Assembly (NCBI RefSeq): GCF_001632845.1
Contig: NZ_CP011994.1
Location: 3,296,001 to 3,360,000, forward strand
From: Ectothiorhodospira sp. BSL-9
GTDB lineage: Bacteria; Pseudomonadota; Gammaproteobacteria; Ectothiorhodospirales; Ectothiorhodospiraceae
DNA length: 64,000 nt
Direction of reading: 5' to 3'
In this document: piece after piece, positions 1-64,000 of the stretch
Layout of the letters: the number at the start of each line of letters is the position of its first letter
How positions within the stretch are numbered: the first letter of the stretch is position 1
The notes under the pieces: model-generated
Database searches by the model: none
The model's input: the letters and a program-made list of their open reading frames with translations, nothing else
What the model was told of the DNA's origin: nothing
Made by a program: the position numbers and the translations under genes

Positions 1-1
1 C

Positions 2-361
2 TCCAAGTGGTTCATCAACCTGTGTGCCTGGGTGGGGTTGGCACACGACCGTCGGCGCATACCCCGCTTCAGGATCCAGCGGGCCCGGGTTTCCACCCAG
101 TTTGTCAGGCTTCGGGCGCGGCTTGAGGCCACGGGCGTGGCCCCTACCTGGAGTGAGGCCCTGGACAGGGAATATCAGCAGTTCAAGGAGACCGTAACCC
201 AGTGGCAGCAGTGGCAGGCACGCCGGGTAAAGGTCGGGCGGGAGGCGCTGCGCGACCGCTGGACACGCATCGAACTGCGAACAGCCTACAAGGAACTGGA
301 GTATCGCCTGCGGATGCAGCGCCGGCGTCTGCGGGTACTGCATGCAGCGCTCTCCCAGTGA
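2..361 (+). CDS. Fatty acid (acyl-CoA) desaturase, C-terminal fragment
   Basis: Only the 3' end of this gene is inside the window; the reading frame is open from the first bases, so the start lies upstream. The visible part opens with S-K-W-F-I-N-L-C-A-W-V-G-L-A, which resembles the region after the last His box of delta-9 type acyl-CoA desaturases. A long, highly charged Arg/Glu/Gln-rich helical tail follows, as in some pseudomonad-type desaturases. No His-box motif is visible because that part is missing. The family inserts a double bond into acyl chains at the inner membrane. The assignment rests on a short stretch and could be wrong; an unrelated membrane protein with a coiled-coil tail is the alternative. 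Confidence 0.5.
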   Translation, partial: SKWFINLCAWVGLAHDRRRIPRFRIQRARVSTQFVRLRARLEATGVAPTWSEALDREYQQFKETVTQWQQWQARRVKVGREALRDRWTRIELRTAYKELEYRLRMQRRRLRVLHAALSQ

Positions 362-456
362 ACAGGGTCATTGCCCCCCGACCGCCCTGCCCAGCCTGCC
401 GCCAAAGCTTCCCGCCTCTGCCTTAACGTGAAAGAACCAGGTCAGCTACAGCCACT

Positions 457-483
457 CCCTTCTCCCCCGAGGGGGGAGAAGGG
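457..483. repeat. GC-rich hairpin between convergent genes (dispersed palindrome, copy 1)
   Basis: A 12-bp perfect stem with a 3-base loop (CCCTTCTCCCCC paired with GGGGGGAGAAGG). It lies between the desaturase stop and the end of mog, which face each other, so it may act as a bidirectional terminator, although no T-run follows. A closely similar palindrome occurs at 54863-54887. Confidence 0.55.
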
Positions 484-537
484 CTTGTAACGTATCTTTC
501 ATCATCTGGGGTGACTCACCACCGTGATGCATGAGCG

Positions 538-1137
538 TTAGGCTCCACGGTCAGGAGGGCGGCGACCTGCTGGCCGGAATGCCTTGCACACCTTGGGGTC
601 GGCTTCCAGATAGGGGCCCCCGATCAGGTCGATGCAGTAGGGCACGGCAGCAAAAATGCCATGCACGGGCGGTGAGGCATCGGGAAGACCTGCCAGGGTT
701 TCGGCAATGGCCTTAGGCTGACCCGGAAGATTGATGATCAAGGCGCTGCCCCTGACGACCCCCACCTGGCGCGAGAGAATGGCGGTGGGAACGAAGGTCA
801 GACTGATCTGGCGCATCTGCTCGCCAAAACCCGGCATGACCCGGTCGGCCACCGCCAGAGTCGCCTCCGGCGTGACATCACGCGGCGCCGGTCCGGTGCC
901 CCCGGTGGTCAGCACCAGATGGCATTCGGCCTCATCCACCAGTTCGATCAGCGTTTCGCTGATGATCTTCTCATCGTCGGGAATCAGGCGCGTCTCCCAG
1001 TTCAGGGGATTGTGCAGTGCACGTCCCAGCCAGTCTTGCAGGGCGGGAATCCCCTGATCTTCGTATACACCGCTGGAGGCCCGGTCGCTGACGGAAACAA
1101 CGCCGATTCTTACCGCTTCGCAGGTTGAGATGGTCAC
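538..1137 (-). CDS. mog: Molybdopterin adenylyltransferase Mog
   Basis: Adenylylates molybdopterin to MPT-AMP, the activated intermediate before molybdate insertion in molybdenum cofactor synthesis; cytoplasmic. The 199 residues match the usual length of Mog (about 195). The protein carries the family segments V-S-V-S-D-R-A-S-S-G-V-Y near the N-terminus, T-T-G-G-T-G-P followed by R-D-V-T-P-E-A-T (MPT-binding loop), and L-P-G-Q-P-K towards the C-terminus. The long form with V-H-G-I-F-A-A-V-P-Y-C fits Mog better than the shorter MoaB. The start is GTG with no clear Shine-Dalgarno. A Mo-bisMGD type oxidoreductase lies about 9 kb away and would need this cofactor. Confidence 0.93.
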   Translation of the reverse strand: MTISTCEAVRIGVVSVSDRASSGVYEDQGIPALQDWLGRALHNPLNWETRLIPDDEKIISETLIELVDEAECHLVLTTGGTGPAPRDVTPEATLAVADRVMPGFGEQMRQISLTFVPTAILSRQVGVVRGSALIINLPGQPKAIAETLAGLPDASPPVHGIFAAVPYCIDLIGGPYLEADPKVCKAFRPAGRRPPDRGA

Positions 1138-1269
1138 TGGCTGCTATCTCTCGAATTAAGGAAAGTGGTTGCCGATGACAGGCAAGCCCGAGCATTGTAC
1201 GGCAACAGGCAGAGGCCCAGTATCCAGGGCCTACCCCAGTGCGGAAGGCGCCATACCTATGGAAGATCC

Positions 1270-2976
1270 TCAACCTGTGGGAGCGGCCCCCAGGGAACGC
1301 AACAGGGTCTGCCATTGAGCCAGGGCGGCCTCGGGACTGCTGCCGTCCATTTCAATGCGGGGTGCGAGAGCTTTTGCACCACAGAATTTCAGCCAGGCAT
1401 CCAGGTCCCGGCCAAAGGCGCAGAAATGGGGATAGCCGCGATCACCCAGTGCCAGCAGCGCATACTCCAGCGTGCTTTGATCCGGGCAGGGTTGTTTCAT
1501 CAGGCTGACAAAGGGGCGGGCCGACGCAGGCGCCTCCCCCTCACCGAAGGTGGAGGCGATGAACAACACGCGCCCCATGTCCTTGAGGTCATTCGGGGTC
1601 AGGGTGCCCAGTGGGTGGACTGTCACGGCAAGGCCGGCGGCCTGGAACGCCCCGGCTGTCTTCCAGGCCTGGGTCTCGGCGTTGCCGGTCTGGCTGGCGA
1701 AGACCACATGGATGCGCTCGCCCTCCCCGGTCCCACTGTCGCCCGAGGGATTGAGCCCGGCCTGAAGCAGGGCCGACCGGGCCACCTGGGCCTTGCGGCG
1801 GCGATCGATATACAGCACCAGCCCCGTGATGGCGAACAGGGGCATGATCAAACTGGCCACCATCATGGCGATGCGGCCGGGCATGCCGAAGAACGAGCCG
1901 CTGTGCAGCGGCAGCATGCTGGACATGAGCTTTTCATTCAGGGGACGGTCCGCATAGCGGACATGGTTTTGCACGTCGCCGGTGCCGGCCGCCAGGGTCA
2001 GGCGGTTCCAGGCCCGCTCATGGGCCGGCCGGGGGTCGAAATACATGAACTGATAGTCGCTCCCCGGCTGGGGCAGACGCAGGGTGGCAGTGGAATACCC
2101 CAGCGGCGCCGCCTGCTCGAAGGCCTGCCAGAGGGTGTTCACCTGTGCAAAACGGTCAGCCACCGGCTCCCGGGGCGAGGACGCCTCACGGCCCATGGGG
2201 CTGCGGGGAGCCTCTTCGCCACTTCGGGCATGATCGGGCCGCGCGGCGGCTTCACCTTCCTGAGTGCGCTGCGGGGGCGCCTGACGCACCGGCATGGGAA
2301 CGCCGCTGAGTTCATGCAGACCCGCCCGGTACCAGTCATAGGACCAGTACAGTCCCGTCAGGGCCGCCAGCAGGTACAGAGGCAGCACCCAGGTACCCAC
2401 CACCCCGTGCATGCTGGAGACGAACCCGCGCCCCGAGCGGCGAAAACTGAAGGTGAACCAGCCGGCCAGGGCCTTCCAGGACCGGGGCCAGCGCAGGTAG
2501 ATGCCCGACAGCACCAGGATGATCAGCATGAGGGTGGCCGCCCCGGTGATCTGCTTGCCCACGTCCCCCATCAGCAGCCAGCGATGCAGGCGCTGCAGGG
2601 TGCGGAAGAAGGCCTGTCCCTTGAGTTCGGCGCCGATCAATTCCCCTGTGTAGGGATTGAAATAATGATTGACCCCGCGGCGGGCCTGCGGCCCGTCACC
2701 GGCCACGTTCACGGTGGCCGCATCCCAGGGATCGGAGGACAGGCGCAGGGCATTGATCTGCCGTTCCGGCAGGGCCTGCTGGGCCTGTCGCAGCAAGGCC
2801 TCCGGCGACAGGCGTTGTGTTTCCAGGGGCTCCACCCGCAGCACGTCGCTGTTGATGGCGCGGATGATCTCCCGCTCGAAGGTCAGCATTCCCCCGGTCA
2901 CGCCCAGGATGATCAGCACGACACCGACCGTGATGCCCATGAACCAGTGAAGCTGGAACCAGAGTTTGCGTAGCAT
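1270..2976 (-). CDS. PepSY-type membrane protein fused to a flavodoxin domain
   Basis: Probable inner-membrane reductase associated with iron uptake, for example reducing ferric siderophore. The N-terminus holds a PepSY-associated transmembrane region: L-W-F-Q-L-H-W-F-M-G, then a first helix, a periplasmic PepSY segment, and further helices near H-R-W-L-L-M-G-D-V-G-K and S-S-M-H-G-V-V-G-T-W, whose His residues are candidate heme ligands. The last 140 or so residues are a flavodoxin fold with an FMN loop (A-S-Q-T-G-N-A-E) and S-T-F-G-E-G-E-A-P. The protein ends after the flavodoxin domain, so the FAD/NAD(P)H reductase module found in longer relatives is absent. I chose ATG 2976, 9 bases after the receptor stop; an in-frame extension to 3012 would overlap the receptor gene. 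Confidence 0.8.
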   Translation of the reverse strand: MLRKLWFQLHWFMGITVGVVLIILGVTGGMLTFEREIIRAINSDVLRVEPLETQRLSPEALLRQAQQALPERQINALRLSSDPWDAATVNVAGDGPQARRGVNHYFNPYTGELIGAELKGQAFFRTLQRLHRWLLMGDVGKQITGAATLMLIILVLSGIYLRWPRSWKALAGWFTFSFRRSGRGFVSSMHGVVGTWVLPLYLLAALTGLYWSYDWYRAGLHELSGVPMPVRQAPPQRTQEGEAAARPDHARSGEEAPRSPMGREASSPREPVADRFAQVNTLWQAFEQAAPLGYSTATLRLPQPGSDYQFMYFDPRPAHERAWNRLTLAAGTGDVQNHVRYADRPLNEKLMSSMLPLHSGSFFGMPGRIAMMVASLIMPLFAITGLVLYIDRRRKAQVARSALLQAGLNPSGDSGTGEGERIHVVFASQTGNAETQAWKTAGAFQAAGLAVTVHPLGTLTPNDLKDMGRVLFIASTFGEGEAPASARPFVSLMKQPCPDQSTLEYALLALGDRGYPHFCAFGRDLDAWLKFCGAKALAPRIEMDGSSPEAALAQWQTLLRSLGAAPTG

Positions 2977-2984
2977 GGGGCGTC

Positions 2985-5240
2985 TCAGAAGTCGTAGGTG
3001 GCGGACAGCCACAGACTCCGCCGGTCCAGATACACCCCGCTGGTGGCGGCGGCGGTCTGGGTGTACCGATAGGCGTGGTAGGTCTGAGCGTCGTGGACAT
3101 AGCTGTCCGATTTGCCGAAATCCTTGTCCAGCAGGTTGTAGACGGTGCCAGTCAGACGTACCCGATCGGACATGCGATAGGTGGCGCCCAGGTTGAACAC
3201 GGCGTAGCTGTCCAGCTTGTTACCCAGTTGCTGATACAGGGAAAGGTTCTGACCGGAAGTGGGCAGCCCGCCGCTAAACCGCTCCCGGGAGGAATAGAAC
3301 TCCCCGTCCAGGCGGGCCGACAGCCGGTTGCTGACATCCCACAGCAGTCGGGTGGTCAGGGCGTGCTCCGGCGTGTTGGTCAGCAGCAGGCCCTTCTGGT
3401 CACCGGAGCGGATCTCGGTGTCCGTATAGGTATAGCCGCCACTGATCTCCCAGGCCGGGGCAAAGCGATAACGGGCGCTCAGTTCCACGCCCTGGGAAAT
3501 GGCGCGGTCGATGTTCACCGACTGGGCGAAGTCTTCCTGCTCGGTGAAGTTGCCGATGCTCAGGCAGCCCGGCGTCCCGGCATGCGGCTGGCCGTCGTTC
3601 TCATCCATATACTGGCAATTGAGGATCCCCTCACCGCTGGCAATCCGATCGGTGAAGCGGGTATGGAAGAGCGTGACATCCGCCGACAGGCCGGCCCGGT
3701 TGTCAAAGCTCGCGCCCAGCTCATAGTTGGTGGTCTTTTCCGGCTTGAGATGGGGAGAACCGATGGTGATCGTGCGCCCCTGATTGGTGAAACCAGTAAT
3801 GCCGTCATGGAGCTGGTTCAGGGTCGGGGTCTTGTACCCCCTGCCGACGCCGCCCTTCAGGGTCCACTGATCATCGGTCTTCCAGACCAGGTAGGCGCGG
3901 GGACTGAAGTGTCCGTCGAAGGCGTCATGATTTTCATAGCGGGCCCCCAGGGTGAGGGCCAGATCATGTCTGAGCCACCATTCGTCCTCGACGAAGACCG
4001 ACCAGTTACTCTGCTCGAAGGCCTGATTACCCGCCGCACCATCTTCCAGTCTTGAATCCACATACTGTCCACCCAGGGTCAGCATGTGATCGCCAGCGGG
4101 CATGATCCACTTGCCATCCACCACCAGGTCACGGTTCTCCAGCAGCCTGGGCTCGCCACCCTGGGCCTCATAACCATAATCCGGCGCACTGCCCGCAGGC
4201 AGGGTGCGTCCCAGGGTCTCCGTGGTGATGCGGGTCACACTGCCTTCCAGGGTGCCGGCCTCGAAATGACCGCGATAACCCAGCACGGCCTGGTCCCGAT
4301 TGAAGCGCAGCTCATCTTCATAGCCCCAGACCGTACCGGGTTGTGGAGCGCAGGTATTACGGTTGGTCCCATCCAGGGTGCCCAGACGACAGTTTTCGTT
4401 GGAATAGGTCTGCCGGGCACGTTCCAGATCCAGCCAGACCTGCTGATCGTCCACGGGCGTCAGGGTCAGACGACCGCCCAGGGAGTGGATCCGGGCCTCC
4501 GGCGGGCGGGGATCGCGCCCGGCGCTGTTTTCGATCAACCGATCCGAGGCATCCCGGTCGAACAGGCGACCACGCACCTGCAGGCCCAACCGGTCCTCCA
4601 CCAGCGGTCCGGTGGTGAAGATGCTGATGCTGGAGCTGTTGCCGGCACTGCGGTCTTCCTGGAAGGTGTTTTCCACCGTGACGCTGCCCCCCCACTGCCG
4701 ACTGACCGGGCGGGTGATGATGTTGATCACCCCGCCCATGGCGTCCGATCCATACAGGGTGGACATGGGGCCTCGGATGACCTCGATGCGCTCAATGGCC
4801 GACAGCGGCGGCAGGAAGCTGGTGGAGGTCTCGCCGAAGCCATTGGGGGTGACATTGCCGGAGCTGTTCTGGCGGCGGCCATCGATCAGGATCAGGGTGT
4901 ATTCACTGGGCAGGCCGCGGATACCGATGTTCAGCCCACCGGTCTTGCCGGTGCCCGCCCGTACATCCACCCCCGGCACATCCGCCAGGGCCTCGGCCAG
5001 ATTGGAAAAACGGTGCTGTTCCAGATCCTCGCGGGTCACCACCGAGATGCTGGCGGGGGCATCCCGCAGCGCCTGCTCAAAGCCCGCGGCACTGATGACG
5101 GTGATCTCGTCCAGCCGGAGGGTTTCCGCGGCCAGGACGGAACCGGCCATGCCCCCCAGGGCCAGGGCCACGGCGGTCTTGAGCATCAGGGGGCGAAGGG
5201 TCGGGAATGAAGGTGCCGAAGGTCGGGCGGGTGAAACCAT
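2985..5240 (-). CDS. TonB-dependent outer-membrane receptor, siderophore type
   Basis: Outer-membrane gated barrel for uptake of a ferric siderophore or related ligand, energised by TonB. A signal peptide is visible (L-M-L-K-T-A-V-A-L-A-L-G-G-M-A-G-S-V-L-A/A-E). It is followed by a TonB-box-like L-D-E-I-T-V, a plug domain (S-V-V-T-R-E-D-L, P-G-V-D-V-R, I-E-R-I-E-V-I-R-G-P, G-G-V-I-N-I-I-T-R) and a long beta-barrel ending in Phe (S-A-T-Y-D-F). The plug resembles the FepA/CirA group; the ligand cannot be told from sequence. I preferred ATG 5240 because AGGAG lies 10 bases upstream and the signal peptide is then of normal length. It heads an operon with the PepSY-flavodoxin gene and sits behind a Fur-like box. 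Confidence 0.88.
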   Translation of the reverse strand: MVSPARPSAPSFPTLRPLMLKTAVALALGGMAGSVLAAETLRLDEITVISAAGFEQALRDAPASISVVTREDLEQHRFSNLAEALADVPGVDVRAGTGKTGGLNIGIRGLPSEYTLILIDGRRQNSSGNVTPNGFGETSTSFLPPLSAIERIEVIRGPMSTLYGSDAMGGVINIITRPVSRQWGGSVTVENTFQEDRSAGNSSSISIFTTGPLVEDRLGLQVRGRLFDRDASDRLIENSAGRDPRPPEARIHSLGGRLTLTPVDDQQVWLDLERARQTYSNENCRLGTLDGTNRNTCAPQPGTVWGYEDELRFNRDQAVLGYRGHFEAGTLEGSVTRITTETLGRTLPAGSAPDYGYEAQGGEPRLLENRDLVVDGKWIMPAGDHMLTLGGQYVDSRLEDGAAGNQAFEQSNWSVFVEDEWWLRHDLALTLGARYENHDAFDGHFSPRAYLVWKTDDQWTLKGGVGRGYKTPTLNQLHDGITGFTNQGRTITIGSPHLKPEKTTNYELGASFDNRAGLSADVTLFHTRFTDRIASGEGILNCQYMDENDGQPHAGTPGCLSIGNFTEQEDFAQSVNIDRAISQGVELSARYRFAPAWEISGGYTYTDTEIRSGDQKGLLLTNTPEHALTTRLLWDVSNRLSARLDGEFYSSRERFSGGLPTSGQNLSLYQQLGNKLDSYAVFNLGATYRMSDRVRLTGTVYNLLDKDFGKSDSYVHDAQTYHAYRYTQTAAATSGVYLDRRSLWLSATYDF

Positions 5241-5379
5241 GACGTGAAAACTCCTGACTTCATGCTGGTTGAATTGTTCCGGCAAACTGCCCGCCCTGGC
5301 CTGGAGTAAATCCAGAGGCAATGGCACGGCTGGATGGCAGAAATGAAAAGAAGGAATAACGAAGGTGCGAATGCCAATC

Positions 5380-5398
5380 GATATCGATTAATATTATC
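5380..5398 (-). promoter_or_regulatory. Fur-box-like operator upstream of the TonB receptor
   Basis: On the minus strand the sequence GATAATATTAATCGATATC matches the classical 19-bp Fur consensus at 15 positions by my count. It lies about 140 bases upstream of the chosen receptor start, in the receptor/response-regulator divergent region. Iron repression of the receptor operon is the natural inference; the divergent regulator could also be affected. Confidence 0.65.
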
Positions 5399-5517
5399 AG
5401 TCAGCGCCCCTCCTCCTGCGGCTCGGGCGGCACACCTTCACACAATCTCCACAATCTTCATGAGGTCCCCAAAGACGGCATGCCTGCTCCCCAGTTCCTC
5501 ATCCCGGGGTTCCTCCC

Positions 5518-6219
5518 ATGAAAACCGCCCATGTACTGGTTGTTGAGGACGAGCCCAAGATCGCCGCGCTGCTCTTGGATTACCTGCATCGGGATCACTA
5601 CGCGGTCAGCCTGCTGAACAGCGGTCTGCCGGTGATGGACAGGATCCGTGCTGCCACCCCCAGCCTGATCCTGCTGGACATCATGCTGCCCGACATGGAT
5701 GGGATCTGCCTGTGCCGGGAGATTCGGCAGATATCCACTGTGCCCATCATCATGCTCACCGCACGGATCGAGGAAGCCGACCGGCTCAGGGGCTTTGAAC
5801 TGGGCGCGGACGACTACGTCTGCAAGCCATTCAGCCCCCGGGAGGTCATGGCCCGGGTTGCGGCCCTACTGCGCCGGGCGGGACAGCAACACCCAGCGCC
5901 CACAACGGCCACCGAGTACACCTGGGGACTGCATCTTGAACCCAATAGCCATCGGGCCGTCCTGAACGGTCAGGAACTCATGCTTACCCCCGTGGAGTTT
6001 CGCCTGCTGCGGCAGTTTCATGGTCAGCCGAACACGGTCCTGAGCCGGGAAAGCCTGCTTGAGAACCTCTACGATGACCACCGAGTGGTAACGGCACGCA
6101 CAGTGGACAGCCACATCAAGAATCTACGCAGCAAACTACAGGCTGCGGCGCCAGCGCACCGACCGATCCAGGCCGTGTACGGCGTCGGCTACCGTTTTCA
6201 GCCACCCAGAGTCGGGTGA
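5518..6219 (+). CDS. OmpR-family response regulator (BaeR-like)
   Basis: DNA-binding response regulator of a two-component pair. The receiver domain shows the acidic pair E-D-E near residue 10, the phospho-acceptor Asp in L-L-D-I-M-L-P-D-M-D-G, the conserved Thr in M-L-T-A-R and the Lys in C-K-P-F-S. A C-terminal winged helix begins near residue 135 and ends T-V-D-S-H-I-K-N-L-R-S-K-L, typical of the OmpR/PhoB group. At 233 residues it has normal length. The sensor kinase starts 12 bases downstream, so the two are co-transcribed. It is divergent from the iron receptor operon; whether it regulates that operon is unproven. BaeR is the closest family I recognise, but the symbol is not certain. 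Confidence 0.88.
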   Translation: MKTAHVLVVEDEPKIAALLLDYLHRDHYAVSLLNSGLPVMDRIRAATPSLILLDIMLPDMDGICLCREIRQISTVPIIMLTARIEEADRLRGFELGADDYVCKPFSPREVMARVAALLRRAGQQHPAPTTATEYTWGLHLEPNSHRAVLNGQELMLTPVEFRLLRQFHGQPNTVLSRESLLENLYDDHRVVTARTVDSHIKNLRSKLQAAAPAHRPIQAVYGVGYRFQPPRVG

Positions 6220-6231
6220 TGTCCGCAGTCA

Positions 6232-7767
6232 ATGCCCATGGAAGAGGCATCGCCCCACTTCAATCCGCGCCAGGTCTCCCCGGTGGGTAGTGGCAAGCGG
6301 CATGGGGTGTGGGAGACGTTCGGTGCTCAGCCTCCCCTTGCTCGGGGTCTGCGCACCAAGTTGTTTCTGGCCATGTTGATCACCTTCGCCGTCCTGACCC
6401 TGGCCATCATGGGTGCCATGCGCCTGAGCTTTCAGCACGGGCTGACGGGCTATCTGGACCAGGTGGAGCAGGAGCGGGCGCAGAACTTCAGCCGCACCCT
6501 GGCGGCCTATTACCAGACCCACGGTAGTTGGGAGTCCTTACGGCAGAATCCGCGCCTATGGGGGCGCCTGCAGCGGATGAGCGACGGTGCGGCGCCCACC
6601 TATCCGGCCGAAGATGCGGTGCTCCAGGATCTGCTGAGGCGCCCGGGGCGTCTTGCTCTGCTGGATGAGACGGGCCGCAGGCTGATCGGCCCGTCCCTGC
6701 CGTTCCCGGATGAAGGGAAGCGTTACCCGGTGCAGGTGGGCGGCACCACCGTGGGCATCCTGTATGTGATGCCGTCCACCCATATCACCGACGGGCTGGC
6801 CCAGCAGTTCGAGCGCCAGCAGGGACGGATCCTGGGCCTCATCGGCCTGCTTGCCCTGCTGGTGGCCGCCGTCGCCTCCTACCTGCTGGCCAACCGCCTG
6901 CTGGGTCCACTGCAGGCCCTGACGGGAGGTACTCGCTCCCTGACCACAGGCAATTACTCGGCCCGGGTTCGACTGCACACCCGGGATGAATTCCAGACCC
7001 TGGCCGAGGACTTCAACCAGCTGGCGACCACCCTGGAGAAGAATGAAGCGGCCCGGCGCCGCTGGATCGCCGACATCTCCCACGAACTGCGCACGCCCCT
7101 GTCGGTACTGCGGGGAGAAATGGAGGCGCTGGAAGACGGTGTCCGCCCGCTGGACATGCTGGCACTCCAGTCACTGCAGGCTGAGGCGAGCCTGCTGGGA
7201 AAATTGGTGGATGATCTCTATCAGCTGGCCCTGTGCGATGTGGGCTGCCTGGACTGTCACCGGGAAAACGTGGACATGATCGCCCTGCTGCGGGAGACCG
7301 CGGTCCAGCACCAGACCCGTTTCACCCAGCAACGGCTGACCATCACCCAGGCACTGCCGCCCGCCCCGGCCTTCGTTCAGGCCGACCCGACCCGCCTGAA
7401 GCAGTTGCTGAACAACCTGCTGGAAAACACCCTGCGTTACACGGACCCCGGCGGCAGACTGCATGTGGAGGCCCGGCAACAGGATCGGCAGCTCATCATC
7501 ACCCTGGATGACACCGCCCCCGGCGTGCCCGCGGATGCCCTGCCCCTGCTGTTCGAACACCTGTTCCGGGTGGAGCCCTCCCGCAGTCGGCGCCATGGCG
7601 GCGCGGGCCTGGGTCTAGCCCTGTGCCGGCGCATCGTGGAAGGTCACGGGGGGCGAATCACTGCCGCGCCCTCGCCCCTGGGCGGACTGCGGATCACCAT
7701 CTGCCTGCCATTGACCAGCTGCGCGTCGGTGGGCCAGAGCTGCCGCGGCGCTGATGGCAAGGACTGA
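6232..7767 (+). CDS. Sensor histidine kinase (BaeS-like), partner of the upstream regulator
   Basis: Inner-membrane sensor kinase. A first transmembrane helix (K-L-F-L-A-M-L-I-T-F-A-V-L-T-L) is followed by a periplasmic domain of about 130 residues and a second helix (I-L-G-L-I-G-L-L-A-L-L-V-A-A-V). A HAMP linker follows, then the H-box D-I-S-H-E-L-R-T-P-L, the N-box N-L-L-E-N-T-L-R-Y and the G-boxes D-T-A-P-G-V and G-G-A-G-L-G-L-A. The canonical D-x-G-x-G is replaced by D-T-A-P-G, as in several BaeS-type kinases. The annotated Met adds about 40 polar residues before the first helix, so a later start is possible. The signal sensed is unknown. Confidence 0.87.
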   Translation: MPMEEASPHFNPRQVSPVGSGKRHGVWETFGAQPPLARGLRTKLFLAMLITFAVLTLAIMGAMRLSFQHGLTGYLDQVEQERAQNFSRTLAAYYQTHGSWESLRQNPRLWGRLQRMSDGAAPTYPAEDAVLQDLLRRPGRLALLDETGRRLIGPSLPFPDEGKRYPVQVGGTTVGILYVMPSTHITDGLAQQFERQQGRILGLIGLLALLVAAVASYLLANRLLGPLQALTGGTRSLTTGNYSARVRLHTRDEFQTLAEDFNQLATTLEKNEAARRRWIADISHELRTPLSVLRGEMEALEDGVRPLDMLALQSLQAEASLLGKLVDDLYQLALCDVGCLDCHRENVDMIALLRETAVQHQTRFTQQRLTITQALPPAPAFVQADPTRLKQLLNNLLENTLRYTDPGGRLHVEARQQDRQLIITLDDTAPGVPADALPLLFEHLFRVEPSRSRRHGGAGLGLALCRRIVEGHGGRITAAPSPLGGLRITICLPLTSCASVGQSCRGADGKD

Positions 7768-7896
7768 GCGTGCACCCACATCAGTAGAGGAGGCGACCTG
7801 TGCAAGGGAAGCTGTGCACCGACCATCCACTCGGTTAGGCTATCGTCCAGGTGCGCAGTGCTCCCTGGCGAGTTCCAACAAAAGGCCCACTTGAAC

Positions 7897-9003
7897 ATGG
7901 AAAGACAGCTGGCAACGGAGAAACAGTGGCTGCGTACGCGGCTGGAATCCCTGATCGATGCGGCTCGGGAAACCGAGCAGAAGCTCAACCGTCTCGCGGC
8001 TCTGGAACTGCGCCTGCTGGAGGCAGACGACCTCTCGTTGGTGCTGGGGATTCTCCTGGAGGATCTCAAAACCGGCTTTGAGCTGGACCAGGTGGCCCTG
8101 GTGCTCTGCGATGCCCGGGGTGATCTGCACACTGCCCTGGAAAGCCACAGCCTGCCCGAACATTGGCCATTGAGGCTGATGGAAGACCCCGCCCCGCTAC
8201 AGGATTTGCAGGCACCCACCCTGGGCCCGCCGCGGGATGACGACCCGGAGGTCCTGGATTTTTGCGGCATGACACAACTGGCCAGTCGCGCCCTGTTGCC
8301 ACTGAGGCGGGGCAAGGATCCCATCGGCCTGCTTGTTCTGGGCAGCCAGCGGGCTGAGCGTTATAGCGCCGACCAGGACACCTACCTGCTCAAGCGACTG
8401 GCTGCCGTGGTTTCGGTGTGCCTGGCAAACACCCTGTCATCCTGGCGACTGCGGGAAATCGGCGTGACCGACCCGCTCACCGGTATGCGTAATCGCCGGT
8501 TCTTCGATCAGCGACTGCAGGACGAGATCCTGCGCATGGAGCGGGAAGGCCATGCGCTGGCCTGCCTGTTTGTGGATATCGACCACTTCAAGCGAGTGAA
8601 CGATGACCACGGCCATGCTGCCGGGGACCGGGCAATCACGGCGGTGGCACAGCGCCTTGCGCACCATCTGCGAAGGTTTGATTTGCTGGCCCGCTACGGT
8701 GGAGAGGAATTCGTGATCCTTCTGCCCGGCCTGGAGCCTGCGGAAATGCACTCTGTCGCCGAACGCATGCGCCAGGGCGTTGAGGCCACCCCCGTGCCCC
8801 TGGATCAGGAAGACGAAATCTCCGTCACCGTCTCAATTGGCGCGGCCCGCCTGCCGCCGAGGCTGCTGAGGGAACACCCGCCCGAGGAGCGGGCCCGAGT
8901 CCTGCTGAACGCGGCTGATCATGCCCTGCTCCAGGCCAAGGAGTCGGGTCGCAACCGCCTGGTCATCTCTCAGGAGTTCTGTAGTGTGCGCCCGGCTAGC
9001 TGA
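7897..9003 (+). CDS. Diguanylate cyclase with DUF484/GAF-like sensory domain
   Basis: Predicted to make cyclic-di-GMP from two GTP. The N-terminal half is a coiled-coil segment followed by a GAF-like DUF484 domain (L-L-P-L-R-R-G-K-D-P-I-G-L-L-V-L-G-S). The C-terminal half is a complete GGDEF domain with D-P-L-T-G-M-R-N-R-R-F-F, F-V-D-I-D-H-F-K-R-V-N-D and the active-site motif R-Y-G-G-E-E-F. The product-inhibition site RxxD is present as R-R-F-D five residues before GGEEF. No membrane helix is seen, so it should be cytoplasmic. I chose ATG 7897 over an in-frame GTG at 7858. Its 3' end overlaps the convergent neighbour by 34 bases. Confidence 0.85.
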   Translation: MERQLATEKQWLRTRLESLIDAARETEQKLNRLAALELRLLEADDLSLVLGILLEDLKTGFELDQVALVLCDARGDLHTALESHSLPEHWPLRLMEDPAPLQDLQAPTLGPPRDDDPEVLDFCGMTQLASRALLPLRRGKDPIGLLVLGSQRAERYSADQDTYLLKRLAAVVSVCLANTLSSWRLREIGVTDPLTGMRNRRFFDQRLQDEILRMEREGHALACLFVDIDHFKRVNDDHGHAAGDRAITAVAQRLAHHLRRFDLLARYGGEEFVILLPGLEPAEMHSVAERMRQGVEATPVPLDQEDEISVTVSIGAARLPPRLLREHPPEERARVLLNAADHALLQAKESGRNRLVISQEFCSVRPAS

Positions 9004-9818
9004 CGATACACCCGGGCGCCGGCCTCCAGGTCATGACAGCGCAGGATGGCGGCCCGCCCGGGAGTGGAGTCGTCAGGCTGCACCCTCACTCCAGCGGACT
9101 CAGCGGCCTGCAGATTCACCTTGCTCAGGTCGGCCTCTCCAAACACGGAGATCACGAAGCCGCCTTCAGGCGCTGGTGGTGGGGTAAACGCCTCCCCATC
9201 GGCCAGCGACACCCAGGCCGGCAGGAAATCCGCACCGTAGAAGTCGAAAAAACCGTTGGACCCCCTCAGGTGGGCCTCGATGGGCTGGCCGCCGATCAGC
9301 TCGATGTTAAACAGGCCGCTGTAGCCGGCCAGATGACGCTCCACCCAGTCATGAATCCAGGACTCCAGCTCGGGCAGTGCGGCGCCGATCTCCCAGTAAA
9401 TGGGCCGCGCGGCATCCTTCTCAGCCGAGGCCCGTGTATGGGCAAACCAACGCACCACCCCCTCCTGCACCAGACAATCGGTGCTGGTGTGCAACCCGGT
9501 CAAACGCTGACACCAGAAGCTGCCGGGCTCCGCGGGCACGTCGCCAGCCCGCATCGCCCGGGCGTCCAGACCCATGCCAGACAGGTTGGTGATGGGTTTG
9601 ACGAACACTTCCTCCTTGGGCGCGACACCCAGATCCATGGGCGCCACGCCACAGGGGGCGGCGGTCAGCCCCGCCTCCAGGGCCAGCCGAAGCTTGTCGT
9701 AAACATGACGGTGACGCGGGTTCAGGCGCCAGGCAGCCGCATCCGACACAGCCACCTGGCGCCGGGGTTCAGGCCGGAACAGGTACTTGCGTTCCGGTAG
9801 CACGCCGACAAAGGGCAT
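8970..9818 (-). CDS. ATP-grasp-like protein of unknown substrate
   Basis: I do not recognise a named family. Several segments read like an ATP-grasp fold: F-V-K-P-I-T-N-L-S-G-M-G (ATP-binding strand and loop), H-T-S-T-D-C-L-V-Q-E-G, and near the end G-L-F-N-I-E-L-I-G-G-Q-P-I-E-A-H-L-R-G-S-N-G-F, which looks like the metal-binding E...E-x-x/N-x-R block. No signal peptide or membrane helix is evident. It starts only 6 bases after the stop of the molybdopterin oxidoreductase gene and on the same strand, so the two are almost certainly co-transcribed. A ligase acting on a peptide or acid linked to that enzyme's substrate is a guess only. Its 3' end overlaps the diguanylate cyclase gene tail to tail. 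Confidence 0.6.
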   Translation of the reverse strand: MPFVGVLPERKYLFRPEPRRQVAVSDAAAWRLNPRHRHVYDKLRLALEAGLTAAPCGVAPMDLGVAPKEEVFVKPITNLSGMGLDARAMRAGDVPAEPGSFWCQRLTGLHTSTDCLVQEGVVRWFAHTRASAEKDAARPIYWEIGAALPELESWIHDWVERHLAGYSGLFNIELIGGQPIEAHLRGSNGFFDFYGADFLPAWVSLADGEAFTPPPAPEGGFVISVFGEADLSKVNLQAAESAGVRVQPDDSTPGRAAILRCHDLEAGARVYRQLAGRTLQNS

Positions 9819-9824
9819 GAATGT

Positions 9825-11936
9825 TCAACCCGCTTCCGCCAGCTGATCCCCAGACTCCTCGTGCACCCGCGTCACCTGGCACAGCAGCGACTTGAATGCC
9901 GGGAAGCCACTGATGGGATCCAGCTTGCGGTCATCGGTGAGTTCGTTGACGTTGGCATGATTCCAGCCGTGGGCGCAGTGGGCCACCCCGGGCTTGATAC
10001 GGTCGGTCACGCGCGCCACAAACCGGACCCGCCCACGCGGCGAGCTAACTTCCACCATATCCCCATCGCCGATACCGCGGACAGCGGCGTCACTGGGATG
10101 CAGTTCCACCAGGGGATCGGGCACTGCCCGACGCATGCGTTCCAGATACTGATGCTGGGAGTGGGTGGCATGCTTGTGACGGGCACCACTGGTGAGCACC
10201 AGCGGGTAATCCCTGGCCAGTTCGGGTGTGGACACGGGGCTCTCGGCGGGTTCGCACCACACCGGCAAGCCATCGTGCCCGGCATCGCGCAGTTCCCCGG
10301 CATCGAATTCCACCTTGCCGCTCTGGGTCTTGAACCCGTTCAGGCGGTACTGGCGATCCCCCTCCAGAAATCCATGCTCCACCAGCTCATCCAGCACCCC
10401 CGCAAACACGGTCACCCCATCCGGGTCGTTGTAGACCTGATCCCGAATGCTCTCCGGAATCCCTTCGGCGGCTTCGGCCCAGCAGGCTTCCAGGTCGCCG
10501 TTCCAGAACTGATCCGCCATGCCCAGGCGCACACCCAGGTCCAGGAATATCTCGGCGTCGGGGCGCGCCTCGCCCCGCGGCTTGACGGCAGCGCGCCGAT
10601 AGCGCAACTCGCCCCGGAAATTGCAGCCGGGATAGGCGATCAGCGCCGTGCGCTCCAGATTGGTGGCGGCGGGCAGGACGATGTCCGCCATGCGCGTGGC
10701 CGGGTTGTGGAAGAAGTCGGAGGCGGCGAAAAAATCCAGCTTGCCCAGGGCCTCCTCCATGCGCTGCGAATGGGGCCACATGACGGTATTGATGCCCATG
10801 GCCAGTAGCGCACGAATGGGTTGAGGCCGCCCCTCCAGGATGGCGTCGGGCAACAGCATGCTCTGGGCCGCTGGCCAGTGGCGGGTCCATACCGGGAAGG
10901 TCTCGTCGCCGATGCGCGGCGGCAGATTCTTGAGGCAATGATCGAAAAGATCGATGGGCTTGGGCGTGACCTTGTCATTGAAAAAGCGGTTGCCCCCCTC
11001 GCGGTCGATATTACCCGTGACGGCGGCCAGCAGTATGACCGCACGATGGTTCTGAAAGCCGTTACTGTGCTGCACCGTGGAGGTGGGCGAGAGCATGATC
11101 TGCGCCGGCGAGAGGGTGGCATACAACCGCGCTGCGCGCTCGAGATCGGCCGCCTCGATGCCACAGATGGCCGCCACACGATCCGGTGGAAATGCCGCCA
11201 CGTAATCCCGAAAACCCTCCACGCCGTTGGCCCACTCGTCCAGGAAGGCCTGGTCCTGCCAGCCATGGGCGAAAATGAGGTGGTGCATGCCCAGTGCCAA
11301 TGCCCCGTCGGTGCCAGGCCGGATCTGCAGGTGAACCTCGGCCTGCTCCGCCAGCGGCGTCACGCGCGGATCCACCACAATCATGGGGCGCCCGGGCTTG
11401 GCCCGGGCCAGGGCATGCTGGTGAAAGGGCGGGATGGACCCACGCGGGTTGGTGGACCACACCAGCAGGCAGCGGGTGGCCTCGGAGGCCACGGTGGAGG
11501 ATGTCTTGATCTTGGTACCGAAGGTCACCTCTTCCGCCACCTTGGTGGAGGAAAAACAGCAACCGCTCTCGGTCATGTAGTTGGGCGATCCAAAGGCATG
11601 GGCCAGTCGCTGCAGTTGGGGGCGGGCCTCCTTGGTGTAGCCTGCGAAAAAGGCCACCGTCTCGGCGCCATGCTGCGCGCGTGTAGCGCTCAGGCGCTCG
11701 GCAATGGTGTCCAGCGCCTCATCCCAGGAGATGCGCTCGAACTCGCCCCCACCTCGGGGCCCCACCCGCCGCAGAGGATGGATCAGTCGATCCGGATGGT
11801 TGCGCCGATCCAGCTGAACGTAGCATCGGGGGCAATCGGGCCCGTCGATCTTGACGGGCTCGCCGCTGGTGTCGAGCGTTACGTCGATGGCGCAGTTGGC
11901 ATCGCACTCGTAGCAGGTACTTTTTACGGTGGCCAT
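9825..11936 (-). CDS. Molybdopterin-dependent oxidoreductase (DMSO reductase superfamily)
   Basis: Large catalytic subunit binding Mo/W-bis-pterin and one iron-sulfur cluster. The N-terminus has C-x2-C-x3-C (T-C-Y-E-C-D-A-N-C) with a fourth Cys in C-P-R-C, the usual Fe-S site. S-W-D-E-A-L-D is the standard helix after it. The segment E-S-G-C-C-F-S-S-T lies where the family places its Mo ligand, so Cys or Ser coordination is possible. The C-terminal pterin domain has L-T-S-G-A-R-H-K-H-A-T-H-S-Q-H and C-A-H-G-W-N-H-A-N. There is no twin-arginine signal, so it is predicted cytoplasmic. No electron-transfer or membrane-anchor subunit is next to it. I chose ATG 11936, with GAGGA upstream. The substrate is unknown. 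Confidence 0.8.
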   Translation of the reverse strand: MATVKSTCYECDANCAIDVTLDTSGEPVKIDGPDCPRCYVQLDRRNHPDRLIHPLRRVGPRGGGEFERISWDEALDTIAERLSATRAQHGAETVAFFAGYTKEARPQLQRLAHAFGSPNYMTESGCCFSSTKVAEEVTFGTKIKTSSTVASEATRCLLVWSTNPRGSIPPFHQHALARAKPGRPMIVVDPRVTPLAEQAEVHLQIRPGTDGALALGMHHLIFAHGWQDQAFLDEWANGVEGFRDYVAAFPPDRVAAICGIEAADLERAARLYATLSPAQIMLSPTSTVQHSNGFQNHRAVILLAAVTGNIDREGGNRFFNDKVTPKPIDLFDHCLKNLPPRIGDETFPVWTRHWPAAQSMLLPDAILEGRPQPIRALLAMGINTVMWPHSQRMEEALGKLDFFAASDFFHNPATRMADIVLPAATNLERTALIAYPGCNFRGELRYRRAAVKPRGEARPDAEIFLDLGVRLGMADQFWNGDLEACWAEAAEGIPESIRDQVYNDPDGVTVFAGVLDELVEHGFLEGDRQYRLNGFKTQSGKVEFDAGELRDAGHDGLPVWCEPAESPVSTPELARDYPLVLTSGARHKHATHSQHQYLERMRRAVPDPLVELHPSDAAVRGIGDGDMVEVSSPRGRVRFVARVTDRIKPGVAHCAHGWNHANVNELTDDRKLDPISGFPAFKSLLCQVTRVHEESGDQLAEAG

Positions 11937-12062
11937 GGGGTGGGTCGTCCTCGAGAAACGCCGGTGAGGCAATGGATTGGGGAGTTTCTGAACCGTGCTC
12001 TCGAGTATGCGGGAGATCGACCCTTCATTCGAATAACCGGGCGAACACTGAGGTATCGGCCA

Positions 12063-12389
12063 TCAGGCCGAACCGGCATCAGGGTCTTCCGGCTCGAAAA
12101 TCGCGATCACCATCTGTCTCAGGCCCATGACCGCGAAGATGGAGATGAAGGCGACGATGGGGTTCAGGGCGACCCACCAGACCACGAAGCCCAGGATTAA
12201 ACCCGCCTGCTCCACGCGGAACATGCGCTCTGCGATGAAGAGCGTGAGCGACACACCCAGCACACGCACCCAAAAGTCGTTCCTCGATACGCCTGCGGCA
12301 GTCCTATCCGACGACCGGGCTGACAGGGAGGCCGACCACACACCCACCAGGATCGTCACGAGCGATACGCAAACAGCTACCCAAAGCAT
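12063..12389 (-). CDS. Small integral membrane protein, unknown function
   Basis: A 108-residue protein with three probable transmembrane helices: residues about 1-20 (L-W-V-A-V-C-V-S-L-V-T-I-L-V-G), 43-60 (V-L-G-V-S-L-T-L-F-I-A) and 64-95 (L-I-L-G-F-V-V-W-W-V-A-L-N-P-I-V-A-F). The tail is acidic (E-P-E-D-P-D-A). It ends 126 bases before the molybdopterin oxidoreductase start and on the same strand, so it may be the first gene of that operon. No family is recognised. Confidence 0.6.
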   Translation of the reverse strand: MLWVAVCVSLVTILVGVWSASLSARSSDRTAAGVSRNDFWVRVLGVSLTLFIAERMFRVEQAGLILGFVVWWVALNPIVAFISIFAVMGLRQMVIAIFEPEDPDAGSA

Positions 12390-12516
12390 GGCCCTGACCC
12401 TCCTGCTGAAAAATGTGGGTGATTGATGATGCTCTTATCGGGAATTAGGACCGCAGCATGTTCTATTAAGTTCTAAAAACACAACCCCAATATGGTTATA
12501 AGAAATAAAAGAGGAT

Positions 12517-12545
12517 TTGACACCCGCAGCGGTGACGTTCATATT
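12517..12545 (+). promoter_or_regulatory. Sigma-70 promoter of the TetR/MFS operon
   Basis: A perfect -35 TTGACA at 12517-12522 and a -10-like CATATT at 12540-12545 are separated by 17 bases. The surrounding 190-bp intergenic stretch is AT-rich compared with its neighbours. The start point would fall inside the palindrome at 12546-12569. Confidence 0.6.
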
Positions 12546-12569
12546 TATATAGACTGATCCATCTATATA
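12546..12569. promoter_or_regulatory. Palindromic operator, probable TetR-family autoregulatory site
   Basis: A 24-bp near-perfect inverted repeat: TATATAGAC, centre TGATCC, ATCTATATA. It sits directly after the -10 element and 9 bases before the regulator's start codon, a typical position for autorepression by a TetR protein. Confidence 0.7.
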
Positions 12570-12578
12570 GGGCACCCC

Positions 12579-13145
12579 ATGCCAGCCTCCAAACGCGACC
12601 AACTGCTCGCCACGGCGGAGCGACTCTTCTATGAGGAGGGCTTTCATGCCACGGGTATCGACCGCATCGTGGCGGCCGCCGGGGTCGTGCGCATGACCCT
12701 CTACAACCACTTTGCCTCCAAGGAGGCCCTGGTGGCGGCCGTGCTGGCGACGCGTCATGAACGCTTCATGGCCAGCCTCGATGCGGCAGCGACCGCGGCC
12801 GCGCCGGGCCAGGTGACCCGGGCCCTGGTGGATGCCCATTGCCGCTGGCTGGAAAGTCACAGCCGACATGGCTGCATCATGGTGAAAGCCATGGGGGAGT
12901 TCGCCGAGCACAGTGCCGGGATTCACGCGCTGGCCGTGGCCGCCAAGACCGACCTGCTAGCGCGCCTTGAGGACAGCCTGGCCCGCGACGGGCTGGATCA
13001 TCAGGAGGGCCTGGCGCGACGTCTCTTCATGGTGCTGGAAGGCAGCAACACGGCCGTCGCCCTGCTGGGCACGCCAACGGCCCTGGCGGATACGCAAACA
13101 ATGACCGACACCCTGCTCTCAGCGGCCCAAGGCAAGACTGAATGA
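12579..13145 (+). CDS. TetR/AcrR-family transcriptional regulator
   Basis: A 188-residue regulator. The N-terminal helix-turn-helix reads A-E-R-L-F-Y-E-E-G-F-H-A-T-G-I-D-R, then A-G-V-V-R-M-T-L-Y-N-H-F-A-S-K-E-A-L, the standard TetR signature. The C-terminal domain is helical and Ala-rich, with a possible ligand pocket. Its stop overlaps the start of the MFS transporter gene by 4 bases, so the two are translationally coupled and the regulator probably controls the exporter. It lies immediately downstream of a palindrome that is a good operator candidate. Confidence 0.88.
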   Translation: MPASKRDQLLATAERLFYEEGFHATGIDRIVAAAGVVRMTLYNHFASKEALVAAVLATRHERFMASLDAAATAAAPGQVTRALVDAHCRWLESHSRHGCIMVKAMGEFAEHSAGIHALAVAAKTDLLARLEDSLARDGLDHQEGLARRLFMVLEGSNTAVALLGTPTALADTQTMTDTLLSAAQGKTE

Positions 13146-14323
13146 AACCCTTATCCCCCCTCGGCATGGCAACCCTCGGTGGCGGCATCATCGCCATCAC
13201 CTACGGCCTGGCTCGCTTCGTGTTCGGGCTTTTTTTGCCCGAAATGCGCCAGGAACTGACCATCACACCCACCATGGCAGGCGTGATCGGCTCCCTGCCC
13301 TTTTTAAGCTTTGCCTTCGCCATCGTCGTGGCCCCCTGGATCACGCGCCGCCTTGGGGTGCGTCGCGGAGCGGTCACCGCTGCCGGTCTCGCCACGCTGG
13401 GTCTGCTGACGATTTCCCAGGCGCCTTCAGCGGTATTTCTGGCTGTGGGTGTGCTGATCTGCGGGATCAGCACCGGGTTGTCCTCACCGGTCATGGCACA
13501 AGCGGTTCATCGCGTGGTGCCCTCCCACCTTCGCGGCAGGGTGAATGCCACCATCAATGCGGGCACCAGCCTGGGCATCGCCCTTGCCATGCCGGCCGTC
13601 CTGATCTGGGCAGAGGCCTGGCGCAGCGCCTATGTGGGCTTTGCCGCCCTGGCCGCCATGGGCGTCCTGGCGGCCCTGGTCTATCTGCCTCGGGATGAGC
13701 GTCCCGCCTCACCCTCGCGGACTCACCCCACCTCCCCGCCCATACACTGGATGCAGTGGCTTGCCATCGGTCGCTTGAGTGGCATGGCCTTCGCCATGGG
13801 AGCCGTGAGCGCGGTCTACTGGGTATTTGCCCCCGACGCAGTGATCACTTCTGGCGGGCTGGTGTCCAGCCAGACCGCCTGGATGTGGCTGGCTGTGGGG
13901 CTGGGCGGAATCGCGGGATTCACCGCCGGTGATCTCATTTCGCGCTTCGGGCCGGCGCTCAGCCATGCTGGCGGGCTCACCGTGATGGCGGCCGCGATCG
14001 GACTGCTGGCCCTGGATCCCGGGAATTTCGCGCTCGCCCTGTCATCTGCGGCCCTGTTTGGCGCCGGATACATGATCCTCACCGGCTTCTACCTGGTGAG
14101 GAGCATCCAGATCATGGATCAGGCGCCCGCCCTCGGTCCGGTCATGCCGCTGCTCGCCACGTCCCTGGGCCAGGTGGCCGGCTCCCCCTTGGCCGGCTGG
14201 ATGGTAGACACCCAAGGCCATGTGGCCACCTTCATGCTCTTCGCCATCGTGGGGCTTGCTGTCGCCTGGCTGTTCTCGTGGTTACTGAATGAACGCGGCG
14301 CGACGACATGGCAAAGCCCTTGA
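13142..14323 (+). CDS. Major facilitator superfamily transporter
   Basis: Predicted 12-helix inner-membrane transporter of 393 residues, probably a drug or metabolite exporter given its TetR partner. The loop between helices 2 and 3 has a weak form of motif A (A-P-W-I-T-R-R-L-G-V-R-R-G), and a hydrophilic central loop (Y-L-P-R-D-E-R-P-A-S-P-S-R-T) separates two six-helix halves. The start overlaps the regulator stop (ATGA). The substrate cannot be deduced. Confidence 0.85.
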   Translation: MKPLSPLGMATLGGGIIAITYGLARFVFGLFLPEMRQELTITPTMAGVIGSLPFLSFAFAIVVAPWITRRLGVRRGAVTAAGLATLGLLTISQAPSAVFLAVGVLICGISTGLSSPVMAQAVHRVVPSHLRGRVNATINAGTSLGIALAMPAVLIWAEAWRSAYVGFAALAAMGVLAALVYLPRDERPASPSRTHPTSPPIHWMQWLAIGRLSGMAFAMGAVSAVYWVFAPDAVITSGGLVSSQTAWMWLAVGLGGIAGFTAGDLISRFGPALSHAGGLTVMAAAIGLLALDPGNFALALSSAALFGAGYMILTGFYLVRSIQIMDQAPALGPVMPLLATSLGQVAGSPLAGWMVDTQGHVATFMLFAIVGLAVAWLFSWLLNERGATTWQSP

Positions 14324-14355
14324 ACATTCAGGCCCCTGCGCAGCATGAGCCCTGC

Positions 14356-15147
14356 TCAGGCCAGCCGGTCCAGTCGCAGGCGCTCGCGTTCGTCGAACAG
14401 GCGCCGAGCCCCCAACCAGATCGCGCCCAAGGTGCCAAAACCCGTGCCGGCGGTGATCAGGAACATGACCAGGATCTGGTATTTCACCGCCTCCATGGGC
14501 GGTATGCCGGCGAGGATCTGACCGGTCATCATGCCCGGCAGACTGACAATGCCTGCGGCGGCCATGGCGTTGATGATGGGCATGAGGCCACTGCGGGCCG
14601 CATCGCGGCGGATATCCTGGATGGACTCCGACCAGGTCTGCCCCAGGATCAGGCGCCCCTCGATGATGCGCCGCTGTTGCCAGGCCGTGGTGGTGAGACG
14701 GTCCAGCCCCAGAGCAATACCCGTCATGGTGTTACCCAGCAGCATACCCAGCAGGGGGATGGCGTACTGGGGCTCCCACCAGGGAGCTGGACTGATGATG
14801 ACCGTGAGGGCCAGGACGGTGGCCGTGAAGGCCGAGGTGAACATGGCCAGCGTGCCAATGCCGTATCCCCACCAGCCCCGAAAACGCCGCGCCTGGCGAG
14901 CCATGACCTCGCGGCCCGCCACCAGCAGCATGATCAGCGCCATGAGGGCCACCCAGTACAGGGCCGCGTGTTCGAACAGGGTGGTGAGCACCAGGCCAAT
15001 GAGCAGCAACTGGATCACCGTGCGCGCGGCCGCCACCAGCAGGCTTCGGGAAAGCCCCATGCCCACGCGGCTTGTCAGGACCGCCAGGGCAATGACCAGC
15101 AGAGCGGCAATACTCAGATCCCAGGGAGAGAGATAGATCACATCCAT
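14356..15147 (-). CDS. fetB: ABC-type exporter permease, FetB/YbbM family
   Basis: A membrane permease of 263 residues with about six or seven helices. It has the family-typical central segment P-L-L-G-M-L-L-G-N-T-M-T-G-I-A-L-G-L-D-R and the later S-L-P-G-M-M-T-G-Q-I-L-A-G-I-P-P. In E. coli the homologous FetA-FetB pair is linked to iron export and oxidative-stress resistance. It starts 2 bases after the stop of the ATPase gene, so the two form an operon. The symbol is by family resemblance only. Confidence 0.82.
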   Translation of the reverse strand: MDVIYLSPWDLSIAALLVIALAVLTSRVGMGLSRSLLVAAARTVIQLLLIGLVLTTLFEHAALYWVALMALIMLLVAGREVMARQARRFRGWWGYGIGTLAMFTSAFTATVLALTVIISPAPWWEPQYAIPLLGMLLGNTMTGIALGLDRLTTTAWQQRRIIEGRLILGQTWSESIQDIRRDAARSGLMPIINAMAAAGIVSLPGMMTGQILAGIPPMEAVKYQILVMFLITAGTGFGTLGAIWLGARRLFDERERLRLDRLA

Positions 15148-15149
15148 GC

Positions 15150-15791
15150 TCAGGACCTCGATTGCCGTGCCAGTTCAGCCAGCCGTCCCTGATCCATCAT
15201 CAGCAACCGGCCACCGAGCCGGTCGCGCTGCTCGTGGTCATGGCTGACCCAGATGGCCCCGGCTCCCCGTTCCGTCACATACCCCATGACCAGGGCTTCC
15301 ATGCGCAGGGTGTTTTCCGGATCCAGATTGGCCGTGGCCTCATCCAGGAGAAGCATCCGGGGGCCGTTGCCCAGCATCCTTGCCAGCGCCAGGCGCTGAC
15401 GCTCGCCGCTGGAGAGGCGTTCCACCTCCCATTGGCGCACATCCGGGGGAAATCCCAACTGCTGCAGCCAGTCGTCCTGCACCCCCGTGAGATGCTCATC
15501 CACGGTGTCCGCCCACCACACGGGATCTGCCGGCAGATACCCTACCTGACGCCGCCATGAGGCGGGAGGGATGGTATCCCGCGGCTGGTTGGCCAGCCAC
15601 ACCTGGCCACGATGGGGGTCCAGATCAGCAATGGCCCGGAGTAGCAGCGACTTGCCCGCGCCGGAGGGCCCGGCAATGAGCAACAATTCCCCTGGCGCCA
15701 GTTCCAGATCGACCGGCCCCACATGATCGGATTGCAAACCCGTCAGTTTCAGCAAGGGGTCAGCGGTGGCAGTGAAGGTGGGTGCATCCAT
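15150..15791 (-). CDS. fetA: ABC transporter ATPase, FetA/YbbL family
   Basis: The nucleotide-binding subunit for the permease that follows. Walker A is G-P-S-G-A-G-K-S, the signature is L-S-S-G-E-R-Q-R-L-A-L-A-R, Walker B is M-L-L-L-D-E-A-T, and the switch His is in W-V-S-H-D. At 213 residues it is a short single-domain ATPase, as expected for this family. I chose ATG 15791. The longer reading to 15914 would run through the cobalamin riboswitch on the other strand. A TATACT hexamer lies just upstream of the start, so a very short leader is possible. Confidence 0.83.
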   Translation of the reverse strand: MDAPTFTATADPLLKLTGLQSDHVGPVDLELAPGELLLIAGPSGAGKSLLLRAIADLDPHRGQVWLANQPRDTIPPASWRRQVGYLPADPVWWADTVDEHLTGVQDDWLQQLGFPPDVRQWEVERLSSGERQRLALARMLGNGPRMLLLDEATANLDPENTLRMEALVMGYVTERGAGAIWVSHDHEQRDRLGGRLLMMDQGRLAELARQSRS

Positions 15792-15853
15792 CACGGCAGT
15801 ATACCGGACGAACGATCCGCTATACTGCGCCGGAGAATTCATCAACCCGCTGT

Positions 15854-16029
15854 CGGGTGCCCGTTCATCCACGGGAGAATCGGGAATGCGGTGGGGTGAT
15901 CGATCGATGATCACCGAGTCCGCAACGCGCCCAGCGCTGTGAGGGGGATCGCGCAGACATCAAGCCACTGCCATGGGCGGGAAGGCGTCTGCGCGGGACG
16001 AACCCGAGTCAGAAGACCGGCCCGACAGT
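15854..16029 (+). ncRNA. Cobalamin (B12) riboswitch
   Basis: The leader of bluB contains the B12-box core A-A-G-C-C-A-C-T-G followed by C-G-G-G-A-A-G-G-C-G near 15961-15985. The 3' block C-C-C-G-A-G-T-C-A-G-A-A-G-A-C-C-G-G-C-C follows at about 16003-16022. The upstream part has G-G-G-T-G-C-C-C and G-G-G-A-A-T-G-C-G-G-T-G, as in the 5' half of the class. The downstream gene makes the lower ligand of B12, so feedback repression by the cobalamin end product is the expected logic. Boundaries are approximate. Confidence 0.9.
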
Positions 16030-16088
16030 TTCTTTGCACGGCAGCAAGGCCGGGCTGCCGTCCCACCTGCTTGAACAAGGGGAACAAC

Positions 16089-16841
16089 ATGCAGGCTGGT
16101 GATTCAACACCTGATCAACATCGCTTCAACGAGGCCGAACGCAAGGCCATCTATCGCAACATGCTCTGCCGGCGGGACGTGCGGGGACAGTTCCTGCCCG
16201 ACCCGGTGCCCGATGACATGCTGGCGCGCATCCTCACCGCAGCCCACTTCGCACCCTCGGTGGGCTACATGCAGCCCTGGAGCTTTGTGGTCGTCAAGGA
16301 CCCACAAATCAAGCATCGAGCCCATCAGGCCTTCACCCGTGCCAACGAAGAGGCGGCAGGGATGTTCGAGGGCGAAAAACAGGAGACCTACCGCAGCCTG
16401 CGCCTGGAAGGCATCCTGGATGCACCCATCAATCTGTGCATCACCTGCGACCGGGACCGCGCCGGCCCGGTGGTGATCGGTCGCACCCACGACCACCGGA
16501 TGGACCTGTACAGCGTGGTCTGCGCCGTGCAGAACCTGTGGCTGGCGGCACGCAGCGAAGGGTTGGGCGTGGGCTGGGTGAGCATCTTCCGGCCCGAGGA
16601 CATCCGCCAGGTACTGAATCTTCCCGATGAGATCGTGCCCGTGGCCTATTTGTGCATTGGCCGGGTCAGCCACTTTCATGACAAGCCCGAACTGGAAGCC
16701 GCCGGCTGGCGCCCCCGGTTGCCATTGGAGCAGTTGATCCATATGGATGGCTGGGGGCACACCCCTGCCGAGGACGACGAACTGGTCAAGGCCGTTCAGG
16801 CATGCCAGGCCAGGGCGAGCCGCTCCGAAGTGCCGCTTTAG
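16089..16841 (+). CDS. bluB: 5,6-dimethylbenzimidazole synthase BluB
   Basis: Converts reduced FMN to 5,6-dimethylbenzimidazole, the lower ligand of cobalamin, in an oxygen-dependent reaction. It has the nitroreductase-like fold with N-terminal Y-R-N-M-L-C-R-R-D-V-R-G-Q-F (FMN phosphate contact), P-S-V-G-Y-M-Q-P-W-S-F, C-D-R-D-R-A-G-P-V-V-I-G-R and the typical G-L-G-V-G-W-V-S-I-F. It has 250 residues from ATG 16089, which follows an AAGGGG ribosome-binding site. The longer in-frame extension runs through the riboswitch and is not real. B12-type cofactors also matter for bacteriochlorophyll synthesis by the anaerobic route, which suits a phototroph. Confidence 0.92.
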   Translation: MQAGDSTPDQHRFNEAERKAIYRNMLCRRDVRGQFLPDPVPDDMLARILTAAHFAPSVGYMQPWSFVVVKDPQIKHRAHQAFTRANEEAAGMFEGEKQETYRSLRLEGILDAPINLCITCDRDRAGPVVIGRTHDHRMDLYSVVCAVQNLWLAARSEGLGVGWVSIFRPEDIRQVLNLPDEIVPVAYLCIGRVSHFHDKPELEAAGWRPRLPLEQLIHMDGWGHTPAEDDELVKAVQACQARASRSEVPL

Positions 16842-16872
16842 ACCCGGGCTCCCGCGCACCCTGCGCCCTTCT

Positions 16873-16900
16873 CCGTCGGCGCCCCTGCGGGCGCCGACGG
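16873..16900 (+). terminator. Strong hairpin after bluB
   Basis: A perfect 11-bp GC-rich stem (CCGTCGGCGCC paired with GGCGCCGACGG) with a 6-base loop, 31 bases after the bluB stop. No T-run follows, so it is a weak candidate for intrinsic termination or an mRNA-stabilising structure. Confidence 0.5.
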
Positions 16901-16992
16901 CATTCGGCCCGTGCAGGGCCTTACCGATCGTGAATCCCCTGCTACGCTCATGGTAGTGGCCGCTTGGGCCCAACCGCATGGGGATGAACCCA

Positions 16993-18147
16993 ATGACAAG
17001 AAAACGCCTCGTGGTCTGCTGTGACGGCACCTGGGCCAAGGAAGAGACTCAGACCCACATCTTCCGACTCTTCGGGATGATCCCCGAGGAGCCCGCCAAC
17101 GATGCTTACCAACTGAAGCACTACGTATCCGGGGTCGGCTCGTCCCGGTGGACCCGGTTTCGCGGCGGGGCCTTTGGCTTCGGGCTCAATGAAAACCTGC
17201 AACGGGCTTATAACTGGCTGGTGGAGCACTACGAACCTGGCGACGAGATCTTCTGTTTCGGGTTTTCCCGGGGTGCCTACACGGCGCGGTCCCTGTGCGG
17301 GATGATCGGCACCTCCGGGCTATTCTGCCGGGAGCATCAGGGCGAGACGGATCTGGCCATGAATTACTACCGCGTGCCACCGGAGCGGCGCCCACAAAGC
17401 CGCCAGCATCGCCAACTCCAGCGCATCCGGCGTCATCCGGAGGAAACCCTGAGCGTGCGCATGCTGGGTGTTTTCGACACGGTGGGCGCCCTGGGTGTGC
17501 CCATCCCGGCGCTGGCCTCCTTTGCCCAGGGGGGACGACGGGTCAACTTTCATGACACCACGCTGGGCCCACTGGTGGAGAATGCCTTTCATGCCCTGGC
17601 CATTGATGAGCAGCGCGGCCCTTTCAAGCCCACCCTGTGGACGTTAGCGGACGGGGATGCGTCCACCCCGCCCCAGGCACGGCGCTTTGATGGCAGCCGG
17701 GTGGATCAGCAGGTGGTACAGGCCTGGTTCCCCGGCGTCCATTCGGATGTGGGCGGCGGCTACGACAACAAGGCCCTGGCCGATGTCCCTTTCCTGTGGA
17801 TGCTGCGCGAGGCCCAGGCCCTGGGGTTGCACATCGAGGAGAGCATGATCGAGGAGTGCCTCTCTCCCAATCCCTTTGCACCGGCCCACGACTCCCTGAA
17901 CCTGCAATACAAGCTCACGGCTTACTGGCCCTGGATCGACGATAACCGCCCGCGCCTCATTGGCGCCGAGGCCCGGCATCGGGCCGGCCTGGGTGCTGCC
18001 CGCAACGCCATGGTCCATCAGGCCACGCTGGATCGCATTGAACAGGCTTCGCAACTCCCTCCGAAACAGTCACCTTATCGTCCGTTGAATCTGGTCAATC
18101 CGCAGGGAGAACTGATCGAACCGATGGATGTAGCGAATACCCGGTAG
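16993..18147 (+). CDS. DUF2235 alpha/beta-hydrolase-like protein (Tle1-related)
   Basis: A predicted serine hydrolase or phospholipase-like protein of 384 residues. It begins with the family hallmark V-V-C-C-D-G-T-W and has the nucleophile elbow [10 protein letters not shown] near residue 92. A further conserved block is [13 protein letters not shown], containing the catalytic-type Asp. Some DUF2235 proteins are type VI secretion effectors, but no VgrG, PAAR or immunity gene is nearby, so here it may be a housekeeping or lipid-related hydrolase. I chose ATG 16993 because GGGGA lies 8 bases upstream; ATG 16978 is the alternative. Confidence 0.8.
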
Positions 18148-18205
18148 GGCCGTCACATGGGGATGCGGCACGGAAACGTGGTGTGTGGTGGTTTATACTG
18201 GGCCG

Positions 18206-18694
18206 ATGACATCTGCCGAACCCGCCTCTCACGATTCCGGCCCCCGTATCTGGGTGGACGCGGATGCCTGTCCCGTGGTGATCAAGGAGATCCTGTTTCG
18301 CGCGGCACAGCGCACCCGGATCCCTGTCACACTGGTGGCCAACCAGTTCATCCAGGTGCCGCGTTCACCCTTCATCAAGACGATGCAGGTGGGTGCTGGC
18401 TATGACGTGGCCGATGATGAAATCGTGCGACGGGTCTCACCGGGGGATCTGGTCATCACCGCCGACATCCCCCTGGCCGCCCAGGTGCTGGACAAACAGG
18501 GCCAGGCACTCAACCCGCGGGGTGAGTTGTACACCCGGGACACCATCCGCCAACGCCTGCAAATGAGGGACTTCATGGACACCCTGCGGGCAAGCGGCGT
18601 CGATACCGGCGGTCCTCCGGCCCTCAGCCAGGGCGACCGACAGGCCTTTGCCAATCAACTGGATCGTTGGCTGCAGCGAAACGCTCGTGCTTGA
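18206..18694 (+). CDS. YaiI/YqxD-family (UPF0178) protein
   Basis: A conserved cytoplasmic protein of 162 residues, probably a PIN-like nuclease fold. It carries the family hallmarks [14 protein letters not shown], the acidic A-D-D-E-I-V and I-T-A-D-I-P-L-A, and a late R-D-F-M-D-T-L-R. Function is not established in any organism I can name with confidence. I chose ATG 18206; an in-frame GTG at 18185 would add seven residues. Confidence 0.85.
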
Positions 18695-18737
18695 CCCGAT
18701 GCCCTACCACGGCATCCCCCCCTGCAAAGGAGTTCTG

Positions 18738-19082
18738 ATGAAATTCGCCCGTTCCCTGCCAATAATCGCCGCCGCCACCACCTGGCTGATGCTGTCCGCC
18801 TGCGGCGGCGAGGAAACCGCCTCGGAAGTGCCGCTGATGGTGCTTGCCTCCCAACCCGCCAGCCATGACGGCCAGCTGGTCACCACCCAGGGGGTGGTGC
18901 GCCATCTGGAGGAACCCCTGCACTACTGGATAGAAGACGAGCAACTGCGCCGCGTGGCCGTGGAACCCGACGACATGATTGCCCCGCACCTGGGGGAAAC
19001 CGTCAAGGTGACCGGCCGTTTCCATTACGCCCCCGAGGAGGGGCGCAGTCTGCACCTGCAGCAGGTGGAAACCCTGGAGTGA
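18738..19082 (+). CDS. Small lipoprotein with possible OB-fold
   Basis: A 114-residue exported lipoprotein. The start ATG is preceded by AAAGGAG at good spacing. The signal peptide ends in the lipobox L-S-A-C, followed by G-G-E-E-T. The mature part is compact and beta-rich (L-V-T-T-Q-G-V-V-R, E-T-V-K-V-T-G-R-F-H-Y), which suggests an OB-fold-like domain. Function is unknown. It is preceded closely by the YaiI-family gene and may be read from the same message. Confidence 0.72.
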   Translation: MKFARSLPIIAAATTWLMLSACGGEETASEVPLMVLASQPASHDGQLVTTQGVVRHLEEPLHYWIEDEQLRRVAVEPDDMIAPHLGETVKVTGRFHYAPEEGRSLHLQQVETLE

Positions 19083-19138
19083 AACGATCCGCCCCTGCCC
19101 CTTGGGCAGACCCTTGGGGGGCAGCCTCGTGAACGGCG

Positions 19139-19156
19139 GCCGCCCCAAGGGGCGGC
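19139..19156. terminator. Bidirectional hairpin between convergent genes
   Basis: A near-continuous palindrome, GCCGCCCC-AA-GGGGCGGC, located between the lipoprotein gene and the convergent transglutaminase gene and abutting the stop codon of the latter. No T-run is seen on either side. Confidence 0.5.
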
Positions 19157-19954
19157 TCAGTGGATCAGGCCATCAATCTCTTCAACAGACACATCCATAC
19201 GCGAGGGGATCACCAGTGGGCCGAACTGGTTGAACACCGGCACATCCGAGGCATCCCGGCCGTAGCCCAGCCGCACCCGTCCCGCCTCAGGCTCGGACTG
19301 GGTGGGGTCGAAGGTAAACCACTGGCCACCCACGTACGCCTCGAACCAGGCATGCAGGTCCATGGGTACCAGCCGGTACCGATAGCCCACCACATAGCGC
19401 GCCGGGATACTCAGGCTCCGGCACAGGGCGACCCCCACATGGGCAAAGTCACGGCATACCCCATTGCCCCGGTCGATGGCCTCCCGGGCCGAGATGGGGG
19501 TGGGATCGGAGTCGGTAAGATACGTCATGTGCTGATGGGTCCAGCGGGCGATGGCCTCCACCTGATCAAAGCCGGGGATCTTTCCCCGCACGATCTGTGC
19601 GGCCTGCTGACCCAGACGATCGGAGTCGCAGTAGCGGCTCGGTGTGAGATACATGAGCGTGTGATCCGGCAAGTCCTGCACCAGCACAAAAGGTGCGCCC
19701 GGCGCCCGATCCAGCCTGGCGGGCACCTGTACCTCTGATTGCACCCGAACCTGGAAATGACCAGGCGGCGCAGTCAAACGTTGCCAGAGATTGCCATACA
19801 TGTCGGTATATTCGATGATCGGCATACCAGGCGATACGGTATAGCGATCCTGGGCCACCCACTGGTGCGCATCGCTACGCGGCCTCATGAGCAACAACAT
19901 GGGACTTTCCACCTGAAAGTCCATCTCGAGGGTACAACCCACCCGCAACCACAT
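19157..19954 (-). CDS. Transglutaminase-like family protein
   Basis: A cysteine-protease-like fold protein of 265 residues. An N-terminal beta region typical of bacterial transglutaminase-like proteins precedes the core domain. The catalytic triad is visible: Cys in G-N-G-V-C-R-D-F-A-H, His in M-D-L-H-A-W-F-E-A-Y, and Asp in F-T-F-D-P-T-Q. No signal peptide is evident. Related proteins act as proteases or amidases on peptides or polymers; the substrate is unknown. ATG 19954 has GGAGGT at ideal distance, so the longer reading is rejected. Confidence 0.85.
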   Translation of the reverse strand: MWLRVGCTLEMDFQVESPMLLLMRPRSDAHQWVAQDRYTVSPGMPIIEYTDMYGNLWQRLTAPPGHFQVRVQSEVQVPARLDRAPGAPFVLVQDLPDHTLMYLTPSRYCDSDRLGQQAAQIVRGKIPGFDQVEAIARWTHQHMTYLTDSDPTPISAREAIDRGNGVCRDFAHVGVALCRSLSIPARYVVGYRYRLVPMDLHAWFEAYVGGQWFTFDPTQSEPEAGRVRLGYGRDASDVPVFNQFGPLVIPSRMDVSVEEIDGLIH

Positions 19955-20094
19955 GCTCGACCTCCCGGGTCGCTGCCAACCACCTTGTGCACGGTGCCCA
20001 CCGGACCCGGGGGCACCACGACGCACACATCCGGGGCTTGCCGCCCCTCGATGCCAGTTTACACCGCCGCAGGGGGGGAAATCTCGGTAAGCTG

Positions 20095-20817
20095 CTACGA
20101 AAGCATGTTGCGCAACATGGAGCGCACCTCCTCGCGGACGATTTCACGGATTCGCTCTTCCGAAACAGGCGATTCTGCCGGCGGCAATGCCTCCAGGCGG
20201 GCGCTGATCATGGACGCCACGATCGCGTCCAGGCTGCCGGCGGCCGCCGGGGCCTGGGGCGTCGATTCCTCGACGCGGGCCGTATCGGGCTCCGGAGCGC
20301 TTTCGGGCTGCGGTTGTGTGTTTTCCGGCTCTGCGGCCATGTCTGCGTCCTCGTCTGAGTCCTGTGGTGTCATGGGCGGCTCCGGCATCGGCTCCCGCAT
20401 AGGCTCCGGGGCCGGCTCCGGCTCTGGCGTGAACTCCGGTTCCGGGGCTGCTTCCGGGATCATCCCGGGATGCAGCGGGGTGGGCGACGATGCCGAGCGG
20501 CGTTCTGGCTCGGCCTCCACCATGTCCAGCAAGGCCTCCTCCGGATCCTGAAAGGGCTGACCGTCTTCGCCATCGTCAAGACCCTCGGGGGGTTCATCGA
20601 TGACAAACCGATCCAGCTCACCATTCTCGATCCACTGCGCCCACTGCTCGTACAGGGCCTCCTTGTCGTCAACCCCCTCCACATCGCCGGAGATGAAGGA
20701 GGATATATCCTTGACGTGGTACTTTCGCTGCACGTAGTCCGCCAGCAACGGGCCCACTTCCTCGCTGCTGCGGGTCAGGGCCACCAGCCTCATCAAGCTC
20801 TCGGATTTGGCACTCAT
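20095..20817 (-). CDS. Very acidic low-complexity protein, unknown
   Basis: A 240-residue protein in three parts. Residues 1-90 form an apparently folded head (S-L-M-R-L-V-A-L-T-R-S-S-E-E-V, D-Y-V-Q-R-K-Y-H-V-K-D-I). Residues 95-200 are Pro/Glu-rich and repetitive (P-E-P-E, E-P-M-P-E-P-P), probably disordered. The C-terminal 40 residues look amphipathic helical (I-R-E-I-V-R-E-E-V-R-S-M-L-R-N-M-L-S). There is no signal peptide or membrane helix. The strong acidity would fit a halophilic or haloalkaliphilic cytoplasm. The C-terminal helix could be an oligomerisation or docking element. I recognise no family. Confidence 0.65.
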   Translation of the reverse strand: MSAKSESLMRLVALTRSSEEVGPLLADYVQRKYHVKDISSFISGDVEGVDDKEALYEQWAQWIENGELDRFVIDEPPEGLDDGEDGQPFQDPEEALLDMVEAEPERRSASSPTPLHPGMIPEAAPEPEFTPEPEPAPEPMREPMPEPPMTPQDSDEDADMAAEPENTQPQPESAPEPDTARVEESTPQAPAAAGSLDAIVASMISARLEALPPAESPVSEERIREIVREEVRSMLRNMLS

Positions 20818-20975
20818 CGTCTGTTTCCTTGGTCAGTCATGAAAGACACTCACTTCAGGATAGCGGCATCGGGAGCTCTGGCTTAAGCCCATTGCTTTGA
20901 CCGCTCTGGCGGGGCCGTTATACTGCCACCTGCCGGCGCACCAGTAGAACATGGCGCAGCGCCCGCAATCATCCC

Positions 20976-21061
20976 GCCCGGGTGGCGAAATTGGTAGACG
21001 CAAGGGATTTAAAATCCCTCGGCCTCAGGCCGTGCCGGTTCGAGTCCGGCTCCGGGCACCA
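20976..21061 (+). tRNA. tRNA-Leu (anticodon TAA)
   Basis: A complete class II tRNA: 7-bp acceptor stem GCCCGGG/TCCGGGC, D-arm with A-A-A-T-T-G-G-T-A-G-A-C-G, anticodon stem-loop GGGATTTAAAATCCC with TAA in the loop, a long variable arm, and a T-arm with GGTTCGAGTCC. The 3' CCA is encoded (21059-21061). Confidence 0.96.
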
Positions 21062-21148
21062 TATTCCATCGGATCAGTCCAAATGGATATCACGGCGGCA
21101 AATGGCTGTCCCGCCTGCCGCCGACCGATGTGCTGGAGGTGATCCCAG

Positions 21149-22000
21149 ATGAACAACGTCATTGCCTGTGTCGATGGATCCCGTGCTTCGCCGTCCGTGT
21201 GTGATTACGCGGCCTGGGCTAGCCGGCGCATGGACCTCCCTGTCATGCTGCTGCATGTGAGCACGCCGCTGGAAACCGTTACAACCCAACAGGTTCGCCA
21301 GGAGTTGACCCTGGGGCACCGGGAGGCACTTCACGGCGAACTGGAGCAGGCAGAGCAGACCAGACGGCAACTGCTGCACAAACAGGGGCAGGCCATTTTG
21401 AATGATGCCGCGGATCGCCTGATGCGCCAGGGCATCCTGGAACCTGGCAATCTGCTGCGCCAGGGGGACATCGCGCACGTACTCAGGGAACTGCAGGGTG
21501 AGGCCCGCCTGGTCGTGGTGGGCCGCAGGGGAAATGACTCCGGGGACGACATGCGGCATGTGGGTAGCCATCTGGAGACCATCATCCGCACCCTGGGTCC
21601 CAAGCTACTGATCGTCCCCGAACATTACGCTCCCCCGGAGCGCTTCCTGATTGCCTACGATGGCAGTGAAGCTGCCAACAAGGTGGTGGCCCGGGTGGCG
21701 CAAAGCCGGCTGCTTAGCGGCCTGTCGGGGCACCTGCTCATGGTGGGCAAGGATACCGCCGACAACCGCGCCATGATCCACGCAGCGCAAAGCATTCTGG
21801 AACGCCAGGGCTTTACCATGCAGGCAGAGATCCGCCCTGGCACCGTGGAGGAGGCGGTGACTGCCTACCAGCAGGACCATGACATTCAGTTACTGGTCAT
21901 GGGGGCCTTCGGACATTCCAAGGTACGACAATTCTTCGTGGGCAGCACGACCACGCGAATGCTCAAGACGTGCCGCATACCACTGCTGATCCTGCGCTGA
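21149..22000 (+). CDS. Tandem universal stress protein (UspA family)
   Basis: A 283-residue protein with two Usp domains. Domain 1 (about 1-145) begins N-N-V-I-A-C-V-D-G-S and ends V-V-V-G-R-R-G. Domain 2 begins F-L-I-A-Y-D-G-S-E-A-A-N-K and has the ATP-binding pattern G-x2-G-x9-G-S in M-G-A-F-G-H-S-K-V and V-G-S-T-T. It is cytoplasmic. The ATG is preceded by GGAGGTGATC. Such proteins help in stress survival, but the exact role is unknown. It lies just after tRNA-Leu. Confidence 0.9.
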   Translation: MNNVIACVDGSRASPSVCDYAAWASRRMDLPVMLLHVSTPLETVTTQQVRQELTLGHREALHGELEQAEQTRRQLLHKQGQAILNDAADRLMRQGILEPGNLLRQGDIAHVLRELQGEARLVVVGRRGNDSGDDMRHVGSHLETIIRTLGPKLLIVPEHYAPPERFLIAYDGSEAANKVVARVAQSRLLSGLSGHLLMVGKDTADNRAMIHAAQSILERQGFTMQAEIRPGTVEEAVTAYQQDHDIQLLVMGAFGHSKVRQFFVGSTTTRMLKTCRIPLLILR

Positions 22001-22067
22001 CACCCGACACCCATACCCCGAGACACCCTTGGACCGGGATAAGAACGCCTATCCCGGCAGGAATCCA

Positions 22068-22487
22068 ATGCTACCCGCCAAGAAACCATCTTCCAGCGAT
22101 TATCCACGGCCAGCCAGACGTCCCTGGCTGCGTTCCCGTCAGCCCACCTACCGGATTGCCGCCGTGGGCGTGGGCCTGCTGATGGTGGCTGGACTGGGCA
22201 TTTATATCGGTGTGGGCTATCTGGGGGGCGTACCCCGGCAACTGGTGCTGCTGTTCTCAGCCCCAGGCATCCCCATGGGCTGGTGGTTCCTGACCATGTC
22301 CACCTGGAACGCCGGCCCCATCAACAGCCTCATCATCCAGGGTGCCACCGGCGCCTGCCTGATGACCCTGGGGATCCTGATGCTGTTCGGGGCGTATGGC
22401 GGGATATTCCTTGTCAGCCTGGGCCTGATGCTGCTGGCCTGTTTTCACCTTTACCTGGCCGTGCGCAGCTTCCGACGCCGGCTTTGA
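22068..22487 (+). CDS. Membrane protein with three or four helices, unknown
   Basis: A 139-residue integral membrane protein. A basic Pro/Arg-rich N-terminus (R-P-A-R-R-P-W-L-R-S-R) is followed by hydrophobic segments around residues 32-50, 58-75, 85-105 and 108-128. ATG 22068 has CAGGA upstream, so the longer reading from 22029 is not needed. No family is recognised. It precedes aguB by 30 bases on the same strand. Confidence 0.65.
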   Translation: MLPAKKPSSSDYPRPARRPWLRSRQPTYRIAAVGVGLLMVAGLGIYIGVGYLGGVPRQLVLLFSAPGIPMGWWFLTMSTWNAGPINSLIIQGATGACLMTLGILMLFGAYGGIFLVSLGLMLLACFHLYLAVRSFRRRL

Positions 22488-22517
22488 CCCCTCCCTGAAA
22501 CCCGCAGACCCCACATC

Positions 22518-23396
22518 ATGCGTATTGCACTCATTCAACAATCCAATACCGATGACACCCGGGCCAACCTGGAAAAGAGCCTGGCAGGCATCCGCCGGGC
22601 AGCCGAACAGGGGGCCCGGTTGGTCATCCTGCAGGAATTGCATACGGGCCCCTATTTCTGCCAGACGGAGGACACCGGAGTCTTCGATCTGGCTGAACCC
22701 ATCCCCGGCCCCACCACGCAGACCCTGTCGGAACTGGCGGCGGAACTGGGCGTGGTGATCGTCGGCTCGCTGTTCGAGCGTCGTGCCGCCGGGCTTTACC
22801 ACAACACCGCCGTGGTGCTGGACAGCGATGGCCGCCTGGCCGGACGCTACCGCAAGATGCACATCCCCGATGATCCGGGGTATTACGAGAAGTTCTACTT
22901 CACCCCCGGCGATCTGGGCTTTCATCCCGTGGACACCTCCGTGGGCCGGCTGGGGGTGCTGGTCTGCTGGGATCAGTGGTTCCCGGAAGCCGCGCGGCTC
23001 ATGGCCCTGGCAGGCGCCGAGTTACTGATCTACCCCACGGCCATTGGCTGGGATCCGGACGACAACGCCGAGGAACAGGCACGCCAGCGGGAGGCATGGA
23101 TCACCGTGCAGCGAGCCCATGCGGTGGCCAATGGTGTGCCCGTGGCCGCCTGCAACCGGGTGGGCTTCGAGGCCGACCCCTCCGGCGTCAGCGCCGGGAG
23201 CCGGTTCTGGGGCAGCAGTTTCGTCTGCGGACCGCAGGGGGAATTTCTGGACCAGGCCTCCACCGATGAGGAGGTCTGCCTGCTGGTGGATGTGGATCTG
23301 GCCCGGGGCGAAGCCGTGCGGCGTATCTGGCCCTTCCTTCGGGATCGACGCATCGATGCCTACGACGACCTGCTGAAACGCTATCGGGACACCTGA
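22518..23396 (+). CDS. aguB: N-carbamoylputrescine amidase
   Basis: A carbon-nitrogen hydrolase that releases putrescine, CO2 and ammonia from N-carbamoylputrescine in the arginine-decarboxylase route to polyamines. The catalytic Glu-Lys-Cys triad is visible: E40 in L-Q-E-L-H, K113 in Y-R-K-M-H-I-P-D-D, and C150 in V-C-W-D-Q-W-F-P-E. The block G-Y-Y-E-K-F-Y-F-T-P-G-D and the C-terminal S-S-F-V-C-G-P-Q-G are typical of the AguB group. The length of 292 residues is normal. No agmatine deiminase gene is adjacent in this window. Confidence 0.92.
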   Translation: MRIALIQQSNTDDTRANLEKSLAGIRRAAEQGARLVILQELHTGPYFCQTEDTGVFDLAEPIPGPTTQTLSELAAELGVVIVGSLFERRAAGLYHNTAVVLDSDGRLAGRYRKMHIPDDPGYYEKFYFTPGDLGFHPVDTSVGRLGVLVCWDQWFPEAARLMALAGAELLIYPTAIGWDPDDNAEEQARQREAWITVQRAHAVANGVPVAACNRVGFEADPSGVSAGSRFWGSSFVCGPQGEFLDQASTDEEVCLLVDVDLARGEAVRRIWPFLRDRRIDAYDDLLKRYRDT

Positions 23397-23505
23397 GCAG
23401 ATCCATACGGAAATTTCGCGCAGTGATTCCAATCTTATCAACGACACGATGCCCTTTTCCCTGTAGAGTCGGGGGTTGTTGTACGAACCCGAGGAGGTTT
23501 TGAAG

Positions 23506-23712
23506 ATGAATTTTGAAGAAATGAGAAACATGGGCTCCAACGATCGCATGATCCGCGTCGTGGTAGGCCTGGTGCTGTTGGCTCTGGTCTTCGTCGGTCC
23601 ACAAACCCCCTGGGGCTGGCTCGGCCTGATCCCGCTGGCCACAGCCACCATCGGCTGGTGCCCTGCTTATAACTTGCTGGGCATGAATACAGACCCAGAC
23701 AAGGAGGCCTGA
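23506..23712 (+). CDS. DUF2892 (YgaP-like) inner-membrane protein
   Basis: A 68-residue protein with two helices. It has the family pattern N-D-R-M-I-R-V-V-V-G at the first helix and I-G-W-C-P-A-Y-N-L-L-G-M-N-T near the end. It starts at ATG 23506 with a strong GAGGAGGT site. Family members are often linked to sulfur-transfer or rhodanese-type proteins; none is adjacent here. Confidence 0.88.
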   Translation: MNFEEMRNMGSNDRMIRVVVGLVLLALVFVGPQTPWGWLGLIPLATATIGWCPAYNLLGMNTDPDKEA

Positions 23713-23833
23713 TTCGCCCAAAGGCTGAACAGGCCATCCCGGTCCGCCGCTCGCGGGGATCGGGCGCGTAAATAAAAAGGGCACGGTATAATCGGCGGCC
23801 TACTGAAACATACCCCGGCCGCGCGCATACCGA

Positions 23834-26800
23834 ATGCCACAAAACAGCAAGTCCAACCCGCTTAACGCACTTGAACTCCCCACCGCCGGCCATTTGGCCC
23901 GATGGGGAGGCCTTTCTGGTTCCGCCCTGTGGCTCGCTGTCGCTGAGGCCGCTCGTCGACACCGTGGCGTTTCCCTGCTCATCACGCCAGACACCCAGAC
24001 TGCCGAGCGCCTTGAGCAGGAACTGGATTTCTTCCTGGCCGGAGAGAATCTTCCAACCCTGTCCCTGCCCGATTGGGAAACCCTGCCTTACGACGTGTTT
24101 TCTCCCCACGAGGACATCGTCTCCCGCCGACTGGAAACCCTTTACCACCTACCCGCCCTGAAGCGCGGCACCCTGATCATTCCCATCACCACCCTCATGC
24201 AGCGCCTGCCCCCCCGGGCCTGGCTGCAATCGGAGTGTCTGATGCTGCAACAGGGGGAGCGGATCGATCGGGACAAACTCAGGGAAGGATTCGAGCAGGC
24301 CGGCTATCAGCATGTGAGTCAGGTGATGGAGCACGGTGAGTATGCCGTGCGTGGTGCCCTGATGGATGTTTACCCCATGGGCAGCGATGCCCCCTATCGC
24401 ATCGATCTGCTGGACGACGAGATCGAGACCATCCGCACCTTTGATCCGGAAACCCAGCGCTCACGTGAAACGATCCATGAGGTGCGCCTGCTGCCCGCCC
24501 ATGAGTTCCCCCTCAATGAGGCGGGCATCAAGGCCTTCCGCCAGCATTACCGCACCGTGATCGAGGGAGACCCCCAGGCCAGCCACATTTATCGGGAGGT
24601 GAGCCAGGGTGCTGCTCCGGCGGGCATTGAGTACTATCTGCCGCTGTTCTTCGAGCAGATGGAAACCCTGTTCGACTACCTGCCCGACAACACCCTGGCC
24701 GTCCACGTAGGCGATACCCTGGCTGCCGCACAGGCCTTTGCCGATCAGGTGGCCCATCGTTACGAACAGCGCCGTCACGACCGCGAACGCCCCCTGCTTC
24801 CACCGGATAGCCTCTTCCTCGGGGTCGAGGAAGTCGCCAGCAGCATGCGCGGCTGGCCCACACTGGCCCTGGTCAGCGAGGCTGTGGAAGACAGCGCCCA
24901 GGGTGTCGCACAAAACGCCGATGCGCGCCCCCCTGGCGACCTGCGACTGCAGGCCCGGCAGGCCGAGCCCGCCAAGGCATTCAATGACTTCCTGCAGGGC
25001 TTTCCGGGTCGGGTACTGCTCATGGCAGAGTCCCCCGGTCGTCGCGAGGTGCTGCTGGATACCTTGCGACCCTTGGGGGTCGTCCCGCATCAGGTGGATT
25101 CCTGGGCCGAATTTCTGGCATCAGACACCTCCCCCGCCATCACCATCGGCCCCTTGCAATCCGGCCTTTGCCTGCCCGGCGAGGGGATTGCGGTACTCAC
25201 CGAATCCGAGCTGTTTGGGGAGAAGGCCCGCCAGGAGCGCCGTCGACGCAAACCCACCCGGGATGCAGATGCGGTGGTTCGTAACCTCACCGACCTGCAC
25301 GCAGGCGCCCCCGTGGTCCATGAGGATCATGGTGTGGGGCGCTATCTTGGACTGCAGAAGATCACCGCCGGTGGCCAGGAAACGGAGTTCCTCACCCTGG
25401 AATACGCAGGCGGCGACAAGCTCTATGTCCCGGTGGCGTCGCTGCACCTGGTGAGCCGTTATACCGGGGCCGACCCCGAACATGCCCCGCTGCACAAGCT
25501 GGGTACGGAAACCTGGTCGAAGGCCCGGCGCAAGGCAGCAGAAAAGGCCCGCGACGTGGCTGCGGAGCTCCTGGACATCTATGCCCGCCGGGCGGCGCGC
25601 CAGGGTCATGCCTACCAGTCACGAGGCGCGGAATATACTGCATTCGCTGCCGCCTTCCCGTTTGAGGAAACCCCGGACCAGCTCAGCGCCATCGACGCCG
25701 TGCTCGACGACATGGCCTCCGAGCGCCCCATGGACCGGGTGGTCTGCGGCGATGTGGGCTTTGGCAAGACCGAAGTCGCCATGCGGGCGGCCTTTGTGGC
25801 CGTCCAGGGCGGCAAGCAGGTGGCGGTGCTGGTGCCCACCACCCTGCTGGCTCAGCAGCATGATCAGAACTTCCGCGACCGGTTCGCCGATTGGCCCGTA
25901 CGCATCGAATCCCTGTCCCGCTTCGGCTCCCAGAAACAGCACCAGGAGGTGATGAAGGGCCTGGAAGATGGCCGGGTGGACATCGTCATCGGCACTCACA
26001 AACTGATCCAGGGCAACCTGCGCTTCAAGAACCTGGGGCTGGTGATCATCGACGAAGAACAGCGCTTCGGGGTCCGTCACAAGGAGCGATTGAAGTCCCT
26101 GCGAGCCGAGGTGGACATGCTCACCCTCACCGCCACGCCCATTCCCCGGACCCTGAACATGGCCCTGTCGGGCCTGCGTGATCTGTCGATCATTGCCACG
26201 CCGCCGGAGGAGCGTCTGACCATCAAGACCTTCGTCAGCCAGTGGAACAGTGCCCTGATCCAGGAGGCCTGTCTGCGGGAGATTCGCCGGGGTGGGCAGG
26301 TGTACTACCTGCACAACGAGGTCCAGACCATCGAGAAGGCTGCACGGGAGCTTCAGGAACAGATCCCGTCAGCCACCATTGGCATTGCCCATGGCCAGAT
26401 GCGTGAGCGGGAACTGGAACAGGTGATGCTGGATTTCTACCACCGTCGCTACCACGTACTGGTGTGCACCACCATCATCGAAACCGGCATCGACGTGCCC
26501 ACCGCCAATACCATCATCATCAACCGGGCCGACAAGATGGGCCTGTCCCAGCTGCACCAGTTGCGGGGGCGCGTGGGGCGTAGCCACCATCGCGCCTATG
26601 CGTATCTGATCACCCCGCATCCCTCGGGGATGACCAAGGATGCCGTCAAGCGACTGGAGGCCATCGAGTCCCTGGAGGATCTGGGGGTCGGCTTCACCCT
26701 GGCCAGCCACGATCTGGAGATCCGCGGTGCCGGGGAATTGCTGGGGGATGAGCAGAGTGGACAGATCCAGGAGATCGGCTTCACCCTGTACAACGAACTG

Positions 26801-27319
26801 CTGGACCGGGCCGTCAAAGCCCTCAAGGAAGGCAAGGTCCCGGACCTGGATCACACCACGTCCGATACCACGGAGGTGGACCTGGGTCTGCCGGCACTGC
26901 TACCCGATGACTATGTGCCCGACATCCACACGCGCCTGATCCTCTACAAGCGCCTGTCTGCCTGCCAGGACACGGACCAGCTCAGAGAGATGGAAGTGGA
27001 AATGGTGGATCGTTTCGGGCTACTACCGGCTCAGGCCAGGAACCTGGTGGAGGCCACTCGCCTGAAGCTGAGGCTGCAACCCCTGGGTGTGCGCAAACTG
27101 GAAGTAGGGCCCAAGGGTGGCAGGCTGATCTTCCACCCCAATCCACCGGTGGATCCCATGAGCGTGATCCAGCTGGTGCAATCCCAACCGGAAAGCTTCC
27201 GCCTGGACGGCCAGGATACGCTGCGCTTCACCGCCGAGATGGAGAGCCTGGATCAGCGCGTTGACGCGGTCACCCGCCTGACAGGGCAGATGCACATCAA
27301 GCAGGAGGCCGTGGCCTGA
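23834..27319 (+). CDS. mfd: Transcription-repair coupling factor Mfd
   Basis: A DNA translocase that displaces stalled RNA polymerase and recruits UvrA to the lesion. The 1161 residues match the family. Domains in order: a UvrB-homology module at the N-terminus (D-W-E-T-L-P-Y-D-V-F-S-P-H-E-D, G-A-L-M-D-V-Y-P-M-G), the RNA polymerase interaction domain around residue 490-560 (H-E-D-H-G-V-G-R-Y-L-G-L), the RecG-like translocase with Walker A G-D-V-G-F-G-K-T near residue 640 and D-E-E-Q near 738, the TRG motif region (R-A-D-K-M-G-L-S-Q-L-H-Q-L-R-G-R-V-G-R), and a C-terminal UvrA-masking domain. No clear Shine-Dalgarno precedes the ATG. Confidence 0.97.
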   Translation: MPQNSKSNPLNALELPTAGHLARWGGLSGSALWLAVAEAARRHRGVSLLITPDTQTAERLEQELDFFLAGENLPTLSLPDWETLPYDVFSPHEDIVSRRLETLYHLPALKRGTLIIPITTLMQRLPPRAWLQSECLMLQQGERIDRDKLREGFEQAGYQHVSQVMEHGEYAVRGALMDVYPMGSDAPYRIDLLDDEIETIRTFDPETQRSRETIHEVRLLPAHEFPLNEAGIKAFRQHYRTVIEGDPQASHIYREVSQGAAPAGIEYYLPLFFEQMETLFDYLPDNTLAVHVGDTLAAAQAFADQVAHRYEQRRHDRERPLLPPDSLFLGVEEVASSMRGWPTLALVSEAVEDSAQGVAQNADARPPGDLRLQARQAEPAKAFNDFLQGFPGRVLLMAESPGRREVLLDTLRPLGVVPHQVDSWAEFLASDTSPAITIGPLQSGLCLPGEGIAVLTESELFGEKARQERRRRKPTRDADAVVRNLTDLHAGAPVVHEDHGVGRYLGLQKITAGGQETEFLTLEYAGGDKLYVPVASLHLVSRYTGADPEHAPLHKLGTETWSKARRKAAEKARDVAAELLDIYARRAARQGHAYQSRGAEYTAFAAAFPFEETPDQLSAIDAVLDDMASERPMDRVVCGDVGFGKTEVAMRAAFVAVQGGKQVAVLVPTTLLAQQHDQNFRDRFADWPVRIESLSRFGSQKQHQEVMKGLEDGRVDIVIGTHKLIQGNLRFKNLGLVIIDEEQRFGVRHKERLKSLRAEVDMLTLTATPIPRTLNMALSGLRDLSIIATPPEERLTIKTFVSQWNSALIQEACLREIRRGGQVYYLHNEVQTIEKAARELQEQIPSATIGIAHGQMRERELEQVMLDFYHRRYHVLVCTTIIETGIDVPTANTIIINRADKMGLSQLHQLRGRVGRSHHRAYAYLITPHPSGMTKDAVKRLEAIESLEDLGVGFTLASHDLEIRGAGELLGDEQSGQIQEIGFTLYNELLDRAVKALKEGKVPDLDHTTSDTTEVDLGLPALLPDDYVPDIHTRLILYKRLSACQDTDQLREMEVEMVDRFGLLPAQARNLVEATRLKLRLQPLGVRKLEVGPKGGRLIFHPNPPVDPMSVIQLVQSQPESFRLDGQDTLRFTAEMESLDQRVDAVTRLTGQMHIKQEAVA

Positions 27320-27361
27320 GGCCAGCCCGGCCCTGCCCCCAACCCCGGGACGCCCCCGGAC

Positions 27362-28789
27362 TCAGGCCCTCCCGTACGTATCCTCAAACCGCACAATATC
27401 ATCCTCCCCCAGGTAACTCCCCGACTGCACCTCGATGAGTTCCAGGGGGATCTTGCCCGGGTTCTCGAGACGGTGCGTCACCCCCAGCGGGATGAAGGTG
27501 GACTGATTCTCCGTGAGCACAAACTGCTCCTCACCCCGGGTGATGCGCGCTGTGCCCCGCACCACCACCCAGTGCTCAGCGCGGTGATAATGCATCTGCA
27601 GTGACAGGGTCTCGCCCGGCTTCACCGTGATCCGCTTCACCTGAAAACGGGACGCCATGTCGATCTGCTCATAGCTGCCCCAGGGCCGCGCGACGCATCG
27701 GTGATTCTCCGACTCCTCCCGCCCTTCGGCCTTCAGGCGGGCGACAACCTCCTTCACATCCTGACTGCGGTTCTTATGCATCACCAGGACCGCATCGGAG
27801 GTCTCCACAATAATGAGATCCTCCACACCCACTGCGGCCACCAGGCGATGGTTGCCGTGCACGTAGCAGTTGCGAGACCCCACCGTCATCACGTCGCCAA
27901 CGGCCACATTGCCATCACCGTTGCGCTCGCCCACCGACCACAACGACTCCCAGGAGCCCACGTCACTCCAGCCGGCGTCCAGGGGTACCATGACCGCCCG
28001 GCGGGTCTTTTCCATCACCGCATAATCAATGGACTCGGAGCGACAGGCGGCGAAGGCCTCCCGATCCACCCGCAAAAAGTCCAGATCCGCCTGCGTGCCC
28101 TCCATGGCACGACGACAGGCCTCCAGGACATCCGGTGCATGCTGCTGAAGCTCATCCAGATATGCCGAGGCGCGAAATACGAACATGCCGCTATTCCAGT
28201 AATAATCTCCGGAGGCCAGATAGTCCTCGGCAGTGGACCGGTCAGGTTTTTCCACAAACGCCTTCACCGGCGCGCCAGAGCGGCCCTTCGCCTCATCGGC
28301 AAGGATATATCCGTAACCTGTGTGGGGCTCGGTGGGCACCACGCCAAAGGTCACCAGATCACCCGCCTCGGCCAGGGACACAGCCTCGGCCAGGGCCCTT
28401 TGAAAGGCTTCCACGTCGGCCACCAGATGATCCGCAGGCATCACCACCATGACCGGATCGGCCCCTGATGCCGTCTGCTCCAAGGCTGCCAAAGCCACCG
28501 CCGGGGCGGTATTGCGGCCAACCGGCTCCAGGATGATCTGGCATGGATCCACACCCGTCTGCCGCAATTGCTCGGCCACCAGGAACCGGTGGGCATCGTT
28601 GCACACGACAACGGGGGCCACCATAGCAGGGTCCTTGGGCAGTCGCGCCAGTGTTGCCTGAAGCATGGTCTGACCCTGACCCGTCAGGGGTAAGAACTGC
28701 TTGGGGTAATGCTGTCGCGACATGGGCCACAGCCGGGTACCCGCGCCGCCGGAAAGGATCACAGGAACGATGCCCACGGAGATCTCCAT
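27362..28789 (-). CDS. manC: Bifunctional mannose-1-phosphate guanylyltransferase / mannose-6-phosphate isomerase
   Basis: Makes GDP-mannose for surface polysaccharides. The N-terminal nucleotidyltransferase has S-G-G-A-G-T-R-L-W-P-M-S-R and P-K-Q-F-L-P-L, with F-V-E-K-P further on. The C-terminal cupin domain of type II isomerases has L-Q-M-H-Y-H-R-A-E-H-W-V-V-V-R-G-T-A, carrying the metal-binding His and Glu. At 475 residues the length is that of AlgA/CpsB/ManC. No other polysaccharide gene is next to it in the window. Confidence 0.93.
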   Translation of the reverse strand: MEISVGIVPVILSGGAGTRLWPMSRQHYPKQFLPLTGQGQTMLQATLARLPKDPAMVAPVVVCNDAHRFLVAEQLRQTGVDPCQIILEPVGRNTAPAVALAALEQTASGADPVMVVMPADHLVADVEAFQRALAEAVSLAEAGDLVTFGVVPTEPHTGYGYILADEAKGRSGAPVKAFVEKPDRSTAEDYLASGDYYWNSGMFVFRASAYLDELQQHAPDVLEACRRAMEGTQADLDFLRVDREAFAACRSESIDYAVMEKTRRAVMVPLDAGWSDVGSWESLWSVGERNGDGNVAVGDVMTVGSRNCYVHGNHRLVAAVGVEDLIIVETSDAVLVMHKNRSQDVKEVVARLKAEGREESENHRCVARPWGSYEQIDMASRFQVKRITVKPGETLSLQMHYHRAEHWVVVRGTARITRGEEQFVLTENQSTFIPLGVTHRLENPGKIPLELIEVQSGSYLGEDDIVRFEDTYGRA

Positions 28790-28843
28790 ATTGATTCATC
28801 CAATTGTTCACTTTATTCGCCAGACCCGGTATGTCGGCGGCTG

Positions 28844-29917
28844 TCAGTCACCGCGTCTCACCCGATCACTCATCATGATGCCAATCCACCGGGTATCCCG
28901 CTGCGCCTCCAAAGCCAGCTTGGCGATCATGGTCAGCGGAATGGACAATATCATTCCCACCGGGCCGAACACCCAACCCCACACCAGCAACGACACCAGC
29001 ACGATAACGGGCGACAGCCCGAGCGTGCGCCCCATGAACCGCGGCTCCAGCACACTGCCAATGGTCACGTTCACGGCCACATAGAGGCCGAGAACCATCA
29101 GCGCCTCCGGGATGCCCATGCCCAACAACGCGATCAGAAGCGCTGGCGCCGCCGCGATGATGGAACCCACATTGGGGATGAAATTCAGCAAACCGGCCAG
29201 AATGCCCCAGAGTACGGCAAAATCGACCCCAATCAGGGCGAGACCCGCCCAGATGACGATGCCCGTCGTAAAGCTGGCCGCACTCTTGATCAGCAGGTAG
29301 CGATACACAGACCGCAGGAAACGCCGCATCCGAACCCGTGCCCGAGGGCGCCCCGGGAACGCCGCATTCAGTTTAGCCGCCAGCGTGCGCTCCTCCAGCA
29401 ACAAAAACATGTAAGCCAGCAGCACCAGGAAGGTACTCGCTGTGAAAGCCCCCAAGCCCCCGGCGATCCCTCGAGCCGCACTGGTCAGCGTGGCCGCTCC
29501 CGGTAAGGAGACCTCCTCCGGTAACACCTCCACCGGCAAGCCCCGGGCCTCGAAAGCCTCCCGCAGATCCACCAACCACTGCTCCATGCGCTCCTGGTAA
29601 AGCGGCGCCTGACTGGCCATGTTTTCGGCCGCCCCCCTCAAGGCCAGGAACAGCAGGAAGAACGTGAATCCAACACAAAGAAAGAGGATGAGCACAGCCA
29701 GCGCGCCAGGCACTCCACGGCGCTCCATCCAGGTGAGCGGCGGTGCTGAGATGATGGCCAGGAATGCCGCCAGCAGGAAGGGCGTGAGTATATGGCTCAC
29801 CTCCTTGAGTCCAGCGAGGATGACCACGGCCGCAGCGGCGCCCAGCAACCAGTGCCAGGTGCCGAGGGTTTCGCTCGAGGAGAAGGGCATGGATTTACTT
29901 AACCGCTCAAGTATCAC
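28844..29917 (-). CDS. AI-2E-family transporter (PerM-like permease)
   Basis: An integral membrane protein of 357 residues with the family layout: two N-terminal helices, a paired segment (L-T-P-F-L-L-A-A-F-L-A), a soluble middle region, then C-terminal helices with N-F-I-P-N-V-G-S-I-I-A-A-A-P and the conserved L-G-L-S-P-V-I-V-L-V-S-L-L-V-W-G-W. Members export varied small molecules or ions; the substrate is unknown. It lies between manC and the terminator that closes the puf operon, all on the minus strand. Confidence 0.85.
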   Translation of the reverse strand: MILERLSKSMPFSSSETLGTWHWLLGAAAAVVILAGLKEVSHILTPFLLAAFLAIISAPPLTWMERRGVPGALAVLILFLCVGFTFFLLFLALRGAAENMASQAPLYQERMEQWLVDLREAFEARGLPVEVLPEEVSLPGAATLTSAARGIAGGLGAFTASTFLVLLAYMFLLLEERTLAAKLNAAFPGRPRARVRMRRFLRSVYRYLLIKSAASFTTGIVIWAGLALIGVDFAVLWGILAGLLNFIPNVGSIIAAAPALLIALLGMGIPEALMVLGLYVAVNVTIGSVLEPRFMGRTLGLSPVIVLVSLLVWGWVFGPVGMILSIPLTMIAKLALEAQRDTRWIGIMMSDRVRRGD

Positions 29918-30073
29918 GATCTTCTAGCCGCCTGGAAGGCTTGGGAATGGGGGAATGTATCTGTCAGACGATACACAAAGCCAGGAAGCACTGCACCCGG
30001 GAAATCAGTGTATTCAGTCACCCAGTACCACAACCTGAGCCTCAACACGAACCGGGATACCCAAAACGCACAA

Positions 30074-30091
30074 GGGACCCTTGCGGGTCCC
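30074..30091 (-). terminator. Intrinsic terminator of the puf operon
   Basis: Read on the minus strand: a perfect 7-bp stem GGGACCC, loop GCAA, GGGTCCC, followed by TTGTGCGTTTT. It is 46 bases after the pufC stop and before any downstream gene, so it should end the crtE-to-pufC superoperon. Confidence 0.75.
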
Positions 30092-30137
30092 CTGTGATAC
30101 TGCTCAGGTTGTCAGCGGGCCGAAGCCCATTCCAACC

Positions 30138-31277
30138 TTAGATGCCAGCCGCTTCCTCGGCTGCGTCCTCGTCGAAGTCATCCGCAGAGATGTCGGGATC
30201 CACCTGGGTCTCGCTCAACTCAGCATCGGCTTCGGTCGGCTCCCAGCCCTCACGCCGCTGAACGCGGTTGAGTTCGGGATAGTCCGCCAGCATGTTGGCC
30301 CCATCCAGAGGAAGTTGCAGGCCGTTGTGGCAGGTGGCGCAGTTGGTCTTGGGTGCATCACCCAAGGGGCCCAACTGGGAGTCCGGATACACCGGCTGCA
30401 GCGGATCCAGATAGTCCACGTTCAGCGCCCGAACCATCTCGAGGCCGTGCCATGCCGTCACACGCTCCGGCGGGCTGGTTTGCCAGTCCGGGAAGTTGTT
30501 CGTGTTGTGGCAGGTGGTGCAGTTGGCACCCAGCGCCTTGGACATGTGGATCATCAGGCCAAAGCCCCACTCCGCATCCATCACGTTATGGGGATTGTCA
30601 CCCATGGGCAGCGTGGAACGCGGGGTTACACGCAGATCCTTGGGATCATCCGCCAGGAACGCACTGAACACATCGTTGGGCAGCGAGGTGGAAGCCACAT
30701 TAGGACCGGCCAGGTTCTGACCCATCCGGCTGGCAGCCACACCACCGGCCTGCCTCGGACCTGGATCCTCGAACCAGATTTCCGTCGGCACCGGATTACC
30801 CATGTGGCAGGTGTAGCACGTCACACCTGTTTCACCCACGTGGGCATCCCACTCGGTGTTGATGGTCTTCGTCATCTCGAGCATGTTCCGGGAGACGATC
30901 TTCGTATAGATGTTTTCATCTGCGAAGTCACCCGGCACGTGGCAGTAGTTACAACCCTGTTCCGGCGACACCCAGGCGGTGATCGCGTTCATCAGACGGT
31001 TGAACTCCGCAATGCTGAGATCACCCAACACTTCCACACTGGAGTAGATATCCCCAGCGCGCGGCCCGGCATCACTTGCCGGTGGTTCGGCATCAGGGAT
31101 GACCATGTCAGCACGCTTTCTGGCCTCCAGATGACGCTTGGTCACCTGCTCCATGCCCAGTCCGCGATAACCCTTCTGCTCGGTTTCAATTCCAACTGGC
31201 ATCTCACAGCCAGTCACCAGGAGTGCAGCACCTGTCAGTGCTGCCACTGTCACAGTTTTGCGCGTAATGGTATTCAT
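30138..31277 (-). CDS. pufC: Photosynthetic reaction-centre tetraheme cytochrome c subunit PufC
   Basis: Re-reduces the special pair from the periplasmic side. Four CxxCH heme sites are visible: C-N-Y-C-H at residue 109, C-Y-T-C-H at 154, C-T-T-C-H at 253 and C-A-T-C-H at 313. Met and His residues in the intervening helices are available as axial ligands. The signal peptide ends in the lipobox V-T-G-C (Cys24), so the protein is anchored by lipid. The C-terminal 40 residues form an acidic tail. Its start overlaps the pufM stop by 4 bases, so translation is coupled. It is the last gene of the superoperon. Confidence 0.96.
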
Positions 31278-32248
31278 TGCGACATCCCTTGAAGCATGGC
31301 CGGATCTTCGACGGGCGGATAGATGTTCGGATACGACGGTGCGACGCCGTGATCAATCGCCCACATGTACCAGTTATCAACCACCGTGCCCGTGAGCAGA
31401 ATGCCGATACCGCCGGTAATCACGGTCAGGACGGCGAACCACCAGGCCCAGCGGTGGATGGATTCCATGGTGGCATTGAAGCCCATGGTCCAGCGCCAGA
31501 ACAGAGCGGCACGATCGGAAGCTGTACCGCGGTCGGTGATCTGCTCGATTTCGCGCTCACCGCCGTACCGACCCACTGCCAGAACCGTTGCACCGTGCAT
31601 GGCAAACAGCAGAGCCGAGCCATACAGGAAGGCAATGGAGAGCATGTGGAACGGGTTGTAGTACAGGTTGCCGTACTTCAGGGAGAAGGCAGTCGTCCAG
31701 TCCAGGTGCGGGAAGATGCCGAACGGAACTGCTTCCGACCAGTCACCCATCAGCAGCGGACGGAAGAAGCCCAGGGACAGATACAGGAAGATCGCCGCCG
31801 CGAACGCCCAGGCCACATGGGTGCCCAGGTTCAGCGCCCGTGCCCGACGATAGACACGCACCCACCACAGCAGGATCGAGGCTGTCAGGAAGAATCCTGC
31901 CATCTGCCACCAGCCACCTTCAGCCAGCGGTGCGATGCCCAGGCCATACTGAGCCTGTGGCGGCTCCAGACCCAGGTAGAACAGTTGACGTACAAACTGC
32001 GCAGGGTCCCAGTTCACCTGGGCCCAAAAGTTGAAACCAATGATCAGGAATGCGATCAAACCAAAGAGGATCGAGAACAGTCCCGTGTAGCCCAGATAGA
32101 TCGGGCCAATTTGGGCGTTACCGAATCGGCCAGCTAGATGCATCAGCATCGGCTTGCCAATTCGTTCCCGTTCATTTTCCAGCGGGACGCCGGCCTCAGG
32201 CTCCGCCTGGACCTGCACTCGATTGAATATATTCTGATATTCGGCCAT
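31274..32248 (-). CDS. pufM: Reaction-centre M subunit
   Basis: Binds bacteriochlorophyll, bacteriopheophytin and the tightly held quinone QA, together with PufL. The 324 residues carry five transmembrane helices. Recognisable segments are [33 protein letters not shown] (special-pair and iron His ligands) and [10 protein letters not shown]. It starts 15 bases after pufL and overlaps pufC. Confidence 0.97.
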
Positions 32249-32263
32249 TGTGGTCCCCTTACA

Positions 32264-33088
32264 TTAAGCCCAGATCGGAAGGTTAAGCCACCAGTTCCAC
32301 CATTCCGGCCAGCTACGGGTCCAGAAGGGACCACTCAGAATGATGCACACGGCGCTCCAGAAAGCGGCGTTCAAAGCCAGGAAGAGACCCAGACGATGCA
32401 CACCAAGGGCGCCAATGGAGTAGCCAACGGTGTCACGGAAGAAGGTATCTTCGTATTCGGGAGTCTTGACGGCCTCGCCCTTCTTCGGGTTGGTCACGGA
32501 CAGGATCAGGCCGCCATGTAGCGACAAGGCCAGGGCCGTGGTGAAGAAGAACGTGATGGCCAGCATGTGGGCCGGGTTATAGTGGAAGTGCAAGAACTGG
32601 TAACCGACGTTGGACACCCAGTCCAGGTGACTCATGATGCCGTAGGGGAAACCATGACCCCAGGCACCCAGCAGGACCGGGCGGATGACCACCAACGCGA
32701 CATAGGCGAAGATCGCAACACTGAACGCGATCGGCACATGGTAGCCCATGCCCAGTTTGTTACAGATTTCTACCTGGCGAAGTGCCCAGGAGACAAATGC
32801 ACCGATGGCGCAGATGGTAATGAATTGCCATAGGCCGCCCTCCGCAAGCGGAGCCAGACCCAGGCCATAACTCAAGTCAGGTGGGGCGATATTAATCTGC
32901 CAGATATTCCAGGTTGGGCCCATCGCCGCGCCCCAGACGATCAGCAGCGTTCCCAGCGCTGCGAAGATGGCCGTTAGCACCCCAAAAAAACCAACGTAGA
33001 ATGGGCCTACCCAGAAGTCAAATAGATTGCCCCCAATCAACGTCCCCCCGCGTACGCGGTATCTCTTCTCAAAGCTCAGCATGGACAT
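32264..33088 (-). CDS. pufL: Reaction-centre L subunit
   Basis: Core reaction-centre subunit, 274 residues, five helices. Typical L features are [12 protein letters not shown] at the N-terminus, [14 protein letters not shown], and [25 protein letters not shown], the helix D region with pigment and iron His ligands. The start at 33088 has GGAGGT eight bases upstream. It is separated from pufA by a 151-base gap that holds a stable hairpin. Confidence 0.97.
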
Positions 33089-33178
33089 TCCTAGAACCTC
33101 CGGTCAGAAGGCACCGGCCGGAGATTCCGGCCGCTGCCCTAAACTCTCAACACTCTGGTCAACGTATTGGCCCAGATA

Positions 33179-33218
33179 CCGGGCGGGATGAATATTTCAC
33201 AGCCATTATCCCGCCCGG
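33179..33218 (-). promoter_or_regulatory. Intercistronic hairpin between pufA and pufL
   Basis: A perfect 11-bp stem, CCGGGCGGGAT paired with ATCCCGCCCGG, with an 18-base loop, placed 22 bases after the pufA stop. In Rhodobacter a hairpin at this place protects the pufBA message from 3' decay and makes light-harvesting mRNA exceed reaction-centre mRNA. The same role is inferred here. Confidence 0.75.
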
Positions 33219-33239
33219 GAGCGTGGGCATCAGACGTCT

Positions 33240-33437
33240 TCAGCCCAGGGTTGACTTGCCTGTCTGAGCCTGCACCGCAACCTGCTCGGTCGTATCGACC
33301 AGAGAGGCGCTGTGCATCCAGTTGAAGCGCTCGGTGCTCAACAGGATGAAGTGGATCAGAAGAGCCAGCACGGCCAGGAACGCAAACAGGGCAACCAGCG
33401 CTCTGCGCGGATCGAACAGCAGCCAAACACGCCACAT
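33240..33437 (-). CDS. pufA: Light-harvesting 1 alpha polypeptide
   Basis: A 65-residue single-helix membrane protein of the core antenna. The N-terminus [12 protein letters not shown] is typical. The helix ends with the bacteriochlorophyll-binding His in [15 protein letters not shown], the LH1-alpha signature. It is preceded by TAGGAGAT. It lies 90 bases downstream of pufB. Confidence 0.95.
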
Positions 33438-33505
33438 ATTGAAATCTCCTATATTGGAAAGAAACTGCTTTTACTGCTTCGCTAAAGGTACGGCTTAAGA
33501 CTCGA

Positions 33506-33522
33506 TTCGCCTTTCAGGCGAA
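33506..33522 (-). promoter_or_regulatory. Small hairpin between pufB and pufA
   Basis: TTCGCC and GGCGAA with a 5-base loop, starting a few bases after the pufB stop. It may be a minor RNA stabiliser within the bicistronic antenna message. Confidence 0.4.
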
Positions 33523-33527
33523 GCGTC

Positions 33528-33686
33528 TTACCAAGCCACACCCCAGGGACGCCACATCCAAGCCAGAACGTGGGCCACAGCGGCAACCGCCAGGAAGCCC
33601 ATCATGCTGGTCATGAAGACACCATGAAACTCCATGGCCTCCTCTTCATTCAGCCCCGAGAGCGAACCTTTCGTTTCATCAACCAT
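33528..33686 (-). CDS. pufB: Light-harvesting 1 beta polypeptide
   Basis: A 52-residue protein, too short for many gene finders. Read on the minus strand it begins M-V-D-E-T-K-G-S-L-S-G-L and contains E-A-M-E-F-H-G-V-F and V-A-H-V-L-A-W-M-W-R-P-W, where the second His binds bacteriochlorophyll and W-R-P-W is the beta-chain signature. GGAGGG stands seven bases before the ATG. It heads the puf part of the superoperon and pairs with PufA in the LH1 ring. Confidence 0.94.
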   Translation of the reverse strand: MVDETKGSLSGLNEEEAMEFHGVFMTSMMGFLAVAAVAHVLAWMWRPWGVAW

Positions 33687-33722
33687 TTAAATACCCTCCA
33701 AATGAGCCTAATTGGCAAATAC

Positions 33723-33739
33723 CGCGTTGACTCAACGCG
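33723..33739. promoter_or_regulatory. Perfect 17-bp palindrome upstream of pufB
   Basis: CGCGTTGA-C-TCAACGCG is a perfect inverted repeat around one central base, 37 bases upstream of the pufB start. It may be a regulator binding site or the first stem of the puf leader RNA. Confidence 0.55.
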
Positions 33740-33753
33740 ATCACTTACGTCGC

Positions 33754-33771
33754 AGTTAACCTTACACTACG
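33754..33771 (-). promoter_or_regulatory. TGTAAG-type pigment operator upstream of pufB
   Basis: On the minus strand CGTAGTGTAAGGTTAACT. The 15 bases CGTAGTGTAAGGTTA are identical to those in the crtE/crtD intergenic region at 41094-41108. The start of the motif resembles a PpsR/CrtJ half-site (TGT), but the second half-site is weak here. Confidence 0.55.
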
Positions 33772-33876
33772 ACAGGTTCAACGATCGTGATCCAGAACAG
33801 GTAAATTCCCGAATCTGGTCGAAGCCATCCGAGAACGGAGGTTCCTCCATCTCTGCAGCCCCCACCACGATCGACC

Positions 33877-33902
33877 CATGACCCCCCGGCCGGGAGGTCA
33901 TG
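33877..33902 (-). terminator. Long hairpin between bchZ and pufB
   Basis: CATGACCCCCCGG and CCGGGAGGTCATG pair over 13 positions with one mismatch, and the outer bases ACGATC/GATCGT could extend it with a bulge. It lies 59 bases after the bchZ stop. There is no T-run, so it may attenuate read-through, or protect the end of the bch message rather than terminate fully. Confidence 0.5.
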
Positions 33903-33960
33903 ATCGTCGCCGCCAGGCCGTTGATACAGCCCAATCGGCAACAACCAAGAAAAGCCACGT

Positions 33961-35412
33961 TCATGCCACGCTCCCGGCCGACACACCAGCCGCGCTCTGG
34001 GTGACACGTTCCAACGTCACACGCTCCTCACCCGCCTTGCGAGCGGCGCCCTCAATGGCATCCCGCAGTCTCTTGGCCGCGGAAATACGGGTGAGTACAG
34101 GATAGGAATCCACCAGCTTGTCCAGCGCCGCCTTGGCATCGTCGTCCCAGGGCAGCTCGCGGTGCATCCGTGTGGGCGTGGCATCCACCCGATCCAGATC
34201 CGTCCCGAGGGGCAGAATGTGGAACAAGGCGTCAAACAATGAATTGCACACCTCCTGTACAAGGTAGGTGGCGCCGGCGTAGCCCATGAACGGCGTGCCC
34301 GTATGACGCCGCACGATGGCACCCGGGAAAGAGACCGGGATATACATGGCCCGACCACCGATCTCCGACAAGTACATACGCTCGTTGTAGCTTCCGAATA
34401 ACACCAGAGGGGTCTTTTCGTGCACGGCCTTGCGCACGGCCGCGTTATCCGGCTTGACACCCGCGCTACGCGAGAAGGAGAAGTGACAGGGCATACCCAT
34501 CTCGTCCTCCAGGAAATGCCTTATCCCCCGGGCATAGGTTTCAGTCGCCACGATGCCGAAGCTGGCCGTACCGAAGAAGTCCTGCGTCACCGACCGCCAC
34601 AGATCCCACACAGGCTTGATGGTGGTGTGCTTTTCCTTCTCGATGAACGGTTCCGGATCCAGGCCCAGCAACTCACCCAGCTTGTGCAGAAACTTTGTAG
34701 TGCTGTGCAGGCCCACGGGCGCCTGCAGATACGGGCGCTCCAGGGTCTCGCAAAGCTGTCGCCCGAATTCCCGGTACAGACAGACATTCACTTCGGCGTC
34801 CGCAAGCCGCGACACCTCTGCCAGATGACTACCCAGAGGGAACACCATGTTCACCTCGGCGCCAATCCCTTCGATCAGGCGGCGAATCTCCGCCAGATCC
34901 GACGGCATGTTGAAGTTGCCATAGCTGGGGCCAATGATATTGACCTTGGGCTTTTCGCCTGCCTTGCGGGCCTTCAGCTCGGGAACCTTTTTCAGTCCGT
35001 ACTGGGCCCAGAGCCAGTTCAAGGCACGGTCGGAGCACTGCCACTGATCTTCGTCGATGGTGCGGGGCAGGAAACGCTGGATGTTCGTTCCTTCCGGCGT
35101 AACGCCCCCACCAATCATCTCTGCAATCGACCCTGTCACCACCACGGCCGGCAACTCGGGATCAAGCGTGCTGTGGGCCCGTTTCATGGCCTCTTCAGTT
35201 CCGGTCTGGCCCAGTTCTTCCTCGCCCAGACCGGTCACCACAATGGGCAACTCATGGGGCGGCAGGGCATCGGTGTAATGAAGCACCGAGGTGACGGGCA
35301 GGTTTTCGCAGCCTACAGGGCCATCAATGATGACCTGCAGGCCCTTGATGGCACTGAACACATAGACTGCGCCCCAGTAACCACCTGCACGATCCAGATC
35401 CTGTACCAGCAT
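33961..35412 (-). CDS. bchZ: Chlorophyllide a reductase subunit Z
   Basis: Forms with BchY the catalytic NifDK-like component that reduces ring B of chlorophyllide to the bacteriochlorin state; cytoplasmic. The 483 residues begin [18 protein letters not shown] and have [12 protein letters not shown] near residue 33, the Cys-containing cluster site. The start codon shares one base with the bchY stop. Confidence 0.95.
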
Positions 35413-36965
35413 CAGAGTGCCCCCCCTTTTCTGGAGGCCTTGCGCTGTTTGGCCAAACGATCACGGTATTCAGCCTCGTCCTGGGGCACGTGGTCCCATA
35501 CACCCGCATTGGCACCCCTGCCCACATCACCGAAGAAGGCCTTCATCCGATCGAAACGCGCCTGGTTGCCCAGCGCCGCGTTGATCACCTGCGCCAATGA
35601 ACCGGCGCCTGCAGGACCCATCAGGGGGCGCGCGGAGATCAGGTTGGTGAAGTACAGGGCAGGGATGGCCCGCTCCTTGGCGTGCTGCACCACTGGCGTC
35701 GTGCCGATGGCCAGATTGGGGCCAAACTCTTCAATGGCGGCAATATCCTGCTCCAGAGTGGCGCGATACTGAACACGCACCCCCTTGGCTTCCAGCCACT
35801 CCCGATCGGGAGCGGACCAGGGCGTTTTCGGGCAGGCCGTACCCACGTACGGGACATCGGCACCACTTTCAATCAGCAAACGGGCCACGAGCAACTCGGA
35901 GCCCTCGTATCCGGACACGGTGATGCGTCCCTTGATCGGCGCACCACTCAGCGCGCCCTTGATGGCCGGCAGGAAGCGGTTCTTGGAGGCATCGATCGCA
36001 GCCTGCTTCACGCCACAGGCCTGCCCAATGGCATCCAGCCAGGCGGCGGTGCCGTCATAGCCCACCGGCGCAGATCCAACCACCTCACGGCCTGCCGCGT
36101 TCAATTCACGCACCGAAGCGGTATAAAACGGATGAATGGCAGCACCCACCGCACAATCCAGGGCAGCGTACAGTTCGCGCCACTCGCGGGTGGGCACCAC
36201 CGGGCCGGTCGCCAGCCCCAACGGCTCGAGCATGGCGGCAAGTCCCATGGGATCGGCCGGGAACATTTCCCCCAGCAGAGTCACAGTGGGCTTATCCTTG
36301 CGGCCTTCGCGGGGTGCCTGTACCGGCCCCTGTTCTGCCTCGCTCCGGGCATAGCGCAACATGGTACCCGCCAGGAGGTCCTTGGCCTCGGCATGGGTTC
36401 CCACACCAAAACCCGGGACGTCCAGACCGATGATACGAACCCCGTTGATCTCCTTGGGCAGCAGCCGGAGCGGCACACCCGAAGCCGAGGGCACGCACAG
36501 GTTGATGATGACCACAGCATCGTTGAGCGCCGGGTCGGCGAGCTGATAGACCGCCTCGCGGATATCCTCGAACAGCTTGCCGGTAACCAGGGTCTCGGAA
36601 TCGAAGGGGACGTAATTGACAGTGCGACGCGCGCCGTAGAAATGCGACGTGAAGCTCAGCCCATATACGCAACAGGCAGACCCGGACAGCACCGTCGCCG
36701 TGCGACGCATGCGCAGACCCACCCGAAGGGAACCGAATGCCGGGCACATGCTCTGGGGTTGGTCATGAGCCCCCCCGGCCGATTTACCCGAGTGTGAACC
36801 TTGGGCACTTTGCGTGGTCTCTACAGTCACGGGGATAGCTTCAACCGTCGTCTTGGTCGATGCATCATAAAACCCGGATGTGGACGAACCCTCCCCTGCG
36901 CCGGAGAGGGTTTCGGTGCGGCTGGCGTCACCCGCGTGACCCCGATGCCCTTCAGACATCGTCAT
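35412..36965 (-). CDS. bchY: Chlorophyllide a reductase subunit Y
   Basis: NifDK-like partner of BchZ. The cluster Cys residues appear in [13 protein letters not shown] and S-G-S-A-C-C-V-Y-G. The 517 residues include a Ser/Thr/Gly-rich N-terminal extension of about 65 residues before the conserved core, which is probably disordered. The start overlaps the bchX stop by 14 bases and the end abuts bchZ, so the three reductase genes are translationally coupled. Confidence 0.95.
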
Positions 36966-38016
36966 AGATCACCTCGAGAGACGGCTTCTTGACGATCAAG
37001 CCGCCATGCATGTCTTCCTGGGTGGCCGGCTCGAGCACCACATCACGCCCCACCTCTTCGCTGGTGAACAGGCCCAGGAGGTCATCCTGGCTCAGTGGGT
37101 TGGGATGCCTGGGCGGGGCTTCGGCCACCTGCGTGGCCAGTTCCGCGAACAGCGGACCCCATTCCCCATCAGGATGGGCCACGATCTGATAATTAGCACT
37201 CTTGCGGCGAATATCTTCGTTCGCCGGGATGGAGGCCAGGATCGGGATATCGGCCGCCTTGGCGAAGGCCTGGGCCTCACCGGTGCCGTCATCCTTGTTG
37301 ATCACGATGCCCGCAACGCCCACGTTGCCACCCAGGCGGCGGAAGTATTCCACTGCCGAGCAGACGTTATTCACCACATACAGGGATTGCAGGTCATTGG
37401 AGCCGACCACGATGACCTTCTGACACAGGTCACGGGCAATGGGCAGACCAAAGCCGCCACAGACCACATCACCCAGGAAGTCCAGAAGGACGTAGTCGAA
37501 ACCCCACTCATGGAAGCCCAGCTTCTCAAGGATTTCAAAGCCGTGGATAATCCCACGCCCCCCGCAGCCGCGCCCTACTTCGGGCCCGCCCAGTTCCATC
37601 GCAAACACGCCACCGCGCTTGAAGCAGACATCACCGATCTCCACCTGCTCGCCCGCCTGTTTCTTGCGGGCCGCGGTATCAATGATGGTCGGGCAGGCAC
37701 GCCCACCGAACAACAGGGAGGTGGTATCACTCTTGGGGTCGCAACCGATGAGCAGCACACGCTTGCCCTGCTGCGCCATCATGTAGGAAAGATTGGAAAG
37801 GGTGAAGCTCTTGCCAATCCCACCCTTACCGTAGATGGCGATAATCTGGGTTTCTTTGGCGGAAGAGCTCTGCACGCTAACGTCCCCTTCAGGCTGACTG
37901 GAGTCCATGCCAGCCCCGGAACGGAGCTGGCCACGGAGGCTTTCAAGTGACACGGAGGATTGGCCGTCTGCCTTCTTCACTGGCCACTCCTCCAGTCGAG
38001 GATCATCTTCAGACAT
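36952..38016 (-). CDS. bchX: Chlorophyllide a reductase iron protein
   Basis: ATP-dependent NifH-like reductase that feeds electrons to BchYZ. It has the P-loop Y-G-K-G-G-I-G-K-S, G-C-D-P-K-S-D-T-T and G-G-P-E-V-G-R-G-C-G-G-R-G, which holds a Cys of the bridging 4Fe-4S cluster; C-G-G-F-G-L-P supplies the second. The end S-L-E-V-I-Y-D-D-V is typical of BchX. The start at 38016 overlaps the end of bchC by 40 bases; a later Met at 37908 is possible but would cut the normal N-terminal extension. Confidence 0.95.
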   Translation of the reverse strand: MSEDDPRLEEWPVKKADGQSSVSLESLRGQLRSGAGMDSSQPEGDVSVQSSSAKETQIIAIYGKGGIGKSFTLSNLSYMMAQQGKRVLLIGCDPKSDTTSLLFGGRACPTIIDTAARKKQAGEQVEIGDVCFKRGGVFAMELGGPEVGRGCGGRGIIHGFEILEKLGFHEWGFDYVLLDFLGDVVCGGFGLPIARDLCQKVIVVGSNDLQSLYVVNNVCSAVEYFRRLGGNVGVAGIVINKDDGTGEAQAFAKAADIPILASIPANEDIRRKSANYQIVAHPDGEWGPLFAELATQVAEAPPRHPNPLSQDDLLGLFTSEEVGRDVVLEPATQEDMHGGLIVKKPSLEVIYDDV

Positions 38017-38936
38017 TGGGGGTCACCAAAGGCGATGCGGTAAGCCTCATTTGCCTGGGCAGCCTGATACCGATGGGTGATCAAGCCTTTCAAGGATAAC
38101 CCACCCGACTCAATGAGCTTCTTGACCTCAATCAGATCCGATGCATGCCACTCAGCCGCACATCGGATCCTGGCCTCGCGCATGAAGGCAGGGGGGAACT
38201 CGAAACTCAGTGGCTGACTATAGAAGCCAGCCAGGATGACTTCCCCACCGCGCGCGAGCCGGGCGACCAGGGTGTCCAGGATCTTCGAATCACCACTGAC
38301 ATCCACGATGCAGCGATAATCCCGGCGCTCATCCTTATCCGGATGGACCACCGTATAGCCCTCGGCGCCGACTGCCCGTTCGGCATCCAGTTCCCAGACC
38401 ACCGGCTGTCCACCGGCCGCCACGACAACGCGGGCCAGCAGGCGACCCAGCACACCGTGACCAACGATCAGTTCAGGCAGGGCGGCCTTATCCAGCCCAT
38501 CCACCGGCTTACCCTGAAAGATGGCGTGATAGGCCGTTGCCGCCAACGCCAGGAGGACACCCTCCTCACCCAGATCATCCGGCAGCGGCACCACCTTGGC
38601 ACCCGGCACCACAACGCGGGAAGCGGCACCGCCGAAAAGGCCGCGAACCTCGCCATAACAGGCTGCGCCCGGCACAAAGACCTGCTCGCCCACCTGCCGA
38701 CCCGACTCAGGACCGGCGGCAGCGATGCGCCCCACCGATTCGTAACCAGGCACCAGGGGATAGCCCATGCCGGGAAAGCTGGGCATGCGCCCGGTCCACA
38801 ACAGGCGCTCCGTGCCGGTACTGATACCGCTGAAGGCAATATCAACGACCACGTCAGCATCGCCTGGAACGGACAGGTCCAGCTCACTGATCACAAGATG
38901 CTCAGGCTTTTCGATGACGACGGCTGTCGCTTTCAT
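37977..38936 (-). CDS. bchC: Bacteriochlorophyllide a dehydrogenase
   Basis: Oxidises the 3-hydroxyethyl group to acetyl late in bacteriochlorophyll a synthesis. It is a medium-chain alcohol-dehydrogenase-like protein of 319 residues. It shows G-T-E-R-L-L-W-T-G-R-M, P-L-V-P-G-Y-E-S-V-G-R-I, the Rossmann segment V-G-H-G-V-L-G-R-L-L-A-R and a final C-L-K-M-I-L-D-W-R. It is the first bch gene of the superoperon and has its own promoter between crtF and bchC. Confidence 0.93.
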   Translation of the reverse strand: MKATAVVIEKPEHLVISELDLSVPGDADVVVDIAFSGISTGTERLLWTGRMPSFPGMGYPLVPGYESVGRIAAAGPESGRQVGEQVFVPGAACYGEVRGLFGGAASRVVVPGAKVVPLPDDLGEEGVLLALAATAYHAIFQGKPVDGLDKAALPELIVGHGVLGRLLARVVVAAGGQPVVWELDAERAVGAEGYTVVHPDKDERRDYRCIVDVSGDSKILDTLVARLARGGEVILAGFYSQPLSFEFPPAFMREARIRCAAEWHASDLIEVKKLIESGGLSLKGLITHRYQAAQANEAYRIAFGDPQCLKMILDWRSGQ

Positions 38937-38978
38937 GGCAATTTGACCCGGGGCGTTCTTGCCCCTACGAGATATGCG

Positions 38979-39010
38979 TGTAAGTCTAGCGTGACCCTAG
39001 AGGTTGTCAA
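38979..39010 (-). promoter_or_regulatory. bchC promoter with TGTAAG-type operator
   Basis: On the minus strand TTGACA (39005-39010) and TAGACT (38983-38988) are spaced by 16 bases, a good sigma-70 promoter. The plus-strand site TGTAAGTCTAGCGTGACC (38979-38996) overlaps the -10 element, and a second palindrome TGAC-N10-GTCA covers the -35. The arrangement suits a PpsR/CrtJ-type redox or light repressor. Confidence 0.65.
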
Positions 39011-39033
39011 CCCAAACTAACACGCACCCGAGG

Positions 39034-40191
39034 TCACGGCTGGGCCAACATGACACGGGTCAATAAGGGGTTTCTGGTATTCAGCAAGCGCACCCGGCTA
39101 AACCCTGATTCTCTTAGTAAAATTTCGATTTCGACAGGCGTTCTGGGGCGTCCACGCCCCATGGCAAAGAGGTAAATGCCAAAATAGGCATCGCCTATGG
39201 GCTCGGCACCCCGGGTGCCGGACATGGGTTCTGCCAACAGCAGGGCGCCATCCTTCGGCAAGGCCTCGCGAACGGCGCGAAGCAGCCCCAGGATGTGGTC
39301 GTCATTATGATCATGGACGACGCGCACCAGGGAGATGAGATCCGCGCCCTTGGGCAGCTCATCCTGGAAAAAGTCCCCGCCTATGGCCGTGGCTCGATGG
39401 GCCAACCCCTGACCCTGGAAATTTTCCCGAGCCTGCTCGGCCACCGCCGGCAGGTCGTAGAGCACCAGCTCGATATCCGGCGCGCGACGGGCTACCGCTG
39501 ATAGAAAAGTGGCATTGCCGCCCCCCAGGTCCATCAGCCGCTTGTAGCCCTTGGGGTTGAAGGCATCAAGAATTTCCTCCGCCACCAATTGCTGAGAGAT
39601 CGACATGAGTCGGGTATACGGCGTGATCTGCTCACCCGCCAGCGTCGTGGGCGGACCATCCCCGGCGTAGGCCCAGTACCCCCCAAGCCGGGTCTGCGGG
39701 TAATGCCCGCGCAGCAGACCCACCGGGTCCACCAGGTCTTCGTAGAGCATGGCATGGTGGTCCACCATGGCAGCGATACCGGGATTGGCCATCATGGCGG
39801 CCCCCTGCGCGCCCAGCCCGTAACAGCCACGACCGTAATATTCCGTCAGCTTGAGCGAAGCCGCCGCCTTGAGCAACAGCAGGCAGTTTTCCTCGGGCAG
39901 ATCCAGATACCGAGCCAACTCTGGCACGGTTTGCGGGCCCTGAGCGTGCAGATGTTCCAGCAGCTTGAGCCGCACGCAGGTGTAGAGCACCTGCGAATAG
40001 ACAAAGCCAGCAACCACATCGAACAGGTGACGGGCACGCCGACGGGCAATGGGCCGGGTAAGAGGGAATGCAGCCGCCCAGCGCTGAAAGGCAGGGCTGG
40101 AGAGGATGCGATTACGCAACGACAGAAAACCGCCGCGCCACAGGGCTCCGGATGGCGAGCCTGTCGCCATCCGCTTCCAGTATCTTGTCAT
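39034..40191 (-). CDS. crtF: Carotenoid O-methyltransferase (demethylspheroidene/hydroxyneurosporene type)
   Basis: SAM-dependent methylation of the tertiary hydroxyl group made by CrtC, giving the methoxy ends of spirilloxanthin-type carotenoids. The 385 residues have an N-terminal dimerisation helix region (F-V-Y-S-Q-V-L-Y-T-C-V-R-L-K-L-L-E) and the SAM motif L-M-D-L-G-G-G-N-A-T-F-L. The catalytic-type His block V-R-V-V-H-D-H-N-D-D-H follows. It lies between crtE and bchC in the usual superoperon order. Confidence 0.92.
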   Translation of the reverse strand: MTRYWKRMATGSPSGALWRGGFLSLRNRILSSPAFQRWAAAFPLTRPIARRRARHLFDVVAGFVYSQVLYTCVRLKLLEHLHAQGPQTVPELARYLDLPEENCLLLLKAAASLKLTEYYGRGCYGLGAQGAAMMANPGIAAMVDHHAMLYEDLVDPVGLLRGHYPQTRLGGYWAYAGDGPPTTLAGEQITPYTRLMSISQQLVAEEILDAFNPKGYKRLMDLGGGNATFLSAVARRAPDIELVLYDLPAVAEQARENFQGQGLAHRATAIGGDFFQDELPKGADLISLVRVVHDHNDDHILGLLRAVREALPKDGALLLAEPMSGTRGAEPIGDAYFGIYLFAMGRGRPRTPVEIEILLRESGFSRVRLLNTRNPLLTRVMLAQP

Positions 40192-40208
40192 GGGAGAATT
40201 GCCTGGGT

Positions 40209-41078
40209 TCAGGCGGCCTGCTGGGCCAGTTCTTTGGGCAGGAACTTGGCGGCCTGCTTCATGAGCAGCACTCGCAATTCGGCCTCACCCGGGCAGGCCG
40301 GAATGGAATCCATGGCCTCTTCCAGCAAACGCTTGAGGCGTTCAGTCGCGCCCTTGACGCCCAGTTGGCGAACCGCATTCGGCCGATCCAGGGCCTCATC
40401 CTGACCCACTGGCTTGCCCAGCTCCTCAGGATTGGACACTGCGTCACGCAGATCATCCGCTACCTGGAAGGCTTCCCCGAGCTTCTCGCCCAAGGCACGC
40501 CAGGGAGCAGGGTCGTGACCCGCTGCCGCAGCACCCACCATGGTGGCCGCCGCAAACAGGGCGCCTGTCTTGGCACGCTGGTACTCGGCGAGATCCACCT
40601 TGGGCTCACATTCCCAGGCCTGACCGGCGATGATGCCCGAGGGCACGCTCACGCCCTGCCCCACCGTCAGCAACAGGGGCGCAAGCCGTTCCGGCGAACT
40701 GGCCGTACCCCGGGCCAGCACTTCCATGGCCAGAACAATCAGGGCGTCTCCACCGAGCACCGCCAGGCGCTCACCGTAGGCAGCGTGAACCGAGGGCTTG
40801 CCGCGACGCATGTCGGCGCTGTCGAAACAGGGCAGATCGTCGTGGACCAGAGAGGCACAGTGCATCAGCTCGATAGAGGCCAGGGCGGCGTCGGTGACTT
40901 CGGGGGCATCATCACCGCAGGCCTGGGCAACGGCCAGCACCAATTGGGGACGGATCCGGGCACCGCCCGGGAAGACTGCATAGCGGATCGCTTCAAGCAA
41001 TAAGGGCGGCCCGGCCGGCGACTCGCCATCAGCCAGAGCCTGTTCAAGTGCCTGCTCGATTCGCGTCGTGGCTTCCAT
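40209..41078 (-). CDS. crtE: Geranylgeranyl diphosphate synthase
   Basis: Makes GGPP for carotenoids and for the bacteriochlorophyll tail. The 289 residues contain the first aspartate-rich motif H-D-D-L-P-C-F-D and the second Q-V-A-D-D-L-R-D, with G-G-A-R-I-R-P near the N-terminus. It is the first gene of the superoperon. GGAGG stands seven bases before the ATG. It is divergent from crtD with about 110 bases between them. Confidence 0.94.
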   Translation of the reverse strand: MEATTRIEQALEQALADGESPAGPPLLLEAIRYAVFPGGARIRPQLVLAVAQACGDDAPEVTDAALASIELMHCASLVHDDLPCFDSADMRRGKPSVHAAYGERLAVLGGDALIVLAMEVLARGTASSPERLAPLLLTVGQGVSVPSGIIAGQAWECEPKVDLAEYQRAKTGALFAAATMVGAAAAGHDPAPWRALGEKLGEAFQVADDLRDAVSNPEELGKPVGQDEALDRPNAVRQLGVKGATERLKRLLEEAMDSIPACPGEAELRVLLMKQAAKFLPKELAQQAA

Positions 41079-41093
41079 GGTGTGCCTCCGCCC

Positions 41094-41116
41094 CGTAGTG
41101 TAAGGTTAGCTTGTCA
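41094..41116. promoter_or_regulatory. Shared operator in the crtE/crtD divergent promoter
   Basis: TGTAAGGTTAGCTTGTCA (41099-41116) is a TGT...TCA-type imperfect palindrome close to the PpsR/CrtJ consensus. On the minus strand it provides TACACT as a possible -10 for crtE, and on the plus strand TTGTCA as a possible -35 for crtD with CATAGA 18 bases on. One bound repressor could therefore silence both directions. Confidence 0.65.
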
Positions 41117-41189
41117 TTGGTACGTTTCGCTCAGCATAGACACAAGCCAGGGCCGAGTCAAAGGCGTTGGCCGAACGACAAGGAATCAC

Positions 41190-42692
41190 ATGGGCACACC
41201 CAATATCGCCATCATTGGCGCGGGCATCGCAGGCCTCTCTGCCGCCCTGGAACTGGCTCACGCCGGGATGAATGTGACGGTTCTCGAGCAGGCCGCACGC
41301 CCCGGCGGCAAAATCCGGGAGGTGGGTGTCGGCGACGCCCGAATCGATGCAGGTCCCACCGTGTTCACCATGCGTTGGGTGTTCGAGGAACTGTTCGATT
41401 CAGTTGACACTTCCCTGACCGATCACCTGAATCTGCAACCCATGTCAATCCTGGCTCGCCACGCCTGGAGCGAGGATGAGCGCTTTGACCTGCACGCGGA
41501 TCACGATGCCTCGGTGGATGCGGTGGGCCGTTTCGCCGGCGCCGCCGAAGCCAGGCGGTTTCAGGAATTCTGCGATCGGGCACGACGCACCTACCAGACC
41601 CTGGAAGGCCCGTTCATCCGCGATACCCGTCCAACACCCCTGAGCCTGGTGGGAAGAGCCGGCATCCGGGGCCTGGGTGGACTCATGCGCATTTCGCCCT
41701 ACGACACCCTCTGGAACGCTCTGGGTCGGCATTTCCACGATCCCCGGCTGCGGCAACTGTTCGGGCGCTATTCCACTTACTGCGGCTCATCCCCCTTCCT
41801 GGCCCCGGCCACCCTGATGCTGGTGGCCCATGTGGAGCAGGAAGGAGTATGGATGGTGGAGGGCGGCATGGCCCGCATCCCCGAGGCCCTCGCCTCCCTG
41901 GCCCAGGAACGCGGTGCCACGGTACGCTATCGCACCCGTGTGGAGTCCATCGAAACCCGCGGCGGCCGAGTGACCGGGGTGCGTCTGGGCGACGGCGAAA
42001 CCCTCACCGCCGACGCGGTCATCTCCAACACGGACATCTCGGCCCTGAGCCAGGGCCTTTTGGGCACGGAGGCCTGCCGTGCCGTGGCGCCGGTGGCCCG
42101 CGAAGGGCGCTCCCTGTCGGCCATGACCTGGAACCTGGTGGCACCCACTGACGGATTCCCGCTGCTGCGTCATAATGTGTTTTTCTGCCGTGATTACCCG
42201 GCCGAATTCGAACATATCTTCAACCAAGGGCGAGTGCCGGCTGAACCCACGGTGTACATCTGCGCTCAGGACCGTGGCGATCGGGACGGCAACGGGGTAT
42301 CCGGTCCCGAACGCATGCTGTGCCTGATCAATGCCCCGCCCATCGGCGACCGCCATACCTTCGATGAACAGGAGATCGCTCAATGCCAGGACAATGCCTT
42401 CCGGGTGCTGGAACGCTGTGGATTGCAGGTGAAAACGGGCTCGGACCAACCCGTGGTCACTACGCCGACCCAGTTCGAGGGATTGTTTCCGGGAACGGGA
42501 GGGGGCCTCTACGGCCAGGCCACACATGGATGGAGGGCCACGTTCAATCGTCCGGGGGCCCGCAGCCGGATACCGGGGCTGTACCTGACCGGGGGGAGCG
42601 TGCACCCGGGCGCGGGGGTGCCGATGGCGACCCTCTCGGGACGTCTGGCAGCATCGGCCCTGCGCAAGGACCTGACTTCACGGAAACGGTAA
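41190..42692 (+). CDS. crtD: Carotenoid 3,4-desaturase (methoxyneurosporene dehydrogenase)
   Basis: A FAD-dependent desaturase acting after hydration by CrtC on the way to spirilloxanthin. The FAD fingerprint I-I-G-A-G-I-A-G-L-S-A-A lies at residues 6-17, with E-Q-A-A-R-P-G-G-K and D-A-G-P-T-V-F-T-M following. The C-terminus has G-L-Y-L-T-G-G-S-V-H-P-G-A-G-V-P-M, the amine-oxidase-type FAD contact. It has 500 residues from ATG 41190, which has AAGGA upstream. The CrtD rather than CrtI identity is based on its pairing with crtC and the shorter, divergent sequence; crtI is found separately at 45-46 kb. Confidence 0.88.
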   Translation: MGTPNIAIIGAGIAGLSAALELAHAGMNVTVLEQAARPGGKIREVGVGDARIDAGPTVFTMRWVFEELFDSVDTSLTDHLNLQPMSILARHAWSEDERFDLHADHDASVDAVGRFAGAAEARRFQEFCDRARRTYQTLEGPFIRDTRPTPLSLVGRAGIRGLGGLMRISPYDTLWNALGRHFHDPRLRQLFGRYSTYCGSSPFLAPATLMLVAHVEQEGVWMVEGGMARIPEALASLAQERGATVRYRTRVESIETRGGRVTGVRLGDGETLTADAVISNTDISALSQGLLGTEACRAVAPVAREGRSLSAMTWNLVAPTDGFPLLRHNVFFCRDYPAEFEHIFNQGRVPAEPTVYICAQDRGDRDGNGVSGPERMLCLINAPPIGDRHTFDEQEIAQCQDNAFRVLERCGLQVKTGSDQPVVTTPTQFEGLFPGTGGGLYGQATHGWRATFNRPGARSRIPGLYLTGGSVHPGAGVPMATLSGRLAASALRKDLTSRKR

Positions 42693-43600
42693 CCCCCGGA
42701 GGTTACCTGTGGTGGTACCTGGACGCCCTGAGCGATGACGGCCGCTACGGCATCACCCTGATCGGCTTCGTGGGCAGCGTCTTCTCCCCCTACTATGCCT
42801 GGGCCCGCCGCCGCGGCAATCCGGACCCGAATCACCACTGCGCCATCAACGTCGCCCTGTACGGCGACGTGAAGCGCTGGGCCATGACGGAACGGGGCCG
42901 GGGCGATCTGGCGCGGGACAGCCACAACCTGACCATCGGCCCCAGCGCCATGTCCTGGGATGGCAAGGTACTCACGGTGACCATCGACGAGACCACCGCA
43001 CCCATCCCCTCCAAACTGCGAGGACAGGTGCGCCTGACACCCCACTGCCTTACCGGATACAGCTTCGCCCTGGACGGCAAGGGCCTGCACCAATGGCGCC
43101 CTATCGCGCCCTCGGCGCGAGTGGAGGTGGACCTGGAGCAACCCGGGCTGCAATGGGAGGGACGCGGCTACCTGGACAGCAACCGGGGTGAGGAGCCCGT
43201 GGAGAAAGGTTTCCGCTACTGGGACTGGTCACGGGCCGTGATGGAAGATCAGGAGACCGTGGTCCTCTACGAGGCGGACCGCCGGGACGGTGGTCACAGC
43301 CTGCTCTCACTGCGCTTCGATGCGGACGGAAAGGTGCGGGAGGTGGAAGCGCCGCCAGCGCACGGCCTGCCCACGGCGCGCATCTGGCGCGCCCCCAGGG
43401 CCACCCGCGCCGACGCAGGCAGCGCAACCATCCGACACACCCTGGAAGACACCCCCTTCTACGCGCGCTCCCTGGTGGATGCCCGCATCCACGGGGAGAA
43501 GGCCGTTGCTTTCCACGAAAGCCTCTCGCTGAATCGCTTCGAGAGTCCGGTGGTGCAGTTGATGCTGCCCTTCAGAATGCCCCGCCGGGCCCGGAGTTAG
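42530..43600 (+). CDS. crtC: Carotenoid 1,2-hydratase (hydroxyneurosporene synthase)
   Basis: Adds water to the psi end of acyclic carotenoids. The core from about 42680 is clearly CrtC: P-G-G-Y-L-W-W-Y-L-D-A-L-S-D-D-G-R-Y-G, G-F-V-G-S-V-F-S-P-Y-Y-A-W-A-R-R, N-H-H-C-A-I-N-V-A-L-Y and S-Y-S-F/Y-type blocks. The start is uncertain: no ATG, GTG or TTG lies in frame near the expected N-terminus. The nearest in-frame ATG is 42530, 163 bases inside crtD, and would add about 50 residues unlike CrtC. The stop overlaps the convergent crtB stop by 3 bases. Confidence 0.85.
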   Translation: MEGHVQSSGGPQPDTGAVPDRGERAPGRGGADGDPLGTSGSIGPAQGPDFTETVTPGGYLWWYLDALSDDGRYGITLIGFVGSVFSPYYAWARRRGNPDPNHHCAINVALYGDVKRWAMTERGRGDLARDSHNLTIGPSAMSWDGKVLTVTIDETTAPIPSKLRGQVRLTPHCLTGYSFALDGKGLHQWRPIAPSARVEVDLEQPGLQWEGRGYLDSNRGEEPVEKGFRYWDWSRAVMEDQETVVLYEADRRDGGHSLLSLRFDADGKVREVEAPPAHGLPTARIWRAPRATRADAGSATIRHTLEDTPFYARSLVDARIHGEKAVAFHESLSLNRFESPVVQLMLPFRMPRRARS

Positions 43601-44732
43601 CCCAGGGCCACGTCCCCGCGGTCCCGATTGCGGGCCAGTGCGCTGGTCTTGCGAGCCGGGCGCATGGAACGATCCCGTTCCTCCAGACGGTGGAACAGGT
43701 TGTGCAGCCACATCAGGCGGTGCTCCACCCGTCCCATGGCCATGGCCGTGGGACGGATGCTGTCGCGACCAAAGGGATGCTCGCGCACGGCGTCCACCAG
43801 AAAACGATTGGCCTCCAGCGGCTCCTCCACGAGGATACGGTTCATCACGGTCAGCTGTTTGTCGCTGAAGCGACGGAACATTTGGGTCAGGGCGAGGATC
43901 TTCCGGGACGGCGACACCACGGCGCGCTGATTGATGGAGTCCAGGCCATTGCGTTCCACTTCCCGGCCGATCTCGGAATACAGCGCCATGGCCGCCTGAA
44001 TCCCTGGCCTGCATGAGGGCGGCAGGGTCTGAACGCCCACAGAGCCACGCTCATACAGCCTGTCAGCGGCCTCCAGCAGACGCTGGACCACCTGTGCTAT
44101 TTCCGGGGTGAATGTCGGATCGGCCAGGAAGGCCTCCACATCAATGCCGTGTTCCTCCATCCAGTTCAGCGGCAGGTAGATGCGACCGTTCCGGGCGTCC
44201 TCGCCCACGTCGCGGGCGATGTTGGTCAATTGCATGGCCACGCCCATATCGCAGGCCCGTGCCAGGGCATCCGGGGAGCGCACCCCCATGACCAGGGTCA
44301 TCATGGCGCCCACCGTACCCGCCACCCGGGCACCATAGGCCTCCAGCGATGCCAGGTCGGGGTAGGTACGCCCGCCCGTATCCCATTCAAAGCCCTCCAG
44401 CAGGGCCTGAGGGAGCGCCTTGGGGATGGAGAAACGCTGGACCACCCGGGCAAAGGCCCGATCCGCGGAGAAATCGCGGGGCTTGCCCTCATAGATACGA
44501 TCCAGGCGATCCTGCATGCGCTCCAGACCATCCCCCGGCCATCATCCAGATCAATGGCATCATCAGCGAGCCGGCAGAAGGCATACATGGCCGTGGCGGG
44601 CTCCCGGATCTGCCGGGGCAGGAACAGGGAGGCTGCATAGAAGGACCGGGAGCCGTCACACAACAGGGAACGGCAGGCCGCCATGTCTGCGGCCCGCGTG
44701 GGTCGCTTGGTCTTGGGGGTTGCTTGCATCAT
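43597..44732 (-). CDS. crtB: Phytoene synthase, interrupted by a one-base frameshift
   Basis: Condenses two GGPP to phytoene, the first C40 step. The N-terminal part (44732 to about 44536) reads M-M-Q-A-T-P-K-T-K-R and S-R-S-F-Y-A-A-S-L-F-L-P, then A-F-C-R-L-A-D-D-A-I-D-L-D-D-G-R, with the first Asp-rich motif. The frame then shifts in a run of five C (44532-44536). One extra base would restore G-D-G-L-E-R-M-Q-D-R-L and join the remaining 306 residues, which start at 44517 in the other frame. Those carry N-I-A-R-D-V-G-E-D-A-R, the second Asp-rich motif, and I-Y-L-P. The start overlaps the crtI stop. A sequencing error is as likely as a real lesion. Confidence 0.85.
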
Positions 44733-46270
44733 CGGGCACCTTTCACTTGGGCTGCATCCGGAACCACGCTGTCCAGTACTCGCGCCGAGGAGATCACCCC
44801 AGGCAAACCGGCGCCGGGATGTGTTCCGGCGCCCACCAGGTAGAGTCCCTTCACGTCCTCGCTCTTGTTGTGGGGCCGGAATCCTGCACTTTGCAGCATG
44901 ATCGGCTCCAGACCGAAGGCGGCTCCGCGGAAGGAGTTCAGGTCGTCCTGGAAGTACTGGGGGGTGATCATGTGGGAACTGATCACCTGCTGCTCCAGAT
45001 CGGGCAGTATGCTGGAAGATAGGAATTCGGAGATCTTGCGCCGATAGGGCTCGGCCTTTTCGGCCCAGTCCACACCGCTTTGCATGTGCGGGACCGGCGA
45101 GAGGACATAGAAGGTATCGCATCCCTCCGGCGCCAGGGAGGGATCGGTCTTGGTGGGCCGATGGAGATACAGGCTGAAGTCTTCTGCAAGGATCTTGCGC
45201 TGGAAGATGTCCTCGATGAGTTCCTTGTAGCGCGGCCCCAGGATGATGGAATGATGCGGTACGTCCTCGTAGCGCTTTTTCGTGCCGAAATACCATACGA
45301 ACAGGCTCATGGAGTAACGGGCCCGCTCAATGCGGTTGTTGGTCCAGCGCTGGCGGGCCGGCGGTGGCACCAGGTTGCGATAGGTGAAAGCGGAATCGGC
45401 ATTGGAGACGACGATGTCGGCGGCTATGGATTCGCCCGACTTCATGCGCACCCCGGTCACCCGCCCGGACTGTACATTGATGTTGGCCACTTCCTGGCCG
45501 CAGCGCACTTCGTTGCCCTGCCCCTGGATGAGGTCCACCAGACCTTCCACCAGGCGGCCCGTGCCGCCCATGGCGAAGTGCACGCCGTAGCGCCGCTCCA
45601 GATAGGAAATCAGACAGTAGACGGAGGTGGTACGGAAGGGATTACCCCCCACCAGCAGGGGATGGAAGCTCAGCACCTCGCGCAGCCGGGAGTTCTTGAT
45701 GTATTTGGCCACCATCCCGTACACGCTGCGATAACTCTGCAGCTTCACCAGGTCCGGGACCACCTTGACCATGTCCAGCATGGAATTGAAGGGGACATGC
45801 GCCAGATCCTCGAAGCCTACCTTGTAGTTGGCCTCGCTGGCCTTCATGTAGGCATCGTAACCTTCCAGATCATCGGGGGCGAAGCGTTTCACCTCCTCGC
45901 GCACCTTTTCCACGTCGGCCCAGTAGTTGAAGACCTCGCCATCATGAAAACGGATCTGGTAGAAGGGGTCCATGGGGCGCAGGTCAATGTCGTCTTCCAT
46001 GCGCCGACCGCAGAGTTGCCAGAGTTCCTCCAGCACGAAGGGTGCGGTGACGATGGTCGGCCCGGCATCGAACGTGAAACCGTCCTGGCGGAACACATAG
46101 GCGCGACCACCGGGGGCATCCAGCTTCTCCAGCACGGTCACCCGATAGCCGCGGGCACCGAGCCGGATGGCTGCCGCCAGCCCTCCAAAACCACTGCCAA
46201 TCACCACGGCATGCGGGCGGGTATCATCAACAGAAGGGGACGAGGTGGCAGGCTCGGCAACTGTGGTCAC
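44729..46270 (-). CDS. crtI: Phytoene desaturase
   Basis: FAD-dependent desaturation of phytoene to neurosporene or lycopene at the membrane. It has the FAD fingerprint V-I-G-S-G-F-G-G-L-A-A-A and E-K-L-D-A-P-G-G-R-A-Y near the N-terminus, F-D-A-G-P-T-I-V-T-A-P, and the C-terminal Y-L-V-G-A-G-T-H-P-G-A-G-L-P-G-V, typical of CrtI. Length is about 513 residues. I prefer GTG 46270, with AGGG seven bases upstream, over an in-frame TTG at 46276. The end overlaps the crtB start. Confidence 0.93.
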   Translation of the reverse strand: MTTVAEPATSSPSVDDTRPHAVVIGSGFGGLAAAIRLGARGYRVTVLEKLDAPGGRAYVFRQDGFTFDAGPTIVTAPFVLEELWQLCGRRMEDDIDLRPMDPFYQIRFHDGEVFNYWADVEKVREEVKRFAPDDLEGYDAYMKASEANYKVGFEDLAHVPFNSMLDMVKVVPDLVKLQSYRSVYGMVAKYIKNSRLREVLSFHPLLVGGNPFRTTSVYCLISYLERRYGVHFAMGGTGRLVEGLVDLIQGQGNEVRCGQEVANINVQSGRVTGVRMKSGESIAADIVVSNADSAFTYRNLVPPPARQRWTNNRIERARYSMSLFVWYFGTKKRYEDVPHHSIILGPRYKELIEDIFQRKILAEDFSLYLHRPTKTDPSLAPEGCDTFYVLSPVPHMQSGVDWAEKAEPYRRKISEFLSSSILPDLEQQVISSHMITPQYFQDDLNSFRGAAFGLEPIMLQSAGFRPHNKSEDVKGLYLVGAGTHPGAGLPGVISSARVLDSVVPDAAQVKGAR

Positions 46271-46286
46271 GGGCAACCCTATGAAG

Positions 46287-46304
46287 TGTAAGTCTTGGTT
46301 GGCA
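46287..46304. promoter_or_regulatory. TGTAAG-type operator before crtI
   Basis: TGTAAGTCTTGGTTGGCA, aligned base for base with the crtE/crtD and bchC sites at the TGTAAG end. On the minus strand it includes TACACT. It lies about 17 bases upstream of the crtI start. A further inverted repeat GTAAT-N8-ATTAC is at 46360-46377. Confidence 0.55.
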
Positions 46305-46386
46305 GTCTAGCAGGGGTCCCCACCCCTGACCAGACAGGATGCAGGCGTAAAATCCCCGAGTAATTGACTTCGATTACAAAGACGGA

Positions 46387-47289
46387 TCAAGACACCCCGA
46401 CAGGATCGCTGACCCCATGACGCGCCATCTGCTGCGCCAGCAGCGAGGGTCGCTCCTCATGGGCCAGATGCCCCAGCCCTGGCAACCGCAACAGGCTCGA
46501 CCCAAGCACACGGGTCTGCACCCTCAAGGCCTCGGAGAGGGGCACCATGCGATCCCGGTCACCAACAATCTGCGCCAGATCCACCGGCAACTGCGGCAGA
46601 TCCTCTGCCAGGGGTTGCAGATCCCAGTGATTCATCATCTTCAGCACCCCCGCCACATGCCCGGGATGGCGCATCAGGCGCCCGTAAAACTCGGTACCGC
46701 GCGGGTCCACCGTGGAGCCGGTGCCGCGTAACAAATCCTCCACCGCGCGCCGATCGGTAGCCCGCCAGGCCACCATCTGGGGCAGCATGGGCATCATGGA
46801 CAGCAGTCGTGCCACATTGGAAAACATCAGGGTGACGGCCCCCGGGAAGGGCAACATCACGCCATTGAGACTCATCAAGGTGCCCGGCCGGGCCCAGCCG
46901 TCCAGACACAGGCGCGCGCCCACGGCCGCCCCCGCAGAATGTCCCACAACCAAAGCAGGTCGTTCATCCAGGGCCTTCAGCAACCGCCCCAGGGCACAGG
47001 CCATACCGGGCAACGTGAAGGGGGCAGGATCATCATCCAGGGGGCGGGAGAAACCGTGCCCCGGCAGGTCCACAGCGACCACGGTATACTCACGGGCCAG
47101 CAAGGGCATCACATCCCGCCAACTATGGGTGCCGGCACCGGTGCCATGAATCAAAAGCACGCAGGGCCCTTTGCCCATATGCTGCACATGCCAGCGCACC
47201 CCGCCAGCGGTCACGAAGCGGCTGGACTGGCGGTTGGGCCAATCCTTGCCCTCCCGCTCCCAGTCGGGCCATTGGCTCGTGGCGATCAT
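46387..47289 (-). CDS. bchO: Alpha/beta hydrolase BchO
   Basis: A hydrolase always found with Mg-chelatase genes in purple bacteria, thought to act in bacteriochlorophyll synthesis; its exact reaction is not settled. The 300 residues show the oxyanion region H-G-T-G-A-G-T-H-S-W, the nucleophile elbow V-G-H-S-A-G-A-A-V-G and the catalytic His in L-P-G-L-G-H-L-A-H-E-E. I chose ATG 47289, 16 bases after the bchD stop; the longer reading overlaps bchD and is not real. Confidence 0.9.
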   Translation of the reverse strand: MIATSQWPDWEREGKDWPNRQSSRFVTAGGVRWHVQHMGKGPCVLLIHGTGAGTHSWRDVMPLLAREYTVVAVDLPGHGFSRPLDDDPAPFTLPGMACALGRLLKALDERPALVVGHSAGAAVGARLCLDGWARPGTLMSLNGVMLPFPGAVTLMFSNVARLLSMMPMLPQMVAWRATDRRAVEDLLRGTGSTVDPRGTEFYGRLMRHPGHVAGVLKMMNHWDLQPLAEDLPQLPVDLAQIVGDRDRMVPLSEALRVQTRVLGSSLLRLPGLGHLAHEERPSLLAQQMARHGVSDPVGVS

Positions 47290-47305
47290 GGCTTCAACAC
47301 TGCGA

Positions 47306-49102
47306 TCAACTGCTACTGGCCGTCTGGACTGCGCTGGACAGGGTGGCCGCATCGGCATGAGGCAATGGCAGATATTGCGCCTGCATCGCCATGGCCAACT
47401 CCTGGGCACTGCGCTGGGGCCGTGGTGAGGTATCCACCAGGATGATCTTGAATTGCTCCGCCGCCAGCTCCTTGGCCGCCCCGAGGGCATCCTCCGTCGC
47501 CTTGGTGCGTCCCTGACTGCCGTCCCGGGCAATATTGGCCCGACCGTCGGTCAGGAACACGGCCACGGGGGTTTCACCACGCCGCTTGACCGACTCGGCC
47601 AGTTCCCGCACCGCATCGATGGCAGACGCCAGTGGCGTGCCTCCGCCGCCGGGCAAACCCGCCAGGCTGCGTTTGGCGCGCACCAGTGAACGCGTGGGCG
47701 GCAGGAGCAGATCAGCCTCCGTGCCCCTGAAGGCAATCAAGCCCACCCGGTCACGACGGATATAGCAGTCCGCCAGCAGCAATTCCACGGCACCCTTGGC
47801 CTCGGCAAGTCGATGCAGCGCAGCCGAACCCGAGGCGTCCACCGCAAAGATGGTGGTGGTCTCGGTGCGCTGCTTGAAACGGGTGATGCGGAAGTCATCC
47901 CGGCGTACATGCACCCGCAGGCTCTTGGTAGAACTGCCATCGGCCAGGGCCTGTGCCCGCCGCAGTGGCTGCCAGGGGGCAGCGGCACGCAGGGTTTCAA
48001 TCACATTCAATCGGGCGCCGGCCCGCAATTCCCCGCGGCGGGTGCCGATGGGACGACCACGGCGGTTACCCTGCTGCAGCGCACCGGCCTTGCCGGCGGC
48101 AGAAGAACGGGAACGGGCACCCAACCCGGCTTGCAACTGTGCCAGCAAGCCCGCCGGCAACGAGGCCTTGGCGGCTTCCAGCACACGATCCTCCAGGGGC
48201 TTGTCCAGTTCTGCCGGGTCCTGATCTTCCTGGTTCTCCTGGTTCTGCTCCTCCTCCGGTGGCTCCTCCGGCGGTGGCGGCTCCTGCTCCTCGGGCATGT
48301 CGTCCTCGGAGGGTGGCAACATGGTGGCCCGGGGGGCCAGCACCAGGCGTGCAGCCAGGGCCGCATCCTCTTCCGATACCTGTTCCCGACCGTCCAGCGC
48401 TGCGGCCGCGCGGGCTGCGCGCAGGGCCAGGAACGGCACCCGCAGGGAGGCGATGCCCAGGGCCCGGGCCGTGCCACACAGGGCCTCCAGAATCTTGTCG
48501 CTCACTTCTACAGTGGGCAGGAATTCCCGGGCCCGGCTCACGTCTTCGCTGGTCCACAGGGGCTCGTCCATATCGCGCACGGCGATGGGAATCAGGTTCA
48601 TATGGAAGGCGAGCCGGTCCATCAGGACATCGGGCACCTGCTCTTCCTCGGACATCCCCTCATCCAAAGCCACCACCCCGAACCGGGTGGGTACACGCAT
48701 TCCCAGCCCATCCCGCTCCAGGACCACCTCATGGGCATCCATCACCGCCGCCACCCGGCCGGCCGTGGACGAGGTCAGCCGCTCTGCCATGGCCATGACC
48801 GCCACACCGCCGTCACATTCAGCCAGCAGGCCTCGTTCAGCAATGGGTTTTCCCGCCTTGAGCGTGGCGGCCAGATCCAGACCACCCAGCAGGCGGCCAT
48901 CGGCGATATGCAGGGGCAGACGCCGCATGGGCGCCTTGTCGGGCAACAACTGTCGCAGCTGTTCCAGCCAGCGGTCACGCACCGGACCGGCATGGGCACG
49001 CACCGCCACGCCGCCGCAACCTGCGGGATCCACGGCAAACAGACCGCCGGCGATGCTGGCCAATGCCCACGGCGTGAGTTCGGGGGCCATGGTTTCGGTC
49101 AT
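47306..49102 (-). CDS. bchD: Mg-chelatase subunit D
   Basis: Platform subunit that couples the BchI ATPase to BchH for Mg insertion into protoporphyrin IX. The 598 residues have a degenerate AAA+ N-terminal half. An acidic Pro/Glu/Gln-rich linker follows (P-P-P-P-E-E-P-P-E-E-E-Q-N-Q). The C-terminal von Willebrand A domain has the metal site D-A-S-G-S in I-F-A-V-D-A-S-G-S-A-A and T-D-G-R-A-N-I-A-R-D. The start overlaps the bchI stop (ATGA). Confidence 0.95.
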   Translation of the reverse strand: MTETMAPELTPWALASIAGGLFAVDPAGCGGVAVRAHAGPVRDRWLEQLRQLLPDKAPMRRLPLHIADGRLLGGLDLAATLKAGKPIAERGLLAECDGGVAVMAMAERLTSSTAGRVAAVMDAHEVVLERDGLGMRVPTRFGVVALDEGMSEEEQVPDVLMDRLAFHMNLIPIAVRDMDEPLWTSEDVSRAREFLPTVEVSDKILEALCGTARALGIASLRVPFLALRAARAAAALDGREQVSEEDAALAARLVLAPRATMLPPSEDDMPEEQEPPPPEEPPEEEQNQENQEDQDPAELDKPLEDRVLEAAKASLPAGLLAQLQAGLGARSRSSAAGKAGALQQGNRRGRPIGTRRGELRAGARLNVIETLRAAAPWQPLRRAQALADGSSTKSLRVHVRRDDFRITRFKQRTETTTIFAVDASGSAALHRLAEAKGAVELLLADCYIRRDRVGLIAFRGTEADLLLPPTRSLVRAKRSLAGLPGGGGTPLASAIDAVRELAESVKRRGETPVAVFLTDGRANIARDGSQGRTKATEDALGAAKELAAEQFKIILVDTSPRPQRSAQELAMAMQAQYLPLPHADAATLSSAVQTASSS

Positions 49103-50124
49103 GCGCCGAACAGCTCCTCGATGGCACGCCCCACACGCACGGAGGAACCGGCGTCATCCAGCGGGTTACGGCGCAGGCGATGCCGCAGGGCCGGCGGTGC
49201 CACGCGCTTGAGATGCTCATCGGTCACCTCCTTGTCACCCTCGAAGGCTGCCAGTCCGCGAGCGGCACGGATCAGGGTGAGTTCACCGCGCAGACCGTCG
49301 GTCCCCAGGGCCAGGCAAAGCTGGGCAGCCCGCTCCAGGGCGGCATCGGGCACCACCACCTCCGGCAGGAGGTCACGGCCGGCCGTGATTCTCTTGCGCA
49401 GTTCCGCATCTTCCTTCTCGAAGCGCTTGGTGAAGCCCTCAGGATCCTTTTCGAAGGCGTCACGACGCCGCACCACCTCGATACGGGTGGGCAGATCCTC
49501 GGGGGTGCTGATCTCCACGGAGAGCCCGAAGCGATCCAGCAACTGCGGACGCAGTTCACCCTCTTCCGGGTTCCCACTGCCGATGAGCACGAACTTGGCG
49601 GGATGGCGCACACTCAGCCCTTCACGCTCCACCACGTTCTCGCCGGAGGCGGCCACATCCAGCAGCAGGTCCACCAGATGGTCTTCCAACAGGTTGACCT
49701 CATCAATGTACAGGAAGCCTCGGTGGGCACGGGCCAGCAGGCCCGGCTCGAAGGCCTTCTCCCCCTGCGTGAGGGCTCGTTCCAGATCCAGGGCACCCAC
49801 GACGCGGTCCTCGGTCACACCCAGCGGCATATCCACCACGGGAACCGGCACCTGGCGGGTCTTGGGTTTATCCTTGGCATCGGGCCCATCACAAACCTTG
49901 CACAGACCCGCCTGCTTACCCGGAGCACAACCATAGGGACAGTTGACCACCGCCTCCATGGGCGGCAACAGGGCTGCCAGGGCGCGTACCGTGGTGGATT
50001 TGCCGGTACCCCGATCCCCGAACACCAGCACTCCGCCGATACTCGGATCAATGGCGGAGATAAGGATGGCGAGCTTCATCTCGTCCTGCGCGACAATCGC
50101 CGAAAACGGAAACGTCAAAGCCAT
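49099..50124 (-). CDS. bchI: Mg-chelatase ATPase subunit I
   Basis: AAA+ motor of Mg-chelatase. The 341 residues start F-P-F-S-A-I-V-A-Q-D-E-M-K-L-A. Walker A G-D-R-G-T-G-K-S-T is at residues 36-44. The Cys-containing N-C-P-Y-G-C-A-P-G-K insertion is typical of BchI/ChlI. Walker B and sensor regions follow in F-L-Y-I-D-E-V-N-L-L and L-I-G-S-G-N-P-E-E-G. ATG 50124 gives the standard length. It is the first gene of the bchI-bchD-bchO-crtI-crtB minus-strand array. Confidence 0.95.
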   Translation of the reverse strand: MALTFPFSAIVAQDEMKLAILISAIDPSIGGVLVFGDRGTGKSTTVRALAALLPPMEAVVNCPYGCAPGKQAGLCKVCDGPDAKDKPKTRQVPVPVVDMPLGVTEDRVVGALDLERALTQGEKAFEPGLLARAHRGFLYIDEVNLLEDHLVDLLLDVAASGENVVEREGLSVRHPAKFVLIGSGNPEEGELRPQLLDRFGLSVEISTPEDLPTRIEVVRRRDAFEKDPEGFTKRFEKEDAELRKRITAGRDLLPEVVVPDAALERAAQLCLALGTDGLRGELTLIRAARGLAAFEGDKEVTDEHLKRVAPPALRHRLRRNPLDDAGSSVRVGRAIEELFGA

Positions 50125-50366
50125 AGTCTGTTTGTTCTGCCTTAGGTAGCGGCCGTGCACGGAAACACCCATGCCTCTGCCGGTTTTGAGGTGCGATGCG
50201 GGGGCGATCTTAACAGACCCTCCCGGCGGTGCGTACCGAGCATACCCCTGCGCCGCAGCGTAAAGCCGGTAATGTTCCCCCAAACGACGTAAAAAAACAA
50301 AGGCAACTCCCGCCGCGCCGGTGGCAAATCACAACCAACTTGACGGGGGTCAGGGGCTTCCCTCCT

Positions 50367-50873
50367 CTATTCCTCTTCCAGATCGCCCCAGCGCAGGCGC
50401 AGGCGCATCATGCCACCTCCGTAAGGGTCGGTCTCACCGGATAACATGCCATAGGGCAAAAACCCCAACTCGTAGAAGAACAGGGTGGCCGGCAAGTTGC
50501 GGGAGGAAACCCGGACATGCATCTCCCGGGAGCGATGATGCTCGAAGGCCCTTTGGACCAGATGACGCAGCACCCTCGCCCCCACGCCTCGCCCGCGATA
50601 GTCGGGGTGCACGATCAGGTGCCGCAAAAAACCGTACCCCCCGGGCTGCATCCTGCCCAGACCGCCAAAGGCGATCACCCGTCCCCGGTAGACACCGACG
50701 ACGGTTTCCGAACACCGAGTGATGCAGTCCTGCAAGCCTGCATCATGCAGGGGCCGGGGAGCATCGGGGAAGGCCCAGACGACCTCCTCACCGCTGCATG
50801 GCAAGCGCCGCAAGGCCGTACTGTCCTCGACCGATGCGGCCCGCAAGTCAAGATATGCCGGGTGATACCACAT
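50367..50873 (-). CDS. GNAT-family N-acetyltransferase
   Basis: A 168-residue acetyltransferase. The acetyl-CoA site is seen in H-L-I-V-H-P-D-Y-R-G-R-G-V-G-A-R-V-L (motif A, R-G-x-G-V-G), followed by A-T-L-F-F-Y-E-L-G-F (motif B). The acceptor is unknown. It lies between bchI and the divergent hpnC, with about 240 bases of apparently non-coding DNA on the bchI side. Confidence 0.82.
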   Translation of the reverse strand: MWYHPAYLDLRAASVEDSTALRRLPCSGEEVVWAFPDAPRPLHDAGLQDCITRCSETVVGVYRGRVIAFGGLGRMQPGGYGFLRHLIVHPDYRGRGVGARVLRHLVQRAFEHHRSREMHVRVSSRNLPATLFFYELGFLPYGMLSGETDPYGGGMMRLRLRWGDLEEE

Positions 50874-50970
50874 CGGAATGCTTCATCTCTTTGTCCAAGG
50901 AACCCATTGATCTCTTCCCGCCATTGGCCATGGTAAACTCCACGCCATTTGAACCATGCCCGGTGGGAGC

Positions 50971-51846
50971 ATGCACGCTGTCAGCCAGAATGTGGAACAG
51001 GCCTACCGCGAATGTCTGCGTCAGGCCCATGGCCATTACGAAAACTTCCCGGTGGCCTCGCGCCTGCTTCCAGCCCATCTGCGCAGGCCGGTCGCCGCGA
51101 TCTACAGTTTTGCCCGCCGCGGAGACGACCTGGCGGACGAGGGTGAGCGCCCCGCCGAAGAACGCCTGCGGGCATTGGATGACCTGGCAAAACAGGTCGA
51201 TGCCGCCGCCGCGGGTGAGCCGGATGACGACCCCACCTTCATCGCCCTGGCCCATGCCATCCGGACCTTCCACCTCCCCGTGGGGCTGTTCCATGATCTG
51301 CTCACCGCATTTCGTCAGGATGTGACCACTCACCGTTACGCCACCTTCGGCGATGTGGTCCAGTACTGCCGGTGCTCTGCCAACCCGGTGGGGCGACTGC
51401 TCCTGCACCTGAGCGGCCAGGCCGACCCCAGGCGCCTGGCGCTGTCCGACGCGGTTTGCACCAGCTTGCAACTCATCAACTTCTACCAGGACCTGGCCCA
51501 GGATTACCACGAAATGGGGCGCATCTACATACCGCAGGAGGAAATGCAGGCCTTCGGGGTCACCGAGGCCCATTTCCGCGATCGGATCACCGATGATGCC
51601 TTCCGAAAACTCATGTGCAAGCAGTTCCAGCGCGCCGATCAGTTGCTACGCAGCGGCGCACCACTGGGGGCCATGCTGCCCGGTCGCGTGGGACTGGAGA
51701 TCCGCCTGATCATCGTGGCCGGCGCCCGGGTGGTCTGGCATCTGAAGCGCCAGCAGAAGGACCTGTTCTCCCGTCCACGCCTGGGCAGCCGGGATTACCT
51801 GGTCATCCTCCGGGACGGACTGCTGCACGGGCGCCTGCCCGTATAA
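50971..51846 (+). CDS. hpnC: Squalene synthase HpnC (hydroxysqualene-forming half)
   Basis: Member of the trans-isoprenyl diphosphate synthase family that converts presqualene diphosphate to hydroxysqualene in the three-gene bacterial route. The 291 residues have N-F-P-V-A-S-R-L-L-P near the N-terminus, the first Asp motif A-R-R-G-D-D-L-A-D-E-G and the second N-F-Y-Q-D-L-A-Q-D-Y, then G-R-I-Y-I-P. ATG 50971 follows GGTGGGAG. It is followed by hpnD after 45 bases. Confidence 0.92.
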   Translation: MHAVSQNVEQAYRECLRQAHGHYENFPVASRLLPAHLRRPVAAIYSFARRGDDLADEGERPAEERLRALDDLAKQVDAAAAGEPDDDPTFIALAHAIRTFHLPVGLFHDLLTAFRQDVTTHRYATFGDVVQYCRCSANPVGRLLLHLSGQADPRRLALSDAVCTSLQLINFYQDLAQDYHEMGRIYIPQEEMQAFGVTEAHFRDRITDDAFRKLMCKQFQRADQLLRSGAPLGAMLPGRVGLEIRLIIVAGARVVWHLKRQQKDLFSRPRLGSRDYLVILRDGLLHGRLPV

Positions 51847-51891
51847 CAGGTATGGTAGTTTACGCATTCACCGCCCAAGCGAACCAGATCC

Positions 51892-52755
51892 ATGACTCCC
51901 GATCAGTATTGCCAGGAAAAGGCCGCCGCTAGCGGATCCAGCTTCTACTACAGCTTTTTGTTCCTGCCGCCGGAACGCCGCCGGGCCATCACCGCGCTCT
52001 ACGCCTTCTGCCGGGAGGTGGATGATGTGGTGGACGAATGCCAGGATCCGGCCGTGGCCCGGGCCAAGCTGGACTGGTGGCGGGATCAGGTATCGGAAAC
52101 CTTCGGCGGCCAGCCGTCCCATCCGGTTTGCCAGGCCCTGCAACCCTGCATTGAGCGCTTCAACCTCCCGGAGGAGCACTTCCGGGAGATCATTGACGGC
52201 ATGCAGATGGACCTGGAATTCGACGCCTACCCCACCTTCACCGAACTGTCGCTTTATTGCTACCGCGTCGCCTCGGTGGTGGGGCTCATGTCTGCCGAGA
52301 TCTTCGGCTACGAGGACCGCAAGACCGCCCGCTACGCCCACGATCTGGGCATGGCCTTCCAGCTGACCAACATCCTGCGTGATGTACTGGAAGACGCCCG
52401 CCGTGGCCGCATCTATATCCCGCTGGACGAACTGGAGCGCTTTGGCGTTCAGCCCGCGGACCTGCAACGACCTCAGACCTCGGAGCGGCTGCGGAGCCTG
52501 TTTGCCTTCCAGGCCGACCGGGCACGCGACTATTACCGGCGCGCCTTCGAGCACCTGCCCGAGACCGACCGCCATGCCCAGCGCAGCGGCATCATCATGG
52601 CCGCCATCTACCGCACCCTGCTGGACGAGATCGCCGCCGACGGTTACCGGGTACTGGAACAGCGTGTCCGGCTGACGCCCGTGCGCAAGCTCTGGATTGC
52701 CTGGCGGACCGCGCGGCGGGAAAAACGTCTTCACCGCAAGGCCATGAAGGGATGA
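51892..52755 (+). CDS. hpnD: Presqualene diphosphate synthase HpnD
   Basis: Condenses two farnesyl diphosphates to presqualene diphosphate. It has S-S-F-Y-Y-S-F-L-F-L-P, the first motif F-C-R-E-V-D-D-V-V-D-E-C and the second N-I-L-R-D-V-L-E-D-A-R-R-G-R-I-Y-I-P. Length is 287 residues. The stop overlaps the hpnE start by 4 bases (ATGA). Confidence 0.93.
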   Translation: MTPDQYCQEKAAASGSSFYYSFLFLPPERRRAITALYAFCREVDDVVDECQDPAVARAKLDWWRDQVSETFGGQPSHPVCQALQPCIERFNLPEEHFREIIDGMQMDLEFDAYPTFTELSLYCYRVASVVGLMSAEIFGYEDRKTARYAHDLGMAFQLTNILRDVLEDARRGRIYIPLDELERFGVQPADLQRPQTSERLRSLFAFQADRARDYYRRAFEHLPETDRHAQRSGIIMAAIYRTLLDEIAADGYRVLEQRVRLTPVRKLWIAWRTARREKRLHRKAMKG

Positions 52756-54080
52756 CCCAGCACGACATCTGCATCGTCGGTGGCGGCTGGGCCGGACTCT
52801 CCGCCGCCGTACGCCTCACCGAGGCGGGACACCAGGTCACCGTGCTGGAGGCCGCCCGACGCCTGGGTGGGCGCGCGCGTCGCGTGGATATGGACGGCAT
52901 GCCCCTGGACAATGGCCAGCATTTGCTGCTGGGCGCCTATGAGCACACCCTCAGGCTGATGAAGGCGCTGGGCATGGAAGAGTCCCGCGCCTTCGTGCGC
53001 CTGCCCCTGGACCTGAACATGCGCGAGGCCGGCTCCCCGGGAATCGGCCTGGCCAGCTTCTATTTGCCCGCGCCCCTGCACCTCCTGGCCGGACTGCTCA
53101 GCGCCCGTGGCATGCAGGGGCGTGACCGGCTGCGCGCCCTCCCCGGCCTGGCCCGACTGATGCGCTGGCAGCAGGCCGAGGACATCTCCGTCAGCCGCCT
53201 GCTGCACGAACACGGACAGCCGGACGCCCTGGTACGCGGTCTGTGGGAACCCCTATGCCTGGCCACCCTGAATACCCCGCCCACGGAGGCCTCGGCCCGG
53301 CTGTTCTGCGCGGTGCTGCGCGGCGCGTTCTCGGGTCACCGCAGTCATGCGGATCTGCTGATTCCCAGGGTGAGCCTGGGCGATTGCCTGCCGGAGCCCG
53401 CCCGCCAGTGGATCGAGGAGCGTGGCGGAACACTCCGCACGGGCGCGCATGTGCGGGGCATCACCGCAACAAGCACGGGTTTCACTCTCGCCCTGCGTGA
53501 TGGCCAGACGCTGGACGCCCGTCAGGTGGTCCTGGCCACAGCACACCCTGCCGCCGTCCGCCTGCTCAAGCCTCTGTCCGGCCTGACGGATATCACCCAG
53601 GGTCTCGAGGATCTGGGAACCGAACCCATCTGCACCGTTTATCTGCAGTATCCCGAATCGGTGCGTCTGCAGACGCCCTTTTTCGGCATGCTGGGCACCA
53701 CTGGCCAATGGACCTTCGACCGCCGCGTCACGGGCCAGCCCGGACTGATGGCCGTGGTTGTCTCGGCTTCGGGGCCGCACATGCGAATGGACAACCAGGC
53801 ACTGGCGGCCCAGGTGCGGGCAGAATTGCACATGCTGTTCCCGGACTGGCCTTTTCCGGAAAAAAGCTGGGTGATCCGTGAAAAGCAGGCCACCTTCCGG
53901 GCCAGCGTGGACTGCGACCGGCTGCGCCCGGGCAACGCCACGCCACAACCGGGCCTGTGGCTGGCCGGTGACTACACCGATACCGGCCTGCCCGCAACAC
54001 TCGAGGGGGCCGTGATCAGTGGTTTACAATGCGCCCAGGCCATCCTTCAACAGACCCCAGCCACAACGGAAGCGCAATGA
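52752..54080 (+). CDS. hpnE: Hydroxysqualene dehydroxylase HpnE
   Basis: FAD enzyme that removes the hydroxyl group from hydroxysqualene to give squalene. FAD fingerprint I-V-G-G-G-W-A-G-L-S-A-A at residues 7-18, then E-A-A-R-R-L-G-G-R-A-R and L-D-N-G-Q-H-L-L-L-G-A-Y, typical of HpnE. The C-terminus has L-A-G-D-Y-T-D-T-G-L-P-A-T-L-E-G-A. Length is 442 residues. Both ends overlap neighbours, indicating a coupled hpnCDE operon. No squalene-hopene cyclase is in the window. Confidence 0.92.
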   Translation: MTQHDICIVGGGWAGLSAAVRLTEAGHQVTVLEAARRLGGRARRVDMDGMPLDNGQHLLLGAYEHTLRLMKALGMEESRAFVRLPLDLNMREAGSPGIGLASFYLPAPLHLLAGLLSARGMQGRDRLRALPGLARLMRWQQAEDISVSRLLHEHGQPDALVRGLWEPLCLATLNTPPTEASARLFCAVLRGAFSGHRSHADLLIPRVSLGDCLPEPARQWIEERGGTLRTGAHVRGITATSTGFTLALRDGQTLDARQVVLATAHPAAVRLLKPLSGLTDITQGLEDLGTEPICTVYLQYPESVRLQTPFFGMLGTTGQWTFDRRVTGQPGLMAVVVSASGPHMRMDNQALAAQVRAELHMLFPDWPFPEKSWVIREKQATFRASVDCDRLRPGNATPQPGLWLAGDYTDTGLPATLEGAVISGLQCAQAILQQTPATTEAQ

Positions 54081-54823
54081 TCCCGCAACAACTTCTCCAC
54101 TACACCCCCGCATCGGACCTGTTCAAGGATCGGGTGATCCTGGTCACCGGCGCCACCGGGGGCATCGGTCGTGCCCTGTCCCTGGCACTGGCCAGGCACG
54201 GTGCCACCGTGGTGCTGCTGGACAAGGTGATCAAGTCACTGGAAAAGGTGTACGACGAGATCGAGGCCGAGGGCGGCCCGCAGCCGGGCATTTACCCCAT
54301 GAACCTGGAAGGCGCCACCGCCAAGGACTACCAGGACCTGGCCGATAATCTGGGAAACGAGTTCGGGAGACTGGACGGCCTGGTGCACAACGCCGGCTGG
54401 GTGGGCGCTCTGACCCCATTGAAGTTATATGACCTGGAAATGTGGGCCCGCGTCATCACGGTGAACCTGCACGCCCCCTTCCTGCTGACCCAGGCCACTC
54501 TCCCACTGCTGGAAAAGGCGCCAGACCCGGCCATTGTCTTCTCCACTCAGGACTGCCAACGCGCCTACTGGGGCGCCTTCGGCGTGGCCAAGGCCGGCCA
54601 GCGCGGATTACTGGACATCCTGGCAGCCGAGTACCAGGGGGCCCGACGCATCCGGGTGAACGGCGTGGATACCGGCCCGGTGCAGAGCCAGTTGCGGGCC
54701 GACCATTACCCCGGAGAGGATCCCAGCCAACACCCTGAACCGGCGGAGGTGATCGGACCCTATCTGTATCTCCTGGGCCCGGATGCCGGGGAGACGACCG
54801 GGCAGAACCTCAAGCTGGCCTGA
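54077..54823 (+). CDS. YciK-like short-chain dehydrogenase lacking the catalytic Tyr
   Basis: A 248-residue Rossmann protein of the short-chain dehydrogenase family, nearest to the YciK type. The cofactor motif T-G-A-T-G-G-I-G is intact, as is the N-A-G block (V-H-N-A-G-W-V-G). At the active site, however, Y-x-x-x-K is replaced by F-G-V-A-K, and the usual Ser-containing loop reads F-S-T-Q-D-C-Q-R. It may have no ordinary dehydrogenase activity. The start ATG overlaps the hpnE stop, so it is translated with the squalene operon. A role in that pathway is possible but unproven. Confidence 0.85.
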   Translation: MIPQQLLHYTPASDLFKDRVILVTGATGGIGRALSLALARHGATVVLLDKVIKSLEKVYDEIEAEGGPQPGIYPMNLEGATAKDYQDLADNLGNEFGRLDGLVHNAGWVGALTPLKLYDLEMWARVITVNLHAPFLLTQATLPLLEKAPDPAIVFSTQDCQRAYWGAFGVAKAGQRGLLDILAAEYQGARRIRVNGVDTGPVQSQLRADHYPGEDPSQHPEPAEVIGPYLYLLGPDAGETTGQNLKLA

Positions 54824-54862
54824 CAGGGGGTGTATGGGACTCTGCCGCCCCTGATGCCCAAG

Positions 54863-54887
54863 CCTTTCTCCCCCTGGGGGGAGAAGG
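54863..54887. repeat. GC-rich hairpin (dispersed palindrome, copy 2)
   Basis: CCTTTCTCCCC and GGGGAGAAGG pair with one bulged base, closely similar to the palindrome at 457-483. It follows the SDR-like gene by 40 bases and could terminate the hpnCDE operon. Confidence 0.5.
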
Positions 54888-55032
54888 TGGCCCGGAGGAG
54901 ACAGCGCCCCGGGGTTGTCCTATACTCCCACTTAAAGATCCGGCTCTGACGAAAAACCTTGGCGGCGGCGCCATTGGAAATGCGCATCGGAACAGCATTC
55001 GACGGTATGGAAATCAATCACAGGCGGGCAGC

Positions 55033-55560
55033 ATGCTGCCGATGAGAGGGGCTACCCGGGCCCTACTGTTTTGCCTGCTTGTTTGCCTACCCGCCCACAC
55101 GGTCGCGGACACCCCTTCCGAGTACCAGCTCAAGGCGGCCTTTCTCTATAACTTTGCTCTTTTCACCGAGTGGCCAGAACACGTCGGTGATACCCTGAAT
55201 CTGTGCGTGTACGGCAGTGACCCGTTCGGCGACGACCTCCTCAAACTCGAGGAACGATCGGTGGGGACTCGCCGACTGAGCGTTCATTTAACACCCACGC
55301 TGACCGAGTTAAGCAACTGCGAATTGGTGTTCATCAGCCGTGCTGCCATCGGTCAGCTGCCGCAGATCCTCGGGACAGTACAGGGTTCACCGGTATTGAC
55401 GGTGGCCGACTCGCCCAGCGCCATGCGCCGCGGGGTGGCGATCAACATGATCACCCAGCACAACCGTATCGCCTTTGAGGCCAACCTGACCGCGGCGCGC
55501 GCCCAGGGCCTGAATCTCAGTTCAAGATTGCTTCGCCTGGCGGAGGAGGTGGAGCAATGA
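55033..55560 (+). CDS. YfiR-family (DUF4154) periplasmic protein
   Basis: A 175-residue exported protein. A signal peptide is visible ([17 protein letters not shown]), followed by the family hallmark [18 protein letters not shown] near the start of the mature part. The block [11 protein letters not shown] and the final [15 protein letters not shown] are typical of DUF4154. YfiR of Pseudomonas binds a periplasmic partner and represses a diguanylate cyclase. Here it is the first gene of an operon, and its stop overlaps the start of the hybrid kinase by 4 bases, suggesting it modulates that kinase. Confidence 0.9.
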
Positions 55561-57914
55561 CCGCCACCGCTCCCGGCAGTGATCAACCCCTCTCCCTCGC
55601 GGACCGGCTGCGGCGTATCAATGGCACGGCATTGGTGATCTCGGTCACCATCATGGCGATCATCACCATTCTCGGGGGACTGACCGTCAACCTGCTCAGC
55701 ATGGTGGATGCCAACCGGGTGAAGACCAGAGTCCTGGCAGACAACGCCGCAGCGAGCTTGCTGTTCGATGACAAGAAGGCCGCCGGGGATCTGCTTGCCT
55801 CCCTGCGTCACTCCCCCGATGTACAGGCTGCGGTCATCCACGACCGCCATGGTGAGCCCTTCGCCCACTATGAATCGGCACCCGGCATTCGTGTTCATCA
55901 TGTGGGGCATTTTCAGGAAGAGACCCGCTACGGCCTGACTGCGGTCAGGCTGACCCAACCCATCACGCTACAAGATGACACCCTGGGGACCATTCAAACC
56001 GTCATCGGACTGCGATCGCTCTACATTCAGATGGTGGTGCTGATCCTGATCACGGCGGCGGCCGCCGCACTGGCCCTGCTCACCAGCCGGATTCTGATGG
56101 CACGCCTGGTCGCCCGCGTGATCCAGCCGGTCTCGGCCCTGACTGCACTGATGAAGCGTGTCACGCAAGCTGCCGACCTGGGTGTGCGTGCCAGCAACAG
56201 CGACATCCTTGAAATCCGGACACTTGCACAGGGCTTTAACGGCATGCTGGAAGAAATCCAGGAAAGGGATCGACGCCTGGGCTTGCAAAAGGTGCGCCTG
56301 GAGGAAGAAGTATCCACCCGAACCGCCGAGTTGCTGCAAGCCAAGGAGGCCGCAGAAGCCGCCAACCAGGCCAAGAGCGAGTTTCTGGCCAATATGAGCC
56401 ACGAGATCCGGACCCCAATGAATGGAGTGCTGGGCATGAACGAGTTGCTGCTGCACAGCCCCCTGGACTCCAGACAGCGCCAATATGCGGAAACGGCCCT
56501 CGAGACCAGCCGACACCTGCTGAGCATCATTGACGATATCCTGGACTTCTCCAAGGCGGAGTCTGGCCATATGCATCTGGAGTCGGTGGACTTTGATCTG
56601 GTGGCGCTGGTCCATGGCTGCGTCCAATTATTCCAGGAACCTGCCGCCAGAAAGGGCCTGAACCTGTCCACGGAATTCTGTCCCGCAGATAAAGCATTCT
56701 GGTTTCGGGGCGACCCCCTCAGGCTCCGCCAGGTATTGACCAATCTACTGAGCAATGCGATCAAGTTTACCCATCAAGGCAGCATCCACGTGTGTGCCAC
56801 GATCAAGGTCAGGCCAGACCAGAAGGGGTCCATTCACCTGCAGGTCAAGGATACCGGCATCGGGATTGCGCCTCAGGCCAGGGATCTCATATTCGAGCGT
56901 TTCGCTCAGGCAGACGGCTCAACGACCCGGCGCTACGGAGGGACCGGCCTGGGGCTGGCGATCTGCAGGCGTCTGGTGGAACTGATGGGAGGCAGCATCC
57001 ATGTGGATAGCACTCCTGGACAAGGGTCGATTTTATGCGTCCATCTGGAGCTACCGCTGGGTGCCTGCCCCACCGATACGCAAGACACGCCCGAGGAAAC
57101 CCGATCAGGGCAGGATATCAACGGGACCTGGAGACTGGATGGATGTATCCTTCTGGTTGAGGACAATCCGGTCAACCAACTGGTTGCCCGTGCCATGCTG
57201 GAGCAGCTGGGGCTCCGGGTCAGCATGGCCAATGACGGAAAGGAGGCATTGTCCATGCTGACGGCAAACGCGGTGGATTTGATCCTGATGGACTGTCGCA
57301 TGCCGATCATGGACGGCTATCAGGCAACCGAGGCGATACGCGAAGGTCGCGTGCCAGGCCGCGACAAGACCCCCATCATCGCGCTGACGGCCAATGCTTC
57401 CAAAGAGGAACAGGATCGATGCCTGGCGGTCGGCATGCAGGCCTGTCTGCCAAAGCCTTACACCATCGAGCAATTCTACACCCTGCTGCGCCAATGGCTT
57501 CCTGCCACCCCCCTCCCCCACACCCACGCGGCGTCCTCTGCCCAGGAATGCAAACCCGATGACCGTGCCATGCTGCATCCGCAGGATCTCGATAAGCTGA
57601 AAGCTCTGAGCCCGGGCCAGGACCTTCTGACAAGAGTATTTCAGGCCTTTCTGGACACCACTCCCCCGCTGATCCAGAAGATTGACAAGGCTTTGACAAC
57701 GGGCGATATGGAAGGCCTGCGCAGCGCCAGCCACGCCCTGAAATCCAGCTCCGGTAACGTGGGGGCCAGGCAACTCTCCGAGATCTGCCGGCAACTGGAG
57801 ATTTGCGCGCGTGAGAATCGCATGCGTGATACCGATAGTCTGTCCACATCATTCCAGCAGGTATCACGCGCAACCCTCAATGAAATCCGCGAACGGATCA
57901 AGGCGGCCCCATGA
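55557..57914 (+). CDS. Hybrid sensor histidine kinase with receiver and HPt domains
   Basis: A 785-residue membrane phosphorelay protein. Order: helix 1 (about 27-50); a periplasmic CHASE8-like sensor (about 51-155, with [11 protein letters not shown]); helix 2 (about 157-178); HAMP; coiled coil; H-box [10 protein letters not shown]; ATPase boxes N-A-I-K-F-T and D-T-G-I-G-I, with G-G-T-G-L-G-L-A; a receiver domain with V-E-D-N-P-V-N and phospho-Asp in L-M-D-C-R-M-P; and a C-terminal HPt with [10 protein letters not shown]. All key residues are present. It overlaps the YfiR gene before it and the REC-GGDEF-EAL gene after it by 4 bases each, so the phosphoryl path to the latter is the obvious inference. 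Confidence 0.92.
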
Positions 57915-59995
57915 ACGAGCCTGTAAGGATTCTGCTGGCTGACGACGATGTAACCGCGCTCATGCTGATGACCGCTGCCCTGGAGGCGGCAGATTTCATG
58001 GCGATCAGAGCCGAGGATGGTGAACAGACACTGGCATGTTTCGCCCAAACACCTTGCGACATGGTGCTGCTGGATGTGGACATGCCCGGCATGGATGGTT
58101 TCGAGACCTGCCGACGCCTGCGCCACCTGGCCGGTGACGAACTGCCCATCGTCATGGTCACCGGCATGGATGATGTGGACTCCATTGCCCGTGCCTTCGA
58201 GGCTGGCGCCACCGACTTCATCTCCAAACCCATCCACTGGAACCTCATCGGACACCGGATCAAGTACCTGTGGCGCACACATCTCACCCGACTTGATCTG
58301 CAACGGGCCAATGCTCGCAATGCCGCCATCCTGAGTGCGCTACCGGATACCCTCCTCCGGCTCAGTGATGACGGCACCGTGCTGGACCGACTGGCAGGGC
58401 ACCATGATCAGGCCCACCCCGGACCCGGAGCCAGTCTGCAGGACAGCCTGCCCGAGGAGGTTTCCCGGGCTTATACGGAAGCCATACAACAGGCGCGTTC
58501 AGCCGGCGAGCTGCAGGATATTGAATACTCGCTTCAGGAGGTGGACGGGCCCGTTCGCTACTTTGAGACCCGTATCGTGATCATCGACGATCAGGAAACA
58601 CTCTGCCTTATTCGAGACATCACACGACGCAAGGAAGCCGACGATGAAATACACCGACTGGCCTATTACGACACGCTGACGGGGTTGGCGAATCGCCAGC
58701 ATCTCGTGGATCGCCTGGAGGGTGAAATCCGTCGCGCCCAAGGCAGTGCCCGTCAGCTGGGCGTGCTGTTCCTGGACCTGGATGGCTTCAAACAGATCAA
58801 CGACACGCTGGGCCACGCCACGGGGGATGTCTTGCTGCAGCATGCCTCCCACCGCCTGCGACTGGGTGTGCGTCCCACGGATACGGTCTCCCGCCCCTCG
58901 ATTCAGCATCAGAACATCAGTCTGGCCCGCCTTGGAGGGGATGAATTCACCGTCATCATTCCAGACATGAACCATCCCGAAGATGCCCTGGCGGCAGCCC
59001 ACCGGATACAGGAACTCATGCGACAGCCATTCTTCATTGCAGATCGGGAGATGGTCGTCACCGCCAGTATCGGCATTGCCGTGTTTCCCGATGATGGGGA
59101 AGATGCAGACACACTGCTCAAACATGCCGACACGGCCATGTACCATGCCAAATTCCTGGGGCGCAACAATGCTCAGTTTTACAGCCCCTCGCTCACCCAT
59201 GAGGCCATGCGGCGTCTGAACATGGAGAGTGACCTGCGCCGCGCCCTGGAATCACAGGAGTTTTTCCTCGTCTATCAACCCCAGGTGGACCTGCAGACCG
59301 GGAAAATCCACTCCGTCGAAGCCCTGATCCGCTGGATGCACCCGCAGCAGGGGTTGATATCCCCCGTGGAGTTCATCCCCCTGGCCGAAGCCAATGGGCT
59401 GATCGTCCCCATTGGCGAGTGGGTCTTGCGCATGGCCTGCCAGGACGCCGCTCGCTGGCAGGCCATGGGCTTGCCGCTGGAGATGGCAGTCAACCTCTCC
59501 CCGGTGCAATTCAGAAACGGCAGCCTGACGCGCAAGGTGCGGGACATCCTTGAGGACACCGGCCTGGGTGCCGAATTCCTTGAACTGGAGATCACGGAAA
59601 CCATACTCATGGACGAGAGCATCACCACACTGCAAACCCTGCATGAACTGCAGGAACTGGGGGTCAAATTCTCTCTCGATGATTTCGGCACCGGCTACTC
59701 ATCCATGAGCTACCTGACACGGCTGCCTTTGAACAACCTCAAGGTGGACCGCAGCTTCGTCAGTGGACTACCCCATGATCCCGGCAGCCTGGCGATCATA
59801 AGAGCCATTATTTCCTTGAGTGAAAGCATGGGCTTCACGGTCACCGCAGAGGGAGTGGAAAACCTGGAGCAGGTGAAGATCCTGATGCAGCAGTCCTGTC
59901 ATACTCTCCAGGGGTATTACTTCAGCAAGCCGGTTTCGGCAGACCAGATCCCAGCCTTGCTTGGCCAGGGCTGGGATTTTGATCGTCTCTCATAA
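57911..59995 (+). CDS. Response regulator with GGDEF and EAL domains
   Basis: A 694-residue cytoplasmic protein. Order: receiver domain (A-D-D-D near residue 11, phospho-Asp in [11 protein letters not shown], Lys in I-S-K-P), a short PAS-like linker (about 140-240), a GGDEF domain with an intact active site R-L-G-G-D-E-F, and an EAL domain with E-A-L-I-R-W and D-D-F-G-T-G-Y-S. Both catalytic motifs look intact, so the protein could make or degrade cyclic-di-GMP. An insertion ([10 protein letters not shown]) lies between the RxxD-like R-P-T-D and GGDEF. Phosphorylation by the upstream kinase probably selects the activity. Confidence 0.92.
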
Positions 59996-59999
59996 CATC

Positions 60000-62075
60000 A
60001 TGAGTGCCCATGTCATGGACAGGTTCGCAGCCCACAGACGCATCCCCGTCATTTCCTGTCTTCTGATCATCTTCTGTGGTGCCAGTGCCCACGCGCAGGA
60101 CTCGGACATTGAGCGTTTTCTTGAACTGTCTCTGGAAGACCTGCTCCAGCAGGAGGTGATCTCCGCCAGCCGTGGCGCCCAGCCCCTGTCCGATGTGGCC
60201 GCCGCCGTGCACGTCATCACCGCTGAGGACATCCGGCGATCGGGGGCCCGCTCCCTGCCGGAGGCCCTGCGCCTGGCTCCGGGTGTGGATGTGGCCCGTA
60301 TCAGCGCGGATCGCTGGGCAGTCTCCATCCGCAGTCATACGGAATACCTCTCCAACAAACTCATGGTGCTGGTGGATGGGCGCAGCGCCTACAGCCCCAA
60401 CTTTTCCGGTGTACTCTGGAATACGCTACCGATCCCCCTGGCGAACATCGAGCGCATCGAAGTCATCCGGGGGCCGGGGGGAGCCGTCTGGGGTGTGAAC
60501 GCGGTCAATGGTGTCATCAACATCATCACCCGCTCATCCCACACCACCCATGGCACGCTGGTCAGCGCCGGGTATGGTGATGATGTCGGCCCGTTCAGCC
60601 TGGTGAGACAGGGAGGCAGCCTGGGAGAAGACAGCAGCTTCAACGTGTATGTGCAAAACACTGGCCAGCGTGATTCCCTCAAGGAATCCGGCGATGATCA
60701 CCGCGACCAAGCCAATCACCTGTCGGCCGGGTTTCGCATGGATGGAGACGAGACGGCGGGCCGATGGATGGTGTCCGGCAATCTCTATAGAACGGAGTCG
60801 GATGGGATCGGTGTTGTCAGGGATCCTTTCCAGCCTCCTCCCCTGTACCGACGGGTGGAAAACATCACCGACCGTTTCTCTGGCGCTGATCTACAAACCA
60901 GCATGACCCGGAAGACTTCGGAGCGCTCTGAAATCAGACTCAATGCCTCCTGGAGTTACTCCGATCTGGAAGCAACCATGCTGGCGGATCAACAGCAGCA
61001 TATCGTTGATCTGGAATTACAGCAGCGTATCGGTTTTTCGGGCCAGCACACGCTCACCTGGGGTGCCGGATATCGCTGGTATCAGGACAGCATCTCCGAC
61101 GGCCTGACCACTCGCATCGAGCAGTCCAGGGAAACCCTGCACATTGCCAGCCTGTTTGCTCAGGATGAGATTGAACTGACCGAGGGGCTGAGACTGACGC
61201 TTGGCGGCAGACTGGATCACAATAGCTACACCAGCAGCGAAATCCAGCCCACCATCCGCATACTGTGGAACATGACGCCCCAACACAGCCTGTGGAGTTC
61301 ACTCTCCCAGGCCAAACGCATTCCTTCACGGGGGGAACGCACAGCAGACTACATCCTGACGGTGGCACCACCCGGCGTGGTCTCGTTTGACTCACCGCTG
61401 GATGACTCAGTGGCCGGCCTGCCGATACAGGGTGAGGTTCGCGGTAACGATCGTTTTGGGTCGGAACGCCTGACGGCGTTCGAGGCAGGTTACCGGGGGC
61501 AGCTCTCCCCCGAAGTCTATCTGGACGTGACCGCCTTCATGCATCGTTACGACAATCTCAGAACGGCCACGGTGATCACCGATCCCGACGATCTCCTGAT
61601 CAGTGAAGATCGTCAATACCTGATCGCCCCCAATGATTTCATCAATACCGGCGAACTCACCGTAACGGGTGTGGAGCTTTCAGGCGACTGGAGGCCCACG
61701 GAGAGGCTGCGTTTCCAGCTCGCCTACAGCTTCAATGACACGGGTGAATTCACGGGAGGGGATCAGCTGTTTTCCAGCTTCATCCCCAGGCACATCACCT
61801 CGTTGCGCAGTTCATGGAGCCTCAATCACCACACGGATCTGGACATGTGGGTCAGGCACGTGGACTCGCGTGACCGACCCTTCCTCACCCCGCTGGATGA
61901 CTATACCACCATGGATCTCAGGGTGGCCTGGCGACCGGACAGCGCGATAGAGCTGGCCCTGGTGGCGCAGAACCTGCTGGATTCCGAACGAACCGAGTAT
62001 TTTTCCGTGACCCCAACGTTCCAGCCAGCCCAGACGCGTCGGGGTGTTTACGGGCAGATCAGGCTCAGCTTCTGA
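60000..62075 (+). CDS. TonB-dependent receptor linked to the c-di-GMP signalling operon
   Basis: An outer-membrane barrel protein of 691 residues. The signal peptide (P-V-I-S-C-L-L-I-I-F-C-G-A-S-A-H-A-Q) is followed by L-S-L-E-D-L-L-Q-Q-E-V-I-S-A-S, the plug (A-A-A-V-H-V-I-T-A-E-D-I-R-R-S-G-A-R, P-G-V-D-V-A-R-I, I-E-R-I-E-V-I-R-G-P-G-G-A-V-W-G-V-N-A-V-N-G-V-I-N-I-I) and a barrel ending in I-R-L-S-F. It belongs to the large group of plug-containing receptors with W-G-x-N-A-V-N, not the classical siderophore group. It starts 4 bases after the REC-GGDEF-EAL stop, so it is in the same operon. The ligand is unknown. ATG 60015 is an alternative start. Confidence 0.9.
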   Translation: MSAHVMDRFAAHRRIPVISCLLIIFCGASAHAQDSDIERFLELSLEDLLQQEVISASRGAQPLSDVAAAVHVITAEDIRRSGARSLPEALRLAPGVDVARISADRWAVSIRSHTEYLSNKLMVLVDGRSAYSPNFSGVLWNTLPIPLANIERIEVIRGPGGAVWGVNAVNGVINIITRSSHTTHGTLVSAGYGDDVGPFSLVRQGGSLGEDSSFNVYVQNTGQRDSLKESGDDHRDQANHLSAGFRMDGDETAGRWMVSGNLYRTESDGIGVVRDPFQPPPLYRRVENITDRFSGADLQTSMTRKTSERSEIRLNASWSYSDLEATMLADQQQHIVDLELQQRIGFSGQHTLTWGAGYRWYQDSISDGLTTRIEQSRETLHIASLFAQDEIELTEGLRLTLGGRLDHNSYTSSEIQPTIRILWNMTPQHSLWSSLSQAKRIPSRGERTADYILTVAPPGVVSFDSPLDDSVAGLPIQGEVRGNDRFGSERLTAFEAGYRGQLSPEVYLDVTAFMHRYDNLRTATVITDPDDLLISEDRQYLIAPNDFINTGELTVTGVELSGDWRPTERLRFQLAYSFNDTGEFTGGDQLFSSFIPRHITSLRSSWSLNHHTDLDMWVRHVDSRDRPFLTPLDDYTTMDLRVAWRPDSAIELALVAQNLLDSERTEYFSVTPTFQPAQTRRGVYGQIRLSF

Positions 62076-62097
62076 CCAAACCCAACGCCGTCGGCAC

Positions 62098-62784
62098 TCA
62101 GGGGGAACGGGTGGGGGCGGGTGGGAACCGGTTCAGCCCCTGCCCCGTCGGACACTCCTCCAGCAGCACGCAGTCATTGCAACGGGGGCGGGGCCGGCAC
62201 ACGTCCTTGCCATGGATCACGATCACCGCATGCAACTCATTGAGCATCGGCACATCATCACCGATCACGGCTTCCACCGAGGCCCTCAGACTCTCGTAAG
62301 GCTCATCGCCGTCGGCCATGCCCAGCCGTGAGAACAGTCGTCGGGTGTAGGCATCCACCACGAACACCGGACGCTCAAAGGCGTACAGCAGGATGTCATC
62401 GGCGGTTTCCGGCCCCACCCCGTTCACCGACAGCAGCTTGGTACGCAGCATGCCGGTATTCCAGGCGCTCAGGACCGCCTCACCGCCCTGCTCCAGGTAC
62501 CACTGACAAAAGGACCGCAGGCGCTTGGACTTCACATTGAAATAGCCGGAAGGGCGGATCAGTACCCCCAGCTCTTCGGGTGGTAACGCCAGGATCCGCT
62601 CAGGCGTAAGCACCTCGGCCCTTTTGAGGTTGGCGATGGCCTGTTCCACGTTACTCCAGGCGGTGTTCTGGGTGAGGATGGCACCCACCATCACCTCGAA
62701 CCCGCTGTCGCCAGGCCACCAGTCCAGGGGGCCGTGGTGCTCGGAGAGACGATCAAACACCTGTTTCAGGCGCTGCGCATTCAC
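62098..62784 (-). CDS. Endonuclease III-like base-excision glycosylase
   Basis: HhH-GPD superfamily protein of 228 residues. The catalytic region is visible: the helix-hairpin-helix L-L-S-V-N-G-V-G-P-E-T-A-D with a following V-V-D-A-Y-T-R-R, where Asp is the catalytic residue. The C-terminal cluster Cys residues read C-x5-C-x2-C-x5-C (C-R-P-R-P-R-C-N-D-C, then C after five), one residue shorter than the C-x6-C spacing of E. coli Nth. It belongs to the divergent endonuclease III-related group rather than true Nth. It overlaps rluB by 4 bases, so the two are coupled. Confidence 0.85.
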   Translation of the reverse strand: MNAQRLKQVFDRLSEHHGPLDWWPGDSGFEVMVGAILTQNTAWSNVEQAIANLKRAEVLTPERILALPPEELGVLIRPSGYFNVKSKRLRSFCQWYLEQGGEAVLSAWNTGMLRTKLLSVNGVGPETADDILLYAFERPVFVVDAYTRRLFSRLGMADGDEPYESLRASVEAVIGDDVPMLNELHAVIVIHGKDVCRPRPRCNDCVLLEECPTGQGLNRFPPAPTRSP

Positions 62785-63575
62785 TGCCTTGGGAGACGGC
62801 GGGTGCCGGGCGGGCGGGCGATCCGCGCGGGTTTACGGGGGCGCTTCCATTTCAGGTCCAGTTCCGAGTACAGGCGTTTCATCTCGTCCGGCGCCAGCTC
62901 CCGCCAGCGCCCCGAACGCAGACCCTGATCCAGTTCCACCGGCCCATAGCGCACCCGGATGAGGCGACTCACCGTCACCCCTTGAGATTCCCACAACCGG
63001 CGCACTTCCCGGTTGCGCCCCTCACGCAGGACCACGTGATACCAGTGATTGGCGCCGGTGCCGCCGGCCTCGCGGATTTCATCGAAACGGGCTTCACCGT
63101 CATCCAGGGTGACCCCCTCCTGGAGGCGCTGGATCACGGCCGGATCCACCTCACCCAGCACCCGCACGGCGTATTCCCTTTCCATCTGACGGGAGGGATG
63201 CATCATGCGGTTGGCCAGCTCCCCGTCCGTGGTGAACAGCAGCAGGCCCGAGGTATTGATGTCGAGCCGGCCCACGCTGATCCAGCGGCCCTTGCGCAGC
63301 CTGGGCAGGTGATCGAATACGGTGACCCGTCCTTCCGGGTCGGACCGCGTGCTCACCTCCCCCTCGGGCTTGTGGTAGGCCAGCACCCGCAGATCCGGCG
63401 ACTCCACGGTGACCGGGCGACCCTGGATGGCGATCTCGTCATCGGGCCCTGCCTGATCGCCCACCTTGGCCACCTTGCCATTGACGGTGATCCAGCCCTG
63501 GGCAATCCAGCGCTCCACTTCGCGGCGCGAGCCCAGGCCCGCCTGGGCGAGCAGTTTGTGGAGGCGTTCGGTCAT
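62781..63575 (-). CDS. rluB: 23S rRNA pseudouridine synthase, RluB type
   Basis: Makes a pseudouridine in 23S rRNA (position 2605 in E. coli). An S4-like RNA-binding domain at the N-terminus (R-L-H-K-L-L-A-Q-A-G-L-G-S-R-R-E-V-E) is followed by the catalytic domain with G-R-L-D-I-N-T-S-G-L-L, whose Asp is the nucleophile. E-G-R-N-R-E-V-R-R-L follows. The C-terminal tail is basic. ATG 63575 gives 264 residues; the longer reading to 63719 has no support. scpB lies upstream on the same strand, as is common in Gammaproteobacteria. Confidence 0.92.
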   Translation of the reverse strand: MTERLHKLLAQAGLGSRREVERWIAQGWITVNGKVAKVGDQAGPDDEIAIQGRPVTVESPDLRVLAYHKPEGEVSTRSDPEGRVTVFDHLPRLRKGRWISVGRLDINTSGLLLFTTDGELANRMMHPSRQMEREYAVRVLGEVDPAVIQRLQEGVTLDDGEARFDEIREAGGTGANHWYHVVLREGRNREVRRLWESQGVTVSRLIRVRYGPVELDQGLRSGRWRELAPDEMKRLYSELDLKWKRPRKPARIARPPGTRRLPRQ

Positions 63576-63726
63576 GAAGGATTCCGTGGATAGACAGTCA
63601 GTGGATGGAAGGTGAAACCGGGGAGACACTGACAGTGCTCCCCATGGGCTGAGTAGTATGAGGCAAGCCGCAGGTCTTTTCGAGACCGGCCATCTCACCC
63701 CAGCAGGAGCGGCGAGCACACCTACC

Positions 63727-64000
63727 CTACCCCCCTGATAACGGATCCAGGTCCTTCAACTCCGCCAATGTGGGCAGCTCATCCAGCGACTTGAGGTTGA
63801 AATAATCCAGAAACCCGCGGGTGGTCCCGAACAGCGCCGGGCGCCCGGGCAGCTCCTTGTGCCCCACCACGCGAATCCACTCCCGCTCGGTGAGCGTGCG
63901 AATGATGTGGGAGCTCACCGCCACCCCTCGCACTTCCTCGATCTCCGCGCGGGTGATGGGCTGCCGGTAAGCGATCAGGGCCAGGGTTTCCAGCAGCGCC
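63727..64000 (-). CDS. scpB: Segregation and condensation protein B, C-terminal fragment
   Basis: The 5' end lies beyond the window. The visible frame reads [20 protein letters not shown], then [15 protein letters not shown] and [17 protein letters not shown], which is the second winged-helix domain of ScpB. The protein works with ScpA and SMC in chromosome condensation. It is followed by rluB, a common gene order. Confidence 0.93.

Follow-up and report, generated by a model that had tools for sequence, protein, structure and literature searches.

A conserved gene set that probably links the state of a TonB-dependent receptor, through periplasmic YfiR and a membrane-bound kinase, to an enzyme of cyclic-di-GMP turnover

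TonB-dependent transducers of the FecA/FpvA type are outer-membrane receptors that signal across the cell envelope together with anti-sigma and sigma factors. In the published YfiBNR system of Pseudomonas aeruginosa (Malone 2010, 2012), YfiR represses YfiN by way of the periplasmic domain of YfiN, and YfiB sequesters YfiR. Divergent Yfi systems are reported to combine a core of YfiR and the YfiN periplasmic region with outputs swapped to kinase, HPT or GGDEF-EAL modules; most of these divergent operons are without YfiB, and Thauera has two YfiR proteins with one hybrid kinase (Malone 2012, PMC3375315). The same paper called the activating signal of Yfi systems an open question, and the word 'TonB' is absent from its main text. 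Searches of freely accessible main texts gave no paper on a TonB receptor working with YfiR. Caulobacter HmrA was considered as a precedent and set aside, as it is a hybrid kinase affecting cyclic-di-GMP (c-di-GMP), but the available text mentions no YfiR. The kinase output of YfiR systems is thus already known from Malone 2012, and what appears new in the locus described here is a TonB-dependent receptor in the place of YfiB.

The window, i.e. the whole stretch of DNA analysed, comprises 64,000 nucleotides of the purple sulfur bacterium Ectothiorhodospira sp. BSL-9, whose genome is a single contig of 3.55 Mb with one DUF4154 match. ORF coordinates and domain searches bear out the four-gene set proposed in the initial annotation, with its domains and its spacing (Table 1): 4-base ATGA overlaps join the YfiR and kinase genes (55557-55560) and the kinase and response regulator genes (57911-57914), and four bases separate the stop codon of the response regulator (TAA, 59993-59995) from the receptor ATG at 60000. 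The upstream neighbor, a YciK-like SDR gene, ends at 54823 and leaves a gap of 209 bp to the operon; downstream, a convergent HhH-GPD gene ends 22 bp past the receptor. Promoter and terminator scans of the putative operon gave counts at chance level.

Table 1. Coordinates of the putative operon and of the site preceding it (positions in the window)
Feature	Position	Strand	Basis
YfiR-like periplasmic protein (DUF4154), 175 aa	55033..55560	+	ORF list, domain search
Hybrid histidine kinase CHASE8-HAMP-HisKA-HATPase-REC-HPt	55557..57914	+	ORF list, Pfam
REC-PAS-GGDEF-EAL response regulator	57911..59995	+	ORF list, Pfam
TonB-dependent receptor, plug + barrel	60000..62075	+	ORF list, Pfam
Sigma-70-like site GAGACA-17-TATACT	54898..54926	+	only plus-strand site 5' of the operon; site count at chance level

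The first protein matches DUF4154 (YfiR/HmsC-like) at 5e-44 and PDB YfiR chains at an E-value of 8.5e-7, and it carries a putative signal peptide; the assignment of the YfiR fold rests on this match and on an AlphaFold model with a mean pLDDT of 89.8. In the kinase, a CHASE8 match (1.5e-16) spans residues 54-147, and HAMP, HisKA, HATPase_c, Response_reg and Hpt domains are called by Pfam, which likewise recovers Response_reg, PAS_4, GGDEF and EAL in the response regulator. Intact motifs are seen for autophosphorylation, the two receivers, HPt, GGDEF and EAL. The set thus has every part of a multistep phosphorelay, with HisKA, HATPase, REC and HPt in the kinase and a further REC in the response regulator, and their acceptor residues are intact. 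In common with YfiBNR, the set has a YfiR homologue, a CHASE8/PAS domain with its docking Phe, a HAMP domain, a c-di-GMP end point and an outer-membrane partner. It differs in that a TonB receptor takes the place of the lipoprotein YfiB, that the CHASE8 protein ends in kinase, REC and HPt domains whereas YfiN ends in its own GGDEF cyclase, and that its YfiR is without the second Cys pair of the Pseudomonas protein. The OmpA-like lipoprotein YfiB had no match among the 372 ORFs of the window. Unlike the FecA/FpvA type, the receptor shows only the Plug and TonB_dep_Rec barrel domains, with no STN domain called (E up to 0.001), and the operon holds no FecR-like protein or sigma factor. The short N-terminal tail of the receptor carries the subfamily motif LSLEDLLxxEV.

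The YfiR gene is present in 6 of 10 Ectothiorhodospira genomes, that of the window included, and the order YfiR, kinase, REC-GGDEF-EAL, receptor is kept in all six; the five other orthologues share 72-93% identity with the window receptor and 74-95% with the response regulator. For a wider view, 398 genomes sampled from the phylum were surveyed with NCBIfam NF053591, which matched 94 of them, and 114 loci from this survey together with six from the genus make up our YfiR-chosen set of 120 loci (the survey matches G169:C130, G405:C8 and G042:C29 lie outside it). Domain models made from the window and its relatives were trained on the L058-L177 matches, and the same models were used to score 40 control regions of 16.4 kb placed at random on contigs holding YfiR matches. 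Among the 121 YfiR ORFs in these loci, 77 have a same-strand receptor and 15 a same-strand YfiB at a distance of up to 5 kb, 29 have neither and none has both. CHASE8 kinases lie near 70, CHASE8-GGDEF proteins near 28 and CHASE8 alone near 4; six YfiR ORFs are fused to a kinase, two are near a kinase and two near a GGDEF protein without a CHASE8 call, and nine have none of these. In the controls, counted on both strands up to 5 kb from the center, a receptor occurred in 1/40, a kinase in 10/40, a GGDEF protein in 4/40, and CHASE8, YfiR or YfiB in 0/40. Given the rarity of receptor, CHASE8 and YfiR in these controls and the constant order within the genus, the gene set is not a chance assembly. 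The pairing of YfiR with a kinase in place of a cyclase, to which the initial annotation drew attention, is accordingly common, but it is not new (Malone 2012, PMC3375315). Six YfiR-kinase fusions (L141, L151, L155, L157, L159, L170) are single ORFs with an N-terminal YfiR, a long coiled-coil-like stretch and a histidine kinase, with no CHASE8 call; L141 and L151 were checked by Pfam.

The linkage was also approached from the receptor side, using an alignment (A3) of YfiR-linked receptors from which one out-of-frame row (L095) was left out. A profile search of genome contigs with A3 yielded at least 575 relatives, of which the best 80, at 79 loci, were kept. A same-strand YfiR lies no more than 5 kb away in 67/79 of these loci. 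As A3 was built from YfiR-linked receptors and the best 80 of at least 575 were retained, this proportion applies to receptors closely related to that of the window; CHASE8 is present too in 57/79, YfiR without a CHASE8 call in 10/79, and neither in 12/79. Of these 79 loci from the best 80, 3 belong to Ectothiorhodospira; the others include Desulfobacterota-type, Nitrospira, Verrucomicrobia, Armatimonadota and Zixibacteria genomes, many of them metagenome assemblies. Among cultured organisms, receptor, YfiR and kinase occur with a REC-GGDEF-EAL gene next to the kinase in Thiocystis minor (L226), Denitromonas iodatirespirans (L278) and Zoogloea oleivorans (L283). The conserved neighborhood expected by the initial annotation is therefore found within the genus and from both directions of search. 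Its view of the unit as a trans-envelope pathway is partly upheld: the genes stay linked among genus members and well outside the genus, but c-di-GMP is not the sole output.

This pathway reading is now better founded than sequence alone could have made it, and the mechanism that we infer draws on analogy with YfiBNR, on the linkage and on the docking features described below. The four-gene set probably relays the state of the receptor through periplasmic YfiR to the membrane kinase and the c-di-GMP enzyme. More specifically, we assign a probability of roughly 0.6 to a trans-envelope switch resembling YfiBNR, in which the TonB receptor replaces YfiB and a kinase relay replaces the YfiN cyclase. 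Periplasmic YfiR would use a hydrophobic pocket to bind the kinase at its CHASE8 domain and hold the kinase in one state. In one of its own states, ligand-bound or TonB-energized, the receptor would capture or otherwise withdraw YfiR, perhaps through its periplasmic N-terminal tail or its plug, so that receptor occupancy would be the input and the signal would flow inward. CHASE8 freed from YfiR would then change kinase activity; phosphate would pass from HisKA to REC, to HPt and finally to the receiver of the neighboring REC-PAS-GGDEF-EAL protein, and this protein would in turn raise or lower c-di-GMP.

The docking step is suggested by residues on both putative faces. In P. aeruginosa YfiN, A66, A67, V68 and F70 were proposed as the YfiR site, and F151, E163, I169 and Q187 of YfiR are reported to influence binding to YfiN (PMC3375315). 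The window CHASE8 reads ASLLF with F70, a docking-type motif resembling AAVVF, and this column is Phe in 155/156 CHASE8 domains from these loci; 118 of the 156 sit on kinases. Six pocket columns of YfiR hold hydrophobic residues in 99-100% of the 144 receptor-linked proteins and in 15/15 of those linked to YfiB, a pattern that could instead reflect core packing. Against the docking analogy, the window has Ala at the position of Pseudomonas YfiR I169 and Ser at that of YfiN A67; Pseudomonas residue numbers were transferred by reading of the sequence alignment. The window pair Cys58-Cys96 is the counterpart of the first Cys pair of Pseudomonas YfiR, which is found in 15/15 YfiB-linked, 91/144 receptor-linked and 19/29 YfiRs with neither partner. 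The second pair (C145-C152), where the window reads M131 and N138, is present in 15/15 YfiB-linked, 0/144 receptor-linked and 2/29 YfiRs with neither partner. In the YfiB-YfiR crystal structure, E144 and S146, neighbors of this second disulfide, are reported to touch YfiB (PMC4655355). The distribution may point to two kinds of YfiR, each adapted to its own outer-membrane partner, and it could equally be a lineage mark.

All 15 YfiB-linked YfiRs are at CHASE8-GGDEF loci. The three YfiB queries, which match OmpA in Pfam, came from L158, L163 and L176, themselves among these 15 loci, and were chosen for their position and appearance. On a YfiR tree of 188 rows and 148 columns with many open forks (the genus repeats L218-L220 were left out here and from the distances), a single switch between receptor linkage and YfiB linkage suffices if rows without either partner are set aside; with these rows included, YfiB changes twice and the receptor (TBDR) 20 times. 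Output type changes 11 times. The mutual exclusion of receptor and YfiB may thus rest on one or two evolutionary switches, and the loci are therefore not independent tests of it. In 94 complete operons, rank correlations of tree distances are 0.53 for receptor-YfiR, 0.50 for CHASE8-YfiR and 0.53 for CHASE8-receptor, and by the same measure 0.41 for kinase core-receptor, 0.36 for kinase core-YfiR and 0.22 for kinase core-CHASE8, with permutations that ignore kinship; co-variation is hence stronger among the parts facing the periplasm than between the CHASE8 domain and the core of the same kinase. With the other two held constant, partial correlations are 0.28, 0.31 and 0.36 for the first three pairs, and 0.28, 0.19 and -0.05 for the last three. 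Co-inheritance without contact can produce all of these values, and the partial correlation of kinase core and receptor equals that of receptor and YfiR.

Three other explanations were considered. The one that survives best, which we nevertheless judge unlikely, is that the receptor imports a ligand that is bound by YfiR or CHASE8 and so acts on the kinase, making a touch between receptor and YfiR unnecessary. It would accord with the recurrence of receptor-YfiR pairs, two or more at some loci, and with the report that the pocket of Pseudomonas YfiR for F57 of YfiB also binds vitamin B6 or L-Trp, but the affinity given there is weak, about ten millimolar (PMC4887326). Moreover, YfiB, which occupies the receptor's place in the mutually exclusive systems, is no transporter, and clustering of 2951 neighboring ORFs revealed no common uptake or ligand-processing genes near the module.

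A less probable account, to which we give little credence, reverses the direction: the kinase and c-di-GMP branch would answer some other periplasmic cue through YfiR and CHASE8, with the receptor as a co-transcribed target or cargo rather than the sensor. The place of the receptor as the last of the four genes in the window, its position downstream of YfiR in 24/77 cases, and the reported variation of the abundance of the Thalassolituus receptor TOL_0244 with growth substrate (PMC6304351) are in its favor, but the receptor is upstream of YfiR in 53/77, it and YfiB are mutually exclusive, and the distances of receptor, YfiR and CHASE8 correlate. Gene order among full sets varies, with the receptor first in the eight non-genus loci from the best 80 of at least 575 receptor relatives and last in Ectothiorhodospira. 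That YfiR acts on the kinase and the receptor is a functionally unrelated passenger is very improbable, since the linkage appears from both search directions, in many lineages and in either gene order, even though linkage by itself is no proof of function and some kinase-YfiR loci have no receptor (15/70 CHASE8-kinase loci within 5 kb, some on short contigs). These 15 loci, together with the 12/79 receptor-chosen loci where YfiR was not found, also weigh against the YfiBNR-like switch.

To return to the YfiBNR-like switch, its final step is touched upon by the genes that follow the kinase. A REC-GGDEF-EAL gene follows the CHASE8 kinase in 8/70 YfiR-chosen loci and in 11/52 receptor-chosen cases from the best 80 of at least 575 relatives; the two sets share genus loci, and 11 such loci remain outside the genus (L063, L128, L139, L224, L225, L226, L245, L269, L278, L283 and L296), the first three having no receptor within 5 kb. 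In five further loci (L244, L254, L262, L264, L294), a single ORF of 1648-1735 residues combines CHASE8, kinase, REC, HPt, GGDEF and EAL. Pfam calls on four of these (all except L254) give CHASE8, HAMP, HisKA, HATPase, three REC, Hpt, GGDEF and EAL, i.e. one REC more than the two window proteins combined; the best REC match of L244 and of L294 is flanked by Hpt and GGDEF, the arrangement that would result from joining the two window genes. Fusions and adjacent genes provide indirect evidence that kinase and cyclase/phosphodiesterase share one pathway, and the five fusions with the 11 non-genus loci lend indirect support to a step from HPt to REC. As many loci have other neighbors, c-di-GMP is just one of several outputs. 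The window response regulator has about 11 additional residues separating its RxxD motif from GGDEF (residues about 320-346), with a similar insert in the five genus orthologues, L225, L226 and L296 and none in L245; they may displace the product-inhibition site.

At several loci (L224/L277, which are overlapping stretches of one contig, L236, L238 and L239), multiple YfiR and receptor genes accompany one or no CHASE8 gene, and receptor-YfiR pairs outnumber CHASE8 genes at L224 and L236; these loci look as if several inputs feed one sensor. One genome (G130) has seven YfiR-like matches. On a broader scale, we regard it as an even proposition that receptor, YfiR and CHASE8 form a general second route of TonB-receptor signaling without STN, anti-sigma or sigma factor, in which the receptor, by its periplasm-facing part, draws YfiR away from inner-membrane CHASE8 proteins with interchangeable outputs (kinase relay or cyclase), classical YfiBNR being a side branch with an exchanged outer-membrane partner. 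Were the YfiBNR-like reading true, a TonB receptor acting through YfiR would be the missing, ligand-specific outer-membrane input of Yfi systems, so that the question of the Yfi signal could be tested receptor by receptor, and in many environmental bacteria TonB receptors would gain a non-FecA route that ends in kinases and c-di-GMP.

The best named families for the first and fourth genes are the NCBIfam entries TOL_0243 YfiR-like (NF053591) and TOL_0244 TonB receptor (NF053590), for which the window proteins score 117.5 against a cut-off of 125 bits and 546.7 against 645 bits, respectively, both below. The tags suggest neighboring genes in Thalassolituus oleivorans; the names cover the YfiR-like and receptor families, and the kinase and response regulator are not in them. 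In Thalassolituus, the TOL_0244 receptor is reported to be sevenfold up on n-C28 alkane relative to Tween 80, with 40.3% similarity to OmpS of Alcanivorax (PMC6304351); alkane sensing by way of this likeness is a lead only. Matches of the receptor profile to solved structures, among them siderophore, colicin I and B12 receptors and many best in the plug, gave nothing specific as to the ligand. The clusters of neighboring ORFs, with representatives judged by eye, likewise held no recognizable common ligand pathway and consisted largely of antisense artefacts, generic ABC ATPases and housekeeping genes confined to particular lineages. LSLEDLLxxEV was considered as a mark of YfiR linkage and proved to be one of the receptor subfamily, occurring in 99/147 linked and 9/33 unlinked receptors, high-scoring ones included.

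Elsewhere in the window, at 2985-9003, a minus-strand gene for a second TonB receptor points away from plus-strand signaling genes that lie close together and encode a Trans_reg_C response regulator, a HAMP kinase and a DUF484/GAF-GGDEF protein; here too a receptor has a kinase and a cyclase as neighbors, but no YfiR. A cobalamin riboswitch is found at 15838-16039 (105.3 bits).
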